A stretch of DNA of 64,000 nt from a bacterium (GTDB lineage Bacteria; UBP6; UBA1177). A program made the position numbers and the translations under genes. Where the stretch lies: NCBI GenBank assembly GCA_016290135.1, contig JAEESW010000011.1:1-64000 (forward strand), in the 5' to 3' direction. The notes below the pieces were generated by a model, which saw only the letters and a list, made by a program, of their open reading frames with translations, was not told where the DNA came from and made no database searches. This document shows, one piece after another, positions 1 to 64,000 of this stretch (within the stretch, counting starts at the first letter, position 1; the number at the start of each line of letters is the position of its first letter).

Positions 1-2
1 AA

Positions 3-1358
3 GTCAAGGACGGAAGTCAAAACACGATTGCAACTTACACCTACGACGCATTCAACCGCCGCATTACAAAAACAGTCGGCAGCACGACAGAAAGATACTC
101 CTATGACGATTGGAACATCGTTGAAATTGCAACAAATTCGGACGATTACACAAACATCATCGATTCCGGCATGGACAGACATATCGCGATCGAAGTCACC
201 GCGAACAATACTTCCACTCTCTATTATTTCCTGACCGACGAGCGCGGAAATGTGACAGCCCTCACAGATGCGAACGGCAATGTTCTGGAAAGATACAGAT
301 ACCGTGTTTACGGTGATTTTGAAATCCTTGATTCCCAGTTCTCGCCGAAAGATTGCAGCAACCAGACCTGCTATGCAACCAATCTGCACAACTTCCTCTG
401 GGGCGGCTCGCTCTACGAACCCGAAACAAACCTTTATTGGATGCGCAATAGATACTATCACATTGATATGCACCGCTTCATCAACCAGGATCCCATCGGA
501 ATCTGGGGCGATGCAAACAACCTCGGCAACGGCTTCGCCTATGTTGCAGGAATGGTGATTGAAGCGAGTGACCCGACAGGGCTGCAAGAAGTGCTTCTTT
601 CTCCATTCAAAAAAATTCTCACGGATAAAACATATCAATACAGTATAGAACGAGGAGACACAAAAGAAGTTGCAGCTATAAAATCTGAAATTACTGGTAA
701 TTTGGCATCACTACGTACAGATCCTCCAGATAATCCTGTAGATTTGGGAAGTGATGCAGCGGATATTTATAAACTGATTCAAGGATTAAAAAATGATGCC
801 CCAACTACTATATGGGAAATATGGGAAAAAGATAGAGATATATATTTTTGGGACACAATCGATAATGAAGTTTTATGGTCAACTAAATATATCAACCCTC
901 AAACAGGTGAAGAAAGGTATGAATTTGAAGATGGAACAGTAGTTCTTAAGTCTCCGAATGGGGAAGAAAGTTGCTCTGGTCCTTCTTGTGGAAGATTGGG
1001 ATACCATCCTTCAGAGCCGGATTCAACAGATAGTGTTCAAACATATTTTGCAAATCAATTCATCAAAAAAATCTTGGAAATGCATGAAAAGAAAAGTTTC
1101 CTCGAAATTATGGAAGAAGAAGGACCTGTTGTTAAATATGAAGACAACGGAAGAAAGGTCTTCTTTTTCAATCCTTATTACAGAGGCAAAGACCCGTTAA
1201 AAGAAATAATTTGGGGAACTAAAAATGCCGACGGAACAAAAGGCTTTGTTAGAAATCCATTTGCGCCAAAAGGCGAATATGGTTATGATGCTACTACATA
1301 CGAAAAGTGGCAGAATAAAGGATTTATACAGCCGAATGTAGATCCGTATTTTGAGTAG
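3..1358 (+). CDS. Rhs/YD-repeat polymorphic toxin, 5' truncated by window edge
   Basis: The frame is open from the first full codon, so the N-terminus lies left of the window; 451 residues are visible. Residues 1-194 are Rhs core: YD-type motifs (TYDAFNRR, YSYDDWNI), FLTDERGNVTAL, then RNRYYHIDMHRFINQDPIG and the core-closing DPTGL at 190-194. Residues 195-451 are the variable tip, expected from the family to be the toxin cleaved off inside the Rhs shell. The tip matches no toxin I know. Its last ~75 residues (NPYYRGKDPLK, RNPF.P, TYEKW, PNVDPY) recur in the next Rhs protein and in a fragment at 5831. The base composition drops to AT-rich right after DPTGL, typical of exchanged tips. The next gene, 11 bases on, is a candidate immunity gene. 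Confidence 0.9.
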   Translation, partial: VKDGSQNTIATYTYDAFNRRITKTVGSTTERYSYDDWNIVEIATNSDDYTNIIDSGMDRHIAIEVTANNTSTLYYFLTDERGNVTALTDANGNVLERYRYRVYGDFEILDSQFSPKDCSNQTCYATNLHNFLWGGSLYEPETNLYWMRNRYYHIDMHRFINQDPIGIWGDANNLGNGFAYVAGMVIEASDPTGLQEVLLSPFKKILTDKTYQYSIERGDTKEVAAIKSEITGNLASLRTDPPDNPVDLGSDAADIYKLIQGLKNDAPTTIWEIWEKDRDIYFWDTIDNEVLWSTKYINPQTGEERYEFEDGTVVLKSPNGEESCSGPSCGRLGYHPSEPDSTDSVQTYFANQFIKKILEMHEKKSFLEIMEEEGPVVKYEDNGRKVFFFNPYYRGKDPLKEIIWGTKNADGTKGFVRNPFAPKGEYGYDATTYEKWQNKGFIQPNVDPYFE

Positions 1359-1369
1359 GAGGTGTTGCG

Positions 1370-3016
1370 TTGAAACTTATTAAAGAAGCTATAGTTGATA
1401 TTTTATTCGTTATCATTGCCGAATTTGTAGCTCTGATACTTTTAGGCACTTTTGTATATGTAAAAATTATTTCTCCGGAAGATTTTAAAGAATATCAGGC
1501 CTTTTATATGTCTGGTATTTATCTTTTTACAGGTTTCTTTTTGATTAGAAAGAGTTTACCTGTTAATGGTATAAAAAGATACCTTGTTTTTTTCTGTTTC
1601 CTTATGATCGGTCACTTTATAAACATTTTGATTTTTAAAGAAAAATTCAACTTGAAAACAGTGTCGCTTCTTGTTTTCTTTGCTTTTTGCGGACTTGTCG
1701 GAATTCTTGTCAGAGAAAGTTCGTTCCCTGCAAAAAAATACGCGGTAATTATTCTTATTCTGATTTCTTCGCTTTTGATTTTGACTCCCTTTCTGACGTT
1801 GTTACAAAATGTGCGGCATGAAAAAACTCTTATTGACTATATAAAAGACGACGAAGCAGAAAAAGCAAAAATCGCAATAGAAAATGGCGCGGATGTAAAC
1901 CAAACAGACGAAACAGGGGCTACCCCGGCAATGTGGGCGGCGTACAACGGTAATATTGAACTTCTTGATTTGTTGGTAAAAAATGGTGCCGATGCAAATC
2001 GCAGTGGAATTTTGAATGTAAATTCAGAAAGGTTTGGCATAGTATACACCAATGCAATTAATGCAGCTGCCGGAGAAGGACATCTTGAAGCAGTCAAATA
2101 CCTGATTGAAAAAGCTGGTGTTTCTTCAAACACTGTCGGAAGAGCAATAAGAGATTTTTTCTTGTCAGAAGAGGATGTTTCAGATCCTGACGGTTTATGC
2201 AGATTCATGCAGAATTCTGACGATCCAATTTCAAAACATATTAGAAAAAGAGGTTCTCTTCCGATTTTTGGCTGCAATGACGGCAGGCTTACTGATAAAA
2301 ACCGCTCTATTTTCAGAAGTTCAATAGCAGTCCTTTTTTCTGAAATGATAAAGTCAGTAGTTATAGAAAAAAACAATCAACTCATAAAGACACCTGTACA
2401 AAATATCAAAGATGTTGCCGAAAACAGATTCTTCATAGATAAAACTTTTGGCAATTACATAAAGATATTAAAGAATTATAAGTTTTTTGACGGGAACAAA
2501 AAAGGAGTTACACCTTTAATGGAAGCTGTCTTAAACGGCAAGAAAGAGGTCGTGGTTTATCTTCTAGAAAAAAATGCGGATCCGAATTTTCAGAGCGAAT
2601 ACGGTATGACGGCTCTTCATGAAGCTTTATTCAACATGCATTATGATATCGCGAAAATCCTTCTTGAAAACGGAGCGAAAGCTGATTTGTACATAGAAGG
2701 AACAAACGGTTTTAGAGTTTATCCAAGTCTGGAAATCGTTCCCAAAGATTGCAAACCATCAAAAACGGAACAGACGGAATTCAATAGGCAAATTATGGAA
2801 ATTGTTACACTGATGTTTAAGGCTGGAGCAAAAGCAGAGCAGTTTTCTCCGACGGTAATTGAATTGTGCCGATGCAAAAACCAGGAATTAGTTGCATTTT
2901 TGATTTCATACGGTGTCGATTCTGATTTCAAATTTGATGACGGACGGACTTTAAAAGAAATCTGCGCGGAACACGGCATCGAAATCAAAGACGAGTGGTT
3001 GAAGAAGAAAGAATAA
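1370..3016 (+). CDS. Polytopic membrane protein with cytoplasmic-type ankyrin repeats; candidate Rhs immunity protein
   Basis: 548 residues from a TTG start with a strong AGGAGGT site just after the Rhs stop codon. About five hydrophobic segments lie within residues 5-150. Two ankyrin blocks follow: about 155-220 (KIAIENGADVNQTDETGATP) and about 380-460 (GVTPLMEAVLNGKKEVVVYL, MTALHEALF), with a further degenerate repeat near 510-540. Ankyrin proteins are common immunity partners of polymorphic toxins, and the position between two Rhs genes supports that role. Function is inferred from context; the protein could instead be an unrelated membrane ankyrin protein. AT-rich like the toxin tip, unlike the Rhs core. 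Confidence 0.8.
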   Translation: MKLIKEAIVDILFVIIAEFVALILLGTFVYVKIISPEDFKEYQAFYMSGIYLFTGFFLIRKSLPVNGIKRYLVFFCFLMIGHFINILIFKEKFNLKTVSLLVFFAFCGLVGILVRESSFPAKKYAVIILILISSLLILTPFLTLLQNVRHEKTLIDYIKDDEAEKAKIAIENGADVNQTDETGATPAMWAAYNGNIELLDLLVKNGADANRSGILNVNSERFGIVYTNAINAAAGEGHLEAVKYLIEKAGVSSNTVGRAIRDFFLSEEDVSDPDGLCRFMQNSDDPISKHIRKRGSLPIFGCNDGRLTDKNRSIFRSSIAVLFSEMIKSVVIEKNNQLIKTPVQNIKDVAENRFFIDKTFGNYIKILKNYKFFDGNKKGVTPLMEAVLNGKKEVVVYLLEKNADPNFQSEYGMTALHEALFNMHYDIAKILLENGAKADLYIEGTNGFRVYPSLEIVPKDCKPSKTEQTEFNRQIMEIVTLMFKAGAKAEQFSPTVIELCRCKNQELVAFLISYGVDSDFKFDDGRTLKEICAEHGIEIKDEWLKKKE

Positions 3017-3033
3017 TCTATAGAAGCAACAAG

Positions 3034-5184
3034 ATGAATAGAAACTTTAATTATGATTCATTCGGAAATCCCTATTCCGAAGCGGTTTCGGCGAACAACA
3101 TCACAAAAACCGTTTCACGCCGGATGACCGATGCAAAAACTTATCAGTTCACCTATCCTGACGGCAAAACTCTCCGCAAAACTGCAACCGGAAACGACCT
3201 CGATTCAATAGAATACAACAATGCTGAAATCGCTTCATACAGCCGCGCAAACGGCGTTCTGACTGCCGTCACAAAAGGTCAGAACCTGACTGAAACATTC
3301 AGCTACAACAACTGGAATATGCTCGATAATCACACTGTCAGCAACGCAAATGCCGATGTTTACGACATGACTTACGGCTATTCACGCGGCTGGCACTTAG
3401 TCGAGAAAACTGACGGCATCAGGAACACTTCCGACAAATACAGCTACGATTCATATTACCGCCTGAAGGAAGTCAAATACGATTTTGCGAACAATACAGC
3501 TGCACGAACCGACAGCTTCTTTGCTGACGGCGTCCACAACATCGAACAGAGCACCGAAAACGGCGTAACCTATGCATGGGGAGTGGACAAACTCAACAGA
3601 CTGCGTGAAAAGAAAGTCGGCAACAACACCGATGCCGCATACGAATACGACGAGCGAAACAACATGATTTCCGAGGACAGAAGCGGCACAACTGACGATA
3701 AAACCTATATCTACGACGACCTGAACCGCCTCATCGAAGTCAAAGACGGCAGCCAGAACACGATCGCAGAATACACTTATGACGCATTCAACCGCCGCAT
3801 AACGAAAACCGTAGGAAACACGATAGAAAGATACTCCTATGACGATTGGAACATCGTTGAAATTGCAACAAATTCAAACGATTACACAAACATCATCGAT
3901 TCCGCTATGGACAGACACATCGCAATCGAAGTCACCTCAAACAACATCTCAACACTTTATTATTTCCTGACTGATGAACGCGGCAATGTGACTGCCCTCA
4001 CCGATGCAAGCGGCAACATCCTTGAACGCTACAGATACCGTGTTTACGGCGATTTTGAGATCCTTGATACTCAATTTACCCCGAAAAACTGCAACAACCA
4101 GACCTGCTATGCAACAAACCTGCACAACTTCCTCTGGGGCGGCTCCCTTTACGAGCCAGAAACTGGTCTCTACTGGATGCGCAACCGTTATTATCACATC
4201 GATATGCACCGCTTCATCAACCAAGACCCAATAGGAATCTGGGGCGATGCCAATAACCTCGGCAACGGCTTCGCCTATGTCGCCGGAATGGTCATTGAAG
4301 CGAGCGATCCGAGCGGGTTGGAATATGATGTTTGGACTAGAAATTCTGATGGGACAACCAGCGGATATTATGCAAGCTATGCTAACAGGGATGCGGCTGC
4401 TACAATTTCGCAGGGAACCAGCATATTGACTTCCTTATATGGTTTTGCCATATCATTTGCACTAAAAGCTGGAACCCCAATACTCTTAAGGTTTGTTTCT
4501 ACTGAAGGATTAGATCTGGCTATGCAATTAATACCTGATTCCACAAGAATCAGGCTCAATCACCTCGAATCAATTTTTGGAAAAGAAAGTGCCAAAATCA
4601 TAATTTCAATAGGAAGTCAACTCGCCGAAAGTGTTGGAGCTAATGGTTTTTATTATGAGGATAAGGGAGACGGTACAGTTGATATTACTGTGGTAGATCC
4701 AACAGGAAAAAGGACTACAAAAAACATAAATCCCGAAGAGGAAAAAAGAAGAATAGAAGAAGAAAAAAGGAAGCAACAGGAAGAAAATATTGATCTGGAT
4801 GAAGACGAGTGTCCGAATGATATCGAAATTCCAGACGAGAGAGGTGTCGACCCTGATTCTGAAAAAGATATGTTCCAAAGACATCTTCGTGCGAAAATAC
4901 TAAAAAAACGATTGAAAGTTGATGATAATTCAAATCAGGACAAGCCTTTAATTGTTATCGAAACTGATACACCGATCGGCAAAACCAAAATGGTTGTCCG
5001 AAATCCTTACTACAAAAATATCGACCCGCTAAAGAGATTGATGAAAGGTCAAGACCCGAACAGTCGAACCTTGATATTCAATCCGTTTTTACCGCCTGAA
5101 TCAACAGAATATAGAAATACTTACGAAAAAATCACCCAAGGCGGAAAAATTGTAATGCCGAATGTTGATCCATATTTGTGGTAA
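3034..5184 (+). CDS. Second Rhs core plus tip (orphan Rhs cassette)
   Basis: 716 residues from ATG 3034; a GTG at 2995, overlapping the previous gene, is an alternative, and neither has a clear ribosome site. Unlike full Rhs proteins it has no signal or N-terminal domain and begins directly in YD repeats, so it may be a displaced orphan cassette expressed only after recombination. The core runs to DPSGL (residues 425-429). Its last 194 residues match the first Rhs core without gaps. The tip (430-716) differs: a hydrophobic stretch near 460-495, a Lys/Glu coiled-coil-like stretch near 569-590, then the shared tail (RNPYYKNIDPLK, FNPFLPP, TYEK, MPNVDPYLW). The hydrophobic part suggests a membrane-acting toxin. 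Confidence 0.85.
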   Translation: MNRNFNYDSFGNPYSEAVSANNITKTVSRRMTDAKTYQFTYPDGKTLRKTATGNDLDSIEYNNAEIASYSRANGVLTAVTKGQNLTETFSYNNWNMLDNHTVSNANADVYDMTYGYSRGWHLVEKTDGIRNTSDKYSYDSYYRLKEVKYDFANNTAARTDSFFADGVHNIEQSTENGVTYAWGVDKLNRLREKKVGNNTDAAYEYDERNNMISEDRSGTTDDKTYIYDDLNRLIEVKDGSQNTIAEYTYDAFNRRITKTVGNTIERYSYDDWNIVEIATNSNDYTNIIDSAMDRHIAIEVTSNNISTLYYFLTDERGNVTALTDASGNILERYRYRVYGDFEILDTQFTPKNCNNQTCYATNLHNFLWGGSLYEPETGLYWMRNRYYHIDMHRFINQDPIGIWGDANNLGNGFAYVAGMVIEASDPSGLEYDVWTRNSDGTTSGYYASYANRDAAATISQGTSILTSLYGFAISFALKAGTPILLRFVSTEGLDLAMQLIPDSTRIRLNHLESIFGKESAKIIISIGSQLAESVGANGFYYEDKGDGTVDITVVDPTGKRTTKNINPEEEKRRIEEEKRKQQEENIDLDEDECPNDIEIPDERGVDPDSEKDMFQRHLRAKILKKRLKVDDNSNQDKPLIVIETDTPIGKTKMVVRNPYYKNIDPLKRLMKGQDPNSRTLIFNPFLPPESTEYRNTYEKITQGGKIVMPNVDPYLW
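3739..4320 (+). repeat. 582-bp gapless direct repeat of 3..584 (Rhs core)
   Basis: This segment aligns with 3..584 at a constant offset of 3736 with no insertions or deletions; substitutions are scattered, mostly at third codon positions. Similarity ends exactly at the DPT/SGL codons, where the toxin tips begin. This is the arrangement expected for recombinational tip switching. Confidence 0.9.
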
Positions 5185-5195
5185 GGAGGAGAAGA

Positions 5196-5834
5196 ATGAA
5201 TGTTCTGAATCGTTTTGGTTGGGTTATGTGCCCAATATGTGTATCTTTTATTATGGGAATAGTTGGTAAAAATTTTATTGATGGATATCAACTTGTTCCA
5301 TTCCGTGGAGTCTCAAATTACTTTGAAATGCTCCCATTTTTTGTTTTCATGTTAACATTTTTAGATCTGACATCTTCGGAATTGAGAGTTACCCGTTTTT
5401 CTTCTTTTTATCCTGAATCTCTTTTTGACAGAAGTTGGTATGTAATAATTCAAACCGCTTTTGCTTTATATTTTTTCGAAGAAAAGTGGGAGTTTGTTAT
5501 TGTTGTTGCTACTGTCGTATTGATTATAAATGAAGTTTTCAGAAAATGGCGCACGAAAAAACAGATGGCAATGATAGAAAATCTGAAAAAAGTTGCTGGC
5601 TATCCTGATTTCGATGTGACAAAATTCCAATTTCAGCATTATGAGAAAAACTTTTTCAAAAGGAGTTGGTCGATGCTGGTCATTCCGTGGTCGCTGATTA
5701 TTGTTACAAATTCTGTAATACGTGGACTGATCATGTTAGCAATAATTGTTGTTTTTTTTGTTTTTGAATATGTTAACCTAAAAAATGCACTAAAAGAGAT
5801 TGATGAAGTTGTAAAAATAGACGAGATAATATGA
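5196..5834 (+). CDS. Small polytopic membrane protein; candidate immunity protein for the second Rhs tip
   Basis: 212 residues from ATG 5196, chosen because AAGGAGGAG sits just upstream and overlaps the Rhs stop; an in-frame GTG at 5178 lacks a site. Several hydrophobic segments are visible (for example MCPICVSFIMGIVG near the start, FVIVVATVVLIINEV in the middle, and a long one near 160-195). No family recognised. Position directly after the Rhs tip, translational coupling and AT-rich composition all fit a cognate immunity protein, and a membrane immunity protein would suit a membrane-active toxin. The role is inferred. Confidence 0.75.
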   Translation: MNVLNRFGWVMCPICVSFIMGIVGKNFIDGYQLVPFRGVSNYFEMLPFFVFMLTFLDLTSSELRVTRFSSFYPESLFDRSWYVIIQTAFALYFFEEKWEFVIVVATVVLIINEVFRKWRTKKQMAMIENLKKVAGYPDFDVTKFQFQHYEKNFFKRSWSMLVIPWSLIIVTNSVIRGLIMLAIIVVFFVFEYVNLKNALKEIDEVVKIDEII

Positions 5835-6088
5835 TCTGTGAAAAAAAGAATTTCTTTGAAATGATGGATGAAGTTGGTCCTGTTATCAAGCATAATGATA
5901 ACGGAATGAAGGTCTTTATTTTAAACCCATATTACAGAGGCAAAGACCCTATGAAACAAATCTTCTGGAAAACCAAAAATGCAGACGGCACAAAAGGTTT
6001 TGTCAGAAACCCGTTTGTTCCAACAAATGCGAAATATGGTTACGATTCAACGACTCATGAAAAATGGCAGCAATTCTGTTTTCTGTAA
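5831..6088 (+). pseudogene. Truncated third Rhs tip tail
   Basis: An 85-residue frame starting in an ATGA overlap with the gene before it. It parallels the C-terminal tail of the first Rhs protein nearly residue for residue: NPYYRGKDP, TKNADGTKGFVRNPF and EKWQ are shared. It lacks the Rhs core and the variable part of the tip. After EKWQ it ends in an unrelated QFCFL, so the final NVDPY motif is missing. Most likely a decayed remnant of an older tip, left behind by cassette exchange; a short functional protein cannot be excluded. Confidence 0.7.
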
Positions 6089-6146
6089 AGATTTAGCAGA
6101 AAAACTTGCATGAAGCTTCAAAACCTATAACTTTTATTCCCCAAAA

Positions 6147-6293
6147 GTGACACAAAAGGCAAAAACGGGGAATGGAGGTCTGCATGACGAAAACGGAAAT
6201 GATATTGTTCCGGCAAAATATACCCGGATTGAAGTTCTCGTAAAAAGAGTAAAACCGGAATTTGTGCCTAAAAAAGAGCGGTGGATTCCTTGA
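6147..6293 (+). pseudogene. Short open frame, possible remnant of an Rhs-associated gene
   Basis: A GTG-started frame of 48 residues with a hydrophilic, plausible-looking C-terminus (TRIEVLVKRVKPEFVPKKE, then RWIP and stop). There is no ribosome site and no recognised family. It sits between the broken tip and the next real gene, so I read it as leftover of an immunity or tip gene. Weak evidence. Confidence 0.2.
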
Positions 6294-6384
6294 CATGAAT
6301 ATAAAAAACTTCACAAATAAGCTGCAAAAGGCTGAAAGATGAAAGATGAAAGAATGACAACTTAACTTTGATCAGGAGGATAGA

Positions 6385-6999
6385 ATGAACGAAACATATA
6401 TCATTGAAGCTGTCGGTTATGTCGGATCGGCGCTGGTCCTAATTTCAATGCTGATGACTTCCGTAGCGAAGCTGCGGCTGATCAATACTTTCGGAAGCCT
6501 GATCTTCACCGGTTACGCGCTTGCGATCCAGTCTTATCCGACTGCCGCGATGAATTTCAGCCTAGCACTCATCAACATTTACAATCTGGCGAAACTCCTC
6601 AAAAACAAGAAGGAATATTCGATAGTTACACTCCAGCCCGATGATGCGTTCATCACTTATTTCCTGGATTCGTATATTGCCGACATCAGGAAATTTTTTC
6701 CGGATTTTGTCAAGCCGGAAGAGTGCGACTGCGCATATCTGGTCTGCCGCGGCACCGAGGCAGCAGGGATACTTCTCGGGAAAAATGCAGGCTCTTCGAT
6801 CGATGTGACAATCGACTACACGACACCGGTCTACCGCGACTGTTCGGTGGGAAAATATCTTTACAACTATCTTGCTTCGCAGGATTTCAGCGGACTTTTC
6901 ACCGAAAATGTCTCTGAAAACCACAGGCCGTATCTTGAAAAAATGGGATTCGTCAGGGAAGGCGGGCGCTTCGTCAAAAAATTACGGGTGCCGGCGTGA
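6385..6999 (+). CDS. YgjV-like membrane domain fused to a GNAT-like acetyltransferase domain
   Basis: 204 residues; the AGGAGG at 6376-6381 fixes the start. Residues 1-75 hold about three membrane helices with the YgjV-family feel (VGYVGSALVLISMLMTSVAK, LRLINTFGSLIFTGYALAIQ). Residues 80-204 look like a compact GNAT fold: after YRDCSVGKYLYNYLA comes the typical end ENHRPYLEKMGFVREGGRFV. This suggests N-acetylation of an unknown substrate at the membrane face. Substrate and physiological role cannot be read from the sequence. It is monocistronic between the Rhs locus and the envelope operon. Confidence 0.65.
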   Translation: MNETYIIEAVGYVGSALVLISMLMTSVAKLRLINTFGSLIFTGYALAIQSYPTAAMNFSLALINIYNLAKLLKNKKEYSIVTLQPDDAFITYFLDSYIADIRKFFPDFVKPEECDCAYLVCRGTEAAGILLGKNAGSSIDVTIDYTTPVYRDCSVGKYLYNYLASQDFSGLFTENVSENHRPYLEKMGFVREGGRFVKKLRVPA

Positions 7000-7031
7000 T
7001 CCTGAAGTTCGGGGCGTGCCGCTTTACCACT

Positions 7032-7062
7032 TGATTTTTATGCGCGCTTAATATAAAAATCA
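7032..7062. promoter_or_regulatory. Perfect 10-bp inverted repeat upstream of the acyltransferase gene
   Basis: TGATTTTTAT at 7032-7041 and its exact complement ATAAAAATCA at 7053-7062 flank an 11-base loop, GCGCGCTTAAT. It lies 30 bases before the start of the next gene and after the stop of the one before. It could be a weak bidirectional terminator or an operator; no U-tract follows directly. Confidence 0.4.
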
Positions 7063-7092
7063 CGGATTTGATTTATTGACATGGAGAAACTT

Positions 7093-7989
7093 ATGTCAGA
7101 AGAAAAAGTTTTGCTTTATAAACTCCTTAAAGGCTGGGAGGATGCGCTTCCCGACGAACTTGTTCCTGCTGTGAAGGATTTTGTCGATGCCCAGCCGGAC
7201 ACTGCCGTTGCCGAATTTTTGAAGAAATACGAGGCGGCCGGAGTCGACTGGGGATACTCCGAGGGCTCAGGATTTGTCCGCAGCATAATGAAAATGGTGC
7301 TTGACGCTATGCTGAGATTCGATGTCAGAGGTGCTGAAAACATGGATGCCGCGCTTAAACTTCTTGCGGAAGGAAAGGCTGACAGGCTCGTTTTCGTCGC
7401 AAACCATGTCAGTTATGCCGATGCGAATATCTTCGCGACAGCTTTTGACAGCAACTTCGAAAAAGCCGGGCTTGCCGGAAAACTTGCAGTTATAGCCGGT
7501 CCCAAAGTTTTTTCGCACCCTGTGAGAAAATTCGCAAGCATGCACTTCGACTCTCTTCTTATCGCTCAGTCGCAGACAGTTGCCACGATGCCTGTCGCAT
7601 ACCCGATCCGCGTCATCGCGAGAGCTGCGTCGATGGTGGTCGAAGATATCAAGGCAAAAGTAAAGATGTTCCTTGTTTTTCCTGAAGGCAAAAGAAGCCG
7701 TGACGGTAGTATGGACCATTTTCTTGCCGGAGTTTACAGGATGATAGACACCGGAGAGAATGTCCTCGTTCAGCCCGTCTCGGTCTTGGGCGGCGAAAAG
7801 ATGCTCCCGATCTCCCAGGGAAAACTTCATCCTGCCGATGTGTCGATCAATGTCGGCAAGGCACAGTATGTCTCCGATATTCTTGAAGAGATCGGCGAGG
7901 TGCAAGGCGTGAAACAGGCGTTTATGGACAACCTCGGAAAAAAAGTTGCGGCTCTTCATCCCGAAGAGTTGCGCGGGGTCTACAAATAG
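7093..7989 (+). CDS. PlsC-like 1-acyl-sn-glycerol-3-phosphate acyltransferase
   Basis: 298 residues from ATG 7093, preferred over ATG 7081 because GGAG sits six bases upstream of it. The acyltransferase HX4D motif is present as NHVSYAD, and block III appears as FPEGKRSRDG. Family members transfer an acyl chain to lysophosphatidate or a related lipid at the inner membrane. There is no obvious membrane anchor, and the N-terminal ~85 residues before the catalytic domain are unassigned. First gene of a tight run with two lipoproteins, LolA and an M16 peptidase, which points to envelope lipid or lipoprotein work. The exact acceptor lipid is unknown. Confidence 0.75.
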   Translation: MSEEKVLLYKLLKGWEDALPDELVPAVKDFVDAQPDTAVAEFLKKYEAAGVDWGYSEGSGFVRSIMKMVLDAMLRFDVRGAENMDAALKLLAEGKADRLVFVANHVSYADANIFATAFDSNFEKAGLAGKLAVIAGPKVFSHPVRKFASMHFDSLLIAQSQTVATMPVAYPIRVIARAASMVVEDIKAKVKMFLVFPEGKRSRDGSMDHFLAGVYRMIDTGENVLVQPVSVLGGEKMLPISQGKLHPADVSINVGKAQYVSDILEEIGEVQGVKQAFMDNLGKKVAALHPEELRGVYK

Positions 7990-7999
7990 GGGGATTTTT

Positions 8000-9334
8000 A
8001 TGTCGAGATTTTTCCGCTTTCTGCTTCCGCTGGCTTTTGCCGCGGTGTTCATGTCCTGTGATTCGGACACGAAATACATTTATCCGCCCGAAGGTGTCGT
8101 GAACCGCATCACCGATTTCTATTTTTTTGATGACGGAAAGAGTTTTATCTATCTCAGCAGCAATATGAACCGCAGATACGATTTCGGCGAGCTGGTCCTT
8201 ATGGAGATCGACGATGCGGGCGATCTGGTCTACAAGAACTCGCTCCTTGTCCCGTCGATCGCCGGAAAAATGACAGTTTCGGCTGACGAGAAGGATGTCT
8301 ATATCACGACGCGTGACAAACACGGTGTCGTAAGAGCCAAGGTCGTCGGGAAATCCGGTTCCTACAGGCTGCAGTACGAAGAGGGGACGAAAGGAGACTA
8401 CCCCGATATCCTGAAAACGAAGAAAGAGCCGTATGCCATGACTTTGAGCGAAGATGAGTCGAAACTCATGGTCACCCACATACTCAACGGCGAACTTTCG
8501 GTCATCGACACCGAAGAGTGGAAAGTTATAAAGACATCGAAACTCAAATACGGCGTAACAGAAATACTTTACGACAAAAATTCGGGTTACTACCTCGCTT
8601 CGCACAGAAGTTCGGGCAACATTTCGCTCATCGAGGCGAAAGAGACTCTCGAAGAATTCGTCGTCGCTGTGAGAGAGCTTCCGATCGACCTTCCGACAAA
8701 GGGGTTCGACGTCCGCTCGCTCAAGCAGTCGGGTGACGGAGAGGTCTTTTACGCAGTTTTTCAGAACACCTACAACGAAGATACTTACGAATATGCTTAT
8801 GATGAGGATACCGCTCCGCAGATCGTCACTTTCAAAATCGAAGACAAGGAGCTCAAGATCGTGAAGAGTCTCACGGTCGCCGGAAATCTGGGTGAAATGG
8901 CAGTCCTGCCTTACAGCTCCGAGACTCCGGAAGAGGATGAGGAAAGTGCCGGTGACGATGCTGAAAAAGGCGATGACGGTGATGATTCTGAAGCGAACGG
9001 CTTTGTAAGAGCTGAAGAGGAAACGACGGACGACAGCGATGCGGCATCGGAAGAAAATGAGAAGACTTCAAAGCGTATCGGGGACATGATCTTTGTCTCT
9101 GTTCCGAAAGAGGAAAAGCTGCTGGTCATCGATTCCGCGAGAAACTCGATCCGCGATGAAATTTCCTACAAAGACGACAAAAAGGACTGCCATCCCTATC
9201 AGCTCTATGCAAAAAGCACAGGGAATACGACAGGCTATCTCTTTGTTTCATGTTTCCAGGACGACAGGGCGTATCTCTATTCGATAGACCTTATGTCTGA
9301 GGAGATAATTAAAAAGATCGGGGTCCTTGAATGA
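8000..9334 (+). CDS. Lipoprotein with beta-propeller-like repeats
   Basis: 444 residues from ATG 8000, with AGGGGG upstream; a longer frame from 7946 would overlap the acyltransferase and has no site. The leader SRFFRFLLPLAFAAVFMSCD ends in a lipobox-like cysteine. The mature part contains repeating strand-rich units (YLSSNMNRRYDFGELVLMEI, KMTVSADEKDVYITTRDKHG, EDESKLMVTHILNGELSVID) like the YVTN/lactonase-type propeller families. An acidic insert of about 55 residues (Glu/Asp-rich) lies near 310-365. It ends in an ATGA overlap with the next lipoprotein. A ligand or partner cannot be named. Confidence 0.65.
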   Translation: MSRFFRFLLPLAFAAVFMSCDSDTKYIYPPEGVVNRITDFYFFDDGKSFIYLSSNMNRRYDFGELVLMEIDDAGDLVYKNSLLVPSIAGKMTVSADEKDVYITTRDKHGVVRAKVVGKSGSYRLQYEEGTKGDYPDILKTKKEPYAMTLSEDESKLMVTHILNGELSVIDTEEWKVIKTSKLKYGVTEILYDKNSGYYLASHRSSGNISLIEAKETLEEFVVAVRELPIDLPTKGFDVRSLKQSGDGEVFYAVFQNTYNEDTYEYAYDEDTAPQIVTFKIEDKELKIVKSLTVAGNLGEMAVLPYSSETPEEDEESAGDDAEKGDDGDDSEANGFVRAEEETTDDSDAASEENEKTSKRIGDMIFVSVPKEEKLLVIDSARNSIRDEISYKDDKKDCHPYQLYAKSTGNTTGYLFVSCFQDDRAYLYSIDLMSEEIIKKIGVLE

Positions 9335-10986
9335 GAAATTTGCGCGGATTATTTTTGACCTTCCTGCTCCTGCTCCTTTCCGTATCCTGCAGCGACGGCG
9401 GGCCCAACTATGTTTTCGACAGTCCGGCTGCATATACGACGGTCCAGGGAACAGTGTGCAAAAACGGACGCAGTTCCTATATGGCTTTCGTGGTCGACAA
9501 TACTTTCAAATACGGCGCGAGGATAAAAAAGATCAGCGGCTGTGAAAGGAAGATCGACAAAAGTCTGAAAGACAAACGCGACAAAAAGCGCGGTATCTAT
9601 GTAGGCGGAACAGGCGTTTCGATTGACAAGATAATCTCAGACGGAGAGGCTGTAGTCGCAGTCGCTTCGACAGGCCGTGTGGCGGCAGACCACAGAAAAG
9701 ACGACAAAAAAGAGGAAATGCGTCTTCCCGACCACAAAGGAAGGATTGTTCTGAGAAAGTTCGACAACAAAGTCGAGCATGTAAAAGAATTCAACCGCAG
9801 CCTGCTTCTCGATTTCTATCCTGAGATAGTGAAGAACTTCAACAACGAAGGTTTTTTCTTTTCCGGTTCCGATTTTGCGGCCTACTACATCGGTTTTGTC
9901 GATACTGAAGGTGTCGGAAGCTGGAAAGAGACAGATTTTCCGGTCTCAGAAATTGCCGTTATCGGCAAAAAAGCCTACCTTTTCGACGATATCACAGGAA
10001 AAGTCTACACGGCTGACTCCTCTCTCGAACCTGAGGAAGCGCTTCTTCTTGACGACTACAAAGAAGGGCGCATGGCTCATCTTTACGGCGGAAAGCTCGC
10101 GTTTTTCAAAGATAACAGGCTCGAGGTGTTCGATGCCGGCCTCAACTCTTTGAACACGCTCGAAATGCCTGAGGGCTTCGATATTTCCGCAGTGAATGTT
10201 TTTCCCTACAGTAACGGCTACAAATACAGAAAATTCGAGGGAGATATGCTCACGGAAAAAGTTCAGGTCTTTAAAAAGGATATCTCCGATGAAGAAAAAG
10301 AGGCTCTTTCGGAAGAAAACATCTCTGTTTCGTCCGCATGGGAGACTATTGACGCAGAGAGCGGCGATATAGTCTGGATAGCGATGAAGAACGGCTATGT
10401 GAGAGCCTACGATTTTGCTTCGGGAAGCTGGCTGGTCGAGCCGTTTGATGCAAAGGCGACTTCGACTTACGAACTTGAAATGAGGCCTTATCTTGCCTCA
10501 AGCTACTCATCTTTCCCGAAAAACAGCGCTACGACCTATGACAATGCACCTTTCGTGGATAAGGTGGCGGTAGCGCGCGGTCTCACATCGCCGATGATAT
10601 ACAGGTTCGTCTATGAAGGTCTGGACGATGAAGGCTCGTTCACGAAAGGGACATACACAGTCACTCGCGAGACCTTCGGGCAGAAAGTGTTCGCCGGCAA
10701 TGCCACGGAGCTTGCAAGCGGTGATGACGGGGACTCTTTTTCGTTCGAAGACGACTATATAGCGGTCGTTATCAAACGCTCCGACGACAGCTTTGAGACT
10801 GAGCCCGAAACTTCATTCTATCTTTCGATCGGGCAGGGGGTCCCGTTTGTAGGATTTGCGTCGGCAGACGCGATGACAAGCATCGAAAGTCCCTCCCCGC
10901 TCAGATTTTTCGGTTTCTCGGCTCTTACACGCAGATTCGTCGAATATAACATGTTTAAAGACGAAGTTGAAAAGGTCTATAAATAG
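9331..10986 (+). CDS. Lipoprotein of unknown function, coupled to the propeller lipoprotein
   Basis: 551 residues starting in an ATGA overlap. The leader ends in LLSVSC followed by SDGG, a good lipobox. The rest is strand-rich and soluble-looking; segments such as EIAVIGKKAYLFDDITGKVY and GKLAFFKDNRLEVFDAGLNS suggest another propeller-like fold related in style to the preceding gene. No family recognised. Translational coupling implies a stoichiometric partner of the preceding lipoprotein. The LolA gene nine bases downstream could serve their sorting. Confidence 0.6.
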   Translation: MRNLRGLFLTFLLLLLSVSCSDGGPNYVFDSPAAYTTVQGTVCKNGRSSYMAFVVDNTFKYGARIKKISGCERKIDKSLKDKRDKKRGIYVGGTGVSIDKIISDGEAVVAVASTGRVAADHRKDDKKEEMRLPDHKGRIVLRKFDNKVEHVKEFNRSLLLDFYPEIVKNFNNEGFFFSGSDFAAYYIGFVDTEGVGSWKETDFPVSEIAVIGKKAYLFDDITGKVYTADSSLEPEEALLLDDYKEGRMAHLYGGKLAFFKDNRLEVFDAGLNSLNTLEMPEGFDISAVNVFPYSNGYKYRKFEGDMLTEKVQVFKKDISDEEKEALSEENISVSSAWETIDAESGDIVWIAMKNGYVRAYDFASGSWLVEPFDAKATSTYELEMRPYLASSYSSFPKNSATTYDNAPFVDKVAVARGLTSPMIYRFVYEGLDDEGSFTKGTYTVTRETFGQKVFAGNATELASGDDGDSFSFEDDYIAVVIKRSDDSFETEPETSFYLSIGQGVPFVGFASADAMTSIESPSPLRFFGFSALTRRFVEYNMFKDEVEKVYK

Positions 10987-10995
10987 GAGGAAAAA

Positions 10996-11685
10996 ATGAA
11001 ATTTATAAAAATTCTTTTCATTCTGCTTTTCGCATTTGCACCGCTTTTTGCAGCAGATGCACCGAAAGAAGCTCAGAAAAACGAGGCTGAAAGCATAGCC
11101 GCGGCTATTCTCGGACAGTATAACGATCTCAAAAGTTTTTCCGCGAAATTCGACCGCGTAACGACGCAGAACGCCACCGGAAAAAAGAGTCACGACAACG
11201 GAACGGTCATGTTCGTTGCTCCAGGCGACATCAGGATGGACGCTCTCATGGGCGGCAAAATGGTCGAGCAGGTCATCGTCGATTCGCAGAAGACATCCAT
11301 CATCAACTTCGAGAAAAAGAATGTCATGGTGAAGAAATCGGCGAACGAAGCGGCTGAATACCTGGCTTTCCTCAAAGGTCTCGATGAAGTGAGCAAAAAG
11401 TTCACGATAGGCGATTCCACCGGCACGATCGAAAAGGCGAAAAAAACCGGAATGGTGATAAAAGACGGCTCCAAAATGCTCAAACTCACCCCGAAAACGC
11501 CCAACCAGCAGGTGAAATACATCTTCATCACCGCGATAAACAACGAGATCGACAGCGTCATCATCATCGATCTCATGAAAAACATGACCCAGTTCACCTT
11601 CAGCGACATCAAACGCAATCCGGCTATCGACAAAAAGGAATTCAAAGTGAACATCCCTGCAGGATTTGAAGTCACCGATTTTTAA
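10996..11685 (+). CDS. LolA-like outer-membrane lipoprotein carrier
   Basis: 229 residues with AGGAGG before the ATG. A signal peptide (KFIKILFILLFAFAPLFA) precedes a LolA/LolB-type domain: FSAKFDRVT, then the G.VMFVAPGDIRMD strand pair that in LolA lines the lipid-binding groove, and a late FSDIKRNPAID with PAGFEV near the end. LolA ferries lipoproteins through the periplasm to the outer membrane. The name is family-level: related DUF4292 or MucB-type proteins share this fold. Its place directly after two lipoprotein genes fits the role. Confidence 0.75.
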   Translation: MKFIKILFILLFAFAPLFAADAPKEAQKNEAESIAAAILGQYNDLKSFSAKFDRVTTQNATGKKSHDNGTVMFVAPGDIRMDALMGGKMVEQVIVDSQKTSIINFEKKNVMVKKSANEAAEYLAFLKGLDEVSKKFTIGDSTGTIEKAKKTGMVIKDGSKMLKLTPKTPNQQVKYIFITAINNEIDSVIIIDLMKNMTQFTFSDIKRNPAIDKKEFKVNIPAGFEVTDF

Positions 11686-11720
11686 AAGATAAAGATCACC
11701 ACATATTTCAAGGAGTTGAA

Positions 11721-14156
11721 ATGAAACAAAAAATTCCTGTGATCGAGTATAAAAAGGATTTTTTCTATACCGAGATAACTCTCTGTTTTCCGGGCGGAAG
11801 CTCGCTCGAAGACGACAAGACGCTCGGTTTTGCCCATTTCTGCGAGCATCTGGCGTTCAAGCTCAAAGCCGACGGGGTCTCCATTTTTGAATTCGTCTCG
11901 GCTTTGGGGGGAAGCAGCAACGCATACACTTCGCACGACATCATAGCTTTTGAGATCATGGTGCAGAGCCGCTACAGCACAAAAGTCCTCGGATTTCTGG
12001 AGAAGATCTTCAACACTTCTTTCATGACGATAACTGATGCCGATTTCAGGGAGGAGCGGAGAGTCGTTCTTGAGGAAATGGCGATGTATGACGACAGCCC
12101 CGCGGACAATCTGCACGAAGCGCTGATGCACAACATGTACACGGATCACACTTACGGACAGAAGATCCTGGGCGAAGAGCGCACGGTAGGCAGGGCCTCG
12201 AAAAAAGCTGTCGCCGATTTCTGGAAGGAGCGTGTCTTCAATTCGCCTTACCTGGTCATTGCAGGCGGTTTTGAAGGAAAGCCTTCGATGGAGCTCGATG
12301 TAAACCCAGACTGGAAAAGGGGAAAGCTCACGCCGTGGAAAGGAAAGACGCGTTTTGGAATGGAGAACAGGCAGAACAAGTGCTACTTCGCCGCAGGCTG
12401 GGATCTCCCGCCGCACACAGGCAGGATAGAGGCGATAATGAATCTTATCATGGCGATAACCTACAGCATGGACAGCGGAGTGCTCTACAATGAACTCGTT
12501 TACGAACACAACACTTTCGATACCTACATCGAAGGCTGCGAGACCGGTGTCGCGGGTTCCACTTACGTTCAGCTCGGCGCGATGCCGGCAACGAATGTGA
12601 AAAAGCGCCTTGAAAAGTGGGCTAAAGTGTGGGAGAGCCTTGAATTTACGCAAAGCCGGGTGGCAAAAGCGCGCGAAGTGCTCCTCAGCAAGGAATTCTT
12701 CAATTCGGAAGGGTTGGGAAACACGCCGGCGATAATGCAGAAAAGTTTCCTTCTCTACAAAGACGCGGAAAAACTCGACCGCGACTACTTCTACGAACTT
12801 TTCCACCTTACGGCCGATGACCTCAACAGATTCAAAAGGGAAAATCTCGGTTTCGACAAAGTCTTCATTGGTTTTTCCAAGCCGGAGAGATGCGCTTTTG
12901 ATATCGCTTCCTTTGAATTTCCTGCTTCAAAAACTTCCAAAGAGAGCAAGGAACTCGGCATTGTAAAAAGCGGGAAGCTCAAGTGCTTCGTCAAAAAACT
13001 CGACGGCTCGCCTTTTGTGAGCGGCTGCATACTCAAAAAGGGCGGCGCGCAGATGAATCTCAAAAACCTTCCCGGTTCGTTCAAACTCGCAGTCTCATCG
13101 ATCTTCGCTTCGGCTGACGGAATGACTTTTGACGAGACAAACAGCTATCTCGACAAATTCGGGATCAGGATAAAGCCCGTCAACAGCAACTCTTACGCAG
13201 GGATCGAATGGACGGCGCGCGACAGTTTTGTCGATGAGGCTGTCGATATAGTCAAGCGCTTCTTCGACAACAAGATCAAAGAGGAGGATTTCGAAAAAGA
13301 GAAGCAGAGTGTTCTCTCAAACCTTTCGATGATGCAGGAGTATCCTGAATATTTTATCAGTGCAGCCACAAACAGGGAGCTCTTCGGCGGGACTCCGTGG
13401 GAATACCTTTCGGACGGAACGGTGGAGTCTGTCTCCAAAATGACTGTCGCCGATGCGCGGAAAGTGCGCGACACATTCATCAACAAAAACGACTTCGTCA
13501 TGGCGATAGCCGGAGCGGCGGAAACAAAGACCGCAGAGAGGCTCCTTTCCTGCTTCAAAGAGGGGAGAAGCACGCTCGAAACTGTGTCTGCCGGACTCAG
13601 ACCTTTGAGCGGAGACACGATAAAGATCCCGGTAAAAGGCAAAGATCAGGCATATATTTCAAAAATTTTCAGAGGCCCCTCGCATTACGACAAGGATTTC
13701 GACACGATGCGCCTTCTTGAATGCTATCTTTCAGGTGAACGTTCCCCGCTTTTCACCGAACTCAGAGAGAAAAGCGGCCTCGTCTATACATTTTCGTTTT
13801 CGGTATCGAATACTCCGGTCGGCGGCGCGGCCAGTTTCACTGCCATAACGAGCCCTGAAAAGATCAAGGCGGTGCAGGATGTCTTTGAAAAGACAGTCGA
13901 GGAGATCAGAAACGGGAAACTTCTCGAAGAACGCCTGAACGAAACGAAAAACACACTGGCGACATCGTTTGCAAAGGCGGTGCAGAGCAGCAGCTTCCAC
14001 TCAAGCAACATCGTGATCGAAGAAGTCCTCGGGCTCAAAGCGGGGACTTACCTGAAGCAGCTCGAGATAATCAATGCCATCACTCCTGAAATGATCCGCG
14101 CGGCAGCCGAAAAGTGGCTCAAGAAAGGGACTTGGATCATGAGCGGGGCAGTGTAG
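11721..14156 (+). CDS. M16-family zinc peptidase, two-domain
   Basis: 811 residues with AAGGAG before the ATG. The inverted zinc motif HXXEH appears as HFCEHLAFK near residue 47-51, with the distal ligand region in REERRVVLEEM near 115-125. This is the pitrilysin/PqqL-type active site. The second half (about 420-811) is the usual inactive homologous domain, including the R/Y-type region SGLVYTFSFSVSN. No signal peptide is visible, so it is probably cytoplasmic. Last gene of the acyltransferase-lipoprotein-lolA run, 35 bases after lolA. Confidence 0.85.
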   Translation: MKQKIPVIEYKKDFFYTEITLCFPGGSSLEDDKTLGFAHFCEHLAFKLKADGVSIFEFVSALGGSSNAYTSHDIIAFEIMVQSRYSTKVLGFLEKIFNTSFMTITDADFREERRVVLEEMAMYDDSPADNLHEALMHNMYTDHTYGQKILGEERTVGRASKKAVADFWKERVFNSPYLVIAGGFEGKPSMELDVNPDWKRGKLTPWKGKTRFGMENRQNKCYFAAGWDLPPHTGRIEAIMNLIMAITYSMDSGVLYNELVYEHNTFDTYIEGCETGVAGSTYVQLGAMPATNVKKRLEKWAKVWESLEFTQSRVAKAREVLLSKEFFNSEGLGNTPAIMQKSFLLYKDAEKLDRDYFYELFHLTADDLNRFKRENLGFDKVFIGFSKPERCAFDIASFEFPASKTSKESKELGIVKSGKLKCFVKKLDGSPFVSGCILKKGGAQMNLKNLPGSFKLAVSSIFASADGMTFDETNSYLDKFGIRIKPVNSNSYAGIEWTARDSFVDEAVDIVKRFFDNKIKEEDFEKEKQSVLSNLSMMQEYPEYFISAATNRELFGGTPWEYLSDGTVESVSKMTVADARKVRDTFINKNDFVMAIAGAAETKTAERLLSCFKEGRSTLETVSAGLRPLSGDTIKIPVKGKDQAYISKIFRGPSHYDKDFDTMRLLECYLSGERSPLFTELREKSGLVYTFSFSVSNTPVGGAASFTAITSPEKIKAVQDVFEKTVEEIRNGKLLEERLNETKNTLATSFAKAVQSSSFHSSNIVIEEVLGLKAGTYLKQLEIINAITPEMIRAAAEKWLKKGTWIMSGAV

Positions 14157-14190
14157 GCCATAATGTCGTAATATCGGTATAAAATCAGCC
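14157..14190. repeat. Intergenic palindromic repeat, copy 1 (short form)
   Basis: GGCCATAATG and a TCGTAATATCGGTAT core directly after the M16 peptidase stop, with GGC...GCC ends. Its reverse complement matches about 19 of 23 bases of the core of the element at 42634-42694. It may act as a transcript end or stabilising hairpin. Confidence 0.5.
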
Positions 14191-14312
14191 AGTTAAGCGA
14201 TTTTTTCAACTTTTTTCGGAATTTTTGTCAGAAAAATCCTGCATTTCAGCAACTAAATATGAGAAGCCGGCGTGATCGCCAGTCGTTTGTTTTTTTATTT
14301 AGGAGGCGAGCC

Positions 14313-14390
14313 ATGGATATCAGGATGCTTTTGGCAACAGTTCTCTCGTTCATATTCACTCTTGTTCTGATCGGATGCGGTCTGATATAG
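14313..14390 (+). CDS. Very small lipoprotein-like peptide (25 residues)
   Basis: An ATG preceded by the strong site AGGAGGCGAGCC opens 25 codons: MDIRMLLATVLSFIFTLVLI followed by GCGLI and a TAG. It is a bare lipoprotein leader: a hydrophobic helix ending in a lipobox (LIGC), leaving a mature peptide of only four residues after cleavage. Comparable tiny lipoproteins (entericidin-like, LptM-like) are known in other bacteria. The excellent ribosome site and the lipobox together argue for a real gene; no homologue can be named. Confidence 0.5.
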   Translation: MDIRMLLATVLSFIFTLVLIGCGLI

Positions 14391-14467
14391 CACGAATTAT
14401 AATTATGCAAAATTAAGCATAATTTCATAAAAAATCTGCAAACTTAACCAAAATTGGAGTAAAAAAT

Positions 14468-14495
14468 TTGCAAAAAGATTTTTTTTGTCTATAAT
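14468..14495 (+). promoter_or_regulatory. Sigma70-type promoter for the barrel protein gene
   Basis: TTGCAA at 14468-14473 and TATAAT at 14490-14495, 16 bases apart, in an AT-rich stretch about 37 bases before the start of the following secreted protein. Confidence 0.6.
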
Positions 14496-14531
14496 CCCGC
14501 CGTTATTTTTTTGTTTTCTTTTAGGAGGAAA

Positions 14532-15803
14532 ATGATGAAACGCTTTATGTTTATGCTTTCAATCGTCTTTATTTTTGCTTCGTTAACGGCTCAGGAAGCT
14601 CCGGCTGAAGCTCCTAAGGCTGACGAAAATCAACCCGCGGCAGAACAGGCTGCCCCGGCAGAACAGGCTCCGGCTGCTGAACAGGCTGCTCCTGCAGAAG
14701 AACCTGCAAAAGAAGAAGCTCCGGCTCCCGCTGAAGAACCTGCAAAGGAAGAACCTGCAAAAGAAGAGCCTGCAAAAGAAGAGGCTACCGCTGAAGAACC
14801 CGCAAAAGAAGAAGCTCCTGCAGAAGAAGTTAAAGAGGAAGCTCCGGCTGACAACTGCAACTGCCCGAAGTGCGATGCACCCGCTGAAGAAGCTCCGGTC
14901 GCTGATCCGCATCACTTCATCTACTTCAAGCCCCAGCTTTCGGCAAGCTACACCCACAACCGCTATGTCGCAGGAAAGGCTGACGGTCACTACTTCCAGA
15001 CGGATGCGAACATTGTCCTTAACTACAAATACAAAAAGGATATGCACGAAGTCCTTACCGACCTTAACTGGAAAGAAGGCGTAAGCTACACTCCCGCATT
15101 CGACGGCTGGGTAATCGCAAACGACCTTTTCAAGATCGATTTCCGTTACAACCTTATGTTCCACAAGATCGCCGGTTACTACCTGAAAGCCGGTCTTGAG
15201 ACCCATTTCCTTCCGGGATATGACTACCGCAGCGATGAGATGACCTATCAGGATCAGGAAGAAAAAGAGATCGCTAAAGGCAAAAAGAAATATAAAACTT
15301 CAAAACCGGGCAAACCTTTCTATCTTACGGAAGGAACCGGTATCTTCGTCCGTCCGGTCGAGGAAGAATCTGCAAACCTCGAAATCTATGCTGGTCTTGC
15401 AGGCAGAGAAGTATGGGTCGGCGATTCCTATGTAGTCTCCGATGTCGAAGGCGATGTCGCAACTCTTAAAGCTCTTGACGATGTTTACGAACTCGGCGGA
15501 GAGGCTGGTCTCCTTCTTAAAGGCTACCTCCACAAGAGAGTGCTTTCCTACGACCTTATGTCGAGAGTCATCATGCCTTTCGTATTTGACAAGGACATCT
15601 ACAGAGACAGCGAAGGCGAATTCAAATATTCAGACGCTATCCAGTTCGAAACGCGTTTCAGACTTGACATCAGCGTTCACGAATATGTCGCTTTCAACTA
15701 TGAGCTCAACCTCAAGAGAGATTTCTCGACGATCCGCGACTGGCAGGTATCGAACGCTCTTTACCTCTCGGTATTCTACGAACTCGACAAGAGATTCAAC
15801 TAA
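14532..15803 (+). CDS. Outer-membrane beta-barrel protein with Ala/Pro/Glu-rich periplasmic linker
   Basis: 423 residues from ATG 14532 (a second ATG follows at once), with AGGAGG upstream. A signal peptide (KRFMFMLSIVFIFASLTAQ) is followed by about 85 residues of imperfect EEPAKEEAPA repeats, then a CNCPKCD motif. The C-terminal ~300 residues have alternating aromatic strands (HHFIYFKPQLSASYTHNRY, FNYELNLKRDF, ALYLSVFYELDKRFN), consistent with a 10-12 strand barrel. The extended acidic linker could span the periplasm. The same design, leader plus Glu/Pro linker plus Cys cluster plus barrel, recurs at 44899. Function unknown. Confidence 0.7.
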   Translation: MMKRFMFMLSIVFIFASLTAQEAPAEAPKADENQPAAEQAAPAEQAPAAEQAAPAEEPAKEEAPAPAEEPAKEEPAKEEPAKEEATAEEPAKEEAPAEEVKEEAPADNCNCPKCDAPAEEAPVADPHHFIYFKPQLSASYTHNRYVAGKADGHYFQTDANIVLNYKYKKDMHEVLTDLNWKEGVSYTPAFDGWVIANDLFKIDFRYNLMFHKIAGYYLKAGLETHFLPGYDYRSDEMTYQDQEEKEIAKGKKKYKTSKPGKPFYLTEGTGIFVRPVEEESANLEIYAGLAGREVWVGDSYVVSDVEGDVATLKALDDVYELGGEAGLLLKGYLHKRVLSYDLMSRVIMPFVFDKDIYRDSEGEFKYSDAIQFETRFRLDISVHEYVAFNYELNLKRDFSTIRDWQVSNALYLSVFYELDKRFN

Positions 15804-15816
15804 CCGGTGTGTCAGA

Positions 15817-15840
15817 AGAGACGTTTCATGAAACGTCTCT
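15817..15840. terminator. Perfect 24-base palindrome between convergent genes
   Basis: AGAGACGTTT at 15817-15826, CATG loop, AAACGTCTCT at 15831-15840. It sits between the stop of the barrel gene and the stop of miaA on the other strand, so it can serve both directions. No long U-tract follows, so termination efficiency is uncertain. Confidence 0.5.
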
Positions 15841-16729
15841 ACGATTCCAAGATTTCCTCAGGATCTTTCCACACGACATAGTCACGGTTCCTAAGCCATG
15901 TGAGTTGTCTTTTTGCAAGATGTCTCGTATTCTGCGCAATAAGCTCCGAGAGTTCTTCGATCGAGGCGATCCCGCCTTTCAGATAGCGTTCCGTTTCGAT
16001 ATACCCGATAGAATTGAGTGCTTTGCAATTCGAGGAGTCGAACCCTTTTTCGTTGATCGCACGGACTTCTCCGACAAGTCCTGATTCAAGCATGATGCGC
16101 GTCCTCAAGTTGATATTTTCGTAAAGTTTTTCCCGCGGGATCCTTATCCCGAAAGCCGTGAATTTGCCGGAATAGGCGTTTATTCTTGCCATGCGGTTCC
16201 ATTCGGAAAGAGTCTTTCCTGTCGTTCTTGCGACGAAAAGCCCCCGTTTTATCCGCTGCCTGTCGTTTGGTGAAGAGATGTTTCCAGCCCATTCAGGATC
16301 GGTCTTCTGAAGTTCCTCGAAAAGGTCCTCTGTTGAAACAGGCCTGAATTTTTCTTCAAAGAGCCGCATCGTTTCTTCATCGGCTGCCGGAACCGGTGAA
16401 AGTCCGTTTATCAAAGCGTCAACATAAAAATTGGTGCCTCCGACAACTATCGGAGTTTTGCCCGATCTCTCGATTTTTTCGATTACCGGCAGGGCGGAAG
16501 AGATGTAGATCCCTGCGCTGATATCGTCTTTCAGATCGCGTATCCCTATGAGGTGATGCGGGATATCCTGCATTTCTTCGCGAGTCGGAGCCGCCGAACC
16601 GATCACTAGATCTTTGTAGATCTGGACAGAGTCGGCGCCGATAATCTCGCCGTTGAGTTTTTTTGCGAGTTTGATCGAAAGGCTTGTTTTTCCTGAAGCC
16701 GTCGGCCCCAAAATGAATATAAGAGTCAT
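15839..16729 (-). CDS. miaA: tRNA dimethylallyltransferase
   Basis: 296 residues. The P-loop GPTASGKTSL, GADSVQIYKDL and VVGGTNFYVDAL motifs define MiaA, which isopentenylates A37 of tRNAs reading UNN codons. Length is typical. Its start overlaps the mutL stop by four bases, the classic mutL-miaA pairing, so the two are translated in series. Confidence 0.95.
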   Translation of the reverse strand: MTLIFILGPTASGKTSLSIKLAKKLNGEIIGADSVQIYKDLVIGSAAPTREEMQDIPHHLIGIRDLKDDISAGIYISSALPVIEKIERSGKTPIVVGGTNFYVDALINGLSPVPAADEETMRLFEEKFRPVSTEDLFEELQKTDPEWAGNISSPNDRQRIKRGLFVARTTGKTLSEWNRMARINAYSGKFTAFGIRIPREKLYENINLRTRIMLESGLVGEVRAINEKGFDSSNCKALNSIGYIETERYLKGGIASIEELSELIAQNTRHLAKRQLTWLRNRDYVVWKDPEEILES

Positions 16730-18633
16730 CGTCTCTGCACTTTTTTCTCAAATTCGTTTTTGGTCATTACGAAGAAAAACGGTCTGCCGTGAGGGCAGGA
16801 AAGGAAATCGCTTTTGTTTACGGCATCCACGAGGGCGTCTATCTCTTCATCGGCAAGGACATCGTTGCGCCGCACTGAGGCTTTGCATGCTCTTTGCGCC
16901 AGATGCGCCACAAAAAACTGTTCCATTTCCTGAGAGCCGGCGTATTCGGCAAATTCTCCCAGGATCTCCTTTATGACCTGTTTCCAGTCCGCATCAAAGC
17001 CGAGTGCCGGCGTGGCCCGCAGCATTGCCGAACTTTCATCGAAGATATCGATAACGAACCCTGAATCTCTGAATTTCCCGCAGTTTTCCTCAAGTATCGA
17101 GGTCTCAGTCGGAGAAAGCTTTATCAGAAGAGGGGAAATAAGCTCCTGGGAAAGCCCGTTGTTCAGGGCGTGCATGCTTTTCAGCCTGGTGTAGGTTATT
17201 CTTTCATGGGCGGCATGCTGGTCCAGAAAAACGATCTTATCCTTCATCTCAAGGACAAGGTAAACGCCGAATACCACACCTATCTTTTTGTAGTCGCGGA
17301 TCTTCATCCCGAAAAGGTTGCCGTGTTCAGGTTCTGGTATGTAGGTCTGCTCCGCGGGCTCCTCTTCATGACTTGCAGGTGTGTAAAAAGGCTGACTTTC
17401 CCTGATCTTGAAAGGATTTGCATGATCTTGGTGTTCAGGCTCGTAAGTTCTTGCCGTAAAACCTCCTGCGGAAGCACCTTTCGCTGAAATCTTGCCGTGA
17501 ATAAATCTGTCATTTTTCTCTTTCGGCGCATTGTAAGCAGGTTTTTCTTCATTTCCTGCTTCAACAGCTTTTTCTGAAATCTGCGAAACCTGCTTCGGAA
17601 TTAGGTTTTGAGTTGACACGGTGTCATTCTTATCCTCGTTTTTATCGTTGGCCCTTATCGACTGCAGGGCTTTGAGGATAGCCTCTCTTATCAGTGAGGC
17701 TACAAGTGCTGTGTTGAGAAAACGCACTTCAAGTTTTGCCGGATGGACATTGACATCGACAAAGTGCGGATCGGTCTTTATAAACAGCATGACGGGAGAC
17801 TTGAACTCTCCTCCGACAGCGTCTCTGAAAGTGCTGAAAACCGCCGAATTTACAGCACGGTCCGATATGATCCTGCCGTTTACCGTGGTCACTGAATGAC
17901 CGGGAACAGATTCGAGCGGACTCGGAACGAAAGCGCGGACCGAGACCAGGTCCTGATGCGCAGCTTCCGCCGAACCGATGAGTTCTTTCGATATTTTCCA
18001 GACTGACGAGATCCTTTCGAGCTGTGAATTTGCCGCGGCATAAGTGAAGACGTTCCTTGAATCGCTTTTGAACGAAAACGCCGTCTGGTAACGTGCAACT
18101 GCAAAGTTCGTGATGATCTCGCGGATCTTGCCGTATTCAGTCTTCTCTTCCTTCAAAAATTTTCTGCGGGCAGAAACATTGAAAAACAGATCATCGGCGA
18201 CGATCTCGGTCCCTTTCGGCATTGAAACGGGCAGGTTTTTTACAACGGAGCCGTTCTTCGTCTCGATCTTGAATCCGTTGCCGTGGCTCTGCGCGCTTGA
18301 TATCGAAAATTTTGTGACTGCGGCTATCGACGGGACTGCCTCGCCGCGAAACCCCATGGTCGCGATGTCTTCGAGGTCTTCGATCTTCGAGAGCTTGCTT
18401 GTGGCGTGGCTTTCCAGCGCCATGAATATGTCGTCTTCGCACATTCCGCAGCCGTCGTCGCGCACCAGGATATGCTTTTTGCCGCCGCCTTCGATCTCGA
18501 TCTCGATGTTTTTTGCGCCGGCATCGATGCTGTTCTCAATAAGTTCCTTCACTATCGAAGCAGGTCTTTCGACTACTTCGCCCGCCGCGATCTTGTTTAT
18601 TATGGTCTCGGAAAGTTGTCTGATTATTCCCAT
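16726..18633 (-). CDS. mutL: DNA mismatch repair protein MutL
   Basis: 635 residues. The N-terminal GHKL ATPase shows GEVVERPASIVKELIENSID and GFRGEAVPSIAAV. The C-terminal half carries the endonuclease-type motif DQHAAHER, plus CKASVR and CPHGRPFF. The last glutamate of the full DQHA(X2)E(X4)E motif is replaced by Thr here (ERITYT), so nicking activity is likely but not certain. The linker around 330-440 is variable, as usual. It lies between an unknown membrane protein and miaA in one minus-strand run. Confidence 0.95.
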   Translation of the reverse strand: MGIIRQLSETIINKIAAGEVVERPASIVKELIENSIDAGAKNIEIEIEGGGKKHILVRDDGCGMCEDDIFMALESHATSKLSKIEDLEDIATMGFRGEAVPSIAAVTKFSISSAQSHGNGFKIETKNGSVVKNLPVSMPKGTEIVADDLFFNVSARRKFLKEEKTEYGKIREIITNFAVARYQTAFSFKSDSRNVFTYAAANSQLERISSVWKISKELIGSAEAAHQDLVSVRAFVPSPLESVPGHSVTTVNGRIISDRAVNSAVFSTFRDAVGGEFKSPVMLFIKTDPHFVDVNVHPAKLEVRFLNTALVASLIREAILKALQSIRANDKNEDKNDTVSTQNLIPKQVSQISEKAVEAGNEEKPAYNAPKEKNDRFIHGKISAKGASAGGFTARTYEPEHQDHANPFKIRESQPFYTPASHEEEPAEQTYIPEPEHGNLFGMKIRDYKKIGVVFGVYLVLEMKDKIVFLDQHAAHERITYTRLKSMHALNNGLSQELISPLLIKLSPTETSILEENCGKFRDSGFVIDIFDESSAMLRATPALGFDADWKQVIKEILGEFAEYAGSQEMEQFFVAHLAQRACKASVRRNDVLADEEIDALVDAVNKSDFLSCPHGRPFFFVMTKNEFEKKVQRR

Positions 18634-18638
18634 GATCG

Positions 18639-19916
18639 TTACGCCAGATTGTTAAGAAAATATAATAAGCCGAGTATGAAAAGCGCATAGAACGCAAGTG
18701 CGCCTATTGCTATTGCACGCTGTTTTGCAAGGGAGTTCGAGATCACTTCGCCGTCCTCGTCCTCTATGACTTTGATGTTTTTGAACATGATGAAGGCAAA
18801 AAGGAAGAATCCGAGAACAGATGATATGATCAGCATTATCCGATAGAGTGAAAGCTCCTTCTCACGCGCCGCGTTGAATTCCTTTTCAAGTTTTTCGCCA
18901 GAAAATATTGTCGAAAGGGGCTGGAAAAACGATGCGTTGTAGGAAGTGACGAAATACCTCTGCGCTGCCGGTGAAAACTGCGGCAAAGCCTTTGAGAGCG
19001 GGGCAAAGTAGGGGTCGTCGATATTTCCCTGCAAACTTTTCGCGGTTGAGATCACAGCGGTCATCGTTCCCGGAGAAGCTGAATTCATGCTTGCCTGGAC
19101 TGTGTCGCACTGTGTGTAGACTTTAGGAAGGACAAGCCCTTCATAACCCACTGAAACGATGTCTGTTCCGACCCAGAGACCTTCGTTGAAACAGTCGATG
19201 TGGACATTTCTCGTGTCGCTGAGGGATGCGAGGGTGAGGGAGTCTTTTGTCCTGTAAAATTTGAACATTTTCCCGGGATAAGGGATCGGGACATAACCCG
19301 ATTCTCCGCTTTCAAACGAGATGTTGACGCCCTGATCCTTCCCGAAGACCGTCGTGAACCGCATGAATCCGCTGTTGAGTTCGTGCTGCGAGCCGTCAAG
19401 AAATACCGAAGTGTCGGCGCATGGCTTGTCGTTTTCGGTGCAGTAGAGGCCGACAGTCGTTTCAAACTCCGAGACAGCTCTGAAATTTTCGGGAAGGAGG
19501 AAAATTTTTTTCTCTCCCAGGTCCGCTCTTTTTGCTTTTTCCGCTTCCTGGCGTGTCGGACGGAGTTTTTTCTGCGGTTTGAAAGAGTATTCCGCGACAT
19601 CTTTGTATCTCAGCGGAAACACAGCTTCCGTCGTGCCGAAGAGCACTTTTATCTCTTTCATGTCGGGGCGCAGGTCGATAAGCGGGGAATGCTGCCTGAC
19701 GCCGTTTACGAACACAGCGGGGTTTGAGACGAGCTCGCCGTCCCGCGAAAGGACTTTTACTAAAGCCTTCGATCCCGGAGCGGTGGATGTGCCGTAAAGA
19801 TAGATGAAATAGTCGTATTTCACCATCTGTGTGTTGACAAAAAGGCAGACTGAGACAAAGGCAGAGAGATAAATGACAATGGATGCAATTTTTAAAAACA
19901 GCGGGTTGACGGACAT
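18639..19916 (-). CDS. Membrane-anchored protein of unknown function, upstream of mutL
   Basis: 425 residues. One hydrophobic segment near the N-terminus (about 9-29), a soluble region to about 365, and two C-terminal membrane helices (LYRIMLIISSVLGFFLFAFI and AIAIGALAFYALFILGLLYF). The middle is strand-rich without recognised motifs and contains Cys residues in pairs, suggesting an oxidising, periplasmic location. It starts five bases after the GAF gene ends and stops five bases before mutL, so all four genes are probably one transcript. No family recognised. Confidence 0.6.
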   Translation of the reverse strand: MSVNPLFLKIASIVIYLSAFVSVCLFVNTQMVKYDYFIYLYGTSTAPGSKALVKVLSRDGELVSNPAVFVNGVRQHSPLIDLRPDMKEIKVLFGTTEAVFPLRYKDVAEYSFKPQKKLRPTRQEAEKAKRADLGEKKIFLLPENFRAVSEFETTVGLYCTENDKPCADTSVFLDGSQHELNSGFMRFTTVFGKDQGVNISFESGESGYVPIPYPGKMFKFYRTKDSLTLASLSDTRNVHIDCFNEGLWVGTDIVSVGYEGLVLPKVYTQCDTVQASMNSASPGTMTAVISTAKSLQGNIDDPYFAPLSKALPQFSPAAQRYFVTSYNASFFQPLSTIFSGEKLEKEFNAAREKELSLYRIMLIISSVLGFFLFAFIMFKNIKVIEDEDGEVISNSLAKQRAIAIGALAFYALFILGLLYFLNNLA

Positions 19917-19921
19917 TGCGC

Positions 19922-20806
19922 TTACTGATTTTTCAGCGATCTTACGTAGTTTGCCAGTTTGTTGATGTAAAGATACGGTTCAATGACGGCAAGAAGCTCG
20001 TTTGCCTTTTCATAGTCGCTGTTGTCGAAAAGCAGCGAGACCATTTTATCCGAAAGGTTGAAAACGCCGGCGATCTTCTTGTTGAGGAATATCGGGATAG
20101 ACATGAAGTAGTCTTTCGCATATCCCGAACCTGACTTTTTGAATCTCGGGTCGTTGTCGATATTCTCTACGAAAATAGGTTTGGCCGTGTTGACGACTGT
20201 CCATGCGACATTTTCGTTTGAAGGGGGGATCTCCAGTCCGATGATCGCTTTTTTAGTCGCAGCTTCAACGACAAGGTTCCCTTTTTCGTTGAGGAGCATG
20301 AACGAGCCTCTTTCTGCATAGAGCAGGTCAAGGCTCATATCGAGCGTTTCTGCGAGAAATATCCTGAAGTCGAGGGCTGATCTTTTGAATATCGCGGCTG
20401 CCGTTTCCCTGTATTTTTTCACGACGAGGTTGCGGTGTGCCTCAGCCAGAGCCGACATCGTCTCGATAGTCTGGATCGCGATCATTCTGAAGTTCATAAG
20501 TCCGCAGTGAAAATATTTTTCCGGGAATTTGACCCCTTTTACCCACTCTTTGCATTTAGATTCCGGCGTTGAAAGAACGACGACCGGAATAAAATTGAGG
20601 TAGCACGAGTTGTGGAACTCGATCAGATTCAGGATCTGAGAGTAGTTGTCTTCAACAATGAAGATCTGGTTCGCCGATCTGTGCTCGTTCACAATGTCAT
20701 CGATGTTCACATTCGAATGCACCCAGCCTGAATCCTGGATGATCTTGATGATTTCATCTTCAAAATCCTTGTTTCTGATTGCCGTGCAGATTTTTAAATT
20801 TTTCAT
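19922..20806 (-). CDS. GAF-domain protein with receiver-like N-terminus
   Basis: 294 residues. Residues 1-120 resemble a degenerate response-regulator or PilZ-less receiver fold (KICTAIRNKDFEDEIIKIIQ; IFIVED near 50) without a clear phospho-Asp triad. Residues 135-290 form a GAF domain: ERGSFMLLNEKGNLVVEAAT, IPPSNENVAWTVVNTAKPIF, DYFMSIPIFLNKKIAGVFNL. No output domain follows, so it may signal through protein contacts. First gene of the run leading to mutL-miaA. Confidence 0.7.
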   Translation of the reverse strand: MKNLKICTAIRNKDFEDEIIKIIQDSGWVHSNVNIDDIVNEHRSANQIFIVEDNYSQILNLIEFHNSCYLNFIPVVVLSTPESKCKEWVKGVKFPEKYFHCGLMNFRMIAIQTIETMSALAEAHRNLVVKKYRETAAAIFKRSALDFRIFLAETLDMSLDLLYAERGSFMLLNEKGNLVVEAATKKAIIGLEIPPSNENVAWTVVNTAKPIFVENIDNDPRFKKSGSGYAKDYFMSIPIFLNKKIAGVFNLSDKMVSLLFDNSDYEKANELLAVIEPYLYINKLANYVRSLKNQ

Positions 20807-20889
20807 AAAATCCTCCCCAATAATATCGGGGAAGTATATTGTTTATTGAAATAACGGCAAGTTTTTAGCAGTTTTAAGGAGAGAAAATG

Positions 20890-21846
20890 CTACTTTACCG
20901 GATTTTCGGGAGCTTTTCCGCTTAAAACTGCGCAGCAGTCGTCGATCACCATTCTCGCCATTTCGGAACGCGTCTCTTCGGCTGCGCTTCCGATATGAGG
21001 CAAAAGCACAGTGTTTTCAAGACTTTTGAGCTTTTCCGTGATTTTCGGTTCAAATTCATAGACATCGAATCCCGCAGCGTAGATTTCTTTCTTTTCGAGT
21101 GCATCAGCCAAAGCCGCTTCGTCAATAAGCTGACCGCGTGCCGTGTTGATGATTATCGCGCTTTTCTTCATCGTTCTGAGTTCTTTCGCGCCTATCATGT
21201 GGTGAAGTTCCGGAACGTAAGGCAGATGCAGCGAAAGGAAGTCGCACTCCTTCAGAAGTTCCGCAAATTCGCAGTATTTTGCACCAAGTTCCTTCTCAGC
21301 AGCTTCGTTTCTGCGCCTGCTCCAGTAGATTATCTCAAGTCCGAACGCTTTTGCCCTTTTCGCCGTGGCAAAGCCGATACGACCCATTCCGAGAACACCG
21401 AATTTCTTGCCGTCAAGCGATACTCCGTTGAAAAGTTCAGGTGCCCAGCCTTTGAAATTGCCTTCTCTTGCATATTTTTCAGCCTCGACCGCGCGTCTTG
21501 AAGTCATAAGGAGAAGCAGAATCGCGATATCTGCAGTCGAATCGGTGAGAACTCCCGGCGTGTTCGTGACTGTGATCCCGTGTTCGCGGCAGTAGTCAAG
21601 ATCGATGTTGTTGAAACCTACAGCATAGTTCGAAACGACCTTTAAATTCGGCATTTTTGCAAGCAGTTCGGCACTGATTTTGTCGGAAAGCATTGAAATA
21701 AGACCGTCGGGTGAGATCCTTTCAAGAGTTTCTGCGAGGTTTTTGTGTTCCTCCTCATTCAGAACGATTGTCTTGAAATTTTTGTCGGCAAGAAGTTCTT
21801 CGTATCTTTTGCCGGGAAGTTTGCATGTAATGACGATCTTTTTCAT
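20890..21846 (-). CDS. D-isomer-specific 2-hydroxyacid dehydrogenase
   Basis: 318 residues from the ATG at 21846, which has GGAGG seven bases upstream; the TTG at 21858 lies on that site. NAD(P)-binding fingerprint VLGMGRIGFATAKRAK near the middle; catalytic Arg in NTARGQLID, the Glu after GFDVYEFEP, and the His in LLPHIGSAA. Architecture matches glyoxylate/hydroxypyruvate or 2-ketogluconate reductases; the substrate cannot be decided. Monocistronic, divergently placed from nothing obvious. Confidence 0.85.
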   Translation of the reverse strand: MKKIVITCKLPGKRYEELLADKNFKTIVLNEEEHKNLAETLERISPDGLISMLSDKISAELLAKMPNLKVVSNYAVGFNNIDLDYCREHGITVTNTPGVLTDSTADIAILLLLMTSRRAVEAEKYAREGNFKGWAPELFNGVSLDGKKFGVLGMGRIGFATAKRAKAFGLEIIYWSRRRNEAAEKELGAKYCEFAELLKECDFLSLHLPYVPELHHMIGAKELRTMKKSAIIINTARGQLIDEAALADALEKKEIYAAGFDVYEFEPKITEKLKSLENTVLLPHIGSAAEETRSEMARMVIDDCCAVLSGKAPENPVK

Positions 21847-21874
21847 TTTTACCTCCAAAAAGTTTGATGATCGG

Positions 21875-22711
21875 CTATTTTTTTATGCAGCGGACAAAGT
21901 ATTTGTCATCGCCGGAAGTAGCTTTATAGTCTGCATAAGTGAAAGATGCGCCGTGAAAATTCAGGACCCATGCATAGTAGTCACTGTAGTCACTGACTAT
22001 AGTCGCTGACCACAAGGTCTCGTCGTCACCGACTTTGCTGTAAAAACTCTCTTTGCCGACACATGAATCGCAGCCTGTGTAGCATGTGTTGTATGCAACG
22101 CATTCTTCGGCGATCTGGCATGTGGTGCTGTCTGACTGAGTGCCGGGGCAGTTTTCGATCAAAGTCCTGAGTTCCCAGATCTCGGGAAGACGCCAGCTTA
22201 AACCTTCTTCATCCAGAGTGTCGCAGTATTCGACAGCGGCATTCCAGTATTTTCTGACAGAAGTTTTCGACGACCAGATAAAAGTGCTTGACGGATCTTT
22301 GCACGGTGTCGGGTTTGAGAATTTGCACTCGGGAAGACCGGTTGGATCCGGTGTATCGGTAGGATCAGTCGGATCTGTCGGGTTTGTCGGATCCGTTGTC
22401 GGATCTGTAGTCGGATCTGTAGTCGGGTCAGTAGTCGGGTCAGTTGTCGGATCTGTAGTCGGATCAGTTGTCGGATCAGTTGTCGGGTCAGTCTGATCAG
22501 TTGGATCAGTTGGATCTGTGGTGCCGGTCGGATCAGTCGGATCAGTCGTGTCGGAATTTTCCTGACCTTCAGGAAGATCGTCACCTGACTGATCTGCATC
22601 GTTGCCGGAAACAGTGTCTGTAAGATCTTCAAAATCGTCATCATCGTCAGCACAAGCCAGAACGAAGAAAAGCGAAAGGATCAAAACAGCGAGCATTTGC
22701 AATTTTTTCAT
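21875..22711 (-). CDS. Lipoprotein with Thr/Asp/Pro repeat linker and DUF1566-like domain (paralogue 1)
   Basis: 278 residues from ATG 22711 (GGAGG six bases upstream). Leader KKLQMLAVLILSLFFVLACA has a lipobox Cys followed by Asp5. A long TDPT-type linker follows, then a C-terminal DUF1566 (Lcl)-like domain: W.....EYCDTLDEEG, SWRLPEIWELRTLIENC, TLWSATIVSDYSDYYAWVLN, and the end YFVRCIKK. Such domains are exposed on the cell surface. The next gene upstream encodes a close paralogue sharing the leader and the domain but not the linker. Confidence 0.75.
   Translation of the reverse strand: MKKLQMLAVLILSLFFVLACADDDDDFEDLTDTVSGNDADQSGDDLPEGQENSDTTDPTDPTGTTDPTDPTDQTDPTTDPTTDPTTDPTTDPTTDPTTDPTTDPTTDPTNPTDPTDPTDTPDPTGLPECKFSNPTPCKDPSSTFIWSSKTSVRKYWNAAVEYCDTLDEEGLSWRLPEIWELRTLIENCPGTQSDSTTCQIAEECVAYNTCYTGCDSCVGKESFYSKVGDDETLWSATIVSDYSDYYAWVLNFHGASFTYADYKATSGDDKYFVRCIKK
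22330..22555. repeat. Coding 12/15-bp tandem repeats (TDPT linker)
   Basis: A run of GTCGGATCTGTA-type units on the plus strand encodes eight TTDP units flanked by TDP-type units in the minus-strand lipoprotein. In-frame triplet-multiple units allow length change without frame loss. Confidence 0.8.
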
Positions 22712-22736
22712 AATCAACCTCCAAAATTAATGTTTG

Positions 22737-23894
22737 TCATTTCTTTATGCAACGGAATTTGTATTTGAAATCACCAGAAGAGCTGTAAGAATCATAGTCG
22801 AAAGAAGCCTTCTTGAAGTTCAGGATCCATACCCACGAGCTGCTGTAGTCACTTACTTTGGTAGCAGACCACAGTGTTTCTGTATCGCCGAGTATACTGT
22901 ATTTGCCGGTAGAATTGGATGTGCAGGATCCGCAGTTGGTGCCGTCTGCAAATCCAAGGTGATCATCGCTGAGCATGCAGGTCTCGGCGTCAGCCTGTGT
23001 TTTTGTGCAATCGGTTATCAGCATTCTAAGTTCCCAGATCTCGGGAAGACGCCAAGTGAATCCGCCTTCATCCAGAGTGTCGCAGTCCTCTGCCGCTTTG
23101 CTCCAATACTTTGTGGCGGAAGATTTCTTTGACCATACCTGGCTTGCGGAATCTTTGCACGGGGTCCCTGATGCCGCAGAGCACTCCGGAATACTCAATA
23201 AGGGATCCGGAGAGCAGTTTGAACCGTCCCATACATGACCCGAACTGCATGTGAAGTGGCACGCGCCTTCTTCTTCATTGTATTCTGCGGCTATTTCAGC
23301 ACTCCATGTGCCGTCTGCGTAAGTTTGTGTATAGGAACTTGCACCGTTCCATACGGTGTTTTCTTCCGGTCTGCCGATGCAGTCTGTGATCTTTGTGCAG
23401 GTTTCTTCGGTCTCGTTCCAGGTCCCGCCTGCCGCTGTGCAGATCTCTCCGGGAGCCGGCGGAACATCTTCATCCGGTCCGGTCGTGTCATCGTCGCTGA
23501 CGGGTTCGGTGTCATCGTCGCTGACGGGTTCGGTGTCGCCGTCGCTGACGGGTTCAGTGTCATCGTCGCTGACAGGTTCAGTGTCGCTGTCGCTGACGGG
23601 TTCAGTGTCATCGTCGCTGACGGGTTCGGTGTCATCGTCGCTGACAGGTTCAGTGTCATCGCCGCTGACAGGTTCAGTGTCATCGCCGCTGACAGGTTCA
23701 GTGTCATCGCCGCTGACGGGTTCAGTGTCATCAGATGGTTCAATGGTTTCGTTGTCGTTCACAGGCTCAGAGTCCGTTTTGTCGCTGGTTTCATCAGAGA
23801 ACGTGTCGGTAAAGTCTTCATCGTCATCAGAAGTGCAAGCCAAAACAAAGAAGAGCGAAAGGAACAGAAGTGCGAGCATTTGCAATTTTTTCAT
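22737..23894 (-). CDS. Lipoprotein with DDTEPVSG repeat linker and DUF1566-like domain (paralogue 2)
   Basis: 385 residues from ATG 23894. Leader KKLQMLALLFLSLFFVLACT is almost identical to that of the neighbouring paralogue. Residues 55-134 are ten 8-residue units (DDTEPVSG/D). A Cys-bearing module (CIGRPEENTVWNG, CHFTCSSGHVWDG) follows, then the DUF1566-like domain (TWRLPEIWELRMLI, TLWSATKVSDYSSSWVWILN, FRCIKK). It is a duplicate of the gene downstream, with an extra module and a different linker. Probably surface-exposed; ligand unknown. Confidence 0.75.
   Translation of the reverse strand: MKKLQMLALLFLSLFFVLACTSDDDEDFTDTFSDETSDKTDSEPVNDNETIEPSDDTEPVSGDDTEPVSGDDTEPVSGDDTEPVSDDDTEPVSDDDTEPVSDSDTEPVSDDDTEPVSDGDTEPVSDDDTEPVSDDDTTGPDEDVPPAPGEICTAAGGTWNETEETCTKITDCIGRPEENTVWNGASSYTQTYADGTWSAEIAAEYNEEEGACHFTCSSGHVWDGSNCSPDPLLSIPECSAASGTPCKDSASQVWSKKSSATKYWSKAAEDCDTLDEGGFTWRLPEIWELRMLITDCTKTQADAETCMLSDDHLGFADGTNCGSCTSNSTGKYSILGDTETLWSATKVSDYSSSWVWILNFKKASFDYDSYSSSGDFKYKFRCIKK
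23493..23732. repeat. 24-bp coding minisatellite, 10 units
   Basis: Exactly 240 bases of ten 24-base units (TCATCGTCGCTGACGGGTTC-type) encoding DDTEPVS(G/D) on the minus strand. Units differ by one to three bases; the downstream-most (23.49 kb) units are more varied than the three GCCGCTGACAGG-type units at 23.64-23.72 kb, which suggests recent local expansion. Confidence 0.9.
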
Positions 23895-23982
23895 GATCAA
23901 CCTCAAAAAGTGAAAAAACAAAAAAACGAAGCATCTTAGTCAAAAAATAGCAAAAGCAAACATTTTATCGAAATTTTTTATA

Positions 23983-24010
23983 TTGACATCGTGTCAGTTT
24001 CGGATAGATT
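23983..24010 (+). promoter_or_regulatory. Promoter with overlapping palindromic operator upstream of MATE gene
   Basis: TTGACA at 23983-23988 and TAGATT at 24005-24010 are 16 bases apart. The perfect palindrome TGACA-TCG-TGTCA at 23984-23996 overlaps the -35 box, a likely repressor site for drug- or stress-induced expression of the efflux gene. Confidence 0.45.
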
Positions 24011-24076
24011 GCCGCCGACACGCTGCCGCAATGACGGATGCAGGCCGACTGACAACAGAAAACTGCTGAGATTTCA

Positions 24077-25405
24077 ATGGCTATCCAGCTTTCAGACCAC
24101 TTTACTTCGGGGAGACTGATCCGTTTCGCCCTTCCGACCATAATGATGATAATTTTTACCTCGATCTACGGCATGGTAGACGGGTTTTTCATCTCGAATT
24201 TTGTCGGAAAAACACCTTTTGCCGCAATAAACCTGATATATCCTTTCTTAATGATATTAGGGGTTTTTGGTTTCATCTTCGGCACCGGCGGAAGCGCGCT
24301 CATAGGCAAACTGCTGGGTGAGGGAAGGGCTGAAAAGGCGAATTCGCTTTTCTCTTTTCTTGTCTATTTCACTGTTTTTGTCGGTATTGCGGTCGCTCTT
24401 CCTTCGTTTTTCGCAATGGAGCCCGTAGCTCGTCTTTTGGGAGCGGACGAGGCGATGCTTCCCGACTGCGTCCTTTACGGCAGGCTTGTTCTGCTGGGGC
24501 TTCCGTTCGTTATGCTGCAATTCGAGTTCCACAGCTTTTATGTCACTGCCGAAAAGCCCAAACTCGGTTTTCTGGTGACTATCGCCGCCGGTTTCACGAA
24601 CATGATATTTGATCTCCTGCTTGTCGCGGTCTTTCCTTTCGGTATCGTCGGCGCGGCCCTGGCGACTGTCGCGAGCTAGATCGTTGGAGGAATGGTCCCA
24701 GTGCTCTACTTCGCCCGCAGAAACACGAGCCTTCTCAAGCTGGGAAGGACCGAATTCGATGGCATTGCGCTTCTCAAGACCTGCACCAACGGCTCTTCGG
24801 AATTCGTTTCGGGCGTTTCGATGTCGCTCGTCAGCATGCTCTACAATATGCAGCTCATGAAGTATGCCGGCGAGAACGGTGTAGCGGCTTACGGCGTCCT
24901 GATGTATGTGAATTTTATGTTCCTCTCGATATTCATCGGCTATTCAGTAGGAACTGCGCCTATCGTCAGTTTTCATCTTGGAGCGCGTGACTATCCCGAG
25001 CTGAAGAATGTTCTCGAAAAAAGCGCGGAGATCCTCGCCGCTTCGGCAGTTGCGATGTTTTTTGCCGGAGAGCTCCTGGCAGGCCCTATTGCGATGATAT
25101 TTGTCGGTTATGACGCGGATCTTGCAGCTCTTACGGTGCATGGTTTCAGAATTTTTTCCTTCAGTTTCCTCTTTGCCGCCGTTCCGATATACGGCTCTTC
25201 GTTCTTCACCGCGCTCAACGACGGCTTCGTTTCGGCTGCGATATCGTTCCTGCGGACAGTAGTCTTTGAAACTGCCTCTGTCCTTATCCTGCCGCTTCTT
25301 TTCGGAGTGAACGGAGTGTGGTTCTCGCTTGTCGCCGCTGAATTCGTTGCAGCCGCGGTCACGCTCTCGTTTTTGGCAGCAAAACGGAAAAAATACGGGT
25401 ATTGA
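24077..25405 (+). pseudogene. MATE-family efflux transporter interrupted by an in-frame amber codon
   Basis: One frame from 24077 to 25405 would encode 442 residues of a MATE exporter (FALPTIMMIIFTSIYGMVDG, NLIYPFLMILGVFGFIFGTG, FLVTIAAGFTNMIFDLLLVA), with the second half also typical (SNSS-like TCTNGSSEFVSGVSMSLVSM, YNMQLMKYAGENGVAAYGVL). TAG at 24677-24679 falls in ATVAS-stop-IVGGMVPVLYF, where MATE proteins often have Gln, so a single C-to-T change in CAG explains it. Both halves are otherwise intact, so the lesion is recent, a sequencing error, or suppressed. GGAGGAATG directly after the stop (ATG 24692) could restart translation but is poorly spaced. Confidence 0.8.
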
Positions 25406-25423
25406 TAGGATTTTAGAACGGGA

Positions 25424-26143
25424 ATGATTAGGCAGCTCGAAATATCCGGCAGGATTTTGGAATACACTCTTACCCGCAAGAAAGTGAAAAATCTGAATCT
25501 GCGTGTTCACCGTGACGGAACCGTCCTGGTGTCGGCAAACAGCAGGGTCTCCATTGAATATATCGAGAGATTCCTGCGGGAAAAAGCGGATTTCATTTTC
25601 AAGGCGATAAGTCATTATGCGGAGATCGAGAATATTACCGCAGCGCAGAAGCAGTATGTTGACGGCGAATCCTTCCGCATTTTAGGGCGCGACTTAAGGC
25701 TCAAAGTGCTGCGCGGAGCGAGGAACGAGGTCAAAAACGACGGCGTTTTCATAACTTTGAGGGTGAAGGATCCGTTTGACACCGGGCTTAAACGCAATGT
25801 CTTCCGCAAGTGGTTCAGGGATCTATGCCGTGAGACTTTGACTGAACTCTGCAAAGCGGCATATCCCAAATTCAGCAAATACGGTGTGGATTTTCCGGAA
25901 ATAAAATTCAGGAACATGGTCTCGCGCTGGGGAAGCTGCATGCCGCGCGGAAAAAGCGTGACCTTCAATTACGCACTCGCAACGGTCCCGGTCTCATGCA
26001 TCGAATATGTCGTGGCGCATGAGTTCAACCATTTTCTTCATCCGGACCATTCTCCCGATTTTTACAGGCAGCTTACAGTTTTCATGCCCGACTGGCGGGA
26101 GCGGAAGGCGCTCCTTGAAAAAAGCGGAGTCGTTGTTTTTTAG
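25424..26143 (+). CDS. YgjP-like (DUF45) zinc metalloprotein
   Basis: 239 residues. The C-terminal third has the zinc motif HEFNH within EYVVAHEFNHFLHPDHSPDF, preceded by RWGSCMPRGKSVTFNYALAT, the signature of the YgjP/SprT-related WLM metalloproteins. The N-terminal part (VKNLNLRVHRDGTVLVSANS) is the usual beta-rich lead-in. Their substrate is generally unknown. Follows the broken MATE gene by 18 bases and ends three bases before the end of a convergent gene. Confidence 0.8.
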   Translation: MIRQLEISGRILEYTLTRKKVKNLNLRVHRDGTVLVSANSRVSIEYIERFLREKADFIFKAISHYAEIENITAAQKQYVDGESFRILGRDLRLKVLRGARNEVKNDGVFITLRVKDPFDTGLKRNVFRKWFRDLCRETLTELCKAAYPKFSKYGVDFPEIKFRNMVSRWGSCMPRGKSVTFNYALATVPVSCIEYVVAHEFNHFLHPDHSPDFYRQLTVFMPDWRERKALLEKSGVVVF

Positions 26144-26146
26144 TTC

Positions 26147-27136
26147 TTAGAAATAATTTTTTTCGAAACTTTTGGCGTATTCGGAGGCTTTCGAGTAGAA
26201 ATTCCTCAGGATCTGGAAATTCAACATGCTTTTTTCGGACATCTGGCGGCTTTCGGTGTGGTGAAAAACAAACGGCGAAACTATCGAATTGTCGAATTTC
26301 CGCAGGTAGTAGATCACTCCGCTTTTTTTGTCGCTGAAGATGTAGCCGCTTTTTCCGATGACCGCTTTTTCTTTGTATAAAGCATTCTTTTTAAGCGACG
26401 GATTTATGCTCGCAAGTCCGCGGAAAAAGGCGCGTGTCGCGTAGTTGCTGTAAATGAGTTCCATCGAACCGCCGAAGCCGCGCGACTGGTCGGATTCCAT
26501 GAGTTTCGCGAGGAACGGCAGATGGATATCTTCGTTTACTGGGGTCTCGAAAACAGGGACTAAGTTGTTGTTTTCGTGGAGGAATCGCACTCTCGGACAT
26601 CCTTTGAAAGGACCGTTTGTGATGCACGGCTGCAACTCGTAAGTGTCGGAAGTGAAATATTTTTCGCCGCTCCCTGCATCGAAAAGATAGACTTCCGAAA
26701 CGGTTCTTGCGGATGAATTTTTGTATCTGAGATAAAGCACCTCTCCAGATTTTTCGTCATAGAAAAAAGTAAGGGCGTCGCCTTCGCGGAAGCGGATCTT
26801 GAAGCCGTTCAGAAAATAGACGATCTCCTGAATGTTTTTGATTATCTGCTGCGGGATCTTAGTGTTGTATTTCCGGTTGAACGAATCGGAAATCGTCCCT
26901 TTGAGGACAAAATCCGCGAACAAAATATTTTCCCCTTTCGGCGAAAAAGTCCTGAACTGAGGCAGATCCACGTCGTAAGTAAGCGGGAAGTCGAGCGATG
27001 AGTGGTCGGTAGGATAGAGTTCGAAAGGTCTTTCCTCGTCTTCCTCTTTCGGAGCGGCGTCCTTGTTCAAGTATAGAAAAACATTGAGAAGAACTGAAAC
27101 AATAAGAACTGATGCGTAAGCGAAGCGGTTTTTCAC
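26147..27136 (-). CDS. Membrane-anchored protein resembling the accessory part of M23 endopeptidases, catalytic motifs absent
   Basis: 329 residues with an N-terminal anchor (YASVLIVSVLLNVFLYL). Residues 75-160 (LKGTISDSF, LNGFKIRFREGDALTFFYDE) look like the domain that precedes the peptidase in Csd3-type M23 enzymes. The region where the HxD and HxH zinc motifs should stand (about 225-300) reads SNYATRAFFRGLASINPSLK and shows neither. So this is probably a non-catalytic relative that modulates a wall hydrolase. Assignment is by pattern only. Confidence 0.5.
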   Translation of the reverse strand: MKNRFAYASVLIVSVLLNVFLYLNKDAAPKEEDEERPFELYPTDHSSLDFPLTYDVDLPQFRTFSPKGENILFADFVLKGTISDSFNRKYNTKIPQQIIKNIQEIVYFLNGFKIRFREGDALTFFYDEKSGEVLYLRYKNSSARTVSEVYLFDAGSGEKYFTSDTYELQPCITNGPFKGCPRVRFLHENNNLVPVFETPVNEDIHLPFLAKLMESDQSRGFGGSMELIYSNYATRAFFRGLASINPSLKKNALYKEKAVIGKSGYIFSDKKSGVIYYLRKFDNSIVSPFVFHHTESRQMSEKSMLNFQILRNFYSKASEYAKSFEKNYF

Positions 27137-27156
27137 GACTTTATCGGGAAAAGTGA

Positions 27157-28443
27157 CTATTTAAGCAGCATTTTAACAGGTTCCATTCCGGCCGGAGTTT
27201 TTTCTTCGATAGCTTTAAGCACTGCGCCGCCGCCTGTGAACATGTAGTATTTCGTGTTGTCGACAGCCGCCATGTAGGTGCCGGGAAGGAGTTTTTTGAA
27301 ATCCTGCAGCGTGTCGCCGCCGCCGTAAAGTTTGTTTGCGTCTTTATTTTTGTCGATGAGAGTATACATCGCCGCGGTGCCGCTGCCGAAATTCGGCGTG
27401 AAGCCCATTACAGCGTTTACGAAGAAAGTCTTCGCGTTTGCAAAGATCTCGGTGACTGCCGGATCTGCGAAAGTTTCAGGAGCTGCGTCAAGAACGAACT
27501 TGAGTTCCATTCCCGGTTTCAGATCCTTGAGCGCGACCGTTCTGTACTGGCCTTCGAATTTGCCGTCCATCGTGTCGGATTCGACGATGTATGGAAGTTC
27601 AACGATTTTTCCCGGGAATTTTGCCGAGAAATTGACGAATTTTTTAGCCGAAGCAACGTCTTCCTCCTCAACGCCTGCGATTTTTACGCCGTATTTCGCG
27701 CAGAGGTATGCGTTGTAGATGACTCCGCCGAGAACAAGGTGGTCAGCCTTTTCCAAAAGCGCCGAAAGCGGTTCGATCTTGGTGTCGAATTTCGATCCCG
27801 CGACTGCTGCGAGGAAAGGCCTTGCCGGCTCGTAGATGCGTTTCAGGTTCTCGATCTCTTTTTCCATCAGGATCCCTGCAAATGCGGGAAGGCGTTTTGC
27901 AACTCTTACAGTCGAAGTGTGGCTCTGCCATGAACCGAAAGCGTCGTTTACGAAAACATCGGCGATAGAGGCCATTTCGTCCGCAAGTTTGTCCGCTTTT
28001 TCGTCCTTTGCTTCCTCTCCTGCGAACCAGCGCGTGTTCGGAAGGTAGATCATGTCGATCTTTCCCGATCTGAGCTCGTCGAGAAGCGGATCCATAACAT
28101 CTTTGCAGAGGCTTTTGTATCCGAAAGCGTCTTCTGCCTTGAATTCGGGAACTTTGATCCTAAGTGAGAGTTTTTTCTCGAGATATTTGACTACCGGGAG
28201 AACGGAAGTCTTCTCTTCCATCGTGATCTCGCCCGTTTTTTTGTCTTTCGGACGGCCTACGTGAGTCATAAGGATAGGTCTTCCGCCTTTTGCATAGATC
28301 CTACAGATGGTAGCGAAAGTCGAGTCGATTCTGTAAGGATCTTCGATTTTTCCTTTTTTAACAACATTGTGGTCAACGCGGACAAGAACGATCTTTCCCT
28401 GCAGGTCCGCATCCTGCAAAGTTTTCAGCGTAAGATTTTCCAT
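27157..28443 (-). CDS. pgk: Phosphoglycerate kinase
   Basis: 428 residues. The N-terminal 3-PG site shows VLVRVDHN, YRIDSTFATI and MTHVGRPKD; DVFVNDAFGSWQSHTSTVRV is the family hallmark. The nucleotide domain has GSKFDTKIEPL and the C-terminal GGGDTLQDF ... FTGGGAVLKAI. The enzyme makes ATP in glycolysis. It is slightly longer than usual (about 395-415), and His replaces the usual Phe in RVDFN. GGGAGA precedes the start. A lipoprotein gene lies 21 bases downstream of it. Confidence 0.95.
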   Translation of the reverse strand: MENLTLKTLQDADLQGKIVLVRVDHNVVKKGKIEDPYRIDSTFATICRIYAKGGRPILMTHVGRPKDKKTGEITMEEKTSVLPVVKYLEKKLSLRIKVPEFKAEDAFGYKSLCKDVMDPLLDELRSGKIDMIYLPNTRWFAGEEAKDEKADKLADEMASIADVFVNDAFGSWQSHTSTVRVAKRLPAFAGILMEKEIENLKRIYEPARPFLAAVAGSKFDTKIEPLSALLEKADHLVLGGVIYNAYLCAKYGVKIAGVEEEDVASAKKFVNFSAKFPGKIVELPYIVESDTMDGKFEGQYRTVALKDLKPGMELKFVLDAAPETFADPAVTEIFANAKTFFVNAVMGFTPNFGSGTAAMYTLIDKNKDANKLYGGGDTLQDFKKLLPGTYMAAVDNTKYYMFTGGGAVLKAIEEKTPAGMEPVKMLLK

Positions 28444-28464
28444 TTTTTTCTCCCGTTTTAAAAG

Positions 28465-29262
28465 TTATCCTTTGACACAGACACGCTTGGTTGTGTCGCA
28501 TACGCTGCTGCCGTAGAAGCAGGTCCCGCCGGCTGCGACACAGTCAGGCATGCACGCACTGTTGTAGCAGAGATAGCCGCTTCCGCAGTCTGCACCAGAA
28601 GTACAGCGGGTGTAGCAAAGTCCGTCACCCCAGCTGCCCAAAGCAACATATACTCCGCCGTAGTTGTCGCAAGCTTTGTGATCTGTCATATCGCACATGA
28701 AAGTGCAGTAGCCGTCACTCGTAAATCCGTCTGAAGCTGTTGCGCAGACCATGATCTGCTCATTGTCTCCACTTCCGTATGTCAAAGTGCAGTCATCCTC
28801 AGAAGCGCAGGTAGAGCCTACAGCTCCGTTAGCAGGACGCGGGCCGGATCCTTCATTCCCGGGATCGGTTTCACCAGGATTTGTCGGATCGTCAGTCGGA
28901 TCTGTCGGGTCGTCAGTCGGGTTGGTCGGGTCATCCGTCGGGTTATCTGTCGGGTTATCTGTCGGATCGTCTGTCGGGTTCGTCGGGTCATCAGTCGGAT
29001 CTGTCGGGTCATCCGTCGGGTTTGTCGGATCGTCTGTCGGATCTGCCGTCGTATCAGCTGTCGTATCAGCATCGGTATCTGTTGCAGTATCTGCACCAGA
29101 ATCAGTTGTGTCCGCATCAGTATCCGACTGAGTATCAGCAGTTGTATCGGCCGTGGTGTCACCAGTTTCCGTATCAGCGGCATCTTCATCGTCACTGCCG
29201 CATGAAACGAAGAAAAGCATTGAAATCAAAGCGAGAATCGCAATCAAGGAAATTTTTTTCAT
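28465..29262 (-). CDS. Lipoprotein with DPT repeat linker and Cys-rich C-terminal domain
   Basis: 265 residues. Leader KKISLIAILALISMLFFVSCG ends in a lipobox, followed by Asp/Thr-rich repeats (DPTDDPTNPT type) to about residue 140. The last 120 residues contain about 18 cysteines in C.(2-5)C patterns (STCASEDDCTL, GYCTFMCDM, GADCGSGYLCYNSACMPDC), like the disulphide-rich surface modules common in deltaproteobacterial/Myxococcota-type secreted proteins. Presumably extracellular, binding role unknown. GGAG before the ATG. Confidence 0.7.
   Translation of the reverse strand: MKKISLIAILALISMLFFVSCGSDDEDAADTETGDTTADTTADTQSDTDADTTDSGADTATDTDADTTADTTADPTDDPTNPTDDPTDPTDDPTNPTDDPTDNPTDNPTDDPTNPTDDPTDPTDDPTNPGETDPGNEGSGPRPANGAVGSTCASEDDCTLTYGSGDNEQIMVCATASDGFTSDGYCTFMCDMTDHKACDNYGGVYVALGSWGDGLCYTRCTSGADCGSGYLCYNSACMPDCVAAGGTCFYGSSVCDTTKRVCVKG
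28862..29046. repeat. Coding 15/30-bp tandem repeats (DPT linker)
   Basis: GTCGGATCGTCAGTCGGATC-like units on the plus strand encode the alternating DPTD/DPTN linker of the minus-strand lipoprotein. Unit borders are irregular, mixing five-, eight- and ten-residue periods. Confidence 0.75.
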
Positions 29263-29283
29263 CGTAATTTCTCCATAAAAAAG

Positions 29284-30012
29284 TTATTTTGTCTTAGGCT
29301 GGACCGTTTCCGGAGCCGATTTGTCGGCGTAACCTGCCGGGAGCATAAGTTCTATCTTCTTGAGATCCGATCTCATCATTTTTTTCACCGTTGTCTTGAT
29401 CTCGGGCATCTTCGGGTTCTGCGAAAGTTTGACCGATTTTACAACCGTTCCAATCTCTACGAATTTATCTTCGACCTGAGCTTCAACAGTGCGGTATTTT
29501 ACAAGGTTGTCCGGAAGAATGGCTGTAAATTTCTTTTTAAATTCAAGCAGTTGCTTGTTTTTCATCTCCGGAGTGACCCAAACTTTGGAATAAGGTTTTC
29601 CGTCAACTATGACGCTCCAGACTTCGCAGTTCCATTTTTCTACAGTTTCGTTTCCCTGCTTTTCGAATGTAACTTTCGGGAGGACTTTGTCAGGATCGAC
29701 AGCTCCCTGCTTTTCCTTGAGGTCGTTGAAAAGCTGCTGCGCAAATTCGATGTATTTGCTGATCTTGAATGTCTGGAAAGTTTTGTATTTGTGGTTTACG
29801 ATCGTGATCTTGTCGGCATTGAGGTCAACAAGAGTCTCAGTCTCGCCGTTCGGCGAAGTGTTTACGACTTTCATCGCGCTGTCCGAGATCACAACAGTTT
29901 TCTCAGCGACAGTTCCGTTCACATTGATCTCTTCCTGCGTCTCCCAGATATCGGCCGCAAAAAGCGACGAACAGGCAAAAACCATACTCAAAACAAACAA
30001 AAATTTTTTCAT
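29284..30012 (-). CDS. Secreted DUF4412-like protein
   Basis: 242 residues with a cleavable signal peptide (KKFLFVLSMVFACSSLFA, then ADIWETQEE). The body reads like a one-domain lipoprotein-sorting or DUF4412-like fold: TVAEKTVVISDSAMKVVNTS, LVDLNADKITIVNHKYKTFQ. Such proteins measure or carry hydrophobic ligands in the periplasm. Ends 21 bases before the Cys-rich lipoprotein gene, so the two may be co-transcribed. Domain call by pattern, not certain. Confidence 0.55.
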   Translation of the reverse strand: MKKFLFVLSMVFACSSLFAADIWETQEEINVNGTVAEKTVVISDSAMKVVNTSPNGETETLVDLNADKITIVNHKYKTFQTFKISKYIEFAQQLFNDLKEKQGAVDPDKVLPKVTFEKQGNETVEKWNCEVWSVIVDGKPYSKVWVTPEMKNKQLLEFKKKFTAILPDNLVKYRTVEAQVEDKFVEIGTVVKSVKLSQNPKMPEIKTTVKKMMRSDLKKIELMLPAGYADKSAPETVQPKTK

Positions 30013-30181
30013 ATCTCACCTCTAAAAAAATCAAAACCGGTATAGTTTAGTCATTTTCTTTTTTTTCTCAATACCTTTAAGAATTTTCTTTCGCGCAGGA
30101 AAACATCTTTTTGTTGCAATTTATTTTCTAATGCATATTTTCTATTTTGTGGATTTTGTATTAGGTGAAATTTTAATTTGT

Positions 30182-31504
30182 ATGTTGAAAATAAAGACGG
30201 CATATTTTTCAATATTTTTAGTGGTTGCGGTATTTTTGTTCTCAATGATTAGAGATTCTTATTCCAGTGATTCGATAGAGCCGTATAGCCCCGAATTTAT
30301 TGAAAATCTGCAGGGCCGCCTCGAAAGGCAGACTGCAACTATTGGAAATCACGAGTTTATTATGGCGCTTGCAACAGGAAAACGAGATTTTTCCCCAAAA
30401 TTCAGGCACGATCTTGCTGTTACCGGAACGATGCATCTTGTCGCGATCTCGGCATTCCACACGGGAATCATGGTGCTCATTTTCGGATCCTTTTTTGGTT
30501 CGCTTCTCTTTTTCGTGCCGCTGCGTCCTTATGCGAAAAATATCCTGCTCTTTTTTCTCAAAATAGCGGCTTCGGCATACTATTTTTTCATGACCGGCGC
30601 TTCGATCCCGACTCTCCGCTCGCTCGCTTTTATGCTTTTTTTCGATTTTTTTATGATTTTCGGCACATTCCCGCATCCCGTCTTCGTATTTTTTGCATCT
30701 CTTGCCGCAGTCGCGCTCCTTATACCGGGAAGTTCGCTTTCGATGAGCTTCCTGATGAGCGCATTGTGCGTTGCAACAGTCCTTAAGATCTGGAGAGTTT
30801 TGCCGAGATCTGTAATGATCTCGCTTGTTTGTGTTTCGGTGACAGTGAATTGGATCCTTCTGGTAGTGAATGCGGAACTTTCCGGTACTTTTTCAGTTTT
30901 TGCCCCTTTCGTGAACTTTTTTGTGATCCCTGTCGTCTCGCTTGCAGTGCCTTTCGTGACTATGGCACAGTTTCTGATCCCGTTTTCAGAAGGTGTAGCG
31001 GCTTTTATGCTCAGAATCGCTGATTTCACCATTGCCCCGGCATCTTTTTTGGTCTCTTTTTTTGCCGGAACTGCCGAAAAAACCGCAGTTCCTATAGTTC
31101 AGGTCCCCGTTTTTATAAAAATCATTTTTGCCGCCTCCTTTTTCTCTGCCCTGTATTTCAGAAATAAAATCAAACACTTGTCTTTGGTAATAAATATTTT
31201 GAGCGCACTTTTTTTCTTTGTCGGTATCTCTTCAACTGACGAATTAAAAAGATCTGACCAATTTGGCAGCAAGGCTTTCTGCGTGAAGGAAAGCGTCACT
31301 TCCGGCAGGATTTTTTTCGACAGATATGCGAAAAATCCGGCTTTCAACACCTACTTTTTGACAAATATCGAGCGTTTTTCGGCTGAGTGCGGCATAACGG
31401 AAGTCCTTTCGGTCCACTTTCCGGGTAAACTCACCGAAAAGCAGGAAAGAGCTTTGAGAAAAAAAATCCGCTTCAAAAATGCAAAATTTTATTCAAGAGA
31501 GTAA
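30182..31504 (+). CDS. Minimal ComEC/Rec2-type membrane domain protein
   Basis: 440 residues from ATG 30182 (a longer frame from 30131 has no ribosome site either). Contains the ComEC competence-domain signature HLVAISAFHTGIMVLIFGSF and SIPTLRSLAFMLFFDFFM, with about ten membrane helices. The N-terminal OB-like domain is reduced to about 60 residues and the C-terminal metallo-beta-lactamase domain is absent; after the last helix there are only about 100 hydrophilic residues. ComEC imports single-stranded DNA during transformation; whether this short form does is open. Confidence 0.7.
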   Translation: MLKIKTAYFSIFLVVAVFLFSMIRDSYSSDSIEPYSPEFIENLQGRLERQTATIGNHEFIMALATGKRDFSPKFRHDLAVTGTMHLVAISAFHTGIMVLIFGSFFGSLLFFVPLRPYAKNILLFFLKIAASAYYFFMTGASIPTLRSLAFMLFFDFFMIFGTFPHPVFVFFASLAAVALLIPGSSLSMSFLMSALCVATVLKIWRVLPRSVMISLVCVSVTVNWILLVVNAELSGTFSVFAPFVNFFVIPVVSLAVPFVTMAQFLIPFSEGVAAFMLRIADFTIAPASFLVSFFAGTAEKTAVPIVQVPVFIKIIFAASFFSALYFRNKIKHLSLVINILSALFFFVGISSTDELKRSDQFGSKAFCVKESVTSGRIFFDRYAKNPAFNTYFLTNIERFSAECGITEVLSVHFPGKLTEKQERALRKKIRFKNAKFYSRE

Positions 31505-31548
31505 ATTTTGTGCTATATTAGTGCGTTTTGGATTTTCGGAGGTGAAAA

Positions 31549-31923
31549 ATGGGCAAAAAAAAGAGCAGCGGCAGCTTCGGTTCATTGATTTTTAAAATCG
31601 TCAAAATCGCGGTTTTCATTTTTCTTCTGGCAAACTTCTGCTGGAACGGCAAGCCCTTGTGGAAAAACATAATTCCGGCCGGCAGCGATGCGGTAGAAAA
31701 AAGCGGCAAAGTCATCAAAGACGAGGCTGAAAAAGTGCAAAAAGCAGTAAAAGACGCTTCCAAAGACGCAGAAAAAGCGGCAAAAAAGGCAGTCGACGAA
31801 ACCAAAAAAGCGGCTGAAGACGCAAAAGATTCGATAAAAGAGGCAACAAGCACAGCCAGCGACATTACTGAAGAAGAAGAAAAAGAACTCGAAAAAATAA
31901 TCGAGCAGAATTTGAAAAAGTAA
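31549..31923 (+). CDS. Small membrane-anchored Lys/Ala/Glu coiled-coil protein
   Basis: 124 residues with GGAGG before the ATG. One hydrophobic anchor (IFKIVKIAVFIFLLANFCW) is followed by about 75 residues of amphipathic heptad-like repeats (KDEAEKVQKAVKDASKDAEK). It resembles apolipoprotein- or LEA-like helices that coat membranes. No specific family. Eighteen bases before rpiB. Confidence 0.6.
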   Translation: MGKKKSSGSFGSLIFKIVKIAVFIFLLANFCWNGKPLWKNIIPAGSDAVEKSGKVIKDEAEKVQKAVKDASKDAEKAAKKAVDETKKAAEDAKDSIKEATSTASDITEEEEKELEKIIEQNLKK

Positions 31924-31941
31924 CGATTTCAGGAGTTTACA

Positions 31942-32373
31942 ATGATAATTTCAGCCGGTGCCGATCACGGCGGATTCGAACTCAAAGACAAACTTGCGGC
32001 AGTGCTGCGTGAAGAGGGCTATGAAGTCATCGACAACGGGACAAATTCGCCCGATTCAGTCGACTATCCCGATTTTGCACAGGCGGTTGCTCGCGACATT
32101 CTTGAAAAACGTGCCGATTTCGGTCTTTTAGTCTGCGGCTCGGGAATAGGGATCTCGATCGCGGCAAACCGTTTCAAAGGGATCCGCGCGGCACTCGTCA
32201 CAAATCCCGACTACGCCCGCCTTTCGCGGCAGCACAACAATGCCAACATCATCGCTTTCGGCGGCAGGTTCACCTCTTTCGAAGACGCGGAAAAGTGGCT
32301 CAAAATTTTCCTTTCGACCCCGTTTGAAGGCGGACGTCACGAACGCAGGATCGAAAAAATCGATTTGATTTAG
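31942..32373 (+). CDS. rpiB: Ribose 5-phosphate isomerase B
   Basis: 143 residues. GADHGGFELKDKL at the N-terminus, the catalytic Cys in LVCGSGIGISIAANRFKGIR, and HNNANIIAFGGRF are diagnostic of the RpiB/LacAB family. It interconverts ribose 5-phosphate and ribulose 5-phosphate in the pentose phosphate pathway. Length typical. Confidence 0.95.
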   Translation: MIISAGADHGGFELKDKLAAVLREEGYEVIDNGTNSPDSVDYPDFAQAVARDILEKRADFGLLVCGSGIGISIAANRFKGIRAALVTNPDYARLSRQHNNANIIAFGGRFTSFEDAEKWLKIFLSTPFEGGRHERRIEKIDLI

Positions 32374-32377
32374 AGGG

Positions 32378-32441
32378 AACGGCGGCATAATTTTTCGGGA
32401 TTCCGGGATTCCGATATCACGATATAACGACCGCCGCCGAA
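32378..32441. repeat. Intergenic palindromic repeat, copy 2
   Basis: CGGCGGCATAAT at one end and GACCGCCGCCG at the other enclose GATTCCGATATCACGATATA. Reverse-complemented, it aligns with the 42634-42694 element (TCGTnATATCG near one end, CATAAT(T) near the other). It lies between the convergent rpiB and citF-like genes, where a bidirectional terminator would be expected. Confidence 0.55.
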
Positions 32442-32455
32442 GAAAAAATTAAGAC

Positions 32456-34021
32456 CTATTTCGGCATTGCTCTTTTGATCGTGTCAAGAAGTGTTCCGTC
32501 ACGCCATTCGATAACGTGAACGACCTCGTCGGTAGTGGGTTTCGGCTTCGGAATGACACCGAAACTTTCCGCTTTTTCTTTCGATTTCGCGAGAAGTTCG
32601 TCCATTGAAATGATGTTGAGACCGTATTTTTTGCCGTTTTCAAGGATCGCTTCTTTGTATGAAGACCTGCTCTTCGGGTTGATGCAGACATAATCTTCAG
32701 TGACGACGACGTCGATGACCTCTCCGGGAGTGGTGCGGGTGTAGACTTGCTCGACGATCTTCGGGAATCCTTTTCCGTCCTTGCCGGTTGCAAGCGGAAC
32801 GAACATGATCGTGAGGTCTGCTCCTGCCGCGACATCCTGTCCGCCGCCGATCCCGCCGATGATCCTGCCGGAAGCGCAGACTGTGTTGACATTGAAATCG
32901 CGGTCAACTTCGAGAGCCGAAAGAACTGCGACGTCAAGCATATTTACTGCACATTCCTTGTTTGCGATGGAAGCGTAAAAACCGGTTGAAATAGCAATAT
33001 GGAACGGGTTCATGAGAAGCGATTTGATAACTTTTTCGCTCGGCTCGAAGAGTTGTCCGTGGAAAATGTGGCGCAACGTTCCTTCTTCAAGCATTTCGAC
33101 GTGCATCGAAGTTATGCCGCCGATCGCGAAATTCGCCGTGATGTTGTTTTCCTTGAGATACTGCCTGATGTTGTCGAGAACGATAAGTCCTGCACCGCTT
33201 CCTACCTGGAAAGCGAAACCGTCTTTCATGACGCCTGCAGCCTTCATGATGTTGGTGACGTTCTCCGCGATCTGAGCGTTGAACTTGTTGGAGCGGATCT
33301 TCTCGAAATCGAGCGTTCCCGAACCGATTCCCTCGGAAAGTCCCGGTTTCTCCATCGGAACTACGAAATCGGTGAGTTCCATCGTTATTTCAGCCGGAAT
33401 GAGAGTTTCTTCCGAAACCGTTCCTGCAAGAAGGCAGGTGTAGTCGGCATATTCCGCATCGGCAGTAGCTAAACCGAGCGGTCCGCAGTATTCGTCGGGA
33501 TTTCCCATTACACCGTTTGCGTTTCCGTGAATATCGGCCATCGGAACGGGAAGGAATGCAAGTTTTACGTGAACTTCTCCGACCTGAAGCTTGCGGACTC
33601 TGTTGCCGTGGCTGAGTCCCACGCCGACCCACGGAAGAAGGTCGCCGGCAACGAGGTGGTTTCCCATCGCTCTGTAAATATTGCCATAAATACCTGTAAT
33701 TATTCCGTCTTTAAATGCTTCATAAAGCCACGGATCAGTGTGGTCAAAAATCGCGTTTCCGTAAAGAACGATGTTTCTTTTGCCGTGCTCGCGGAGCTTT
33801 GAAACGACCGCCTCAAGGCCTCTGTCGCCCGTTCTGTAGTAGTGCGGATAGCTGATGACATCGCCGTCATTCAGAATTTCGATAACTTCATCAAGCGTCT
33901 TTACCTTGCTTTTGCCGCGCGGAATGAAGGCAGGAGTCTTTCTCGGAGCGAAATGGGTGAAAAGATTCGACTCATCGAAAGCCGAAACGAAATTTTTGTA
34001 CTCTTTGCCGTTGAATTTCAT
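32456..34021 (-). CDS. citF: Citrate lyase alpha subunit-like CoA transferase, solitary
   Basis: 521 residues from ATG 34021, with GGGAGGG upstream. It aligns in style with CitF over its length: YPHYYRTGDRGLEAVVSKL near 70, GLSHGNRVRKLQVGEVHVKL, GMSGP-like QVGSGAGLIVLDNIRQYL, and GRIIGGIGGGQDVAAGADLT. CitF transfers the acyl-carrier thioester to citrate. No citD, citE, citC, citG or citX lies in this window, so the protein may work with distant partners or as a stand-alone CoA transferase for another acid. Confidence 0.8.
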   Translation of the reverse strand: MKFNGKEYKNFVSAFDESNLFTHFAPRKTPAFIPRGKSKVKTLDEVIEILNDGDVISYPHYYRTGDRGLEAVVSKLREHGKRNIVLYGNAIFDHTDPWLYEAFKDGIITGIYGNIYRAMGNHLVAGDLLPWVGVGLSHGNRVRKLQVGEVHVKLAFLPVPMADIHGNANGVMGNPDEYCGPLGLATADAEYADYTCLLAGTVSEETLIPAEITMELTDFVVPMEKPGLSEGIGSGTLDFEKIRSNKFNAQIAENVTNIMKAAGVMKDGFAFQVGSGAGLIVLDNIRQYLKENNITANFAIGGITSMHVEMLEEGTLRHIFHGQLFEPSEKVIKSLLMNPFHIAISTGFYASIANKECAVNMLDVAVLSALEVDRDFNVNTVCASGRIIGGIGGGQDVAAGADLTIMFVPLATGKDGKGFPKIVEQVYTRTTPGEVIDVVVTEDYVCINPKSRSSYKEAILENGKKYGLNIISMDELLAKSKEKAESFGVIPKPKPTTDEVVHVIEWRDGTLLDTIKRAMPK

Positions 34022-34142
34022 GAATCCCTCCCGAAAAATTAGTTCAAAAAACTTAAAAACGGGCAATCATAGTGCTTTTGCAGGCAATAGCAATTTATCG
34101 CCTAGTCATTTTTTACACTTTTAAGAGCTGGATTTCACGGAT

Positions 34143-35213
34143 TTATACCGACGGAGTTGTGAAAACTCTCCAGAATCCCTGGTCATCCTTTTCTATGTAT
34201 CCGTTTTTCTGAAGCGACTGCAGCATTTTCTGCAGGGCAGAGCGGTTTATTCCGATTTCATTCTGAAGATATGACAAGGTCGCCTTCGGTTCGATCTGGA
34301 GCTCGCGGAGGATCTTCCCGTAAGTCGGAGTCCTGAAAGCTATGCGCTCTCCGTCATACCACCAGACATTTTCGTCTTTTTCAGTCACAAAAAGGATGTC
34401 GTTTTCCACTTCGTGCGTTATCAGTTCGACCATGTATTTGTGAAACGGGCGGATATTTTTCAAAGAGGCTTTTACTCCGTCTGACGGTATCGGACCGACT
34501 ATCAGATCGGCGCTGTGCAGCGCGTCAAGATACTCCTTTTTCAGGCGGCTGCGCACAACTATCATGGGCAGACCGTGCCTTGAAAGAATATAGTTGACCA
34601 AGAGCCTTGCGATACGCCCGTTACCGTCCTCAAACGGATGAATGCGGATAAACCTGTAATGAAATAGAACCGCTATATCTACAGGCGAAAACAAATCATC
34701 CTGCTCAGCCTTATTGTACCAGTCCACAAGATCAGCCATAAATGCCGGAGTCTCCTCTGGAGATGCATAATCAAAACGCTCGCCGTAACGGGTTATGACG
34801 CTGTTCGGACGAGTCTTGTACTGCCCGGCGTGGACCGTGTAACCGACCTGCATCCCGTCAGGAAGCGTGCGCGAAACATCATAATCCTCGCGTATCAAAG
34901 TTTTGTGCAGAGCCCTGATAAAATTCTGAGTAAGCGGCTGCTGTGCTTCCGCAGCCTCATTCAGCATCATTTTCAAACCGAGATCACTTGCCTTCATCTC
35001 CTCGTATTCACGAAAATCTGCCACGCCGATCACTTTGTCAAAAAGCAGGAGAAGTTCCGTCTGCCCGTAAGTGAGAGTATTTCCTTCAATGTGGTTGCTA
35101 TTGTAGTTGAAATCGACGGTGAAACGACGGCTCAACCTCCCCTTGTCGATTTCAGAAAGCGGCTGCAGCCGCTCCCATCTTTCCAATGCGCTCAAAAGTT
35201 TTTTGTTTTCCAT
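34143..35213 (-). CDS. Fic-family protein with C-terminal winged helix
   Basis: 356 residues from ATG 35213 (GGAGG six bases upstream; a longer frame to 35285 runs through the operator). The Fic motif HPFEDGNGRIARLL is complete, and an inhibitory-type alpha-helix motif is suggested by FNYNSNHIEGNTLTYGQ (S/TxxxE(G)N) near the N-terminus. The C-terminus (EIGINRSALQKMLQSLQKNG) is a helix-turn-helix, as in Fic proteins that regulate themselves. Fic enzymes AMPylate target proteins. Two palindromic sites upstream are likely its own operators. Confidence 0.9.
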   Translation of the reverse strand: MENKKLLSALERWERLQPLSEIDKGRLSRRFTVDFNYNSNHIEGNTLTYGQTELLLLFDKVIGVADFREYEEMKASDLGLKMMLNEAAEAQQPLTQNFIRALHKTLIREDYDVSRTLPDGMQVGYTVHAGQYKTRPNSVITRYGERFDYASPEETPAFMADLVDWYNKAEQDDLFSPVDIAVLFHYRFIRIHPFEDGNGRIARLLVNYILSRHGLPMIVVRSRLKKEYLDALHSADLIVGPIPSDGVKASLKNIRPFHKYMVELITHEVENDILFVTEKDENVWWYDGERIAFRTPTYGKILRELQIEPKATLSYLQNEIGINRSALQKMLQSLQKNGYIEKDDQGFWRVFTTPSV

Positions 35214-35238
35214 GAAAGCCTCCGAACCACCAATTTCG

Positions 35239-35254
35239 GTGGTAACATTACCAC
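35239..35254. promoter_or_regulatory. Palindromic operator site 1 of the Fic gene
   Basis: GTGGTAACATTACCAC, a perfect 16-base palindrome, 26 bases before the Fic start. Shares its half-site with site 2. Lies where RNA polymerase should bind for the minus-strand gene. Confidence 0.65.
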
Positions 35255-35312
35255 TTAAAATACCATTTTTTTGGTTAATACGCAAGATTTTTTGTTAAAA
35301 ACCACTCAATAA

Positions 35313-35330
35313 GGTGGTAAGCTTACCACC
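35313..35330. promoter_or_regulatory. Palindromic operator site 2 of the Fic gene
   Basis: GGTGGTAAGCTTACCACC, a perfect 18-base palindrome with the same GTGGTAA half-site as site 1, centre-to-centre 75 bases away. Another half-site-like ACCACT stands at 35301. The spacing of about seven helical turns would suit cooperative or looped binding. Confidence 0.65.
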
Positions 35331-35842
35331 AAAAGCCCCTATTTTTCACTTTGGTGAGAAATCTTAAAGTAGAAACATATGCCAGAAACGGCGAAAAAAT
35401 GTGTTCAGATAACAGAAATTTGCCAGAAAACCGGTCAGCCGTACGCCGTTTTGTTGAAAAAACGGTACTTTTGTCATGTTTTAATATTGAAAAAACAGTA
35501 CTTTTGAGAAAAATCTGCAATAATATTCGATAGAATTCAGTTAGATCCGAAAATCGGAACTAGACTTGCAGCTGGAACCTGTTTATATGCTTCCTTTTAC
35601 GGTTGAAGATTTTTCTTAAAAACTTGTTTTTAAATACGATTTTTCTAAAATCTCCCGTTTTTTTTGATAATTTAATTTGAAGACAAAATGATGCTCAACG
35701 CAACGCAACGCAATTATCAGGACAGTGTCGCCAGCTTAAATCCAAGTCAAGGTTTTCGACCGGAAAAATTCAGATTTTTTCAATAATTATAGTCTGTTGC
35801 CAAAGGCAACATTTTTTATCATTTTATTAAAAGGAGAGAAAA
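35331..35842. other. AT-rich intergenic stretch, no supported gene
   Basis: About 510 bases between the Fic operators and the next gene. Short open frames exist on both strands (for example 35323-35520) but lack ribosome sites and lean on the repeat described separately. It also contains a short AACGC triple run at about 35697-35713. A promoter for 35843 should lie in the last 100 bases; I see no good match. Confidence 0.5.
35454..35506. repeat. Two 20-base near-identical direct repeats
   Basis: TTGAAAAAACGGTACTTTTG at 35454-35473 and TTGAAAAAACAGTACTTTTG at 35487-35506 differ at one base and begin 33 bases apart. GTAC at the centre makes each weakly palindromic. Could be binding sites or remains of an insertion. 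Confidence 0.7.
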
Positions 35843-36400
35843 ATGAGAGAAGAAGAATTTACTGCCAAACTTGTGTCAACTATCAATGCAAAATTTGCTG
35901 AAATTATGGCGGCAAAACCGGCTGACGCCAAATTTCTTAACTATCTTGATGCATTAGCCATTTCGCAAAGTGTAAGAAATGTTTTTATCAACACCAAACT
36001 TAATTATGTTCCGAATTTGATTGAAGCCGTATTGAATATGTGTGAAGCCGTCATGTCTCCTACTAAAACTGAGAAAATAGAAAAAATAAAGAAAGCCGGA
36101 GGACTTTTGGGCGGTACCACCGGAATTGCAATGATAATCGCTGGCATTGCCACTGCTTTTGGCTGGGGAGCAGGTGTAATTGCCGCTATCACGGCATTTT
36201 TCGTAGGAGTATCTCTTGTCCCCGTAATAGGTTGGATAGTAGGCGGAGTCAGCTTGGCAGTTATTGCCGGATATTTTGCTTTTTCCGGTAGCGATCCGAT
36301 AAAAAACACAGAAAGCTATATGAATGCACTGAGAGATGGTGTAACAAAAGCTATGCCGGAAGTTTGGAAAGAATTTGGGGACGAGTTGAGCAATGATTGA
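35843..36400 (+). CDS. Unrecognised membrane protein, first gene of a two-gene module
   Basis: 185 residues, AGGAGAG before the ATG. Residues 1-65 are soluble helical; about 85-150 form two to three Gly-rich membrane helices (GGLLGGTTGIAMIIAGIATA, VSLVPVIGWIVGGVSLAVIA), and a short hydrophilic tail follows. No signal peptide. Gly-zipper-like helices recall proteins that insert into membranes, such as bacteriocins or pore formers, but nothing specific is recognised. Overlaps the next gene by eight bases and shares its AT-rich composition, unlike flanking housekeeping genes. Confidence 0.7.
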   Translation: MREEEFTAKLVSTINAKFAEIMAAKPADAKFLNYLDALAISQSVRNVFINTKLNYVPNLIEAVLNMCEAVMSPTKTEKIEKIKKAGGLLGGTTGIAMIIAGIATAFGWGAGVIAAITAFFVGVSLVPVIGWIVGGVSLAVIAGYFAFSGSDPIKNTESYMNALRDGVTKAMPEVWKEFGDELSND

Positions 36401-37523
36401 TCATCTTCCTTTAAAGATTAGCGTCTTAACCGGAAATGTCGCTTACGGTTTTATTCCTGCAGAAACATTGCGTCACAATGTAGATAAACTTTTTCCGTAT
36501 CTTTCAAAATGTGAAATTGCAGATAGTGCATCCGGTTATCTCCACAGATGGCGCGAAGGACACGATTTATTGGTTGATATTCCCTCAACATTAGCGGATA
36601 AAGGATTCGGAGAGGCTACCCATCATGCCGGGCACATACTATTTACTGATTTTCCGACAAAAGCTGGAATTCCAATCCCCGGATTTTCACAATCCGGATT
36701 GGGAGAAATACTTAAAAATTTCAATATTTCGCCAGGTTGGATGAATTTGTCTCTTTTCGATACTGGAATCGGTTTCTTTTGTGTTGCTGAAGGTTGTGGA
36801 GATTTATACTCCGCCATAGCAGGAAATTTGGAGATGTCTTTTGAAACATTCGTTGACACTTTCGGGGAAGGCGCATTAGAAATTGCCTTAGCTGTTTCTG
36901 CACAAAATCCTATATTGCTTGCAGGAGGTATTGAAAATATCATAGCTGGTTTAGTTTCGGCATGGAAAACTTATACTTACTATGTTGATCCAGTTGATTT
37001 TTTCGGTGGAGCCGCAGGAGGTGCCATTGTTGGAGGACTTCTTACGCTTCTATTTTCAAAAGAGCCGACATTGCAAGGAAAGATGATTCAAAGTCTTAAA
37101 AACGCATCAAAATCAGCAGCGTTAGGCGGATTATTTACAGTCAAATCCTTCTTCGGATACGGAGCCCTGCTCGGAATGTTAGCGTATCAACTTGGAAATA
37201 TTGCCGCAAAAAAGGATTGTGAGAAAATTGCAAAAACCTACTCTATTGATGTGAAATCATTTGACTGTTTTCTTAAAACTGTTTGCGAAGGAAATCAAAA
37301 ATTTATGGATTTCTGGAACTCAAGTTTCAGCTGCAAAACTTTTGATGATTCGGCAGAAAATCTGAAGCTGAACAACAAACCACAAATATATTTTGAAAAC
37401 TGTGATTTTCTGTTTGATGATTCGACTACGGAAGTCTTCGACTCTTCCTCAAAAACTTTGGATGATTCCTCAACAGAACTCTTCGACACATCTGCAAAAA
37501 CTTTTGACGATTCGGACAATTAA
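36393..37523 (+). CDS. Unrecognised protein with hydrophobic Gly-rich core and FDDS-repeat tail, second gene of the module
   Basis: 376 residues, start overlapping the previous gene. Residues 1-160 are soluble with several conserved-looking patches (REGHDLLVDIPSTLADKGFG, THHAGHILFTDFPTKAGIPI). Residues 175-270 hold hydrophobic Gly/Ala-rich stretches (AAGGAIVGGLLTLLF, FGYGALLGMLAYQLGNIAAK). The last 45 residues are imperfect repeats around FDDSS(T/K) (DDSTTEVFDSSSKTLDDSST). The repeat tail and translational coupling suggest that both proteins act in one complex. I cannot name a family. Confidence 0.7.
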   Translation: MIDHLPLKISVLTGNVAYGFIPAETLRHNVDKLFPYLSKCEIADSASGYLHRWREGHDLLVDIPSTLADKGFGEATHHAGHILFTDFPTKAGIPIPGFSQSGLGEILKNFNISPGWMNLSLFDTGIGFFCVAEGCGDLYSAIAGNLEMSFETFVDTFGEGALEIALAVSAQNPILLAGGIENIIAGLVSAWKTYTYYVDPVDFFGGAAGGAIVGGLLTLLFSKEPTLQGKMIQSLKNASKSAALGGLFTVKSFFGYGALLGMLAYQLGNIAAKKDCEKIAKTYSIDVKSFDCFLKTVCEGNQKFMDFWNSSFSCKTFDDSAENLKLNNKPQIYFENCDFLFDDSTTEVFDSSSKTLDDSSTELFDTSAKTFDDSDN

Positions 37524-37557
37524 GAAATAGTCATTAACGGCAAGTAAAAAACGCTGA

Positions 37558-37656
37558 AGAACGACAATTTTCAAAATCGCAAACGCTCTCGAAGTCAAAC
37601 CTCATTATTTAGTCAAAAAAGTTAAAGAAAACCTGAACGGCGAAGTTCAGGGATGA
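37558..37656 (+). pseudogene. 3' remnant of an XRE-family helix-turn-helix regulator
   Basis: A 32-codon frame after an in-frame TGA reads RTTIFKIANALEVKPHYLVK and ends at TGA 37654. TIFKIANALEVKP is the standard end of the XRE recognition region (compare the usual TL.KIA.AL.V.P). No start codon or N-terminal half survives. It sits four bases from the end of the convergent toxin gene. Confidence 0.5.
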
Positions 37657-37659
37657 TAT

Positions 37660-37938
37660 TCAGAACAAATCGCTGTGAGTTCCTGTTCGGTACAAGGACA
37701 AAACAAGAACATCTTCCGAGATTTTATAAACCAAAAGCCAGTCAGGTTCGATATGGCATTCGCGATAACCGCTGTATATCTTGCCCTTTAAAGCATGATC
37801 CGAGTATTTTTGAGGCAGTTTTTCACCATCCGCAAGCAAAGTTATTGCTGTTTTGAGTTTTGAAATGTCACAGCCGCGCTTTACGGCCTGTTTATAATCC
37901 TTTTTAAATTGGGTAGTTATCTGTATCGAGTATTTCAT
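37660..37938 (-). CDS. RelE/YafQ-type mRNA interferase toxin
   Basis: 92 residues. FKKDYKQAVKRGCDISKLKT, then ALKGKIYSGYRECHIEPDWLLVYK and the end LYRTGTHSDLF match YafQ: the conserved His/Asp/Tyr-Arg surface and the C-terminal GTHSDLF. YafQ cuts mRNA on the ribosome. The start codon shares one base with the antitoxin stop, the typical TA arrangement. Confidence 0.9.
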   Translation of the reverse strand: MKYSIQITTQFKKDYKQAVKRGCDISKLKTAITLLADGEKLPQKYSDHALKGKIYSGYRECHIEPDWLLVYKISEDVLVLSLYRTGTHSDLF

Positions 37939-38219
37939 TAAGAATCAAGTTCCTCGAAAAGCTCGTCCACGCTTGAGAATTTTTTTGCATTAGGATCATT
38001 GATCATGCTGTCTCCCTCTTTCAATGCGGCTATTGTAACGGCATTCGGGTTTTCGATACGCACCTCGAACGGAAATCCGTGATGATATATTGCCTGCCTT
38101 AAAAAAACATTGATCGCGGTCGTCATATCCATTCCAAGAGCAGCAAAAAGCTGCTGAGCCTCCTGTTTTACCGCTTTGTTCATTCTGATAGTCATACTCG
38201 TGTCCGTGTTTGCCGCCAT
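37938..38219 (-). CDS. RelB/DinJ-type antitoxin
   Basis: 93 residues from ATG 38219, chosen for GGAGG nine bases upstream. The N-terminal ribbon-helix-helix (SMTIRMNKAVKQEAQQLFAA, GMDMTTAINVFLRQAIYHHG) binds DNA, and the C-terminal KKFSSVDELFEELD wraps the toxin. It should repress its own promoter directly upstream. Confidence 0.92.
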   Translation of the reverse strand: MAANTDTSMTIRMNKAVKQEAQQLFAALGMDMTTAINVFLRQAIYHHGFPFEVRIENPNAVTIAALKEGDSMINDPNAKKFSSVDELFEELDS

Positions 38220-38254
38220 AATTATTAACCTCCAAACCAACCAAAACAGATAAA

Positions 38255-38282
38255 ATTATACCGTTTTTATGTCTGTTGTCAA
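38255..38282 (-). promoter_or_regulatory. Consensus promoter with inverted-repeat operator for the TA pair
   Basis: On the minus strand, TTGACA (38277-38282) and TATAAT (38255-38260) are both perfect and 16 bases apart. The inverted repeat AACAGA (38245-38250) ... TCTGTT (38272-38277) brackets the promoter, fitting RelB repression. Confidence 0.75.
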
Positions 38283-38306
38283 TACAAAAGGCGTATTTTC
38301 AATTTG

Positions 38307-39905
38307 TCAGCTGTACATCATCGCGAGATCGCGCAGTCTTTCGGCGATCTTGTCGATCGGAGTGACTGTTTTGTCGGTCGTGGCGAAGAATGTGCCCCAG
38401 CCGGCTGCCGATTTCAGGCCTTTGCTGTAGAATTTGCGGATAAAGGGGTCGTTTTTTTCCACGAACATCCGGATGTCGTGCTCGGTGAAGGGGAAGACGA
38501 TGTCCATTCCGACGCTTTCGCCGAGATATTTTTTCATGACGAGGATGCGCGAATTGAGGTCTTTGTTGGAAACATGCGAGCTTTTCGCCTCGAGAATGTG
38601 GAGGTAGCCGTTTTTGAAGACGACGAGAGTGTCGATTTCAATGAGCGAACTTGCCTTACCGCTCAGTTTCACGTTCTGGAAAACCGATGCGATCGACTCT
38701 TTGAGGAGCGGATACTTCTCCATCGCGCGGCACACGGCGTAACTAATGATTTTTTCAAAGATCACGGATATTTGCGAGCGAGTGTTGAGAGTGCTTTCGC
38801 GCTCGATTTCTTTCACATATTTCTGCTTGAAGCGGTTGAAAACGGCTGATGTCACATCCATGCTTTTGACATCGGCGAGAGAGGTCGTTTTTTCAGAAAT
38901 TTTGGAAAAAAGAACGTCTAAAAAGTGCTGGACATCGCTTCTGAGGTCGGCTTTGTCGACTTCTCCGGCAAGCGGAAGGATCTTTCTGATGACCGCGTCC
39001 GGCATTTCAGCGTTGAATTTTTTCTGGCAGCCTGCAAGAGTCGTCCTGAAATCAAAGGAATCGGAGAAAGTCTGAAGTTCTCTTCTGCGGCTCATTTCGT
39101 TAAAGAAATCGGTGAGTTTTACCTTTATTTCGTTTTTTGCCGCATTGATTTCTGGGCGCAGGTGAGGCATTACACCGAAGATCCTCTGCAAAAACTTGTC
39201 GATCTGCTCTTCGCGGAAATTCTTCACCATAAAATCGTGAAGTTCCCCTTTGAGGTCGATGATCGTTTTCATGTTGTCGTAGGACGAGAAGAAGGCCCGC
39301 AGATTCATTGAGTTGCAGAGATTGGTGTAAAGCTCCTCAAACTGATCGGCGTTTTCCGCGAAATAATTCGTTTTGCCGTCATAAATCGTAAGAAAATCGG
39401 TAAGTTCCGCTCCGTAAAGGGTGAGACGCTCCTTCAGGTGCCAGTCGATCGAAACCGAGGATTTGTATTCGCGGAAAGACTGCTCTTTTATCGCGATCTT
39501 ATTGATCTGGCGCGTATCGAGATCGAAATATACGAGGAAAAAATCGAGATCCTGCTTTTCGGAAAAACGCTTGAGATACTCAGCGAAAACGATCCTGTGG
39601 ATCCCTTTTCCGCAGGAGGCGTCGCAGTAGATCTCGGTGATTCCGTATTCGTCGAAAACGCTTCTGACATGCCTTTTTAGCATCTCGATGATTTCGCCAA
39701 GATTCATATTTTTCTCAATGAAAACATTGATATACTTGATGTCTTCGCCGTCAGCGCGTTTCACTAAAACCGGAATATTTTTGTGCCAGTCGTTTTCCTG
39801 CGCCATCACGGTCGAGACAAAAATTATGACATCGGGAGCGGCTTCACGGATGAGAGATGCCTGAACGACAGTCTGACGCGAAAGGATCGTTACGAGAAGT
39901 TTCAT
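38307..39905 (-). CDS. CARF-domain, PD-(D/E)XK nuclease-like protein (Card1/Can2/DUF1887 type)
   Basis: 532 residues, overlapping nfo by one base (TAATG). Residues 1-150 look like a CARF Rossmann domain: [20 protein letters not shown], then PDVIIFVST, and later IYCDASCGKGIHRIVF. The C-terminal region (about 415-450) has EIDTLVVFKNGYLHILEAKS, which matches the D...E.K pattern of PD-(D/E)XK nucleases in DUF1887 proteins. In type III CRISPR systems such enzymes are switched on by cyclic oligoadenylate. Longer than usual, with a ~200-residue helical middle. No CRISPR or cas gene is visible in the window. Confidence 0.6.
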   Translation of the reverse strand: MKLLVTILSRQTVVQASLIREAAPDVIIFVSTVMAQENDWHKNIPVLVKRADGEDIKYINVFIEKNMNLGEIIEMLKRHVRSVFDEYGITEIYCDASCGKGIHRIVFAEYLKRFSEKQDLDFFLVYFDLDTRQINKIAIKEQSFREYKSSVSIDWHLKERLTLYGAELTDFLTIYDGKTNYFAENADQFEELYTNLCNSMNLRAFFSSYDNMKTIIDLKGELHDFMVKNFREEQIDKFLQRIFGVMPHLRPEINAAKNEIKVKLTDFFNEMSRRRELQTFSDSFDFRTTLAGCQKKFNAEMPDAVIRKILPLAGEVDKADLRSDVQHFLDVLFSKISEKTTSLADVKSMDVTSAVFNRFKQKYVKEIERESTLNTRSQISVIFEKIISYAVCRAMEKYPLLKESIASVFQNVKLSGKASSLIEIDTLVVFKNGYLHILEAKSSHVSNKDLNSRILVMKKYLGESVGMDIVFPFTEHDIRMFVEKNDPFIRKFYSKGLKSAAGWGTFFATTDKTVTPIDKIAERLRDLAMMYS

Positions 39906-40759
39906 TAGCCCTCCTGTTTTACAAAACTTTTGAGCAGTTCTATTTCAGCCGGCCATTTTTCAGGTTCAGGAGTCTCTAAAATCAGCGGGATATCGTCGGT
40001 GAAAGGCTGTTCTATGAGCCATTTGAAGCAGTCAAGCCCGATTGCGCCGTTACCGAGAGTTTCATGCCTGTCGACCTTGCTTCCGAGCATTTTTTTTGCG
40101 TCGTTGAAGTGCATTCCGCAAAGATATCTGAGTCCCACGGTTTTATCGAGTTCGCTGAAAGTTTTTCCGCACGCTTCAGGCGTGGTGAGATCGTAACCCG
40201 CGGCAAAGGCGTGGCAAGTGTCGATGCAGATGCCGACACGCGACTTGTCTTCAACTTTATCAATGATCTCGGCAAGATGTTCGAATCTGTATCCGACATT
40301 GGAGCCTTGCCCCGCTGTGTTTTCGATGACTGCAGTGACACCTTTTGTCTTATCGAGCGCTATATTTATCGATTCGGCGATTTTTGAAAGGCACTCGCTT
40401 TCGGTAATTTCGCGGAGATGGCTTCCGGGGTGGAAGTTGAGTCTGTCGAGCCCTAATATTTCGCAGCGTTTCATCTCGTCGCAGAAAGAGTTCCTCGATT
40501 TTTCAAGCCCTTCGGATGCCGGATGACCGAGATTTATGAGGTAGCTGTCGTGCGGAAGGATAGCGTTCGCCGCGAATGTCAGTTCAGCGCATTTCTCTTT
40601 GAAAGCCTCGATTGAAGCGGAAGAAAGCGGCTGCGCAAACCACTGTTTCTGGTTTTTGGTGAAGAGAGCAAAAGCCGTAGCGTTGATTTCAGCCGCGTTT
40701 TTCGGAGCGTTTTCGACTCCGCCTGAAGCCGAAACGTGTGCGCCGATGAATTTGACCAT
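39905..40759 (-). CDS. nfo: Endonuclease IV (AP endonuclease family 2)
   Basis: 284 residues. [19 protein letters not shown] opens the family; [27 protein letters not shown] and [14 protein letters not shown] supply the zinc ligands; [20 protein letters not shown] closes the site. The enzyme cuts DNA at abasic sites during base-excision repair. GGAGG precedes the ATG. Coupled to the CARF-nuclease gene. Confidence 0.95.
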
Positions 40760-40826
40760 GAGATCCTCCTTTCAAAAAACACGGCATTTTAGCAGAAAAA
40801 AAATTGTTTCCGATTTTTTTGTTTTA

Positions 40827-40854
40827 TTGCCTACTAGCGCAAAAAATGTAAGAT
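40827..40854 (+). promoter_or_regulatory. Promoter for argS
   Basis: TTGCCT at 40827-40832 and TAAGAT at 40849-40854, 16 bases apart, 32 bases before the start codon. Confidence 0.4.
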
Positions 40855-40886
40855 TCCGCGTTTTTTTGACTTTTGAGGAGCAGAAA

Positions 40887-42602
40887 ATGGAACTTATAAG
40901 GATCAGACTCGAAAAACTTTTTAAAGAGGCGGTAAAAAACATCCGTCCCGATTTCGAAGAGTGGGAAAAACTTGTTCTGCAGCCGGCGACCGATGAGAAA
41001 TTCGGCGACTATCAGACAAATTTTGCAATGACTTCTTCAAAAATCTTCAGGCAGGCGCCTAAAATGATCGCGGAAAGTCTCATTGCGGCGATCCCCGAGA
41101 ATGATCTTACTGAAAAGATCGAAGTCGCCGGACCGGGTTTCATAAATATTTTTCTCAAAAAAGAGGCTCTTGCCGATGTAGTCGGAAAAACATTCACCGA
41201 AAAGTGGGATTTTTCGCACATAAACACTGACGGAACAGTAGTGATCGACTACTCTTCGCCCAATATCGCAAAGCCGATGCACGTCGGACACTTAAGGACC
41301 ACGATAATCGGCGACAGTATAAAAAGAATAATGAAATTCGTTGGTTACAACGTAATTGCCGACAATCATTTAGGCGACTGGGGAACGCAGTTCGGCAAAC
41401 TTATCGTCGGCTGGGAAAGGTGGCTCGACAAAGAGAATTTCGAGAAAGATCCGATCTCGGAACTTGAGAGGATCTACATAAAATTCGGCGACGAAGCCGA
41501 AAAGGATCCGGAACTTGAGGAACTTGCGAGGACAGAACTCAAAAAAGTCCAGGACGGCGATGAAAAAAACATGGCGCTCTGGAAAAAATTCGTCGATATA
41601 ACCCTTGCGGAGTGCAAAAAGATCTATGAATATCTGGGAGTAAAATTCGACACTTACTACGGAGAATCGTTCTATCACCCGCTTATGCCGAAGGTCATTG
41701 ACGAGCTTGTCGAAAAAGGGCTTGCGGTCGAAAGCGAAGGTGCTTTGGTCGTATTTTTTGACGAAAAAGAGAACCTTCATCCGTGCATCGTCAGAAAAAA
41801 AGACGGGGCTTTTCTCTATGCGACGAGCGATCTCGCGACAATAAAATACAAATACGAAAACTATAAGATGAACAAGGCGCTCTATGTCACCGACGACAGA
41901 CAGGCGGTCCACTTCAAGCAGATATTCAATGTCGCAGAGCGTGCGGGCTGGAAGATGGAATTTGTCCATATCCCGTTCGGAGTCCTCTCTTTCAACGGCG
42001 AGATCCTGAAGACACGCGCAGGAAACACGATAAAACTCGCAGACCTTTTCAAAGAGGCTGAAAGCAAAGGGCTCAGCGTTGTCGAAGAGAAAAATCCGGA
42101 ACTTCCGGCGGAAGAAAAGAGAAAGATCGCAAAAGCTGTCGGCATCGGTGCGCTCAAATACTCCGATCTTTCACAGAACAGGACGAGCAACATCGACTTT
42201 TCGTGGGAAAAGGCTCTCAGTTTTGAAGGAAACACCGCGCCTTACCTGCAGTATTCCTACGCAAGAGTGCAGTCGATAAAGCGCAAAGCGGCTGAAAAAG
42301 GGGTAACGCTCGATTTTAACTGCAAAATTTTATTGGAAAGCGATATCGTTAGAAGCATCGCGGCAAGTGTCGCAAAATTTCCGGAATGTGTCGAAAAAGC
42401 GGCTGAACTTTATAAACCCAACTTCATCGCCGACCACATTTTCGACCTCGTTCAGAAGTTCGGCACTTTCTACAATTCGACTCCGATCCTCAAAGCAGAG
42501 CCCGAAAAAATGCAGTCGCGCCTTCTTCTTGCCGAAGCGGTCGCAAGGACGATCAGAACAGGACTTGACCTTTTAGGCATCGAAGCGCCTGAAAAGATGT
42601 AG
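40887..42602 (+). CDS. argS: Arginyl-tRNA synthetase
   Basis: 571 residues from ATG 40887 with GAGGAG upstream; an open frame to 40599 is upstream noise overlapping nfo on the other strand. The HIGH motif is SSPNIAKPMHVGHLRTTIIG; the KMSKS region is degenerate as usual for ArgRS (LKTRAGNTIKL). The tRNA-binding C-terminal helical domain ends in LLGIEAPEKM. Charges tRNA-Arg. Confidence 0.97.
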   Translation: MELIRIRLEKLFKEAVKNIRPDFEEWEKLVLQPATDEKFGDYQTNFAMTSSKIFRQAPKMIAESLIAAIPENDLTEKIEVAGPGFINIFLKKEALADVVGKTFTEKWDFSHINTDGTVVIDYSSPNIAKPMHVGHLRTTIIGDSIKRIMKFVGYNVIADNHLGDWGTQFGKLIVGWERWLDKENFEKDPISELERIYIKFGDEAEKDPELEELARTELKKVQDGDEKNMALWKKFVDITLAECKKIYEYLGVKFDTYYGESFYHPLMPKVIDELVEKGLAVESEGALVVFFDEKENLHPCIVRKKDGAFLYATSDLATIKYKYENYKMNKALYVTDDRQAVHFKQIFNVAERAGWKMEFVHIPFGVLSFNGEILKTRAGNTIKLADLFKEAESKGLSVVEEKNPELPAEEKRKIAKAVGIGALKYSDLSQNRTSNIDFSWEKALSFEGNTAPYLQYSYARVQSIKRKAAEKGVTLDFNCKILLESDIVRSIAASVAKFPECVEKAAELYKPNFIADHIFDLVQKFGTFYNSTPILKAEPEKMQSRLLLAEAVARTIRTGLDLLGIEAPEKM

Positions 42603-42633
42603 ATCGAAATAATGTTATTATCGTTAAACGATT

Positions 42634-42694
42634 CGCGCCGTCGTCATATCGATATTTCGATATTTCGACATTACGGCATAATTTTAACGGCGCG
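42634..42694. repeat. Intergenic palindromic repeat, copy 3 (full length)
   Basis: CGCGCCGT (42634-42641) and ACGGCGCG (42687-42694) form a perfect 8-base inverted pair around TCGTCATATCGATATTTCGA and ACGGCATAATTTTA. It follows argS and precedes the tRNA cluster, so it may end the argS transcript. Confidence 0.6.
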
Positions 42695-42754
42695 TCAAAA
42701 CAAGAATAATTTCAGTGATTTGTGTGCTCAAATCGCTGAAATTAGACAAAAAAC

Positions 42755-42782
42755 TTGATTTTTTAAAAAATATTCGTAGTAT
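42755..42782 (+). promoter_or_regulatory. Promoter of the tRNA cluster
   Basis: TTGATT (42755-42760) and TAGTAT (42777-42782) spaced by 16 bases, 12 bases before tRNA-Pro. Confidence 0.5.
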
Positions 42783-42794
42783 GCGTCCGCCTTT

Positions 42795-42873
<79 letters not shown>

Positions 42874-42905
42874 TCAGGTCATTGGCAGCCGGATGCGTTG
42901 AGTGT

Positions 42906-42982
<77 letters not shown>

Positions 42983-43014
42983 TTTTTGATGTTCTTTTTA
43001 ATTTGAAGATACGT

Positions 43015-43090
43015 GGTGGGTGTAGTTCAATGGTAGAGCACCGGATTGTGGATCCGGGCGTTGTGGGTTCGAGCCCCACCTCCCACCCCA
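43015..43090 (+). tRNA. tRNA-His (GTG)
   Basis: 76 bases including the extra 5' G(-1) typical of tRNA-His and encoded CCA. Loop TTGTGGA gives GTG. One U-U mismatch in the acceptor stem (6-67). Confidence 0.93.
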
Positions 43091-43101
43091 TTACGCAATG
43101 T

Positions 43102-43177
43102 GGGCCCTTAGCTCAGCTGGTAGAGCAACTGACTCTTAATCAGTGGGTCGAAGGTTCGAATCCTTTAGGGCCTACCA
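43102..43177 (+). tRNA. tRNA-Lys (CTT)
   Basis: 76 bases with CCA. Acceptor GGGCCCT/AGGGCCT; loop CTCTTAA gives CTT. A second Lys tRNA (TTT) lies at 50672. Confidence 0.95.
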
Positions 43178-43246
43178 TCTTTTTTTCTACTTTGAACATC
43201 CCCTCACATTTTTAAGACTTTTTAAAAAGGATAAAATTCTATCCTT

Positions 43247-43329
43247 GCGAAAGTGGCGGAATTGGCAGACGCACCAGACTTAGGATCTGGCGGGAAACCG
43301 TGGGGGTTCGAGTCCCCCCCTTCGCACCA
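43247..43329 (+). tRNA. tRNA-Leu (TAG)
   Basis: 83 bases with a class II variable arm (CGGGAAACCG) and CCA. Loop CTTAGGA gives TAG. A 7-base hairpin AAGGATA/TATCCTT sits just before it (43227-43246), perhaps a processing or termination signal. Confidence 0.95.
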
Positions 43330-43381
43330 AGTCGGGCAAAGAGACTGGTTTTAATATAAACAAGTTTAACGGAGAAAAAAC

Positions 43382-44734
43382 ATGGATTACAAAATCAATC
43401 ATCTCAGCACAGTGGAAAAAGAGATCGAAGTCAGCTTTTCCGCTGAAGAAGTTCAGGCTCAGTTCAAACAGGAATACTCGCAGCTTTCGCATTCGGTGAA
43501 CATCAAAGGTTTCAGGCCGGGCAAAGCTCCGCTCAATGTTCTTAAGCAGTTCTACGGCAAGAACGTCAAGGCTGATGTCGAGCGCCATTTCATTTCAGAA
43601 GGTATGCAGGAAGCAGTCCTCAAGGAAAAACTCAGATTGGCTACGAATCCCGAGATCTTCGATGAGAACGAACTTACCGAGACCGGCGCTTTCACTTTCA
43701 AACTCCGCGCTGAAGTTTTCCCCGAGATCGACATCGAACTCAAACCTTTCGAGCACGATTTCACTCCGATAAAATACGATGACACTATGCTTGAGAACGA
43801 ACTTGAAGCAATCAAGGCAAAGTTCATAGAATACAAAGAGAGTGATGAAGAGCTTTCGGCTGAAAAAGACAGACTCGTCATTTCGTTCGTAGGAAAGATC
43901 GACGGCAAGGAAGTCGAAAATACGGCTGGAAAGGATGTCACGGTCATCGTCGGCGACGGAAAATTCGTTCCCGATTTCGAAAAAGCGCTCCCGGGCCACA
44001 AGAAGGGCGATTCCTTCACGGCTGACGTCAAGTTCCCGGAAGACTACAGATCGGCTGAACTTGCAGGAAAAACCGTTCAGTTCACGATCGACGTGACGAA
44101 AGTCGAAAAATGCGAGAACGCACCTGAGCTTACCGATGAATTCCTTGCAGGCAAGGAAGGTTATCCGGACACTGTTGCAGAGCTTAAGGATCAGATAAAG
44201 AAAAATATCGAGAACTACCTCGACGACATTTCGATGCAGGGCAAAAAGAGCATCGCTATCGAAACATACGTCAACGAATACGACTTCGAAGTTCCGCCGT
44301 CATTCATGCTCAACGAGAAAAATGCAAGGATCGACGATTACAAAAGAGAGTTCAAGGCTGAGGAAGTTCCCGCTGAAGAGCTCGCTAAGATCGAAGACGA
44401 TGCAAAATTCGCGATCAAGAGATACATCATCCTCAACACTCTCGCAGACAAACTCGACATCAAAGTAACAGACAAGGACGTCGACATCGCTTTCGCACAG
44501 GAAGCTGCTCAGTACGGACTTCCGGCTGAATTCGCGAACAAACTCCGTGAATATGCAGGCGAAGAGAGGATCAACGCGAAGAAATACGAGATAAAAGAGC
44601 AGAAAGTCCTCGACAAGATGGTAGAGAAGATGGTCTTCACCGAAAAAGCTGAAGAAAAAGCCGAAGAAAAGAAAGCTGAAAAGAAAACCACCAAGAGAAC
44701 GACCAAAAAGGCTGCTGAAAAAGAAGCTGAGTAG
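43382..44734 (+). CDS. tig: Trigger factor
   Basis: 450 residues. The ribosome-binding signature IKGFRPGKAPLNVLKQFYGK, the PPIase-like middle (VIVGDGKFVPDFEKALPGHK) and the helical C-terminal chaperone domain identify it. It binds nascent chains at the ribosome exit. The C-terminus is extended by about 30 Lys/Glu/Ala residues. It follows the tRNA cluster by 52 bases and may be read from the same promoter. Confidence 0.95.
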   Translation: MDYKINHLSTVEKEIEVSFSAEEVQAQFKQEYSQLSHSVNIKGFRPGKAPLNVLKQFYGKNVKADVERHFISEGMQEAVLKEKLRLATNPEIFDENELTETGAFTFKLRAEVFPEIDIELKPFEHDFTPIKYDDTMLENELEAIKAKFIEYKESDEELSAEKDRLVISFVGKIDGKEVENTAGKDVTVIVGDGKFVPDFEKALPGHKKGDSFTADVKFPEDYRSAELAGKTVQFTIDVTKVEKCENAPELTDEFLAGKEGYPDTVAELKDQIKKNIENYLDDISMQGKKSIAIETYVNEYDFEVPPSFMLNEKNARIDDYKREFKAEEVPAEELAKIEDDAKFAIKRYIILNTLADKLDIKVTDKDVDIAFAQEAAQYGLPAEFANKLREYAGEERINAKKYEIKEQKVLDKMVEKMVFTEKAEEKAEEKKAEKKTTKRTTKKAAEKEAE

Positions 44735-44898
44735 CAGCGGTTTCAGCACTCATCAAAAATTCTGCCAGTCGCAAAGACCGGAGATCCCGGGATCAACTAT
44801 TTTAGACTCTTTGTTTTACACCTTGAATTTTTATCCGATGTATGTATAAAAAATATGCCGTTGAGATTGTTGTACAGATAAAAGATCAGGAGGTCGCT

Positions 44899-45744
44899 AT
44901 GAAAAAAATCTTTTCATTTCTCATTGTTTTTGTGTTTTCCGGCATTTTGACGGCGCAGGAGGCTCAGAACGGGCCGACGGCTGCAGATAACGGTGAAAAA
45001 GCCGGCGTGGAGCAGCCCGCGCCTGAAGAGGCTGAAGAAGAGTCAGGAACTGCTCCGGCGGAAGCTCAGGCTGACGAAGATCAGGGATCTGAAGTGCCGA
45101 ACACGCCGCAGGAAGAGGAGAAGGTCCCCGAGATCACGGAAAAACCGGTTGAACCGGAACAAAAGGAAGTCCATGAAGAAACTCCGGCAAAGACCGAGCC
45201 TGAAGAATGCGCATGCGAATGCCCGGCGTGTCCTGCAGCGGAAACTTTTGCGAAAGATGACAAGCCTTCGAAAGTATTCTACCAGCCTTCCGCCGGTCTC
45301 GGAATAGGCGCTTCGATATTCAGTTTCAGAATAAACAACGATATCGATTTTCTTCTCAAGCACACTGCCGGCGGCACCGATGTCTACCTCGGGCTTGAGA
45401 TCGACTTCAGATACAGTCCTTATATCAACGATCATTCCATTTACGAGATCCCTCTGCAGCTGAATTTCCTTTTCGATTTTCCGCTGAACAACAGGAACGT
45501 CAAACGCCTTGCACTGTGGTTCTCGGGCGGTGTCGATCTCGCTTTCGGTTATCTTTCCTACTATGATTACGGTGACGAATACGATGATGACGACAAAGAC
45601 CGCGACTCGCGCTTCAAGCTCCTGGCGGCATGGGGCATGGGCCTCGACCTGATCTTTCACAACGATGTCTTTTTAAAACTCGGTTTCGACAGTTTCTACG
45701 GCAAATATCCTGACCTGGTCTGTGTGGCAGGCTACAGGTTCTAA
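44899..45744 (+). CDS. Secreted barrel protein, paralogue 1 of 3, with acidic linker
   Basis: 281 residues from ATG 44899, with AGGAGG upstream. Signal peptide KKIFSFLIVFVFSGILTAQE, an ~85-residue Glu/Pro/Ala linker, a CACECPACP Cys cluster, then a barrel domain starting VFYQPSAGLGIGASIFSFRI and ending VCVAGYRF with the C-terminal aromatic used by the outer-membrane insertion machinery. First of three tandem paralogues. Linker and Cys cluster resemble the protein at 14532. Confidence 0.7.
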   Translation: MKKIFSFLIVFVFSGILTAQEAQNGPTAADNGEKAGVEQPAPEEAEEESGTAPAEAQADEDQGSEVPNTPQEEEKVPEITEKPVEPEQKEVHEETPAKTEPEECACECPACPAAETFAKDDKPSKVFYQPSAGLGIGASIFSFRINNDIDFLLKHTAGGTDVYLGLEIDFRYSPYINDHSIYEIPLQLNFLFDFPLNNRNVKRLALWFSGGVDLAFGYLSYYDYGDEYDDDDKDRDSRFKLLAAWGMGLDLIFHNDVFLKLGFDSFYGKYPDLVCVAGYRF

Positions 45745-45753
45745 AGTATCTTT

Positions 45754-46413
45754 ATGAAAAAACTCCTTCTCTTTCTCACAGTTTTTCTCTTTTTCGGTTT
45801 TTTGATCGCGGAAGAAGTTCAGGTCGGCGAATACACGATTGAAGACGTTACGATAACACTGTTTGAAGATAGGGAACCGGAAAAAGAGCCTGAGCCAGAA
45901 CCTGAACCGGAGCCGGAAAAAGCGGAAGAAGCTGAGCCTGAAACTAAGGAAAAAACTAAGTTCTTCTATGTCCAGCCGGTTCTCGGTATAGAATTAGGCA
46001 ATATAGCTTTCGGTACTCTCTTCAATTTGGATATTGATTTTCTCGTTGCTCAAACCAAAAGGAAAAACAATATTTATCTTGGTCTGGATTTAGGAATGAC
46101 AGGAGCCCCTTACGATCGGTTTATTACTGTTCCGCTTCAGGCAAATATCACTTTCGATTTCAAGCAGAAAGATCCGAATCTTAATTATGTAAGTTTGTGG
46201 ATGTCGATCGGAGCGGCCTTCAACTTTTGGGTGTATAGAGATTATTCGGGATGGAAAGGCACTGCTGTTGCATGGAGAACGGGTTTGAGCATGATTTTTG
46301 TCAACGACATGGTGATAAAGATCGGGCTTGACAGACTGCCTGTGGAAAAGGACGAACACAATCTCCGCGGATTGTATCTGAGTCTTATAATTGCTTTGGG
46401 TTACAGGTTTTAG
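45754..46413 (+). CDS. Secreted barrel protein, paralogue 2 of 3
   Basis: 219 residues. Signal peptide KKLLLFLTVFLFFGFLIAEE, a short Glu/Pro linker (EPEPEPEPEKAEE), and the barrel domain FFYVQPVLGIELGNIAFGTL ... LIIALGYRF. Nine bases after its neighbour, with co-linear barrel motifs (LDIDFLVAQ in place of NDIDFLLK). A weak ribosome site suggests coupling. Confidence 0.65.
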   Translation: MKKLLLFLTVFLFFGFLIAEEVQVGEYTIEDVTITLFEDREPEKEPEPEPEPEPEKAEEAEPETKEKTKFFYVQPVLGIELGNIAFGTLFNLDIDFLVAQTKRKNNIYLGLDLGMTGAPYDRFITVPLQANITFDFKQKDPNLNYVSLWMSIGAAFNFWVYRDYSGWKGTAVAWRTGLSMIFVNDMVIKIGLDRLPVEKDEHNLRGLYLSLIIALGYRF

Positions 46414-46422
46414 AGGGATGTT

Positions 46423-47010
46423 ATGAAAAAAATCGCGATATTTTTGATAATGTTCCTCTTTTTCAGCGTTGCCATGGCGGAATCTGTATCAAATGAAGTG
46501 AAAACGGCTGAAAACGGCGGTTCTGAAACTGCGGCTGAAACTGAAGAAGCCTCGCAAAAATTTTATATCCAGCCCGCTTTGGGAGTCGGATCGGGTTTTT
46601 CCCTTTTCCGTACGACTGCCGCTTTGGATGTTGATTTCCTTTTAAAGCGTTTCGACAGCAGCGGAGTGAATCTCTATACGGGTTTCGATTTTGACCTCAG
46701 ATATATGACTTTGTATTGGTGGAACATCATTGAACTGGCTTGGCAGGCGAATGCGGTTGTAGATATAGATTTGAAGAATCAGCCGCATTTGAAATCGGTG
46801 AGTGTATGGGCTTCGCTCGGACTTCTGCTGCTTTTCGATAAGGATGAGGTCGATGAATATTATTGGAGCGATTATTTTTTGGTTCTGCGTCCAGCGTGGG
46901 GAATCGGAACTGATCTCGTTTTCAAAAACGGGATGATACTTAAGCTCGGCTTAGATGGATTCCTCGGATTTTATCCCGATCTGACAGTCGCGGTAGGTTA
47001 CCGTTTCTGA
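46423..47010 (+). CDS. Secreted barrel protein, paralogue 3 of 3
   Basis: 195 residues. Signal peptide KKIAIFLIMFLFFSVAMAES, a 25-residue linker, then FYIQPALGVGSGFSLFRTTA, LDVDFLLKRFD and the end TVAVGYRF. Linker length shrinks from paralogue 1 to 3 while the barrel is kept. Ends two bases before the convergent glycosylase gene. Confidence 0.65.
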   Translation: MKKIAIFLIMFLFFSVAMAESVSNEVKTAENGGSETAAETEEASQKFYIQPALGVGSGFSLFRTTAALDVDFLLKRFDSSGVNLYTGFDFDLRYMTLYWWNIIELAWQANAVVDIDLKNQPHLKSVSVWASLGLLLLFDKDEVDEYYWSDYFLVLRPAWGIGTDLVFKNGMILKLGLDGFLGFYPDLTVAVGYRF

Positions 47011-47012
47011 CC

Positions 47013-47606
47013 CTAAACTTTGGAGACGAATCTGTTTCCTTTGATGTATTTGCGCCAGGGTTTGTCCTTGAATTCTTCAGCGTAGTCGATGTTTACGCGG
47101 GCAGTCGAAACTATGGAAAAACCGCCTAAGTCCGGATTTTTTTCGAGAAAAAGTTCTTTCCCTTTGACGAGGTCGCAGGCGTTGAGGCTTTTGTCGATGA
47201 GAAGCGCTTTCGCAAGTTTGCCCGGGCCGTTCGTGAGGTCGGTCTCTTTTACTATCCCTTTGCGGTTTTCGCGGATGAGTTCAAGCCCTTTGACCGGCTC
47301 GACTGCACGTATCAGCACAGCCTGCGGATCGTCTTTGGGAGCCGTGACTACATTCAGACAGAAATTCATCCCGTAGATCATATAGATATAGGCGTGACCT
47401 CCGGGAAGGAACATCGCCTCAGTTCTTTCTGTGCGCCTTCCGCCGAAAGTGTGGCAGCCTTTGTCGGTGACTCCGCAGTAGGCTTCTGTCTCGACGATCT
47501 TTGCGACGATCCTGCCGCGTTCAGTCTGCCTCACAAGGTAGTGTCCTAAAAGCTCTTCGGCGACAACCAGTGCGCTTCTCATGAAAAAAGATGCCGGAAA
47601 ACGCAT
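47013..47606 (-). CDS. 3-methyladenine DNA glycosylase (AAG/MPG family)
   Basis: 197 residues. IVETEAYCGVTDKGCHTFGG, GGHAYIYMIYGMNFCLNVVT and LIRAVEPVKGLELIRENR are family signatures; NGPGKLAKAL contains the DNA-contact motif. Removes alkylated purines from DNA. Divergent from adk with about 125 bases between. Confidence 0.93.
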   Translation of the reverse strand: MRFPASFFMRSALVVAEELLGHYLVRQTERGRIVAKIVETEAYCGVTDKGCHTFGGRRTERTEAMFLPGGHAYIYMIYGMNFCLNVVTAPKDDPQAVLIRAVEPVKGLELIRENRKGIVKETDLTNGPGKLAKALLIDKSLNACDLVKGKELFLEKNPDLGGFSIVSTARVNIDYAEEFKDKPWRKYIKGNRFVSKV

Positions 47607-47731
47607 GAAAACTCCGTTAAAACGATCGTTAAAGACGCAGGAATTTACGGCGAAACAAAAAAATTTCCTAATTTTTTCTATGTTGTATAGTCGCCCGTTT
47701 CGATTTTTTTGTTTTTTTTAAGGAGGAAAAC

Positions 47732-48304
47732 ATGATCAACATCGCTCTTTTCGGAGTTCCGGGAGCAGGAAAAGGAACACAGGCACAGCTTCTTAAAGAA
47801 CATTTCAGCCTTTGCCACATTTCGACAGGCGAGCTTATCCGTCAGGAGATCCGCGGCGGAACCGAGCTCGGCAAAAAGGCGAAAGCCATCATCGACAGAG
47901 GCGAACTTCTTGACGACGCGATAATTTCCGACATGTTCAAAAGCGAGCTCAAAAAGAATATCGGCGGCAACGGATTTTTGTTCGACGGGTATCCGAGAAC
48001 GCTGAAACAGGCTGAGATCTTTGACAATATGCTGAAAGAACTCGGTCTCAAGCTTGACTGCATGGTAGAGATCCTTCTTTCGGAAGAGGAATCGACGAAA
48101 AGGATCCTCAAAAGAGCGGAGATCGAAGGACGTTCCGACGACAATCCCGAGACAGTTAAAGCACGTTTCGAGGAATACCGCGGCAAAACAGCTCCGATCG
48201 CAGACCACTACAAAAAACTCGGTCTTTACAAGAGCGTAGACGGTTTCGGAAAGATCGAAGACATCCAGAAAAAGATAGTCGAGATCATCGAAACCCTGCG
48301 TTAA
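47732..48304 (+). CDS. adk: Adenylate kinase, short form
   Basis: 190 residues with AAGGAGG upstream. FGVPGAGKGTQAQLL is the P-loop; GELIRQEI, FDGYPRTLKQAE and GRSDDNPETVKARFEEYRGK complete the site. The LID is the short type without the zinc-finger insert (about 30 residues shorter than E. coli Adk). Interconverts AMP, ADP and ATP. Confidence 0.95.
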   Translation: MINIALFGVPGAGKGTQAQLLKEHFSLCHISTGELIRQEIRGGTELGKKAKAIIDRGELLDDAIISDMFKSELKKNIGGNGFLFDGYPRTLKQAEIFDNMLKELGLKLDCMVEILLSEEESTKRILKRAEIEGRSDDNPETVKARFEEYRGKTAPIADHYKKLGLYKSVDGFGKIEDIQKKIVEIIETLR

Positions 48305-48307
48305 AAA

Positions 48308-48335
48308 TTGACTTTCAGCCGTTTTTCCGTAATAT
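48308..48335 (+). promoter_or_regulatory. Promoter of tRNA-Leu (CAA)
   Basis: TTGACT (48308-48313), 16-base spacer, TAATAT (48330-48335); transcription would start near the mature 5' end at 48351. Confidence 0.6.
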
Positions 48336-48350
48336 AGCGCCCGATTTTTT

Positions 48351-48437
48351 GCCGGAGTGGTGAAATAGGTAGACGCACTGGACTCAAAATCCAGCGGGGG
48401 CGACCCCATACCGGTTCGATTCCGGTCTCCGGCACCA
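48351..48437 (+). tRNA. tRNA-Leu (CAA)
   Basis: 87 bases with class II arm and CCA. Acceptor GCCGGAG/CTCCGGC; loop CTCAAAA gives CAA. Confidence 0.95.
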
Positions 48438-48454
48438 TTTTTTATTTCATGAAA

Positions 48455-50476
48455 TTATTTTTTGAAGACGCAGTTGGAAAATTCCTGAGGCATTTTGTTT
48501 TTGTACGGCGAGGGATTTGTGCCGAGCGGATGGTCATAGAAAAATTTTACAAGAGCGTCAATGTCGCTCTGAGAAGTCTGAGGATTATGACCGCCGCCGT
48601 GGTTGCAGAGGATCGCGCCGTGACCGTTTTCGAAGAGATAATCTCCGTCATTCTGCGCCGTCTCGTTGAAGTCGATCGTGAAGTCGATCAGTCCGTCCTC
48701 TACGCTCCATGTGTCGCTGCCTGCATCGCCGAACATGAACATCTGGGTGTATTTGTTGTGCTCTTCTTCAAAATCAGGCCAGGTGAAGAAAGAGCCTATC
48801 GGGATCTGATTTCCTTCGCTGATCTCGACTGTGCCGAGCGCTTCACGGTTCGCAGGATCCGAGAAATATGCACCCGAGTAGGTGAGGACGCTTGCAACTG
48901 TCTCTGATCTCATCAGAGCAACGCTGTCAGCAGCTATTGCACCGGCTGAAAATCCTGAAATATGGATGCGCTCTTCGTCGACCATATCCCTTGATTTAAG
49001 GCATTCCAGAATAGCGTCGAACATGTCTGCTTCGGCATTTCCGTCCGACAGTGTTACGATATCCCAGTCAAGACCTGTCGGCGGCAGGCCGAGTTTGAAC
49101 TTGTCGCTTCTTGCTTCGGGAATGACGAGGATAAGCGGCATCGTATCGTTGTTGACGCTTCCTGAAAGGACCGAGTCGATATCCGATGCGGAAACGTTGT
49201 AGGGATGATAGAAGAAGACGACCGGAAGCTGTCCGTCGGCGTCAGCGGGCATACGAAGATAAAAATTCCTCGCAAGAGTATCGGAACCTTCGCCGACCAT
49301 AAGATTTTTGTTGTAGCCTTCCTTGAAATCCGCGCATGTAAGCGGCTCGCCGTCCGGAGTTTCCGGCTCTTCAGGTTCTTCCTCCTCCTCGATCAGATCT
49401 TCTTCGGTAAAGAAGTGGCAGATCTCGGCAAATTCTGCGGGCATTTCATCTTTGTAGGGCGATGCCGTAGTTCCGAAAGGATGGTCTGCGAAGAATTTGA
49501 TCAAGCCTTCTTCGCTGATACCTGCGACAGTGTGCGTCTGCCCGTGGTCGCAAAGGATCGCATCGTGACCTAAACCTGAAAGATATCCTGCTCCGAGGCG
49601 CGCCATCTGGTTGAAGTATATCGTGAAGATGCCCGACATTCCCCAAGAGTCATTTTCTTTGTCGCCATAGACGAAGACTTGCGGATATTTGTTGTGTTTT
49701 TCCGCAAAATCGGGCCAGGTGAAGAAATCGCCGATCTTCATTCCCATGAGGTCGCCCAAAGCGTCGCGGCTCTTTTCATCGGAGAAGTATGCGCCCGAGT
49801 ATGAAAGAATGCTTGCGATCTTTTCGGGTTTCTGCAGACCAATGCTGTTTGCCGTGATCGCACCTGCCGAGAAGCCGGAAACATGGATGTGCTTCTCATC
49901 GATGTTCCATCTCTTTTCAAGGCACTCCAGAATTGCGTCGAACATGTCGCCTTCCGCACTTCCGTCAGTGAGGTTCATCATATCCCATTCAAGACCTGCA
50001 GGCGGAATGTTGTTGAATCCGTAAATGTCGCCGCGCGATTCAGGAACGACAAGGATGAAAGGCATTGTTTCATTGTTTACCATGCCGCTGAGGAAGTTCT
50101 CGAAATTGCTTGCAGAGTCGCCGTAACCGTGATAGAGGAAGATCACGGGAAGTTTTTCAGCCGATTCGACATTCTCCGGCAGACGGAGTATGAAACTTCT
50201 CGCAAGTTCGTTTTTGCCTTCGCCGACGATCAGATTTTCATTGATACCGTCAGCAAAGTCTTCGCACTTGAGCGGATCGACTTCGGGTGTCTCAGACGGG
50301 GTGTTGTCTGAATCGTCTGCAGGTTTTTCTGCATCACCGTCGGTTTCGGCAGGTTCTTCATCGGAAATCTCGTCGGTATCGGGAGTTTCCTCCTCATCTT
50401 TTTTTGAGCTGCCGCCGCATGAAACTGCGAAGAACAGCGCCAGAACAAGTGTTAAAAACCAAGTGAATTTTTTCAT
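48455..50476 (-). CDS. Lipoprotein with two tandem alpha/beta-hydrolase esterase domains
   Basis: 673 residues from ATG 50476 (GGAG upstream). Leader ends in ALFFAVSCGG. An acidic linker precedes two copies of one esterase unit, each starting with C.DF..G.N.NL(I/M)VGEG. Copy 1: VIFLYHGYGDSASNFENFLS, nucleophile HVSGFSAGAITANS, His region HDAILCDHGQTH. Copy 2: VVFFYHPYNVSASDIDSVLS, HISGFSAGAIAADS, HGAILCNHGGGH. Both GFSAG motifs are intact. Copy 1 has the oxyanion-type HGYG while copy 2 has HPYN. Resembles PHB-depolymerase/feruloyl-esterase families; substrate unknown, probably extracellular plant polymers or esters. Confidence 0.75.
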   Translation of the reverse strand: MKKFTWFLTLVLALFFAVSCGGSSKKDEEETPDTDEISDEEPAETDGDAEKPADDSDNTPSETPEVDPLKCEDFADGINENLIVGEGKNELARSFILRLPENVESAEKLPVIFLYHGYGDSASNFENFLSGMVNNETMPFILVVPESRGDIYGFNNIPPAGLEWDMMNLTDGSAEGDMFDAILECLEKRWNIDEKHIHVSGFSAGAITANSIGLQKPEKIASILSYSGAYFSDEKSRDALGDLMGMKIGDFFTWPDFAEKHNKYPQVFVYGDKENDSWGMSGIFTIYFNQMARLGAGYLSGLGHDAILCDHGQTHTVAGISEEGLIKFFADHPFGTTASPYKDEMPAEFAEICHFFTEEDLIEEEEEPEEPETPDGEPLTCADFKEGYNKNLMVGEGSDTLARNFYLRMPADADGQLPVVFFYHPYNVSASDIDSVLSGSVNNDTMPLILVIPEARSDKFKLGLPPTGLDWDIVTLSDGNAEADMFDAILECLKSRDMVDEERIHISGFSAGAIAADSVALMRSETVASVLTYSGAYFSDPANREALGTVEISEGNQIPIGSFFTWPDFEEEHNKYTQMFMFGDAGSDTWSVEDGLIDFTIDFNETAQNDGDYLFENGHGAILCNHGGGHNPQTSQSDIDALVKFFYDHPLGTNPSPYKNKMPQEFSNCVFKK

Positions 50477-50513
50477 AATGCTTCTCCTTAAAAAATACAC
50501 CAAACACATAAAA

Positions 50514-50541
50514 ACTTTAGAATTTCAGTTTGTTTTGTCAA
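50514..50541 (-). promoter_or_regulatory. Promoter of the esterase lipoprotein gene
   Basis: On the minus strand, TTGACA (50536-50541), 16-base spacer, TAAAGT (50514-50519), 38 bases before the start codon. Confidence 0.55.
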
Positions 50542-50577
50542 ATTTGTCAGGAAAAGCGCCGCTGAAGGGCAAAAAAA

Positions 50578-50652
50578 TGGCGACCTTTGGGGGACTCGAA
50601 CCCCCGTTACCGGCGTGAAAGGCCGATGTCCTAACCACTAGACGAAAAGGTC
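50578..50652 (-). tRNA. tRNA-Glu (TTC)
   Basis: 75 bases with CCA. Acceptor GACCTTT/AAAGGTC, anticodon loop CTTTCAC gives TTC, T-arm GGGGGTTCGAGTCCCCC. Downstream member of a two-tRNA transcript with tRNA-Lys. Confidence 0.95.
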
Positions 50653-50671
50653 ACCAAAAAACAAGAGCGAA

Positions 50672-50747
50672 TGGTGGGTCGGGCGGGACTCGGACCCGCG
50701 ACCCCCTGATTAAAAGTCAGATGCTCTTCCATCTGAGCTACCGACCC
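50672..50747 (-). tRNA. tRNA-Lys (TTT)
   Basis: 76 bases with CCA. Acceptor GGGTCGG/CCGACCC, loop CTTTTAA gives TTT, T-arm GCGGGTCCGAGTCCCGC. Confidence 0.95.
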
Positions 50748-50794
50748 ATTCAACTCAAGAAATCGTTTGATCAACGAACCGGAAAAACGGCGGT

Positions 50795-50822
50795 ATAATA
50801 GTGAAAAGTTCGGATAAGTCAA
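50795..50822 (-). promoter_or_regulatory. Promoter of the tRNA-Lys/tRNA-Glu pair
   Basis: On the minus strand, TTGACT (50817-50822), 16-base spacer, TATTAT (50795-50800), 47 bases before tRNA-Lys. Confidence 0.6.
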
Positions 50823-50914
50823 ACTTTTATCGGCTTTATTTTGCAAATCACTGATTTTATTGAATATTCTTGACCGTGCCTCTGGCGTGCCGGCTTTTGT
50901 GGCGTGATCCCGGA

Positions 50915-51280
50915 TCAACTTTCCGGCACTCTGACGGCTATTTTGTAGTCCTTTTTTACAAAATCGCCCTTCCCGCCTGAAAAATCGACTATGTTTTTCA
51001 CGAAAGAGGCGGCTACGGAAGCATTTCCCCGCCATTCTTCTGAATAAAAGACAGTATTCGCCGGATCGAACAAAAAAATGTCGTCCTTTTCGGTCTCGCT
51101 CAGATCCACGACAAGTTTTACCGGTGTTTTCAGTGAAAAACCGCTGCGTGGGAGGATAAAGCCTTTCGACCCGGAGTGCTCGAACGGGAGCGAATACCAG
51201 AAAAAATCAAAGTCCAGCAGTTTTTCGAGATACCATCTGTCTATGCCGGTAACTAAAGTGTCCGTTGTTACGGAAATCAT
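50915..51280 (-). CDS. Small protein of unknown function, coupled to carD
   Basis: 121 residues; its ATG directly follows the carD stop codon, so it is translated by coupling. It is strand-rich (VTTDTLVTGIDRWYLEKLLD, LPRSGFSLKTPVKLVVDLSE), with no signal peptide or membrane segment. No family recognised. May act with the CarD regulator. Confidence 0.6.
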   Translation of the reverse strand: MISVTTDTLVTGIDRWYLEKLLDFDFFWYSLPFEHSGSKGFILPRSGFSLKTPVKLVVDLSETEKDDIFLFDPANTVFYSEEWRGNASVAASFVKNIVDFSGGKGDFVKKDYKIAVRVPES

Positions 51281-51790
51281 TTAGGAGTTCGTTTTAGGTT
51301 CTTTTTTAAAGCTGTTGTGGATCTTGTTGACGATCTCTTCTTTCGGAAGTTTTTCTATGATCGAAAGCTCGGTCGCGAGAATGTCCTCTGCATCGTTGAG
51401 AAGCCTTTCCTCTCCGTAACTCAACCCTTTTTTCCTTTTGAGGAACATCAGGTCGGATATCACAGCTGCAACATCGGTGACTTTCCCGGTCTTCATCTTG
51501 TCTTGGAGCGATCTGTAACGCCTATTCCAGTTCATCTTCAGAAGGTCGAGATTCTTGTACTTGAAGCAGCCGTAAACACCTTCGACATCCTTGATATCTA
51601 TCAAGCTCCTGAGACCCATCTGCTCGGCAGAGTCGACCGGGACGATAACGACTTTCGAACTGTCGGCAAGAATGCTGACGACATAGCATGCAACTTCCGA
51701 ATCGCCCATCATCCTCGATTCGACCGAAACGACTTTTCCTACTCCGTAATTCGGGTAAACAGCAAGATCTTCAGGTTTGAACTGATTCAT
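51281..51790 (-). CDS. CarD-family transcription regulator
   Basis: 169 residues. The N-terminal Tudor-like RNA-polymerase interaction domain begins LAVYPNYGVGKVVSVESRMM, followed by helical DNA-contact repeats (NWNRRYRSLQDKMKTG, AAVISDLMFLKRKKGLSYGE). CarD-type proteins bind the RNA polymerase beta subunit and stabilise open complexes, often at ribosomal promoters. Preceded by a perfect consensus promoter. Confidence 0.88.
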   Translation of the reverse strand: MNQFKPEDLAVYPNYGVGKVVSVESRMMGDSEVACYVVSILADSSKVVIVPVDSAEQMGLRSLIDIKDVEGVYGCFKYKNLDLLKMNWNRRYRSLQDKMKTGKVTDVAAVISDLMFLKRKKGLSYGEERLLNDAEDILATELSIIEKLPKEEIVNKIHNSFKKEPKTNS

Positions 51791-51825
51791 AAAAACCTCC
51801 GAAAAGTAAGAACAAAAACGCAGGC

Positions 51826-51853
51826 ATTATACTCAAAACTCTTCATTTGTCAA
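51826..51853 (-). promoter_or_regulatory. Consensus promoter of carD
   Basis: On the minus strand, TTGACA (51848-51853), 16-base spacer, TATAAT (51826-51831), both hexamers perfect. Strong constitutive promoter expected. Confidence 0.75.
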
Positions 51854-51942
51854 GAGATTTCAAGAAATTCCTTTTTGATTTCAAATGGTTAAATTAAACA
51901 TGGTGCTTAAAACTGAAAGATATGTGAGCGGAAGGCTGAAAA

Positions 51943-54531
51943 TTAAAGAACGAGCGAGCAGCCGCCGGATTTCTTCTTTTTGCCTTCTTCTTCCTTGGGA
52001 TCGTCGTCGTTGTAGGTCATATCGTCGTCAGCATCCTTGTCCTCATCGGAGACTTCATCCTCTTTTTCTACCGGAGCGTCAGCCGATTCAGCAGAGATCG
52101 CAGAGACGGTAGCTCCGCTTGCGGTGGTGCTTACGAACTGAATGTAGTATCTTGCACCTTTTTCGACTGCAGGAACAAACCAGCCTTTTGACGAATCGCC
52201 TTTTGCTTCGCCATCTTTTTCGACTTTTATAGCTTTTTCGCCTTCGACGTATTCTATCGGAGCGCCTTTTCTGTAGTAGATTTTAAGGGTGGGAGTTCCG
52301 CCGCCGCCGAACATGTCGCCCATTGAACCGGAACTGTTGCCTGCAACTTTTGCATTGAGCTTGAGATCGTTTTTCTCAGCATCTGCGGGAACATCGTAGT
52401 AGTACTGGATATAAGCCGGACCGATGTTGACAGTTTTTTCGCCGTCTTCTACTTCGATTCCGCCGCCTGCTCCCATGAGACCGCCTGTCGGGTCATCTTC
52501 AGCATTGCTGCCGCCTGCAGGGATATACATCGTGTCTTTTATCGGTTCGTTCAGGCTGCGTGCGCGGACTTCTTCAAAGAAATTCCTGTCTTCGAGGATC
52601 TTTCTGATCTCTTTAGCTTTTCCTTTGAAGTTATCGTCTTTTTCAACTTCTGCCATAAGTGTTTCAGCCCAAAGTTTGTAGGAAGCGTCCGCATCGCCTA
52701 CGCTGTAGAGGGCTTTGAGGATGAGCTTCATGAAGTTGTCGCGGTGTTTCTGCGTATCTTTGTCATCGCCTTTGATGAGCTGGTAGATATCCCAGTTCGC
52801 ACCGAGGAGCGGCTGACCGTCCCAGTGGACTTCGCCGACGAAATCTTCAAAAACTCTTCTCTTGTTGAGAGCTGTTCTCATGCAGTATACATCGCCCTCT
52901 TTATCCATTACTGCGCCGAGTCCGGCAAAACCTTTGGAAGCGTATTCGCCTGTGCAGGAGTTGTCAGTCATAATGAACGCGAACGTGTCTGCCATACCTT
53001 CGTGAAGTGATCCCGGCTCAACAGTCATGCCGTATTTGTCGGTGTATTCAAGTCCCATGATACCGGTGGTATAGATGGTGGCATGTCCGAATTCGTGGTA
53101 AACGACATCGCCGTCGTAGCCGAGGTCAGCTTTGGTTCCCTGTCCGAAAACAAGAAGGTCGCCGTTTACGCCGAAAGCGCCAAGCAGCGCGTTGAGCATA
53201 GGCTGTTCCTGCGTGAAGAATGCGTTGTCGAACGGAGCGAGCTCATTTTCTCCGGTCATAAGAGCCTGGAAATTATCCATAGATATCTCAGGCATCGTGA
53301 AGTTGCTGATGACATTGAGAGGTTTCTCTTTGTCGTTGTTCTGAAGATAGAACGCGTTTTTAGAGTCGATGTCGGAGTAGATCGAACGGATGTAGTCATA
53401 AATTTTCGAAGCGTGGTAATACATTGAAATCTCGGCACATCTGTCGATCTTATCAATTTTGATGCTCTCTTTCGAGAATGCATCCTCTCCTTCACAGTCA
53501 TCGTAGACAAAGCTGCCTTTCTCGCATTTGTTTGCAAGAGGCATCGGGTGACAGACATGGACTTTGAATGTCATAGGCAGAGGCAGGCCCATAGATGAAG
53601 GATCGATGTCTATTAAAGTGCCGTCATCGGGGCAGTTGTAAGCTCTGATCTTTCTGATTCCCTTTTCATCCTTTTCGGTAATGAGCGAGCCCAGAAGTTC
53701 AGGGGTAAGTTCGCTGTCGTCAACCGGAGCGACCCACGGAAGCTCGACTTCTTCGAGCTCAGGAGTGATTTCCGGGTTGAACTTCCAGATTTTTGCGGTG
53801 TTTGCTTCGTCACCGCTGCATTCCCATACCGGTACGGCCGGGGTTGTCGGCTCTTCCGGGTCTTCAGGATCAGTTGTATCTGTCGGGTCTGCCGGATCGT
53901 TTGTCGGGTCTGCCGGATCATCGAAGTATGTCGAATGACTCGATTTGATGACTTTGCCGGTAAGCGCATCAACAATGTGGTAGCGTGTGTCTGCAAGCGT
54001 AGCAGGAGCAAATCTGACTTTGTAAGCCGGAACGAATCTGCCGAAATGACGGGTGATTATCTTTTCGACCATGTAGTTTTTCGGTGTGGTTTTGATGTTT
54101 CTTACAGCCATTGCCGCTTTGAGAGCCTGGTTTTCCGGGATCATCTTCGTGATATCGATGTCGATATCGGAAAGACCGTTGTTGATCCTGTCGATTTTTC
54201 CGTCTCTCATCATGATGACGGTGTAAACGCCTTCAACTTTGATCCCTTTGTAGAAAGGAACGAATTTGTAGATCGAAGTGTCTCCGATCTTGACTGCACG
54301 GAGAAGTTCAGGTTCAACATTTTTACCGATGTTGAAAGCCTTGTAAAAATCGTTTTTGATGAATTTTTTCAGAGAATCGTCATCGGCCTTTACCTGAATG
54401 TCGAGACCTGAGACCATAGCCGTAACACCGTCGATCTTCTTTACTGAAGCCGCGGTGAAAGGATTTTTCTGCTCTGCCGAAACTGTTGCTGCGAACAGCA
54501 TGAGAGCAAGAACAACCAAAAGTTTTTTCAT
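51943..54531 (-). CDS. Secreted zinc metalloprotease of the thermolysin/fungalysin type (M4/M36-like)
   Basis: 862 residues from ATG 54531 with GGAGG upstream. Signal peptide KKLLVVLALMLFAATVSA, then an FTP/PepSY-type propeptide (about 20-220; KVEGVYTVIMMRDGKIDRI) and a DPADPT linker. The catalytic site is VVYHEFGHATIYT (HEXXH), with EGMADTFAF supplying the downstream Glu ligand. A C-terminal beta-rich domain follows, then an acidic stretch and an unusual end: Glu-rich, Lys5, SGGCSLVL. Only the last cysteine-bearing tail has no ready explanation. Probably cleaves extracellular proteins. Confidence 0.85.
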   Translation of the reverse strand: MKKLLVVLALMLFAATVSAEQKNPFTAASVKKIDGVTAMVSGLDIQVKADDDSLKKFIKNDFYKAFNIGKNVEPELLRAVKIGDTSIYKFVPFYKGIKVEGVYTVIMMRDGKIDRINNGLSDIDIDITKMIPENQALKAAMAVRNIKTTPKNYMVEKIITRHFGRFVPAYKVRFAPATLADTRYHIVDALTGKVIKSSHSTYFDDPADPTNDPADPTDTTDPEDPEEPTTPAVPVWECSGDEANTAKIWKFNPEITPELEEVELPWVAPVDDSELTPELLGSLITEKDEKGIRKIRAYNCPDDGTLIDIDPSSMGLPLPMTFKVHVCHPMPLANKCEKGSFVYDDCEGEDAFSKESIKIDKIDRCAEISMYYHASKIYDYIRSIYSDIDSKNAFYLQNNDKEKPLNVISNFTMPEISMDNFQALMTGENELAPFDNAFFTQEQPMLNALLGAFGVNGDLLVFGQGTKADLGYDGDVVYHEFGHATIYTTGIMGLEYTDKYGMTVEPGSLHEGMADTFAFIMTDNSCTGEYASKGFAGLGAVMDKEGDVYCMRTALNKRRVFEDFVGEVHWDGQPLLGANWDIYQLIKGDDKDTQKHRDNFMKLILKALYSVGDADASYKLWAETLMAEVEKDDNFKGKAKEIRKILEDRNFFEEVRARSLNEPIKDTMYIPAGGSNAEDDPTGGLMGAGGGIEVEDGEKTVNIGPAYIQYYYDVPADAEKNDLKLNAKVAGNSSGSMGDMFGGGGTPTLKIYYRKGAPIEYVEGEKAIKVEKDGEAKGDSSKGWFVPAVEKGARYYIQFVSTTASGATVSAISAESADAPVEKEDEVSDEDKDADDDMTYNDDDPKEEEGKKKKSGGCSLVL

Positions 54532-54579
54532 TTGAAACCTCCAAAATTGGTAATAAACCGGAAAACACAAAAACGAAAT

Positions 54580-54607
54580 ATTATAGACAATCAATAAAAA
54601 ATCACAA
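54580..54607 (-). promoter_or_regulatory. Promoter of the metalloprotease gene
   Basis: On the minus strand, TTGTGA (54602-54607), 16-base spacer, TATAAT (54580-54585). Confidence 0.5.
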
Positions 54608-54639
54608 TTATAATGAGGAAGGTTTTTTCGGAGAAGGAA

Positions 54640-55530
54640 ATGTCAGGAAAGATAGATTTTTTTCAAAGCAGACATGCCGGTGTGGATATCGCATGGTCAT
54701 GTTTCAAGTCAAAGTGCGAAAAAGGGATCGTTCTCTTTCTTACGGGGCGTGCCGAGTATTTTCTCAAGTATGTCCCCTTTTTCGAGCGTCTGAACGCTAT
54801 CGGGTTTACGGTGTTTGCGCTTGATCACAGAGGGCAGGGGGCAAGCGGAAGGATGCTTGCTGAAAGCAGGAAAGGTTATGTCGAGGATTTCGATTTTTAT
54901 GTCGATGACGCGGAATCCTTTTTGGCGGACAGAGTGCTCGGATATGCAGACGGAAAACCGGTCTTTCTTGTTTCCCACTCGATGGGCGGTGCTATCGCTC
55001 TCCTTCTTGCGGCGAGACGCCCCGAAGCGTTCACGAAGATTGTTTTTACAAGTCCGATGTGGGGACTTCTTTACGATATGCCGGTATCTTTGGTGAAAAT
55101 TATCGTGAAAGGTGCATGCCGTCTTGGTTTTGGCAGGTCTTATGCCTTCGGAAAAAGCGCAAATGATCACCTTAAGCCTTTTGAGAGAACTCACCTTACG
55201 CAAAGTGTCGAAAACTATATGAAACAGCAGAGATTTGTGACGGAAAATCCCTCCTTTGCCCTGGGAGGACCTTCGTTCCGATGGGTCTGTGAGAGTATGA
55301 AGGCCATAAAAAAACTTCCTGAGGCGGCGGCAAAAGTCAAAGTCCCTGTTCTTCTTGTTCAGGCCGGAAACGACGCGGTCGTTGACAACAGTGCGCAGGA
55401 CAGGGTGGCGTCGAATTTTGCAGACTGCCGTAAGATCATTGTGGAAAAAGGGTTCCATGAACTTTTGAATGAGAAGAGAGAGTTTTATGAAAAAACGGTT
55501 TCTGCAATAGCTGACTTCATAGATTTCTAA
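54640..55530 (+). CDS. Monoglyceride lipase-like alpha/beta hydrolase
   Basis: 296 residues from ATG 54640 (GGAGAAGG upstream; an earlier ATG at 54613 has none). DHRGQGASGR and the nucleophile FLVSHSMGGAIALLLAA define the lysophospholipase/monoacylglycerol lipase family; the acid is likely the Asp in LLVQAGNDAVVDN and the base the His in EKGFHELLNE. No signal peptide, so cytoplasmic or membrane-associated. Divergent from the protease gene. Confidence 0.85.
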   Translation: MSGKIDFFQSRHAGVDIAWSCFKSKCEKGIVLFLTGRAEYFLKYVPFFERLNAIGFTVFALDHRGQGASGRMLAESRKGYVEDFDFYVDDAESFLADRVLGYADGKPVFLVSHSMGGAIALLLAARRPEAFTKIVFTSPMWGLLYDMPVSLVKIIVKGACRLGFGRSYAFGKSANDHLKPFERTHLTQSVENYMKQQRFVTENPSFALGGPSFRWVCESMKAIKKLPEAAAKVKVPVLLVQAGNDAVVDNSAQDRVASNFADCRKIIVEKGFHELLNEKREFYEKTVSAIADFIDF

Positions 55531-55568
55531 AATACTTATTTGAAAATCTAATTTTTTATTAAAAAATA

Positions 55569-55596
55569 TTGACTTTGAGATGTGAAAAAGTATCTT
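55569..55596 (+). promoter_or_regulatory. Promoter of the 55639-58019 gene cluster
   Basis: TTGACT (55569-55574), 16-base spacer, TATCTT (55591-55596), 43 bases before the TTG start. Confidence 0.5.
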
Positions 55597-55638
55597 TGCG
55601 CCTGTTGATTCTGATTCTTTTGGATCGGAGGTCGTGAA

Positions 55639-56025
55639 TTGGCGGTTTTATTCAGCGTAATAAAGCTGATGTTTGCTTTTAATATAGTATTAGAAGCCGA
55701 GATGCATATAACCCGCGAGGCAGGGAATTTTCATTACGGCTGGTTCTGTAATCTGGCTGTGGATTTCAACAAATCAAAGGAAAATGTGAATAGAAACGCT
55801 TTCTTTGTTCCCGAATTCAGTAACGCTGTGCTTTCGGCGAGCGAAATAGGGGAGATAAGAAACCAGATAAACTATATGCTTGAGGCGGAGGATGATGCCG
55901 ATGAGGAATTTTTCAGCGATTTTACAGATCCTTTTGTTGTTGAGACAGGTGATCCGTTTGAGGTCGGCGCCGAAGATCCTTTTGAGATCGATCACGGTGA
56001 TCCTTTTGTTGTTCCGGACGAGTGA
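55639..56025 (+). CDS. Small protein ending in four 8-residue DPF repeats
   Basis: 128 residues from TTG 55639 with GGAGG seven bases upstream. A hydrophobic N-terminal segment (LFSVIKLMFAFNIVLEAE) may be a signal or anchor. The protein ends in four tandem octads, DPFVVETG, DPFEVGAE, DPFEIDHG, DPFVVPDE, encoded by 24-base DNA repeats starting at 55927. No family recognised. The repeat DNA overlaps the start of the next gene in another frame. Genes to 58019 follow without gaps. Confidence 0.55.
   Translation: MAVLFSVIKLMFAFNIVLEAEMHITREAGNFHYGWFCNLAVDFNKSKENVNRNAFFVPEFSNAVLSASEIGEIRNQINYMLEAEDDADEEFFSDFTDPFVVETGDPFEVGAEDPFEIDHGDPFVVPDE
55927..56022. repeat. Four 24-bp coding repeats (GATCCTTTTG units)
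   Basis: Units begin at 55927, 55951, 55975 and 55999, each starting GATCC(T/G)TTTG. They encode DPF octads in one frame and a hydrophobic Leu-rich run in the next frame, where the following gene starts. Confidence 0.8.
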
Positions 56026-56650
56026 TGCTTTCTGCGCTGAACCTTCGCCTGTCGAGGCTCTTGCCGTTTTTCTGAAGGGATACGATGTCTCAAGCGAGTC
56101 GCTGGAGGAGGATTACAGCTGCATTGCTCTCGACGAGATGATATCGAAGGCTCTGCGGAATACGGCCGACCTTGAGAAAGCGGTCGTCTCAGCGCGGAAA
56201 AACACCCGCGTCGCCGGTCTTCTGCCGGAAATATCTTTCTGGGGAAAGTATAAAAGTGACGAAAAACTCTATCTCTATCAGCGCAACAACATTGCTGTCG
56301 GCAAAGACTACATCACTGTCGGACCGGACGACAACAACACGACCTACGGTGATCTGAAGTCATACGAAGTCGGAGGCAAAATAAGTTTCGACCTCAAAAA
56401 ACTCCTCTACAATCCGGATACGATAAAGTTCGGAGAGCAGGAGCACAAACTCTACATGATGCGGATCGAAATGATCGACCGTCTGAGCAGTATTTACTAT
56501 TTTTCGGCGATGCTGAACGCCGCTCAGAGCCTTGAAATAAAAATACCGGAGGAACAGATGATGATTTTTAAGATAATTGACAGAAAAAACAACGGATGGC
56601 TCAGATCCTATGCGGGTTTTGACCTCTATACATGCGGTAAGAAAAAATGA
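55982..56650 (+). CDS. Secreted protein with OmpA/TolC-less helical barrel-like pattern, start uncertain
   Basis: 222 residues from a proposed TTG at 55982, because the signal peptide RSITVILLLFRTSDAFCAEP begins there; the frame is open further upstream to an ATG near 55880 but the extra part is repeat-derived. The mature protein has ALDEMISKALRNTADLEKAV and RVAGLLPEISFWGKYKSDEK, which resembles the start of TolC/OEP-type efflux proteins (first helix then first strand). Only about half a normal OEP length is present, so it may be a truncated member. Its stop overlaps the next ATG (ATGA). Confidence 0.5.
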   Translation: MRSITVILLLFRTSDAFCAEPSPVEALAVFLKGYDVSSESLEEDYSCIALDEMISKALRNTADLEKAVVSARKNTRVAGLLPEISFWGKYKSDEKLYLYQRNNIAVGKDYITVGPDDNNTTYGDLKSYEVGGKISFDLKKLLYNPDTIKFGEQEHKLYMMRIEMIDRLSSIYYFSAMLNAAQSLEIKIPEEQMMIFKIIDRKNNGWLRSYAGFDLYTCGKKK

Positions 56651-58019
56651 AAAAGATGCTTTTTATGCTTGTCACTGCATTTTTTTGCTCATCCTGCGGC
56701 ATAGATGCCCCGGAACCTGATGCTTATGCACCTTTCCGCTGTATCGCCGAGCCTGAGGAGAGGATCTATTTCCCGGAGGAAAACTGGTCTTCAGGTTCAA
56801 TTCCGAGGTGAATCCCAATTCGGTCGCCGCCGGATTTTCAGTCTCCTCTGAAAACCTCGGAAAGCTTGAATCTATCGAGGTCTCAGGCGATACCGTGACA
56901 GTCATGCCGCCGCTTCCGGCAGAGGACAATATTTTTATAACGATGACATCCGCGCTGAAATCCTCCGACAACAGACCCTTGATGACGGGAGAACAGTTTT
57001 CTGAAAATAAGGAGATCCGGGAACTTTTGTATGAGACCGGGAAAAAACTGCCTGAAGTCGCCGAAGTCATTCCCGATGATTCTATGAGCATGACTGTGGC
57101 AGTCCGTTTCGACAGCGAGGTCGGGATCAAATTTGCAGATGTCGGACCAAGACCTGAAGATATGATGAAAATCGGTGAGTGGTATGTTTTCCTTTTTTCT
57201 GAGATCATCGGCTCTTTCACCATTAAAAAGGCAAGATCGGCCGAACGCGACTTTGAACTCGAGAATGTGGAGATCCGCCTTCCTTCAAACGAACCTGAAA
57301 GATCGGATGTCTCGTTCGACCAGGCCGTGACAGATACGGCATTTTCCGTTTCAGTCAAAGGAGATCCGGTGATCGCCGTAGCCCTTGAGAACAGCTATTT
57401 TATGTGTCGCAAAGGGTGTACCGCCGTGCTTGACGGGCTTGAACCGGAAAAGAAATATGAAGTGAAGATGGAGATATGGATGACGACCGGCAGGATCGCC
57501 AAAACTTTTTCAGTCGAGACCGATGAGGCTGCTCCGCACATAATGATATCTGAAATAATGCACACTCCTTCACTCGAACCTCAGAAAAGCTGGGAATTCG
57601 TCGAGATCTACAACTACAGTGCGATGGATTTCGATCTTTCGGACTGTTTTATCGATGACAAAAACGACGGAAAGGGAATCGATCCTCTTGCAGTGAAAAA
57701 TGAAGGCGGCGAGCCCGTTCTTCGTGCCGGAGAAGTCGCCGTGATAACCGGAAACGATGCGGCTTTCGGAGATGTTCTGCCTGCTTCCGCGCTTTGGCTC
57801 ACAGTTGACGACACCACGATCGCCGACGCAGGTCTCACGGGGAACGAATCCGTTCAGATCTTGTGTGACAGAGACGGCGCGAGAACTCTTGCCGCTTCCG
57901 CAGACCCGGCTGCCTTCAAAACAGAGAAAGGTTTTTCATTCACTGCCGATGCGCACGGCGGGAAATGCCAGTCGGCGGTTGAAAACGGAACGCCCGGAGT
58001 TTATGCGGAGTGCAGATAG
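56647..58019 (+). pseudogene. Lipoprotein with Ig-like and lamin-tail (LTD) domains, disrupted by a frameshift
   Basis: From ATG 56647 a lipoprotein leader (KKMLFMLVTAFFCSSCGID) runs in one frame to TGA 56812. The downstream body continues in another frame (56808 on). Adding one A to the run at 56780-56783 joins them as PEEKLVFRFNSEVNPNSVAA, a natural Ig-like strand pair. The body has Ig-like segments and a lamin-tail domain (ISEIMHTPSLEPQKSWEFVE, IYNYSAMDFDLSDCFIDDKN). About 457 residues when repaired. One-base loss in a homopolymer: real mutation, phase variation or assembly error. Confidence 0.7.
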
Positions 58020-58025
58020 CGGATC

Positions 58026-58430
58026 CTATTCGTGATACTCGAAACCTGAGATGATGTCGTCTTCTGTATTTTGAAGAGTGTCAGGGCCGTAACTTTTGAC
58101 AATAAATCCTTCGCCTGAAAGGCCGGGGACGGTATCGACTTCACGAACTTCATAGAATTTGTCCCAGTAGTCTTTTGCCGGATCTCTTCCGGGAATGTCG
58201 GCTTTCATATTGGCTCTGATGTATTTCGCCCAGTCTTCATCGCTCTGATCCGGAATCCGGCCGTCTATGATGGTGATGCCGTAGATCTGATGAGCGATGG
58301 AGTTGACTTCGTGCTGTGTCAGCGTGATCTTGGCGATGTCTGTGAAGTATTTTATCTGTTCTTCACCGATTCCGGCGAATTTGCCGATAATGAATACCGT
58401 TGCGCAGATCCCTATCATTTTCGCGAACAT
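58026..58430 (-). CDS. Small anchored protein with a pseudopilin-like (GspG-type) C-terminus
   Basis: 134 residues with GGAGG ten bases before the ATG. One hydrophobic N-terminal segment (MIGICATVFIIGKFAGIG) and the end YDWDKFYEV..., GFIVKSYGPDTLQNTEDDII, similar to the D.W...Y and SxGPDG..GT.DDI pattern of GspG calcium-binding tails. No prepilin-peptidase site (G|FTLIE) is visible, so it is probably a stray pseudopilin-like domain protein. Its start overlaps the end of the cNMP protein gene by 16 bases. Confidence 0.55.
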   Translation of the reverse strand: MFAKMIGICATVFIIGKFAGIGEEQIKYFTDIAKITLTQHEVNSIAHQIYGITIIDGRIPDQSDEDWAKYIRANMKADIPGRDPAKDYWDKFYEVREVDTVPGLSGEGFIVKSYGPDTLQNTEDDIISGFEYHE

Positions 58431-60520
58431 GATTTCAATACCTCCGTTCCAAGATGCACTGCTCTTTCGTTTATGACCAAATCAAGTTCTTTCCCGGCGA
58501 AAAGGGAGTTACCCATTATGCTGCAGAAAGTCTCCTTGTCCAGTGAGAAAAGGAGAGAGTCGTTCACGCTCTCCGCCGTCGCTGTTCTCGGGATGTTCTT
58601 TACGAGGGCCATTTCGCCGAAGAAGTCCCCTTGTTTCAGGATGATGTCAAGGGTCCTCAAAGAGTTTTCAAAACGTTCGAGACGGATGCTGCCTTCCTGA
58701 ATGAAATAGAATTTGTCTCCCGTGTCGCCCTGTTTGAAAACAGTCGTCCCCGCCTTTATCCTTTCGGGCTTGAGATTTTTTATCAGGTAAGAGATCTGTT
58801 TCTGGCTCATAAACGCGAATACCGGAGAGGTGAGAAGCATCTTCCCGAGGCGTATCCTGCCGGTGATCCTTTCCCTGTTCTCGGCGTTCGATGCGAGAAA
58901 TTTCTCGAAACCTTCGCGGCTCATCTCAAATACCGCCACAGGACTCAGCGTGACTATACTTGCCGTGCGCGGTCCCTTTTCGATAAGCGCTGTCTCTCCG
59001 AAAGAATCCCCTGTCGAAAGCGTTCCGACGATCTTTTCTCTTCCGTCGTTCTCCAAAACTACGACTTTTGCTCTTCCTGAGACTATGGTGTAGAAGTTGT
59101 CTCCCTGGTCGCCCTGACGGATTATCGGGGAATTTTTCATAAATCGGCGCAGCTTTATGTGTTTGCAGAGTTCTGTGAATTCTTCGTCGGTAAGTTCGGA
59201 AAACAGAGGGATCTCTTTCAAAAATCTGATTATCTCACTAGTTGCAGGGACTGCTTTCGCAGTTATTTTTCCTGCAATATCCCGCATTTTTACAAGAGGA
59301 GTCGCAACTACGCTCCCGATGTTTCCGAGAGCGATGGCGAGGAATCCGGCAAGCGCTGCTGCCGCAGGTGTTATCAGGATAAGGAGCGTCAGCGCGGCAA
59401 GTACTGCTGATGCGGTGTCTCCGTCTGAGTAAGCTGCGTAGATGTCGGAAAAAAGGTGGCTCATAGTTGATCTTGCGACACTCCAGAAATAGCTGTAGAC
59501 AAAGTAGATCCAGATCAGCCCGATACTTGAGACTATCATCATCCGCTCGGCTTCCGGCGAAAGTTTTTTCAGCGCGAAAATGTCCTTGATGAAGTGCTTT
59601 CTTATGTAGTTGAAAGATTTCATGGTCCCGGGCATCGAAAAGTTGATGATCATCGAAAGAGGGGAAGTGCTGACCGGTGAAAGCGCGACAAGTCCGCATC
59701 CTACAGCTATTATATTCATTACAGCCATTGCGGGGCGGGCGATCCCGAGCTGCCACAAAAGTGCCGTGATCCCTGAGATGAAGAAAGGGGTGAGGAGCAT
59801 CATCGCGTAATGTTTCATCGCGGGAGTCTTTCCTTTGCCTATTATCTGCGCCGATGACGCCGTTATGTAGAAAAGTCCGCATCTGCATTTGAGCGAAAGC
59901 CGCGGCGATATGCCTTCCGCCTCAAGGGAGGCTGCTGAGCAGAGAGCTGGGAGAGAAAGGATCGCGAAGAGAAAGGCGAAAATGAAAAAAAGTGCAAAGA
60001 GGTAAGCCGCGCCGTGCTCTATCGCCCCTTGTGTTATCGAAGTTAGGATATTCACCCCTTTAAGCGGCGGAGTGAGAAAAGAGATGAGCGAAACAGCCGC
60101 CATGAGGACGAGAAAAGGAAGTGAAGTCAGGATCTTTCCGATCGCTGCAAGTACCGGTGAGCGTTTGAGCTCTTTCCTTACAAAGGTTTTTTCGTAAAAA
60201 GCGTTTTTTTGGTCAGTTTTCTTTAATTCTCCGGCACATTCAGGGTCAAGAAGGCTGTTTTCGTTCAGCTTTTCGATCAGCGTTATGAGTCTGTCGAAGA
60301 CCGCTGTGTCGCCCTTTTCCAGTCTTGCCGCCGTGATATCCGCCAAAGTGCTTTTTCCGTTGAGCTCGCTTAAGAGTTTCTGCTCGTACAGATCGAGTTT
60401 GACAAAATTCCCGTCAGCTTCGGCAAAGAAGAGAGAATCAGAAAATTTTGTGACAGCGAGATTTCTTACCGGCTTGAGCACGGCAAGTCCTATATCGCTT
60501 CCGACAAACGAATGTTTCAT
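58415..60520 (-). CDS. Membrane protein: PqqD-like domain, degenerate M50 peptidase domain and two cyclic-nucleotide-binding domains
   Basis: 701 residues from ATG 60520 with GGAG upstream. Residues 1-95 look PqqD-like (KLDLYEQKLLSELNGKSTLA). About 140-430 hold around nine membrane helices in the layout of YydH/M50 peptide peptidases, but the HExxH position reads LPALCSAASLEAEG and the second motif has no Asp, so it is likely inactive. Two cNMP domains follow (RRFMKNSPIIRQGDQGDNFY, GDSFGETALIEKGPRTASIV; IKAGTTVFKQGDTGDKFYFI, GDFFGEMALVKNIPRTATAE) with both phosphate-binding Arg. A ligand-sensing membrane protein without a known target. Confidence 0.75.
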   Translation of the reverse strand: MKHSFVGSDIGLAVLKPVRNLAVTKFSDSLFFAEADGNFVKLDLYEQKLLSELNGKSTLADITAARLEKGDTAVFDRLITLIEKLNENSLLDPECAGELKKTDQKNAFYEKTFVRKELKRSPVLAAIGKILTSLPFLVLMAAVSLISFLTPPLKGVNILTSITQGAIEHGAAYLFALFFIFAFLFAILSLPALCSAASLEAEGISPRLSLKCRCGLFYITASSAQIIGKGKTPAMKHYAMMLLTPFFISGITALLWQLGIARPAMAVMNIIAVGCGLVALSPVSTSPLSMIINFSMPGTMKSFNYIRKHFIKDIFALKKLSPEAERMMIVSSIGLIWIYFVYSYFWSVARSTMSHLFSDIYAAYSDGDTASAVLAALTLLILITPAAAALAGFLAIALGNIGSVVATPLVKMRDIAGKITAKAVPATSEIIRFLKEIPLFSELTDEEFTELCKHIKLRRFMKNSPIIRQGDQGDNFYTIVSGRAKVVVLENDGREKIVGTLSTGDSFGETALIEKGPRTASIVTLSPVAVFEMSREGFEKFLASNAENRERITGRIRLGKMLLTSPVFAFMSQKQISYLIKNLKPERIKAGTTVFKQGDTGDKFYFIQEGSIRLERFENSLRTLDIILKQGDFFGEMALVKNIPRTATAESVNDSLLFSLDKETFCSIMGNSLFAGKELDLVINERAVHLGTEVLKSCSRK

Positions 60521-60844
60521 TGTAGACTCCTGTTTCAACCAGAACACCGGCAAAAGGATACTCAAATAAATGCGAATATGCCATTTTTTTTGAAAAAAAT
60601 TAAGGATTTTTAATTTTTTTAGTTGAAATTTAAATTTTATTTGTTATTCTTGAATGTTCTATCACGTGGGGGGACCTCGATCGGATTTTTCCGGTTTTGA
60701 CCGTTTAGGTGCATTTCGTTTTTTCCCCGACAGCGTTTTTTTAACGCTTCTTTGGTTCTTTTTCTATGTAAATATCTGAATAAAATATTTGAAATGCGTC
60801 CCCTCAATCCTTTTTGTTTAGTTGTGAAGGAATGGAGTCATGCG
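60521..60844. other. Intergenic region with one hairpin, no supported gene
   Basis: About 320 bases between two minus-strand genes, AT-rich at both ends. AGCGTT (60732-60737) and AACGCT (60743-60748) form a 6-base hairpin with a T5 loop, followed on the plus strand by TTCTTTGGTTCTTTTT, so it can act as a weak terminator in either direction. The rest of the block (for example the G6 run at 60667-60672) shows nothing I can assign. Confidence 0.4.
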
Positions 60845-62155
60845 TTAACCGTTGTCTGATGTTTCTTTGAATTTTGCTGCCATGGTCGGATTGTTTTTTG
60901 TCAGTTTTCTGACTGTGAGCTCTTCGGCTTTGTTGTTCGCAAGCCTCAGATTGTTCTCCGAACCAAGAAGGTTGTCTTTGATCTTCTGCAGATGCGTTAT
61001 GGTCTTGTCTATCTCTTCGACTGCGGCTTTGAACTTGTTGCTTGCAAGTTCGTAATTCCTGCTGAAAGCGGTCTTGAACTGGTTGAGGTCATTTTCGAAA
61101 TTCGTAATATCGATATTCTGGTTCTTTACTTCGGCAAGCTGTCTGCGGTAGCTTTGCGAGTCAAGTGCGGCATTGCGCAGGAGCGATATCAGCGGAAGGA
61201 AAAACTGCGGCCTGATGATATACATTTTCGGATAACGGTAGCTTTCCACGATCCCGTCGTTGTAAAAGTCGTTGTCCTGCTCAAGCATGGAGACCAGAAC
61301 GGCGTATTCGCAGTTCTTTTTCCTTCTGTTTTTGTCGAGTGTGTCGAGAAAATCCTCGTTTTTGTGTTTCGTCGCTGTCGTGTCTGACTCGTTTTTCATC
61401 TCGAACATGACTGAAATAAACTCGGTCCCGTCATCAGAGCTTTCGCGGAAGATGAAATCGCCTTTCGTTCCCTTTGCTTCGCCGTCTTCGCGGACTGCTT
61501 CATTGTCCTTTTCGAATGTCGCGTTCCGGTATGCGGCGGCGCGGACTTTGTTGAATTCGTTCCAGCAGAACTGTTCAAGGTCCTCCCCGATCATTTTCGT
61601 CGAGCGTTTTGCCTTGAAGTCCTTTATCCGCGCGATCTCTTCGTCTTTCATCTCGAGCTGCGCCTTATGCTTTTCCTGCATGACCCTTTCGCTGAGAGCA
61701 TGCTCCTTTTTGACGAGTTCAAGAGTGCCTTTCAAGTCGGAGATCTCCTGTTCCTTGGCCTGCAGAGCGTTGAGTCTTTCCGCTTCGGCGAGGTTCTTTC
61801 CGTTTTTTATCTCGTTTTTAAGATCGTTTATCTCAAGTTCTTTCGCGGCTACAGCCAGTTTTTTTTCGTTTTCGAAACTTTCTATTTTAGCCTTCAGTTC
61901 AGCATTTTTTCTTTCAGATTCCGCTTTGATGCGGATGATCTCGTTCTCCTTTTCAGAGATCCTTTTCTGAAGGTCCTTTTCGAACTCCATCTTTGCGATC
62001 GTTTTGCTCTGTTCCGCTTCCGTGCGGAGCAGTTCTTCCCGGTTCTTCAGCTCTTTCTCGAATTCTTTGTCGCGTATCTGCTTCAGTATCGCGGCAAAAC
62101 CCGATTCATCGACTTTGAAAACGGTCCCACACTTGGGGCATTTGATCTCTTCCAT
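60845..62155 (-). CDS. DUF2130-family coiled-coil protein
   Basis: 436 residues. CPKCGTVF opens as a one-sided zinc-ribbon half. Residues about 25-200 are a long charged coiled coil. The C-terminal domain (about 195-430) carries [40 protein letters not shown] and [11 protein letters not shown], the DUF2130 signature, thought to be a restriction-endonuclease-like fold. Follows nadA by 11 bases, so probably co-transcribed. Function unknown. Confidence 0.85.
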
Positions 62156-62166
62156 GATGCCGGCTC

Positions 62167-63081
62167 CTAACCGAGTTCGATCATTCTGTCGATGCAGCGG
62201 CGTGCCTTTTCGATCGTATCACTGTCGAGGATGATCTCTTCTCCGCCTCTGCCGCGGACTGCGTTGTAAAGGTCTACCAGAGTGGTAGCCTTCATGTTCT
62301 GGCAGATGAGGTTCTGAGCGAGCGGGTAAAAGTGTCTGTCAGGGAATTCGTATGAAAGATGTTCGGCTATGCTGATCTCGGTCCCGATGATAAATTCATC
62401 GTGATCCGATTTTCTTGCGAAATCCATTATCCCGGAGGTCGAACCGATGTAGTCGGCAAGTTCCGTGACTTCTGGTTTGCACTCGGGATGGACCAGAACG
62501 AGCGCGTTCGGGTGAGCCTCTTTCGCCTGGCGGACATGCTCTGCCGAAAGCCTTGCGTGTGTCGGACAGCCGCCGTTCAAAAGTTTGAAATTCTTTTCAG
62601 GGACTTGTTTTGCGACGAATGCGCCCAGGTTGCAGTCGGGAATGAAGAGAATGTTTTTGTTTTCAAGCTTTTTCACGATCTTCACTGCCGAAGACGATGT
62701 CACGCAGACATCGCAGATCGTTTTGAGCGAGGTCGTCGTGTTGATGTAGGCTACGACGGTGTAATCGGGATAAGCCTTCTTCACTTCGGAAATTATGTCT
62801 TTATCCATCTGTTCCGCCATCGGGCATCCTGCCGTCGGATTTGCAAGATAGACCGTTTTTTCGGGAGAGAGCAGCTTTACCGTTTCGGCCATGAAACGCA
62901 CTCCGCACATAACGACAGTCTTTTGCGGCGCGTCTTTCGCCTTTACACTGAGCTGAAAGGAATCGCCAGTAAAATCGGCGACTTCCGTGATCTCTCTTGC
63001 CTGGTAGCTGTGGGCAAGGACACAGACATCGTTCTCTTTTTTGATCCGCAGGATCTCCTGCTGAAGTTCGCAGATATTCAT
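62167..63081 (-). CDS. nadA: Quinolinate synthase A
   Basis: 304 residues. The 4Fe-4S ligands are in [22 protein letters not shown] and [30 protein letters not shown] at the start is typical. It condenses iminoaspartate with dihydroxyacetone phosphate in de novo NAD synthesis. Starts three bases after the radical SAM gene ends. nadB and nadC are not in the window. Confidence 0.96.
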
Positions 63082-63084
63082 TTT

Positions 63085-64000
63085 TCAACTCCTTTTGACG
63101 TTTCCGATATCGGTGACGATGTGATAACCGGCGTTTGTGACGCGCATTTCGAGACAGCCGCGGCACTGTGCCGATTCTTCACCCGTGCATATTTTGTTTT
63201 CGTAAAGATCGTAAAGTTTTCTCACCGAAACAGGCGAGAGGTTCGGCATGACGACATTCGCACCCGCTTTGAGCCCCATTTCGCGCCCCTGAGGATGGAT
63301 CGTCCCGAGTGCAGTGGTAGCCGGAAGCAGGGCGTGCGGGAACATGAGGCGCAGGATGGAGATCATCCTCAGAACAAGCGTAAGCTCGCCCTGTTTTTTG
63401 TCGGCAAACGGTGTCTTTTCATGCGGGATGAAAGGACCGATCCCGATCATGTCGGGGTCTAATTCCTGCAAAAACCTCAAGTCTGCTACCAGATTGGCAG
63501 TCGTCTGGAAAGGCGAGCCCACCATAAATCCTGAACCGACCTGATAACCGATCTCCTTGAGGTCGAAAAGGCATTTTTTACGGTTCTCGGGGGAAAGTTC
63601 CGCCGGATGGATCTTGTGGTAATGACCGTTGTCGGCGGTTTCGTGGCGCAGAAGATAGCGGTTCGCCCCGGCATCGAAAAGTTTCTGGTAACTTTCGCGT
63701 GTCTTTTCGCCGAGAGAGAGCGTTATCGCGACATCGGGATAGTTTTTTCTGATATCCGCGACGATCGCGCACATCCTTTCATCATTGAAATAAAGATCTT
63801 CGCCTCCCTGCAGGACAAAAGTCCTGAATCCGAGGCCGTAACCTTCGCGGCAGCACTCCATTATCTCATCTTCGGTGAGCCTGTAACGAGTCGCTTCGGT
63901 GTTCCCGCGACGGATCCCGCAATAAAAACAGTCGTTTTTGCAGTAGTTCGTCATCTCGATGAGACCGCGGATATAGACGGCGTCACCGTAGATCCGACGG
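63085..64000 (-). CDS. hydE: HydE-like radical SAM protein, 5' end cut by the window edge
   Basis: The frame runs on past ATG 63954 to the window edge (GDAVYIRGLIEMTNYC...), which is the usual HydE lead-in, so the gene is partial; about 305 residues are visible. The radical SAM cluster motif is CKNDCFYC. FRTFVLQGGEDLYFNDERMC and YLLRHETADNGHYHKIHPAE fit HydE, the maturase of the [FeFe]-hydrogenase H-cluster. HydF and HydG are outside this window. A BioB relative of other function is possible. Confidence 0.75.
   Translation of the reverse strand, partial: RRIYGDAVYIRGLIEMTNYCKNDCFYCGIRRGNTEATRYRLTEDEIMECCREGYGLGFRTFVLQGGEDLYFNDERMCAIVADIRKNYPDVAITLSLGEKTRESYQKLFDAGANRYLLRHETADNGHYHKIHPAELSPENRKKCLFDLKEIGYQVGSGFMVGSPFQTTANLVADLRFLQELDPDMIGIGPFIPHEKTPFADKKQGELTLVLRMISILRLMFPHALLPATTALGTIHPQGREMGLKAGANVVMPNLSPVSVRKLYDLYENKICTGEESAQCRGCLEMRVTNAGYHIVTDIGNVKRS

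What the first reader, a model, noticed from the sequence alone, without database searches (positions are those of the whole stretch)
35239..35330. Paired palindromic operators in front of a Fic protein
GTGGTAA-CA-TTACCAC and GGTGGTAA-GC-TTACCACC share the same half-site, 75 bases centre to centre, and flank the expected promoter. The Fic protein has its own C-terminal helix-turn-helix, so self-repression tied to AMPylation state is plausible.
Basis: partly seen in the sequence, partly recalled or inferred. Interest (0 to 1): 0.58.

Follow-up and report, generated by a model that had tools for sequence, protein, structure and literature searches.

The report
Self-regulating Fic enzyme's DNA switch
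A bacterial Fic enzyme carries its own DNA-binding domain, and the DNA just in front of its gene holds matching landing sites that change in step with that domain across relatives, so the enzyme very probably switches off its own gene; this is a known kind of control in a so far unstudied branch of the family.

Summary
The two palindromes are real (35239-35254 and 35313-35330, 75 nt apart) and each belongs to a longer three-half-site composite, GTGGT-N6-ACCAC-N8-GTGG, in the fic sense. All 9 fic orthologues found in the genus carry the promoter-proximal composite, in differing contexts; 4 of 9 carry both. Over wider relatives, 78 of 123 Fic proteins with a C-terminal winged helix have such an inverted site upstream, against 0 of 16 relatives with a different C-terminus and 4.8 of 123 in shuffles. 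Two half-site bases change in step with two recognition-helix residues: N323/S323 with G/T, Q328 versus K/R328 with T/C. These are the top-ranked columns of the whole protein. Fic therefore very probably binds its own promoter region through its own winged helix. Autorepression by a class II Fic-HTH protein is already published (CccR), so this is a new variant: another subfamily, another operator geometry (a half-site array, with second operators spaced at whole helical turns), and a readable specificity code. No binding or expression data exist here.

The parts
34143..35213 (-). fic gene, 356 aa; class II Fic (inhibitory motif S39-NHIEG, active site HPFEDGNGR) with C-terminal winged helix (about 296-354; recognition helix 324-336, with N323 just before it and Q328 inside)
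   Evidence: ORF; Pfam; predicted structure (10-residue block means 84-93 over the winged helix); class II motif read by eye against the consensus quoted in PMC9755527
35226..35255 (-). proximal composite operator, three half-sites AGTGGT-aatgtt-ACCACC-gaaatt-GGTGGT; holds the first palindrome 35239-35254
   Evidence: present at 9 of 9 orthologues in the genus
35301..35330 (-). distal composite operator GGTGGT-aagctt-ACCACC-ttattg-AGTGGT; holds the second palindrome 35313-35330
   Evidence: present at 4 of 9 orthologues in the genus (spacing 74-75 nt)
35257..35285 (-). possible promoter TTGCGT-N17-TATTTT (weak; read by eye only)
   Evidence: sequence; not listed by the promoter scan
35219..35223 (-). 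ribosome-binding sequence GGAGG, five bases before the fic ATG; the third half-site of the proximal operator ends two bases upstream of it
   Evidence: sequence; GGAG also present at the genus orthologues shown

Best explanation
The palindromes are operators of the fic gene itself. Fic dimers (or higher oligomers) bind the half-site GGTGGT through the C-terminal winged helix; the proximal array covers the region from the probable transcription start to just before the ribosome-binding site, so binding would block transcription and hold fic expression low. A third half-site 12 bp further on extends the array, and a second array a whole number of helical turns upstream would let bound Fic molecules on the same DNA face contact each other and tighten repression. 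Shown by comparison: the sites, their linkage to the gene, their dependence on the winged helix, and the residue-base pairing. Inferred: actual binding, repression as the sign, and cooperativity. Not shown: any effect of AMPylation.
For: Proximal composite at 9 of 9 orthologues (87-100% identical) in differing gene contexts. 21 composites with at most 1 mismatch in 15 genus genomes against 4 for the reversed pattern: 13 at fic genes, 8 at 7 places without a fic gene. Of 181 loci gathered, 139 usable (42 dropped, reasons); with a caller that fixes only the outer GT, 78 of 123 winged-helix Fic genes have a site, 0 of 16 without winged helix, shuffles mean 4.8 (max 9) of 123, reversed sequence 8 of 123. 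Base at offset 6 against residue 323: S-T 40, N-G 34, Q-A 1, exceptions 2 of 77; base at offset 4 against residue 328: Q-T 64, K-C 7, R-C 2, D-T 1, Q-A 1 of 75. Each is rank 1 of all protein columns, and remains so after clustering at 95% and 85% identity. Residues 323/328 lie at or in the recognition helix. Paired operators are spaced 64-66, 74-75, 84-85 and 148 nt; phasing at 10.5 bp over six clade means, Monte Carlo p 0.003, free period p 0.016. Precedent: CccR represses its own promoter through palindromes near -35 and -10 (PMC9755527, passages).
Against: No binding, footprint or expression data. The covarying changes come from few independent events (2 and 1 independent pairs on well-supported branches; sign test not significant), and at 75% clustering (8 sequences) the ranks fall to 10 and 185. 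45 of 123 winged-helix relatives have no called site (some of these carry asymmetric sites, others may use unrelated ones). Promoter position is not established, so repression rather than activation rests on analogy and position. Two lone composites lie between convergent genes (G000:C21, G023:C44), where no promoter control is expected.
Confidence: 0.82

Rival explanations
1. The operators are bound by another regulator encoded elsewhere in the host, and fic is one of its targets.
For: Repressor sites in front of a toxin-like gene are sometimes bound by unlinked regulators (general knowledge); no direct binding data here.
Against: The sites follow the gene into Bacteroidales and Fibrobacter records, are absent in 16 of 16 relatives with another C-terminus, and covary with Fic recognition-helix residues. 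In the genome the composite (at most 1 mismatch) is found only at fic and one convergent intergenic spot. Of the other eight Fic-domain places in the genome, seven were read and none shows the NRSA helix; the eighth was not read.
Confidence: 0.08
2. The palindromes act as RNA hairpins in the fic leader (attenuation or translation control).
For: The proximal composite lies just upstream of the ribosome-binding site and can form two alternative stems (ACCACC pairs with either neighbour).
Against: The sites of the S-type clade are centred about 50-80 bases upstream and, in the examples read, before the TAnnTTTG box, so outside the likely transcript; residue-base covariation with a DNA-recognition helix is not expected for an RNA structure. 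It could act in addition.
Confidence: 0.05
3. The composites are ends or scars of a mobile element that carried fic, without regulatory role.
For: fic is patchy (7 of 25 order genomes) and composites remain at 7 places without a fic gene; sequence above the operator changes abruptly between loci.
Against: No further composite within at most 1 mismatch at the other end of fic at these loci. Three of the seven lone places carry fic 3' remnants next to the operator (L040, L041, L042), so they look like fic deletions. Covariation with the winged helix is unexplained.
Confidence: 0.05

Closest known systems
CccR (YPK_0951) of Yersinia pseudotuberculosis, PMC9755527; structure 7XUX (that 7XUX is CccR is inferred from length, title and date)
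   Same: Class II Fic domain, C-terminal HTH, palindromic operator at its own promoter, negative autoregulation (shown there by footprint, reporter, EMSA).
   Different: Sequence match limited to the Fic core (7XUX E 5e-7, residues 154-215). Operator there is two 10-bp inverted repeats separated by 26 bp; here the half-sites are 5-6 bp with 6-8 bp between them, in arrays of 3 or 4. No secretion-system link was tested here.
CbFic2 of Coxiella burnetii, PMC10628234, structure 8CIL
   Same: Class II Fic with C-terminal winged helix that binds DNA; fold match.
   Different: The DNA in the passages seen was a randomised oligomer and the work concerns (de)AMPylation of histone H3; no own operator in the passages seen.
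BT_2513 of Bacteroides thetaiotaomicron, structure 3CUC
   Same: Closest solved relative of the Fic part (E 8.8e-92, residues 10-265; top fold match).
   Different: Solved chain is 291 residues and its match stops before the winged helix; no paper naming BT_2513 with Fic in the library searched.
SoFic (SO_4266) of Shewanella oneidensis, structures 3EQX and 3ZCN
   Same: Fic protein with C-terminal winged helix.
   Different: DNA binding not shown experimentally according to PMC10628234; sequence model matches only residues 149-215, far below its cut-off.

Membership tests
Class II Fic protein | Fic core with HxFx(D/E)GN(G/K)R motif | tested here: met
   PF02661 E 4.8e-21; HPFEDGNGR at residues 192-200, invariant in 26 aligned relatives
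Class II Fic protein | inhibitory (S/T)xxxE(G/N) motif N-terminal to the Fic motif | tested here: met
   S39-NHI-E43-G44; E43 and G44 invariant, S39 at 90% or more; definition quoted
Autoregulating Fic-HTH protein (CccR-like in working) | C-terminal HTH DNA-binding domain | tested here: met
   HTH_24 above its cut-off; winged-helix topology in the predicted model
Autoregulating Fic-HTH protein (CccR-like in working) | inverted-repeat operator in front of its own gene | tested here: met
   9 of 9 genus orthologues; 78 of 123 winged-helix relatives
Autoregulating Fic-HTH protein (CccR-like in working) | protein binds the operator and represses transcription | not testable with these tools
   only indirect: base-residue covariation
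CccR/SoFic/CbFic2 sequence group (DUF4172-Fic-HTH) | N-terminal DUF4172 domain and full-length similarity | tested here: not met
   no DUF4172 match in Pfam at E 0.001; 7XUX and the SoFic model match only the Fic core. DUF4172 as a feature of this group is stated in PMC10628234
AMPylation-controlled repressor | operator binding depends on AMPylation state | not testable with these tools
   no data; the two papers seen differ on coupling

The most novel reading that the evidence does not exclude
The operator arrays are allosteric ligands as well as repressor sites: alternate half-sites every 12 bp, and second arrays on the same DNA face, would line up Fic molecules along the promoter DNA and shift them between an AMPylating monomer and a dimeric or oligomeric deAMPylating state, so that operator occupancy sets enzyme activity as well as fic transcription.
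Probability: 0.15. Interest if true: 0.75.

Novelty: new variant of a known kind. Interest (0 to 1): 0.45.

Why it matters
Class II Fic proteins with a winged helix are widespread, but cognate DNA is known for hardly any (CccR is the one case seen here). This family supplies natural operators with a simple code (residue 323 with the fourth base of GGTGGT, residue 328 with the sixth), a natural negative control (relatives with another C-terminus and no site) and several operator arrangements. That makes two open questions directly testable in harmless laboratory strains: whether these enzymes repress themselves as a rule, and whether binding cognate DNA changes AMPylation or deAMPylation.

Tried and rejected
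RNA hairpin, unlinked regulator and mobile-element end were considered and rated low (see rivals). A regulon was looked for: up to 3 mismatches in 15 genus genomes and the composite with 1 mismatch gave no recurring promoter of another gene among the places that were read. Of the 7 places without fic, L040 and L041 (119-126 nt of fic 3' end at up to about 95% identity) and L042 (last fic bases at the citF locus) are fic remnants; L038, L039, L043 and L044 show only the composite and its immediate flank against fic (34-59 nt; L039 and L040 also share a neighbouring ATPase gene with L012), L038 and L039 lying beside the same neighbour gene as L040 and L041. One more weak site, L037, is not a composite. 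Sigma-70 promoter between the sites: not supported by the scan. In one search the row L011 is wrong (the script took the start of a neighbouring gene); L011 was read correctly and later. The TAnnTTTG box (recalled Bacteroidetes promoter element) was found somewhere in the 200 nt upstream in 104 of 139 genes, which is not position-tested. The sign test on independent pairs could not reach significance with 1-2 pairs. The relaxed pair caller that added L091, L102, L173 and L212 to the 10 of 78 paired cases was written after seeing those sites, and the grouping into six clades for the phasing test is mine. The predicted Fic part of the model is of low confidence at residues 32-89, so no dimer model was attempted. 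Papers: PMC9755527 and PMC10628234 were seen as passages; all others as search listings only. Searches for prior reports of this family's operator; none found in that library.

Full report
What is there. The window's fic gene runs on the minus strand, 35213 to 34143, 356 aa. It has a Fic core and a C-terminal winged helix. The motif S39NHIEG places it in class II by the definition quoted in PMC9755527. In the fic sense each is followed by a third half-site, giving GTGGT-N6-ACCAC-N8-GTGG at 35302-35329 and 35227-35254. The half-sites alternate in direction every 12 bp.

Chance. Without mismatch, GTGGTAANNTTACCAC occurs only at these two places in the 2.47-Mb draft genome. A same-arm pair of perfect 7-2-7 palindromes within 200 nt arose in 1 of 100 dinucleotide shuffles of the window.

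Relatives in the genus. fic was found in 7 of 25 genomes of the order, all in the window's genus, at 9 places. All 9 carry the proximal composite without mismatch, 4 of 9 also the distal one. Neighbouring genes differ between several of these places. In 15 genus genomes the composite with at most one mismatch occurs 21 times, the reversed control 4 times: 13 of the 21 at fic, 8 at 7 places without a fic gene. Three of these seven are fic remnants. The lone site in the window's genome (G000:C21:11336-11363) and one in G023 (C44) lie between convergent genes. So no other gene of the genome is an evident target.

Wider relatives. 80 loci came from one scan of species genomes and most others from two samples, 33 of 393 genomes of one order and 57 of 399 genomes of one family with a match, with further stretches fetched. 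Of 181 loci 139 were usable; the 42 dropped are listed (no strong match, truncated, no start, short upstream, duplicates). 123 have the winged helix and 16 have another C-terminus by the rule. Perfect inverted repeats with even spacing are enriched upstream of the 123 (arm 6, gap 4: 59 genes against 6.4 in shuffles; gap 6: 49 against 5.2) and not upstream of the 16 (0 and 1). A caller that fixes only the outer GT of both arms found a site in 78 of 123, 0 of 16, 4.8 (max 9) of 123 in 50 shuffles, and 8 of 123 reversed sequences.

The code. Numbering half-site bases by their distance from the dyad (G9 G8 T7 N6 N5 N4 from outside in), base 6 is G with N323 (34), T with S323 (40) and A with Q323 (1), with 2 exceptions of 77; base 4 is T with Q328 (64), C with K328 or R328 (9 of 9), T with D328 (1), and one exception of 75. 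Of all protein columns compared, 323 ranks first for base 6 and 328 first for base 4, by plain and by normalised mutual information. The ranks (normalised) hold at 95% and 85% clustering (354 and 356 columns compared), and fail at 75%, where only 8 sequences remain. The predicted model puts 323 just before, and 328 in, the recognition helix 324-336. On a tree of the Fic part alone the traits change 3 to 4 times each; independent pairs are 2 and 1 on well-supported branches, all or nearly all in the expected direction, too few for a significant sign test. Shared descent affects all columns, so the ranking is the stronger argument.

Architecture. A third half-site at +24 is present in 22 of 29 called sites of the N.SA.Q type, 0 of 41 of the S type and 0 of 7 of the N.SA.K type. 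Second operators at least 30 nt away were found in 10 of 78 called genes, and in 4 more with a relaxed caller written afterwards. The distances are 74-75 (window clade), 84, 85, 64-66 (two clades) and 148 nt, that is about 7.1, 8.0, 8.1, 6.2 and 14.1 turns of 10.5 bp; over six clade means the phasing has a Monte Carlo p of 0.003, or 0.016 with a free period, and 0.002 to 0.013 leaving one group out. Same-face spacing suggests contact between molecules bound at the two operators; this is inference. In the window the two composites also form a 47-nt direct repeat at 70% identity, so the pair may have arisen by tandem duplication.

Mechanism. Most likely Fic binds its operators and represses its own transcription. 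Shown by comparison: sites, linkage, dependence on the winged helix, residue-base pairing. Inferred: binding, sign, cooperativity. In several Bacteroidales relatives the operator starts about 20 nt after a TAnnTTTG box (L067, L108, L155, L092), in the S type it lies just before it (L072, L076, L078), both fitting occlusion of the promoter; the box is recalled and not position-tested. In the window the promoter is not settled.

Known work. CccR of Y. pseudotuberculosis is a class II Fic with a C-terminal HTH that represses its own promoter by palindromes near -35 and -10; its repeats are 10 bp with 26 bp between, and its authors regard regulation and toxicity as independent (PMC9755527, passages). 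CbFic2 has a winged helix, binds DNA, and DNA stimulates its activities; its authors suggest that promoter DNA could induce a deAMPylating dimer in CccR (PMC10628234, passages). The window protein lies outside the CccR/SoFic sequence group; its closest solved relative is BT_2513 (3CUC). So the kind of control is known; the subfamily, operator geometry and code were not found in the library searched.

Verdict. New variant of a known kind, interest 0.45.

Noticed in passing
G000:C66:20116-21027 (L238, L261) and relatives L262-L265: A second Fic protein of the same genome, with an N-terminal HTH-like segment, has three direct copies of TTCCGATAAT (last base varies in one copy of L264) just upstream of its start, seen in all 5 full-length genus orthologues read: probably another self-regulated Fic with iteron-like sites.
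   Followed up: partly
G000:C35:11719-12597 (L242): A third Fic protein with an N-terminal HTH-like segment has TTGCCGTTATCGGCAA and a further TTGCCGATAA upstream; conservation was not read because the script printed only the window genome's row.
   Followed up: partly
[quoted passage not shown]
   Followed up: no
38310-39905 (-): 532-aa protein with a sub-threshold match to the Card1 CARF domain (E 4.5e-4); at G019 and G014 its homologue directly adjoins fic, so the genes at 35843-38222 look inserted in the window.
   Followed up: partly
35843-37520 (+): Two overlapping ORFs of unknown function; the first weakly resembles DUF6768 and the Bfe1 T6SS effector model, below both cut-offs; the second ends in acidic repeats.
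   Followed up: no
37663-38222 (-): YafQ-type toxin with RelB-type antitoxin.
   Followed up: no
35454-35506: Two copies of a 20-nt repeat, TTGAAAAAACGGTACTTTTG and TTGAAAAAACAGTACTTTTG, 33 nt apart in the long gap upstream of fic; use unknown.
   Followed up: no
L042 (G023:C9) 7289-7330: At the citF locus fic is missing, but two palindromes 24 nt apart, sharing half-sites, remain next to the last fic bases.
   Followed up: partly

Follow-up and report, generated by a model that had tools for sequence, protein, structure and literature searches.

A pair of overlapping genes in a 64,000-nt stretch of bacterial DNA (hereafter the window) encodes two linked protein families that have no counterpart in the searched libraries and are passed among at least five bacterial phyla, with the gut genus Akkermansia among the hosts. 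The pair is probably a previously undescribed membrane-based immune module, because its genes travel together, are rare across these phyla, and often lie beside anti-virus genes or mobile elements. We give a probability of roughly 0.5 to the reading that it is a two-gene mobile module of defence islands acting as a membrane effector, directed against phages or other elements. The two genes are conserved as a pair and under purifying selection, have spread sporadically and horizontally, and have mobile and defence genes as neighbours.

An overlapping pair of low-G+C genes in an accessory region

A preliminary description of this DNA had placed the two genes between a Fic gene and a toxin-antitoxin pair, with a CARF nuclease nearby, an arrangement that is borne out by the features of the region:

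34143–35285, minus strand: Fic-domain protein with a C-terminal winged helix (PADLOC PDC-S04/SoFic)
35795–35811, plus strand: terminator-like hairpin followed by a T run, ~30 nt 5′ of the gene 1 start (consensus match only)
35843–36400, plus strand: gene 1 (185 aa)
36095–36292, plus strand: gene 1 hydrophobic region, residues 85–150, with two to three transmembrane (TM) passes predicted by a Kyte-Doolittle scan
36393–37523, plus strand: gene 2 (376 aa)
36471–36704, plus strand: conserved head of gene 2, residues 27–104, with 12 of the 14 invariant D/E/H/K/R/N/S/T residues across 18 homologues
36753–37238, plus strand: Gly/Ala-rich long-helix region of gene 2, approximately residues 121–282 (AlphaFold2 model, pLDDT about 64–84 here)
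37329–37520, plus strand: repetitive C-terminal tail of gene 2 (FDDS)
37660–38240, minus strand: YafQ-type toxin and RelB/DinJ-type antitoxin pair
38307–39905, minus strand: CARF-PD(D/E)XK, Card1-like protein of 532 aa (PADLOC CARF4--CARF_PDDEXK, E = 7e-9)

Genes 1 and 2 lie on the same strand and overlap by 8 nt, and the G+C content of their stretch is 37–41%, against 45–51% for most of the surrounding sequence. An AGGAG-type ribosome site (AAAGGAGAG) precedes the first ATG of gene 1, and the hairpin further upstream is possibly the end of an upstream transcript or an attenuator. The Card1-like protein also matches the Pfam CARF model (E = 4.5e-4). An operator-like direct repeat (TTGAAAAAACNGTACTTTTG, 33 nt spacing) is found at positions 35454–35506, in the intergenic region upstream of the Fic gene.

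Recovery and distribution of the family

Whole-protein searches with gene 1 and gene 2 uncovered no family members in plasmids, phages, viral contigs, or 386 related genomes. Among these relatives, 0/386 carry the module beyond chance-level matches, and four weak matches (E 0.003–0.01, 29–40% over 49–85 aa) were taken as chance. In G003, a genome of the same genus as the window genome and without gene 2, a 30 aa stretch (G003:C1:18511–18600; L004 6512–6601) is 53% identical to the gene 1 C-terminus (E = 3e-4); it is only a hint of a decayed gene 1 remnant, since the gene 1 profile search did not recover it.

The family was entered through a hand-chosen gene 2 motif, FPTKxGIPxPG, searched as a degenerate DNA pattern, which matched two IMG/VR contigs that each encode both genes (41–46% identity). 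An alignment of these pairs, followed by a search of 85,000 species genomes, gave 11 loci from Draconibacterium-like MAGs (two near-identical), a beta-proteobacterium, Rhodocyclaceae, Aliivibrio, Desulfocapsaceae, Geobacteraceae, three Akkermansia, and one Lentisphaeria, and five further loci were obtained from the genus and family of the Akkermansia match. Motif search and then profile searches yielded 18 loci beyond the window (two near-identical), which belong to Pseudomonadota, Thermodesulfobacteriota, Bacteroidota, Verrucomicrobiota (Akkermansia), and Lentisphaerota, together with the two IMG/VR contigs. Locus counts are lower bounds, because the genome scan demanded near-exact peptide patterns, and host assignments can be wrong, because most loci come from MAGs.

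The genes had been described as a two-gene module, and all loci retain both in the same order, gene 1 immediately preceding gene 2 (19/19, window included). Contig ends truncate the locus in L020 and L023, two gene 1 copies are present in L023 and in L024, and an IS66 element (transposase E = 1e-90) splits gene 1 in L019. In the latter (6597–9893), the zinc-ribbon N-terminal part of gene 1 (6597–6848) is followed by the IS66 transposase (6884–8494) and by the remaining gene 1 from ~9258, with a WYL gene just upstream of the split gene.

According to the preliminary description, an absence of homologues together with no coding-type substitution pattern would have spoken against the module. Homologous pairs occur in 18 other loci, and comparison of the L057/L058 pair gives dN/dS values of 0.11 for gene 1 and 0.15 for gene 2; both are therefore genuine, conserved coding genes, and both are under purifying selection.

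The module is rare and sporadic in at least five bacterial phyla. It was found in 8/76 genomes of the genus Akkermansia and in 7/244 of the family of the Akkermansia match, in 1/11 genomes around the Draconibacterium match, in 1/137, 1/250, and 1/93 around other matches, and in 1/28 of the window's phylum, this one being the window's own genome. Gene 1 and gene 2 distances correlate (r = 0.83), and their trees divide the family similarly and intermix host phyla. In both trees the window falls between an Akkermansia clade and one of proteobacterial and Bacteroidota members, although the gene 2 tree supports this only weakly. This sporadic distribution and the phylum-mixed trees are what an accessory module spreading horizontally would produce.

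Architecture of the two proteins

Gene 1 is strongly hydrophobic and has an N-terminal helical segment, a Gly-rich hydrophobic transmembrane region, and a C-terminal amphipathic segment. The hydrophobic region (window residues 85–150) is found in all gene 1 members and gives the protein its membrane character. Both proteins had been called membrane-inserting, which is clear for gene 1 but not for gene 2, whose TM-like hydrophobicity is marginal or absent across the family by the Kyte-Doolittle threshold; gene 2 is therefore a Gly-rich and perhaps amphitropic protein. The window encodes a minimal gene 1, without the N-terminal zinc ribbon/EF-hand-like segment of mainly proteobacterial homologues. 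Among the 13–14 homologues scanned, zinc-ribbon and EF-hand segments were matched in the N-terminal extension of some.

Gene 2 comprises a His/Asp-rich conserved head, a Gly-rich helical middle, and a repetitive tail. Across 18 homologues it contains 31 invariant columns, and the invariant polar or charged residues cluster in the head (D31, D44, H51, R52, H57, D58, D62, H81, T85, D86, T89, and S99), with 12 in residues 27–104 vs. 2 elsewhere (Fisher p about 1e-7). This clustering, which includes the motifs HRx4HDx3D (51–62) and GHx3TDFPT (80–89), suggests that the head resembles an active or metal site. A THHAGH histidine patch had looked conserved; its last histidine (H81) is invariant, but its other residues are not. 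The middle region (approximately residues 121–282) has zero invariant charged residues. In eight clade A homologues from other phyla, the tail is a strict 7-residue hydrophobic (mostly Leu) repeat (p ≤ 0.005 each, by shuffling). The FDDS tail of the window, described earlier as a repeat, is indeed repetitive, with a spacing of 7–8 residues, but its period 7 is not significant while period 8 gives p = 0.012. It appears to be a divergent counterpart of the clade A leucine-heptad tail and so a divergent form of a family-wide feature.

The earlier statement that the proteins belong to no known family stands against Pfam, NCBIfam, PHROGs, PADLOC-DB, and the PDB. Gene 1 and gene 2 had only sub-threshold matches in these libraries, scans of 13–14 homologues of each gene returned no known family (zinc-ribbon/EF-hand of some gene 1 members aside), and profiles of both families gave nothing significant against the PDB. 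Among core proteins of PADLOC-DB 2.0.0, a 2023 release, so that newer systems may include the pair, gene 2 had no match at E ≤ 10 and gene 1 matched only LeoBC (E = 0.08). An Rfam search returned nothing credible, and no description of the pair was found in the open-access literature. Rejected candidates include a patatin-like phospholipase (PF01734; 18.4 bits vs. a cut-off of 27.7, in the Gly-rich region only and in 1/13 members) and matches to TcdA1_RBD_3, DUF6768, Bfe1, and dynamin, all below cut-off in one or a few members only. AlphaFold2 models of gene 1 and gene 2 (built from 13 and 17 sequences) are helical and of low confidence (mean pLDDT 55 and 65, the latter over all of gene 2; pTM 0.31 and 0.38). 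Foldseek searches of these low-confidence models against the PDB and BFVD gave nothing at E ≤ 0.001, and no structural or profile match points to an enzyme fold.

Gly/Ala-rich long helices in both proteins, along with sub-threshold matches of gene 1 members to SLATT_fungal, YLATT, and holin-type models, would also fit a membrane-perforating, non-enzymatic effector pair similar to two-TM effectors, in which the His/Asp cluster would be structural or act as a ligand or metal sensor. We consider this unlikely: those matches are not significant (SLATT/YLATT models hit single gene 1 members only, E 0.041 and 0.064), and 12/14 invariant polar residues fall within one 78-residue segment that resembles an active or metal site. 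Like SLATT/YLATT 2TM effectors, gene 1 is small, has helices on either side of a hydrophobic transmembrane region, and is encoded near defence genes, but no SMODS/SLOG partner is seen.

Genomic neighbourhoods of the module

Defence genes near the module include the BREX genes for BrxL (E = 2.5e-285) and PglZ (8e-77) in L059, Avs2 (2.5e-108) and a viperin-like radical SAM protein (8e-22) in L058, a type II methyltransferase (7e-126) and an HNH protein in L057, CARF5 (4e-65) and a Csx3-like protein (4e-8) in L024, and the Card1-like CARF nuclease and the Fic gene in the window, while no clear defence gene is found nearby in L017, L018, L022, L060, or L061. In Akkermansia, at least 6/58 proteins flanking the module have a PADLOC match at E ≤ 1e-20, with strong defence matches in 3/6 flanks, compared with 0/75 proteins in a small control of six 16-kb regions from the same genomes. 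Both IMG/VR contigs (L009 and L010) carry a serine recombinase gene, and L019, L021, and L025 carry genes for tyrosine integrases. This genomic context favours the defence effector reading, and nothing in the results supports a storage or vesicle system, which had also been proposed.

The viral contigs with their serine recombinases and the integrase neighbours could alternatively point to a non-defence accessory role in mobile elements, for instance in surface exclusion, in maintaining the element, or in coping with envelope stress, and the neighbouring zinc ribbon, GYF_2, TM2, and DUF805 domains are of a generic, membrane-associated kind. Against this role, which we regard as highly improbable, BREX, Avs2, CARF, and R-M genes adjoin the module repeatedly, and the control regions are clean.

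Loci differ in their accessory genes. In clade A, an HTH-WYL-WCX regulator adjoins the pair, next to gene 1, in L010, L015, L016, L018, and L019; the WYL gene is absent at the window and Akkermansia loci. These WYL proteins are 69–79% identical between loci whose genes 1 and 2 share 39–66%. In Akkermansia, GYF_2-domain proteins are encoded downstream in L025, L057, L058, L059, and L061, one of them as a fusion with a PrsW protease; on the upstream side, three loci encode an HTH protein and a conserved small protein (67–71 aa). At L059 (2572–7073), the GYF_2-domain proteins follow the module in tandem, one carrying the fused PrsW intramembrane protease, and a 645-aa charged, probably coiled-coil protein lies between them and gene 2.

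The pair could alternatively be a toxin-immunity or toxin-antitoxin system for addiction or inter-bacterial competition, with gene 2 as a membrane-active toxin and gene 1 as its membrane-bound immunity protein or antitoxin. The fixed order with the smaller gene first, the overlapping start, the Gly-rich hydrophobic helices, the linkage to mobile elements, and, in the window, the nearby YafQ/DinJ pair would all agree with such a system. Its probability is nevertheless low in our judgement. Searches of Pfam, NCBIfam, and PHROGs matched no secretion or delivery domain in either gene, no signal peptide or polymorphic-toxin feature was seen, L023 and L024 have two gene 1 copies, and the regulators and additional GYF_2 membrane proteins of some loci suggest a multi-part system. 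A bacteriocin-like pair, another of the earlier proposals, is conceivable, and for it too no feature for secretion or delivery was seen in these searches.

Further observations were made at individual loci. The L057 and L058 modules are near-identical (94–95% protein identity) and have a primase-bearing flank in common on one side, whereas the other flank encodes the type II methyltransferase and GHKL proteins in L057 and Avs2 and the viperin-like protein in L058. Near-identical modules with one common flank and different defence cargo opposite suggest cassette exchange. In L017 (9013–18946), the module is followed, after a few hundred bases, by recC (Exonuc_V_gamma E = 9e-98) and a gene resembling recB. 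In L009 (11826–13466), a 546-aa membrane protein with a Gly-rich C-terminal hydrophobic region and no Pfam match is encoded upstream of gene 1.

Proposed mechanism and relation to known systems

For the defence effector reading, we infer a physical complex, an enzymatic activity, a defence role, a trigger, and an outcome as follows. Gene 1 would be integral to the membrane and serve as anchor or sensor, and gene 2 would be a cytosol-facing, membrane-associating protein whose head carries a candidate metal or catalytic site (HRx4HDx3D...GHx3TDFPT) and whose Gly-rich helices may contact both gene 1 and the membrane. A signal of infection or of a foreign element would trigger the complex, which would then attack the membrane or a lipid-linked phosphoester, so that the cell or the invader is stopped. 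With their spread between phyla and their clear map of invariant residues, the two families can be tested as a candidate new defence system that acts on membranes, and the HRx4HDx3D...GHx3TDFPT motif lets annotators find more members.

More speculatively, and with rather poor odds, the pair could be a categorically new kind of immune system. Gene 2 would then be a metal-dependent enzyme with a new fold, anchored at the membrane, and upon infection it would cleave a lipid or a substrate linked to one. Gene 1 would be its dedicated membrane tether, bearing a zinc ribbon/EF-hand in one clade and, in another, joined in trans by GYF_2 or PrsW proteins.

Among known families, gene 2 has a motif-level likeness to YdjM/DUF457 membrane-bound metal-dependent hydrolases (PF04307), in which HRxxTHS...H(L/I)LLDxxTxxGVPLL compares with HRx4GHDLL...GHIL-TDFPTKAGIPIP in gene 2, the spacing being one residue off in both motifs. 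Membership is not supported: no Pfam match to this family was found in 13 gene 2 homologues at E ≤ 10, and profile-profile comparison (hhalign, small profiles) gave non-significant P values of 0.12 and 0.19, aligning only the GH..TDFPT region.

The two-gene order is shared with the Skillet-2 Lipocone system, in which an upstream membrane protein that may carry a zinc ribbon precedes a predicted membrane-associated enzyme (PMC12419801). Gene 1 is likewise an upstream membrane protein that can carry a zinc ribbon, but the described partner is single-TM. The Lipocone superfamily has a four-helix core with an active site of H2 His and H4 Asp (PMC12419801); such residues on H2–H4 were not recognised in gene 2, for which the AlphaFold2 model is poor.

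BrxR-family WYL regulators are found together with diverse phage defence systems about half of the time (PMC9122601), and the HTH-WYL-WCX protein beside the pair in five loci recalls BrxR/CapW-type WYL-regulated defence operons, although the proteins regulated here are unrelated to known systems. A sequence search of the PDB with the WYL protein returned no BrxR/CapW chain. On a Diaphorobacter plasmid (L064, 7121–9226), the gene for a WYL relative (44% identity) is followed by genes for small membrane proteins that have zinc ribbons and a TM2 domain, an analogous but unrelated set.
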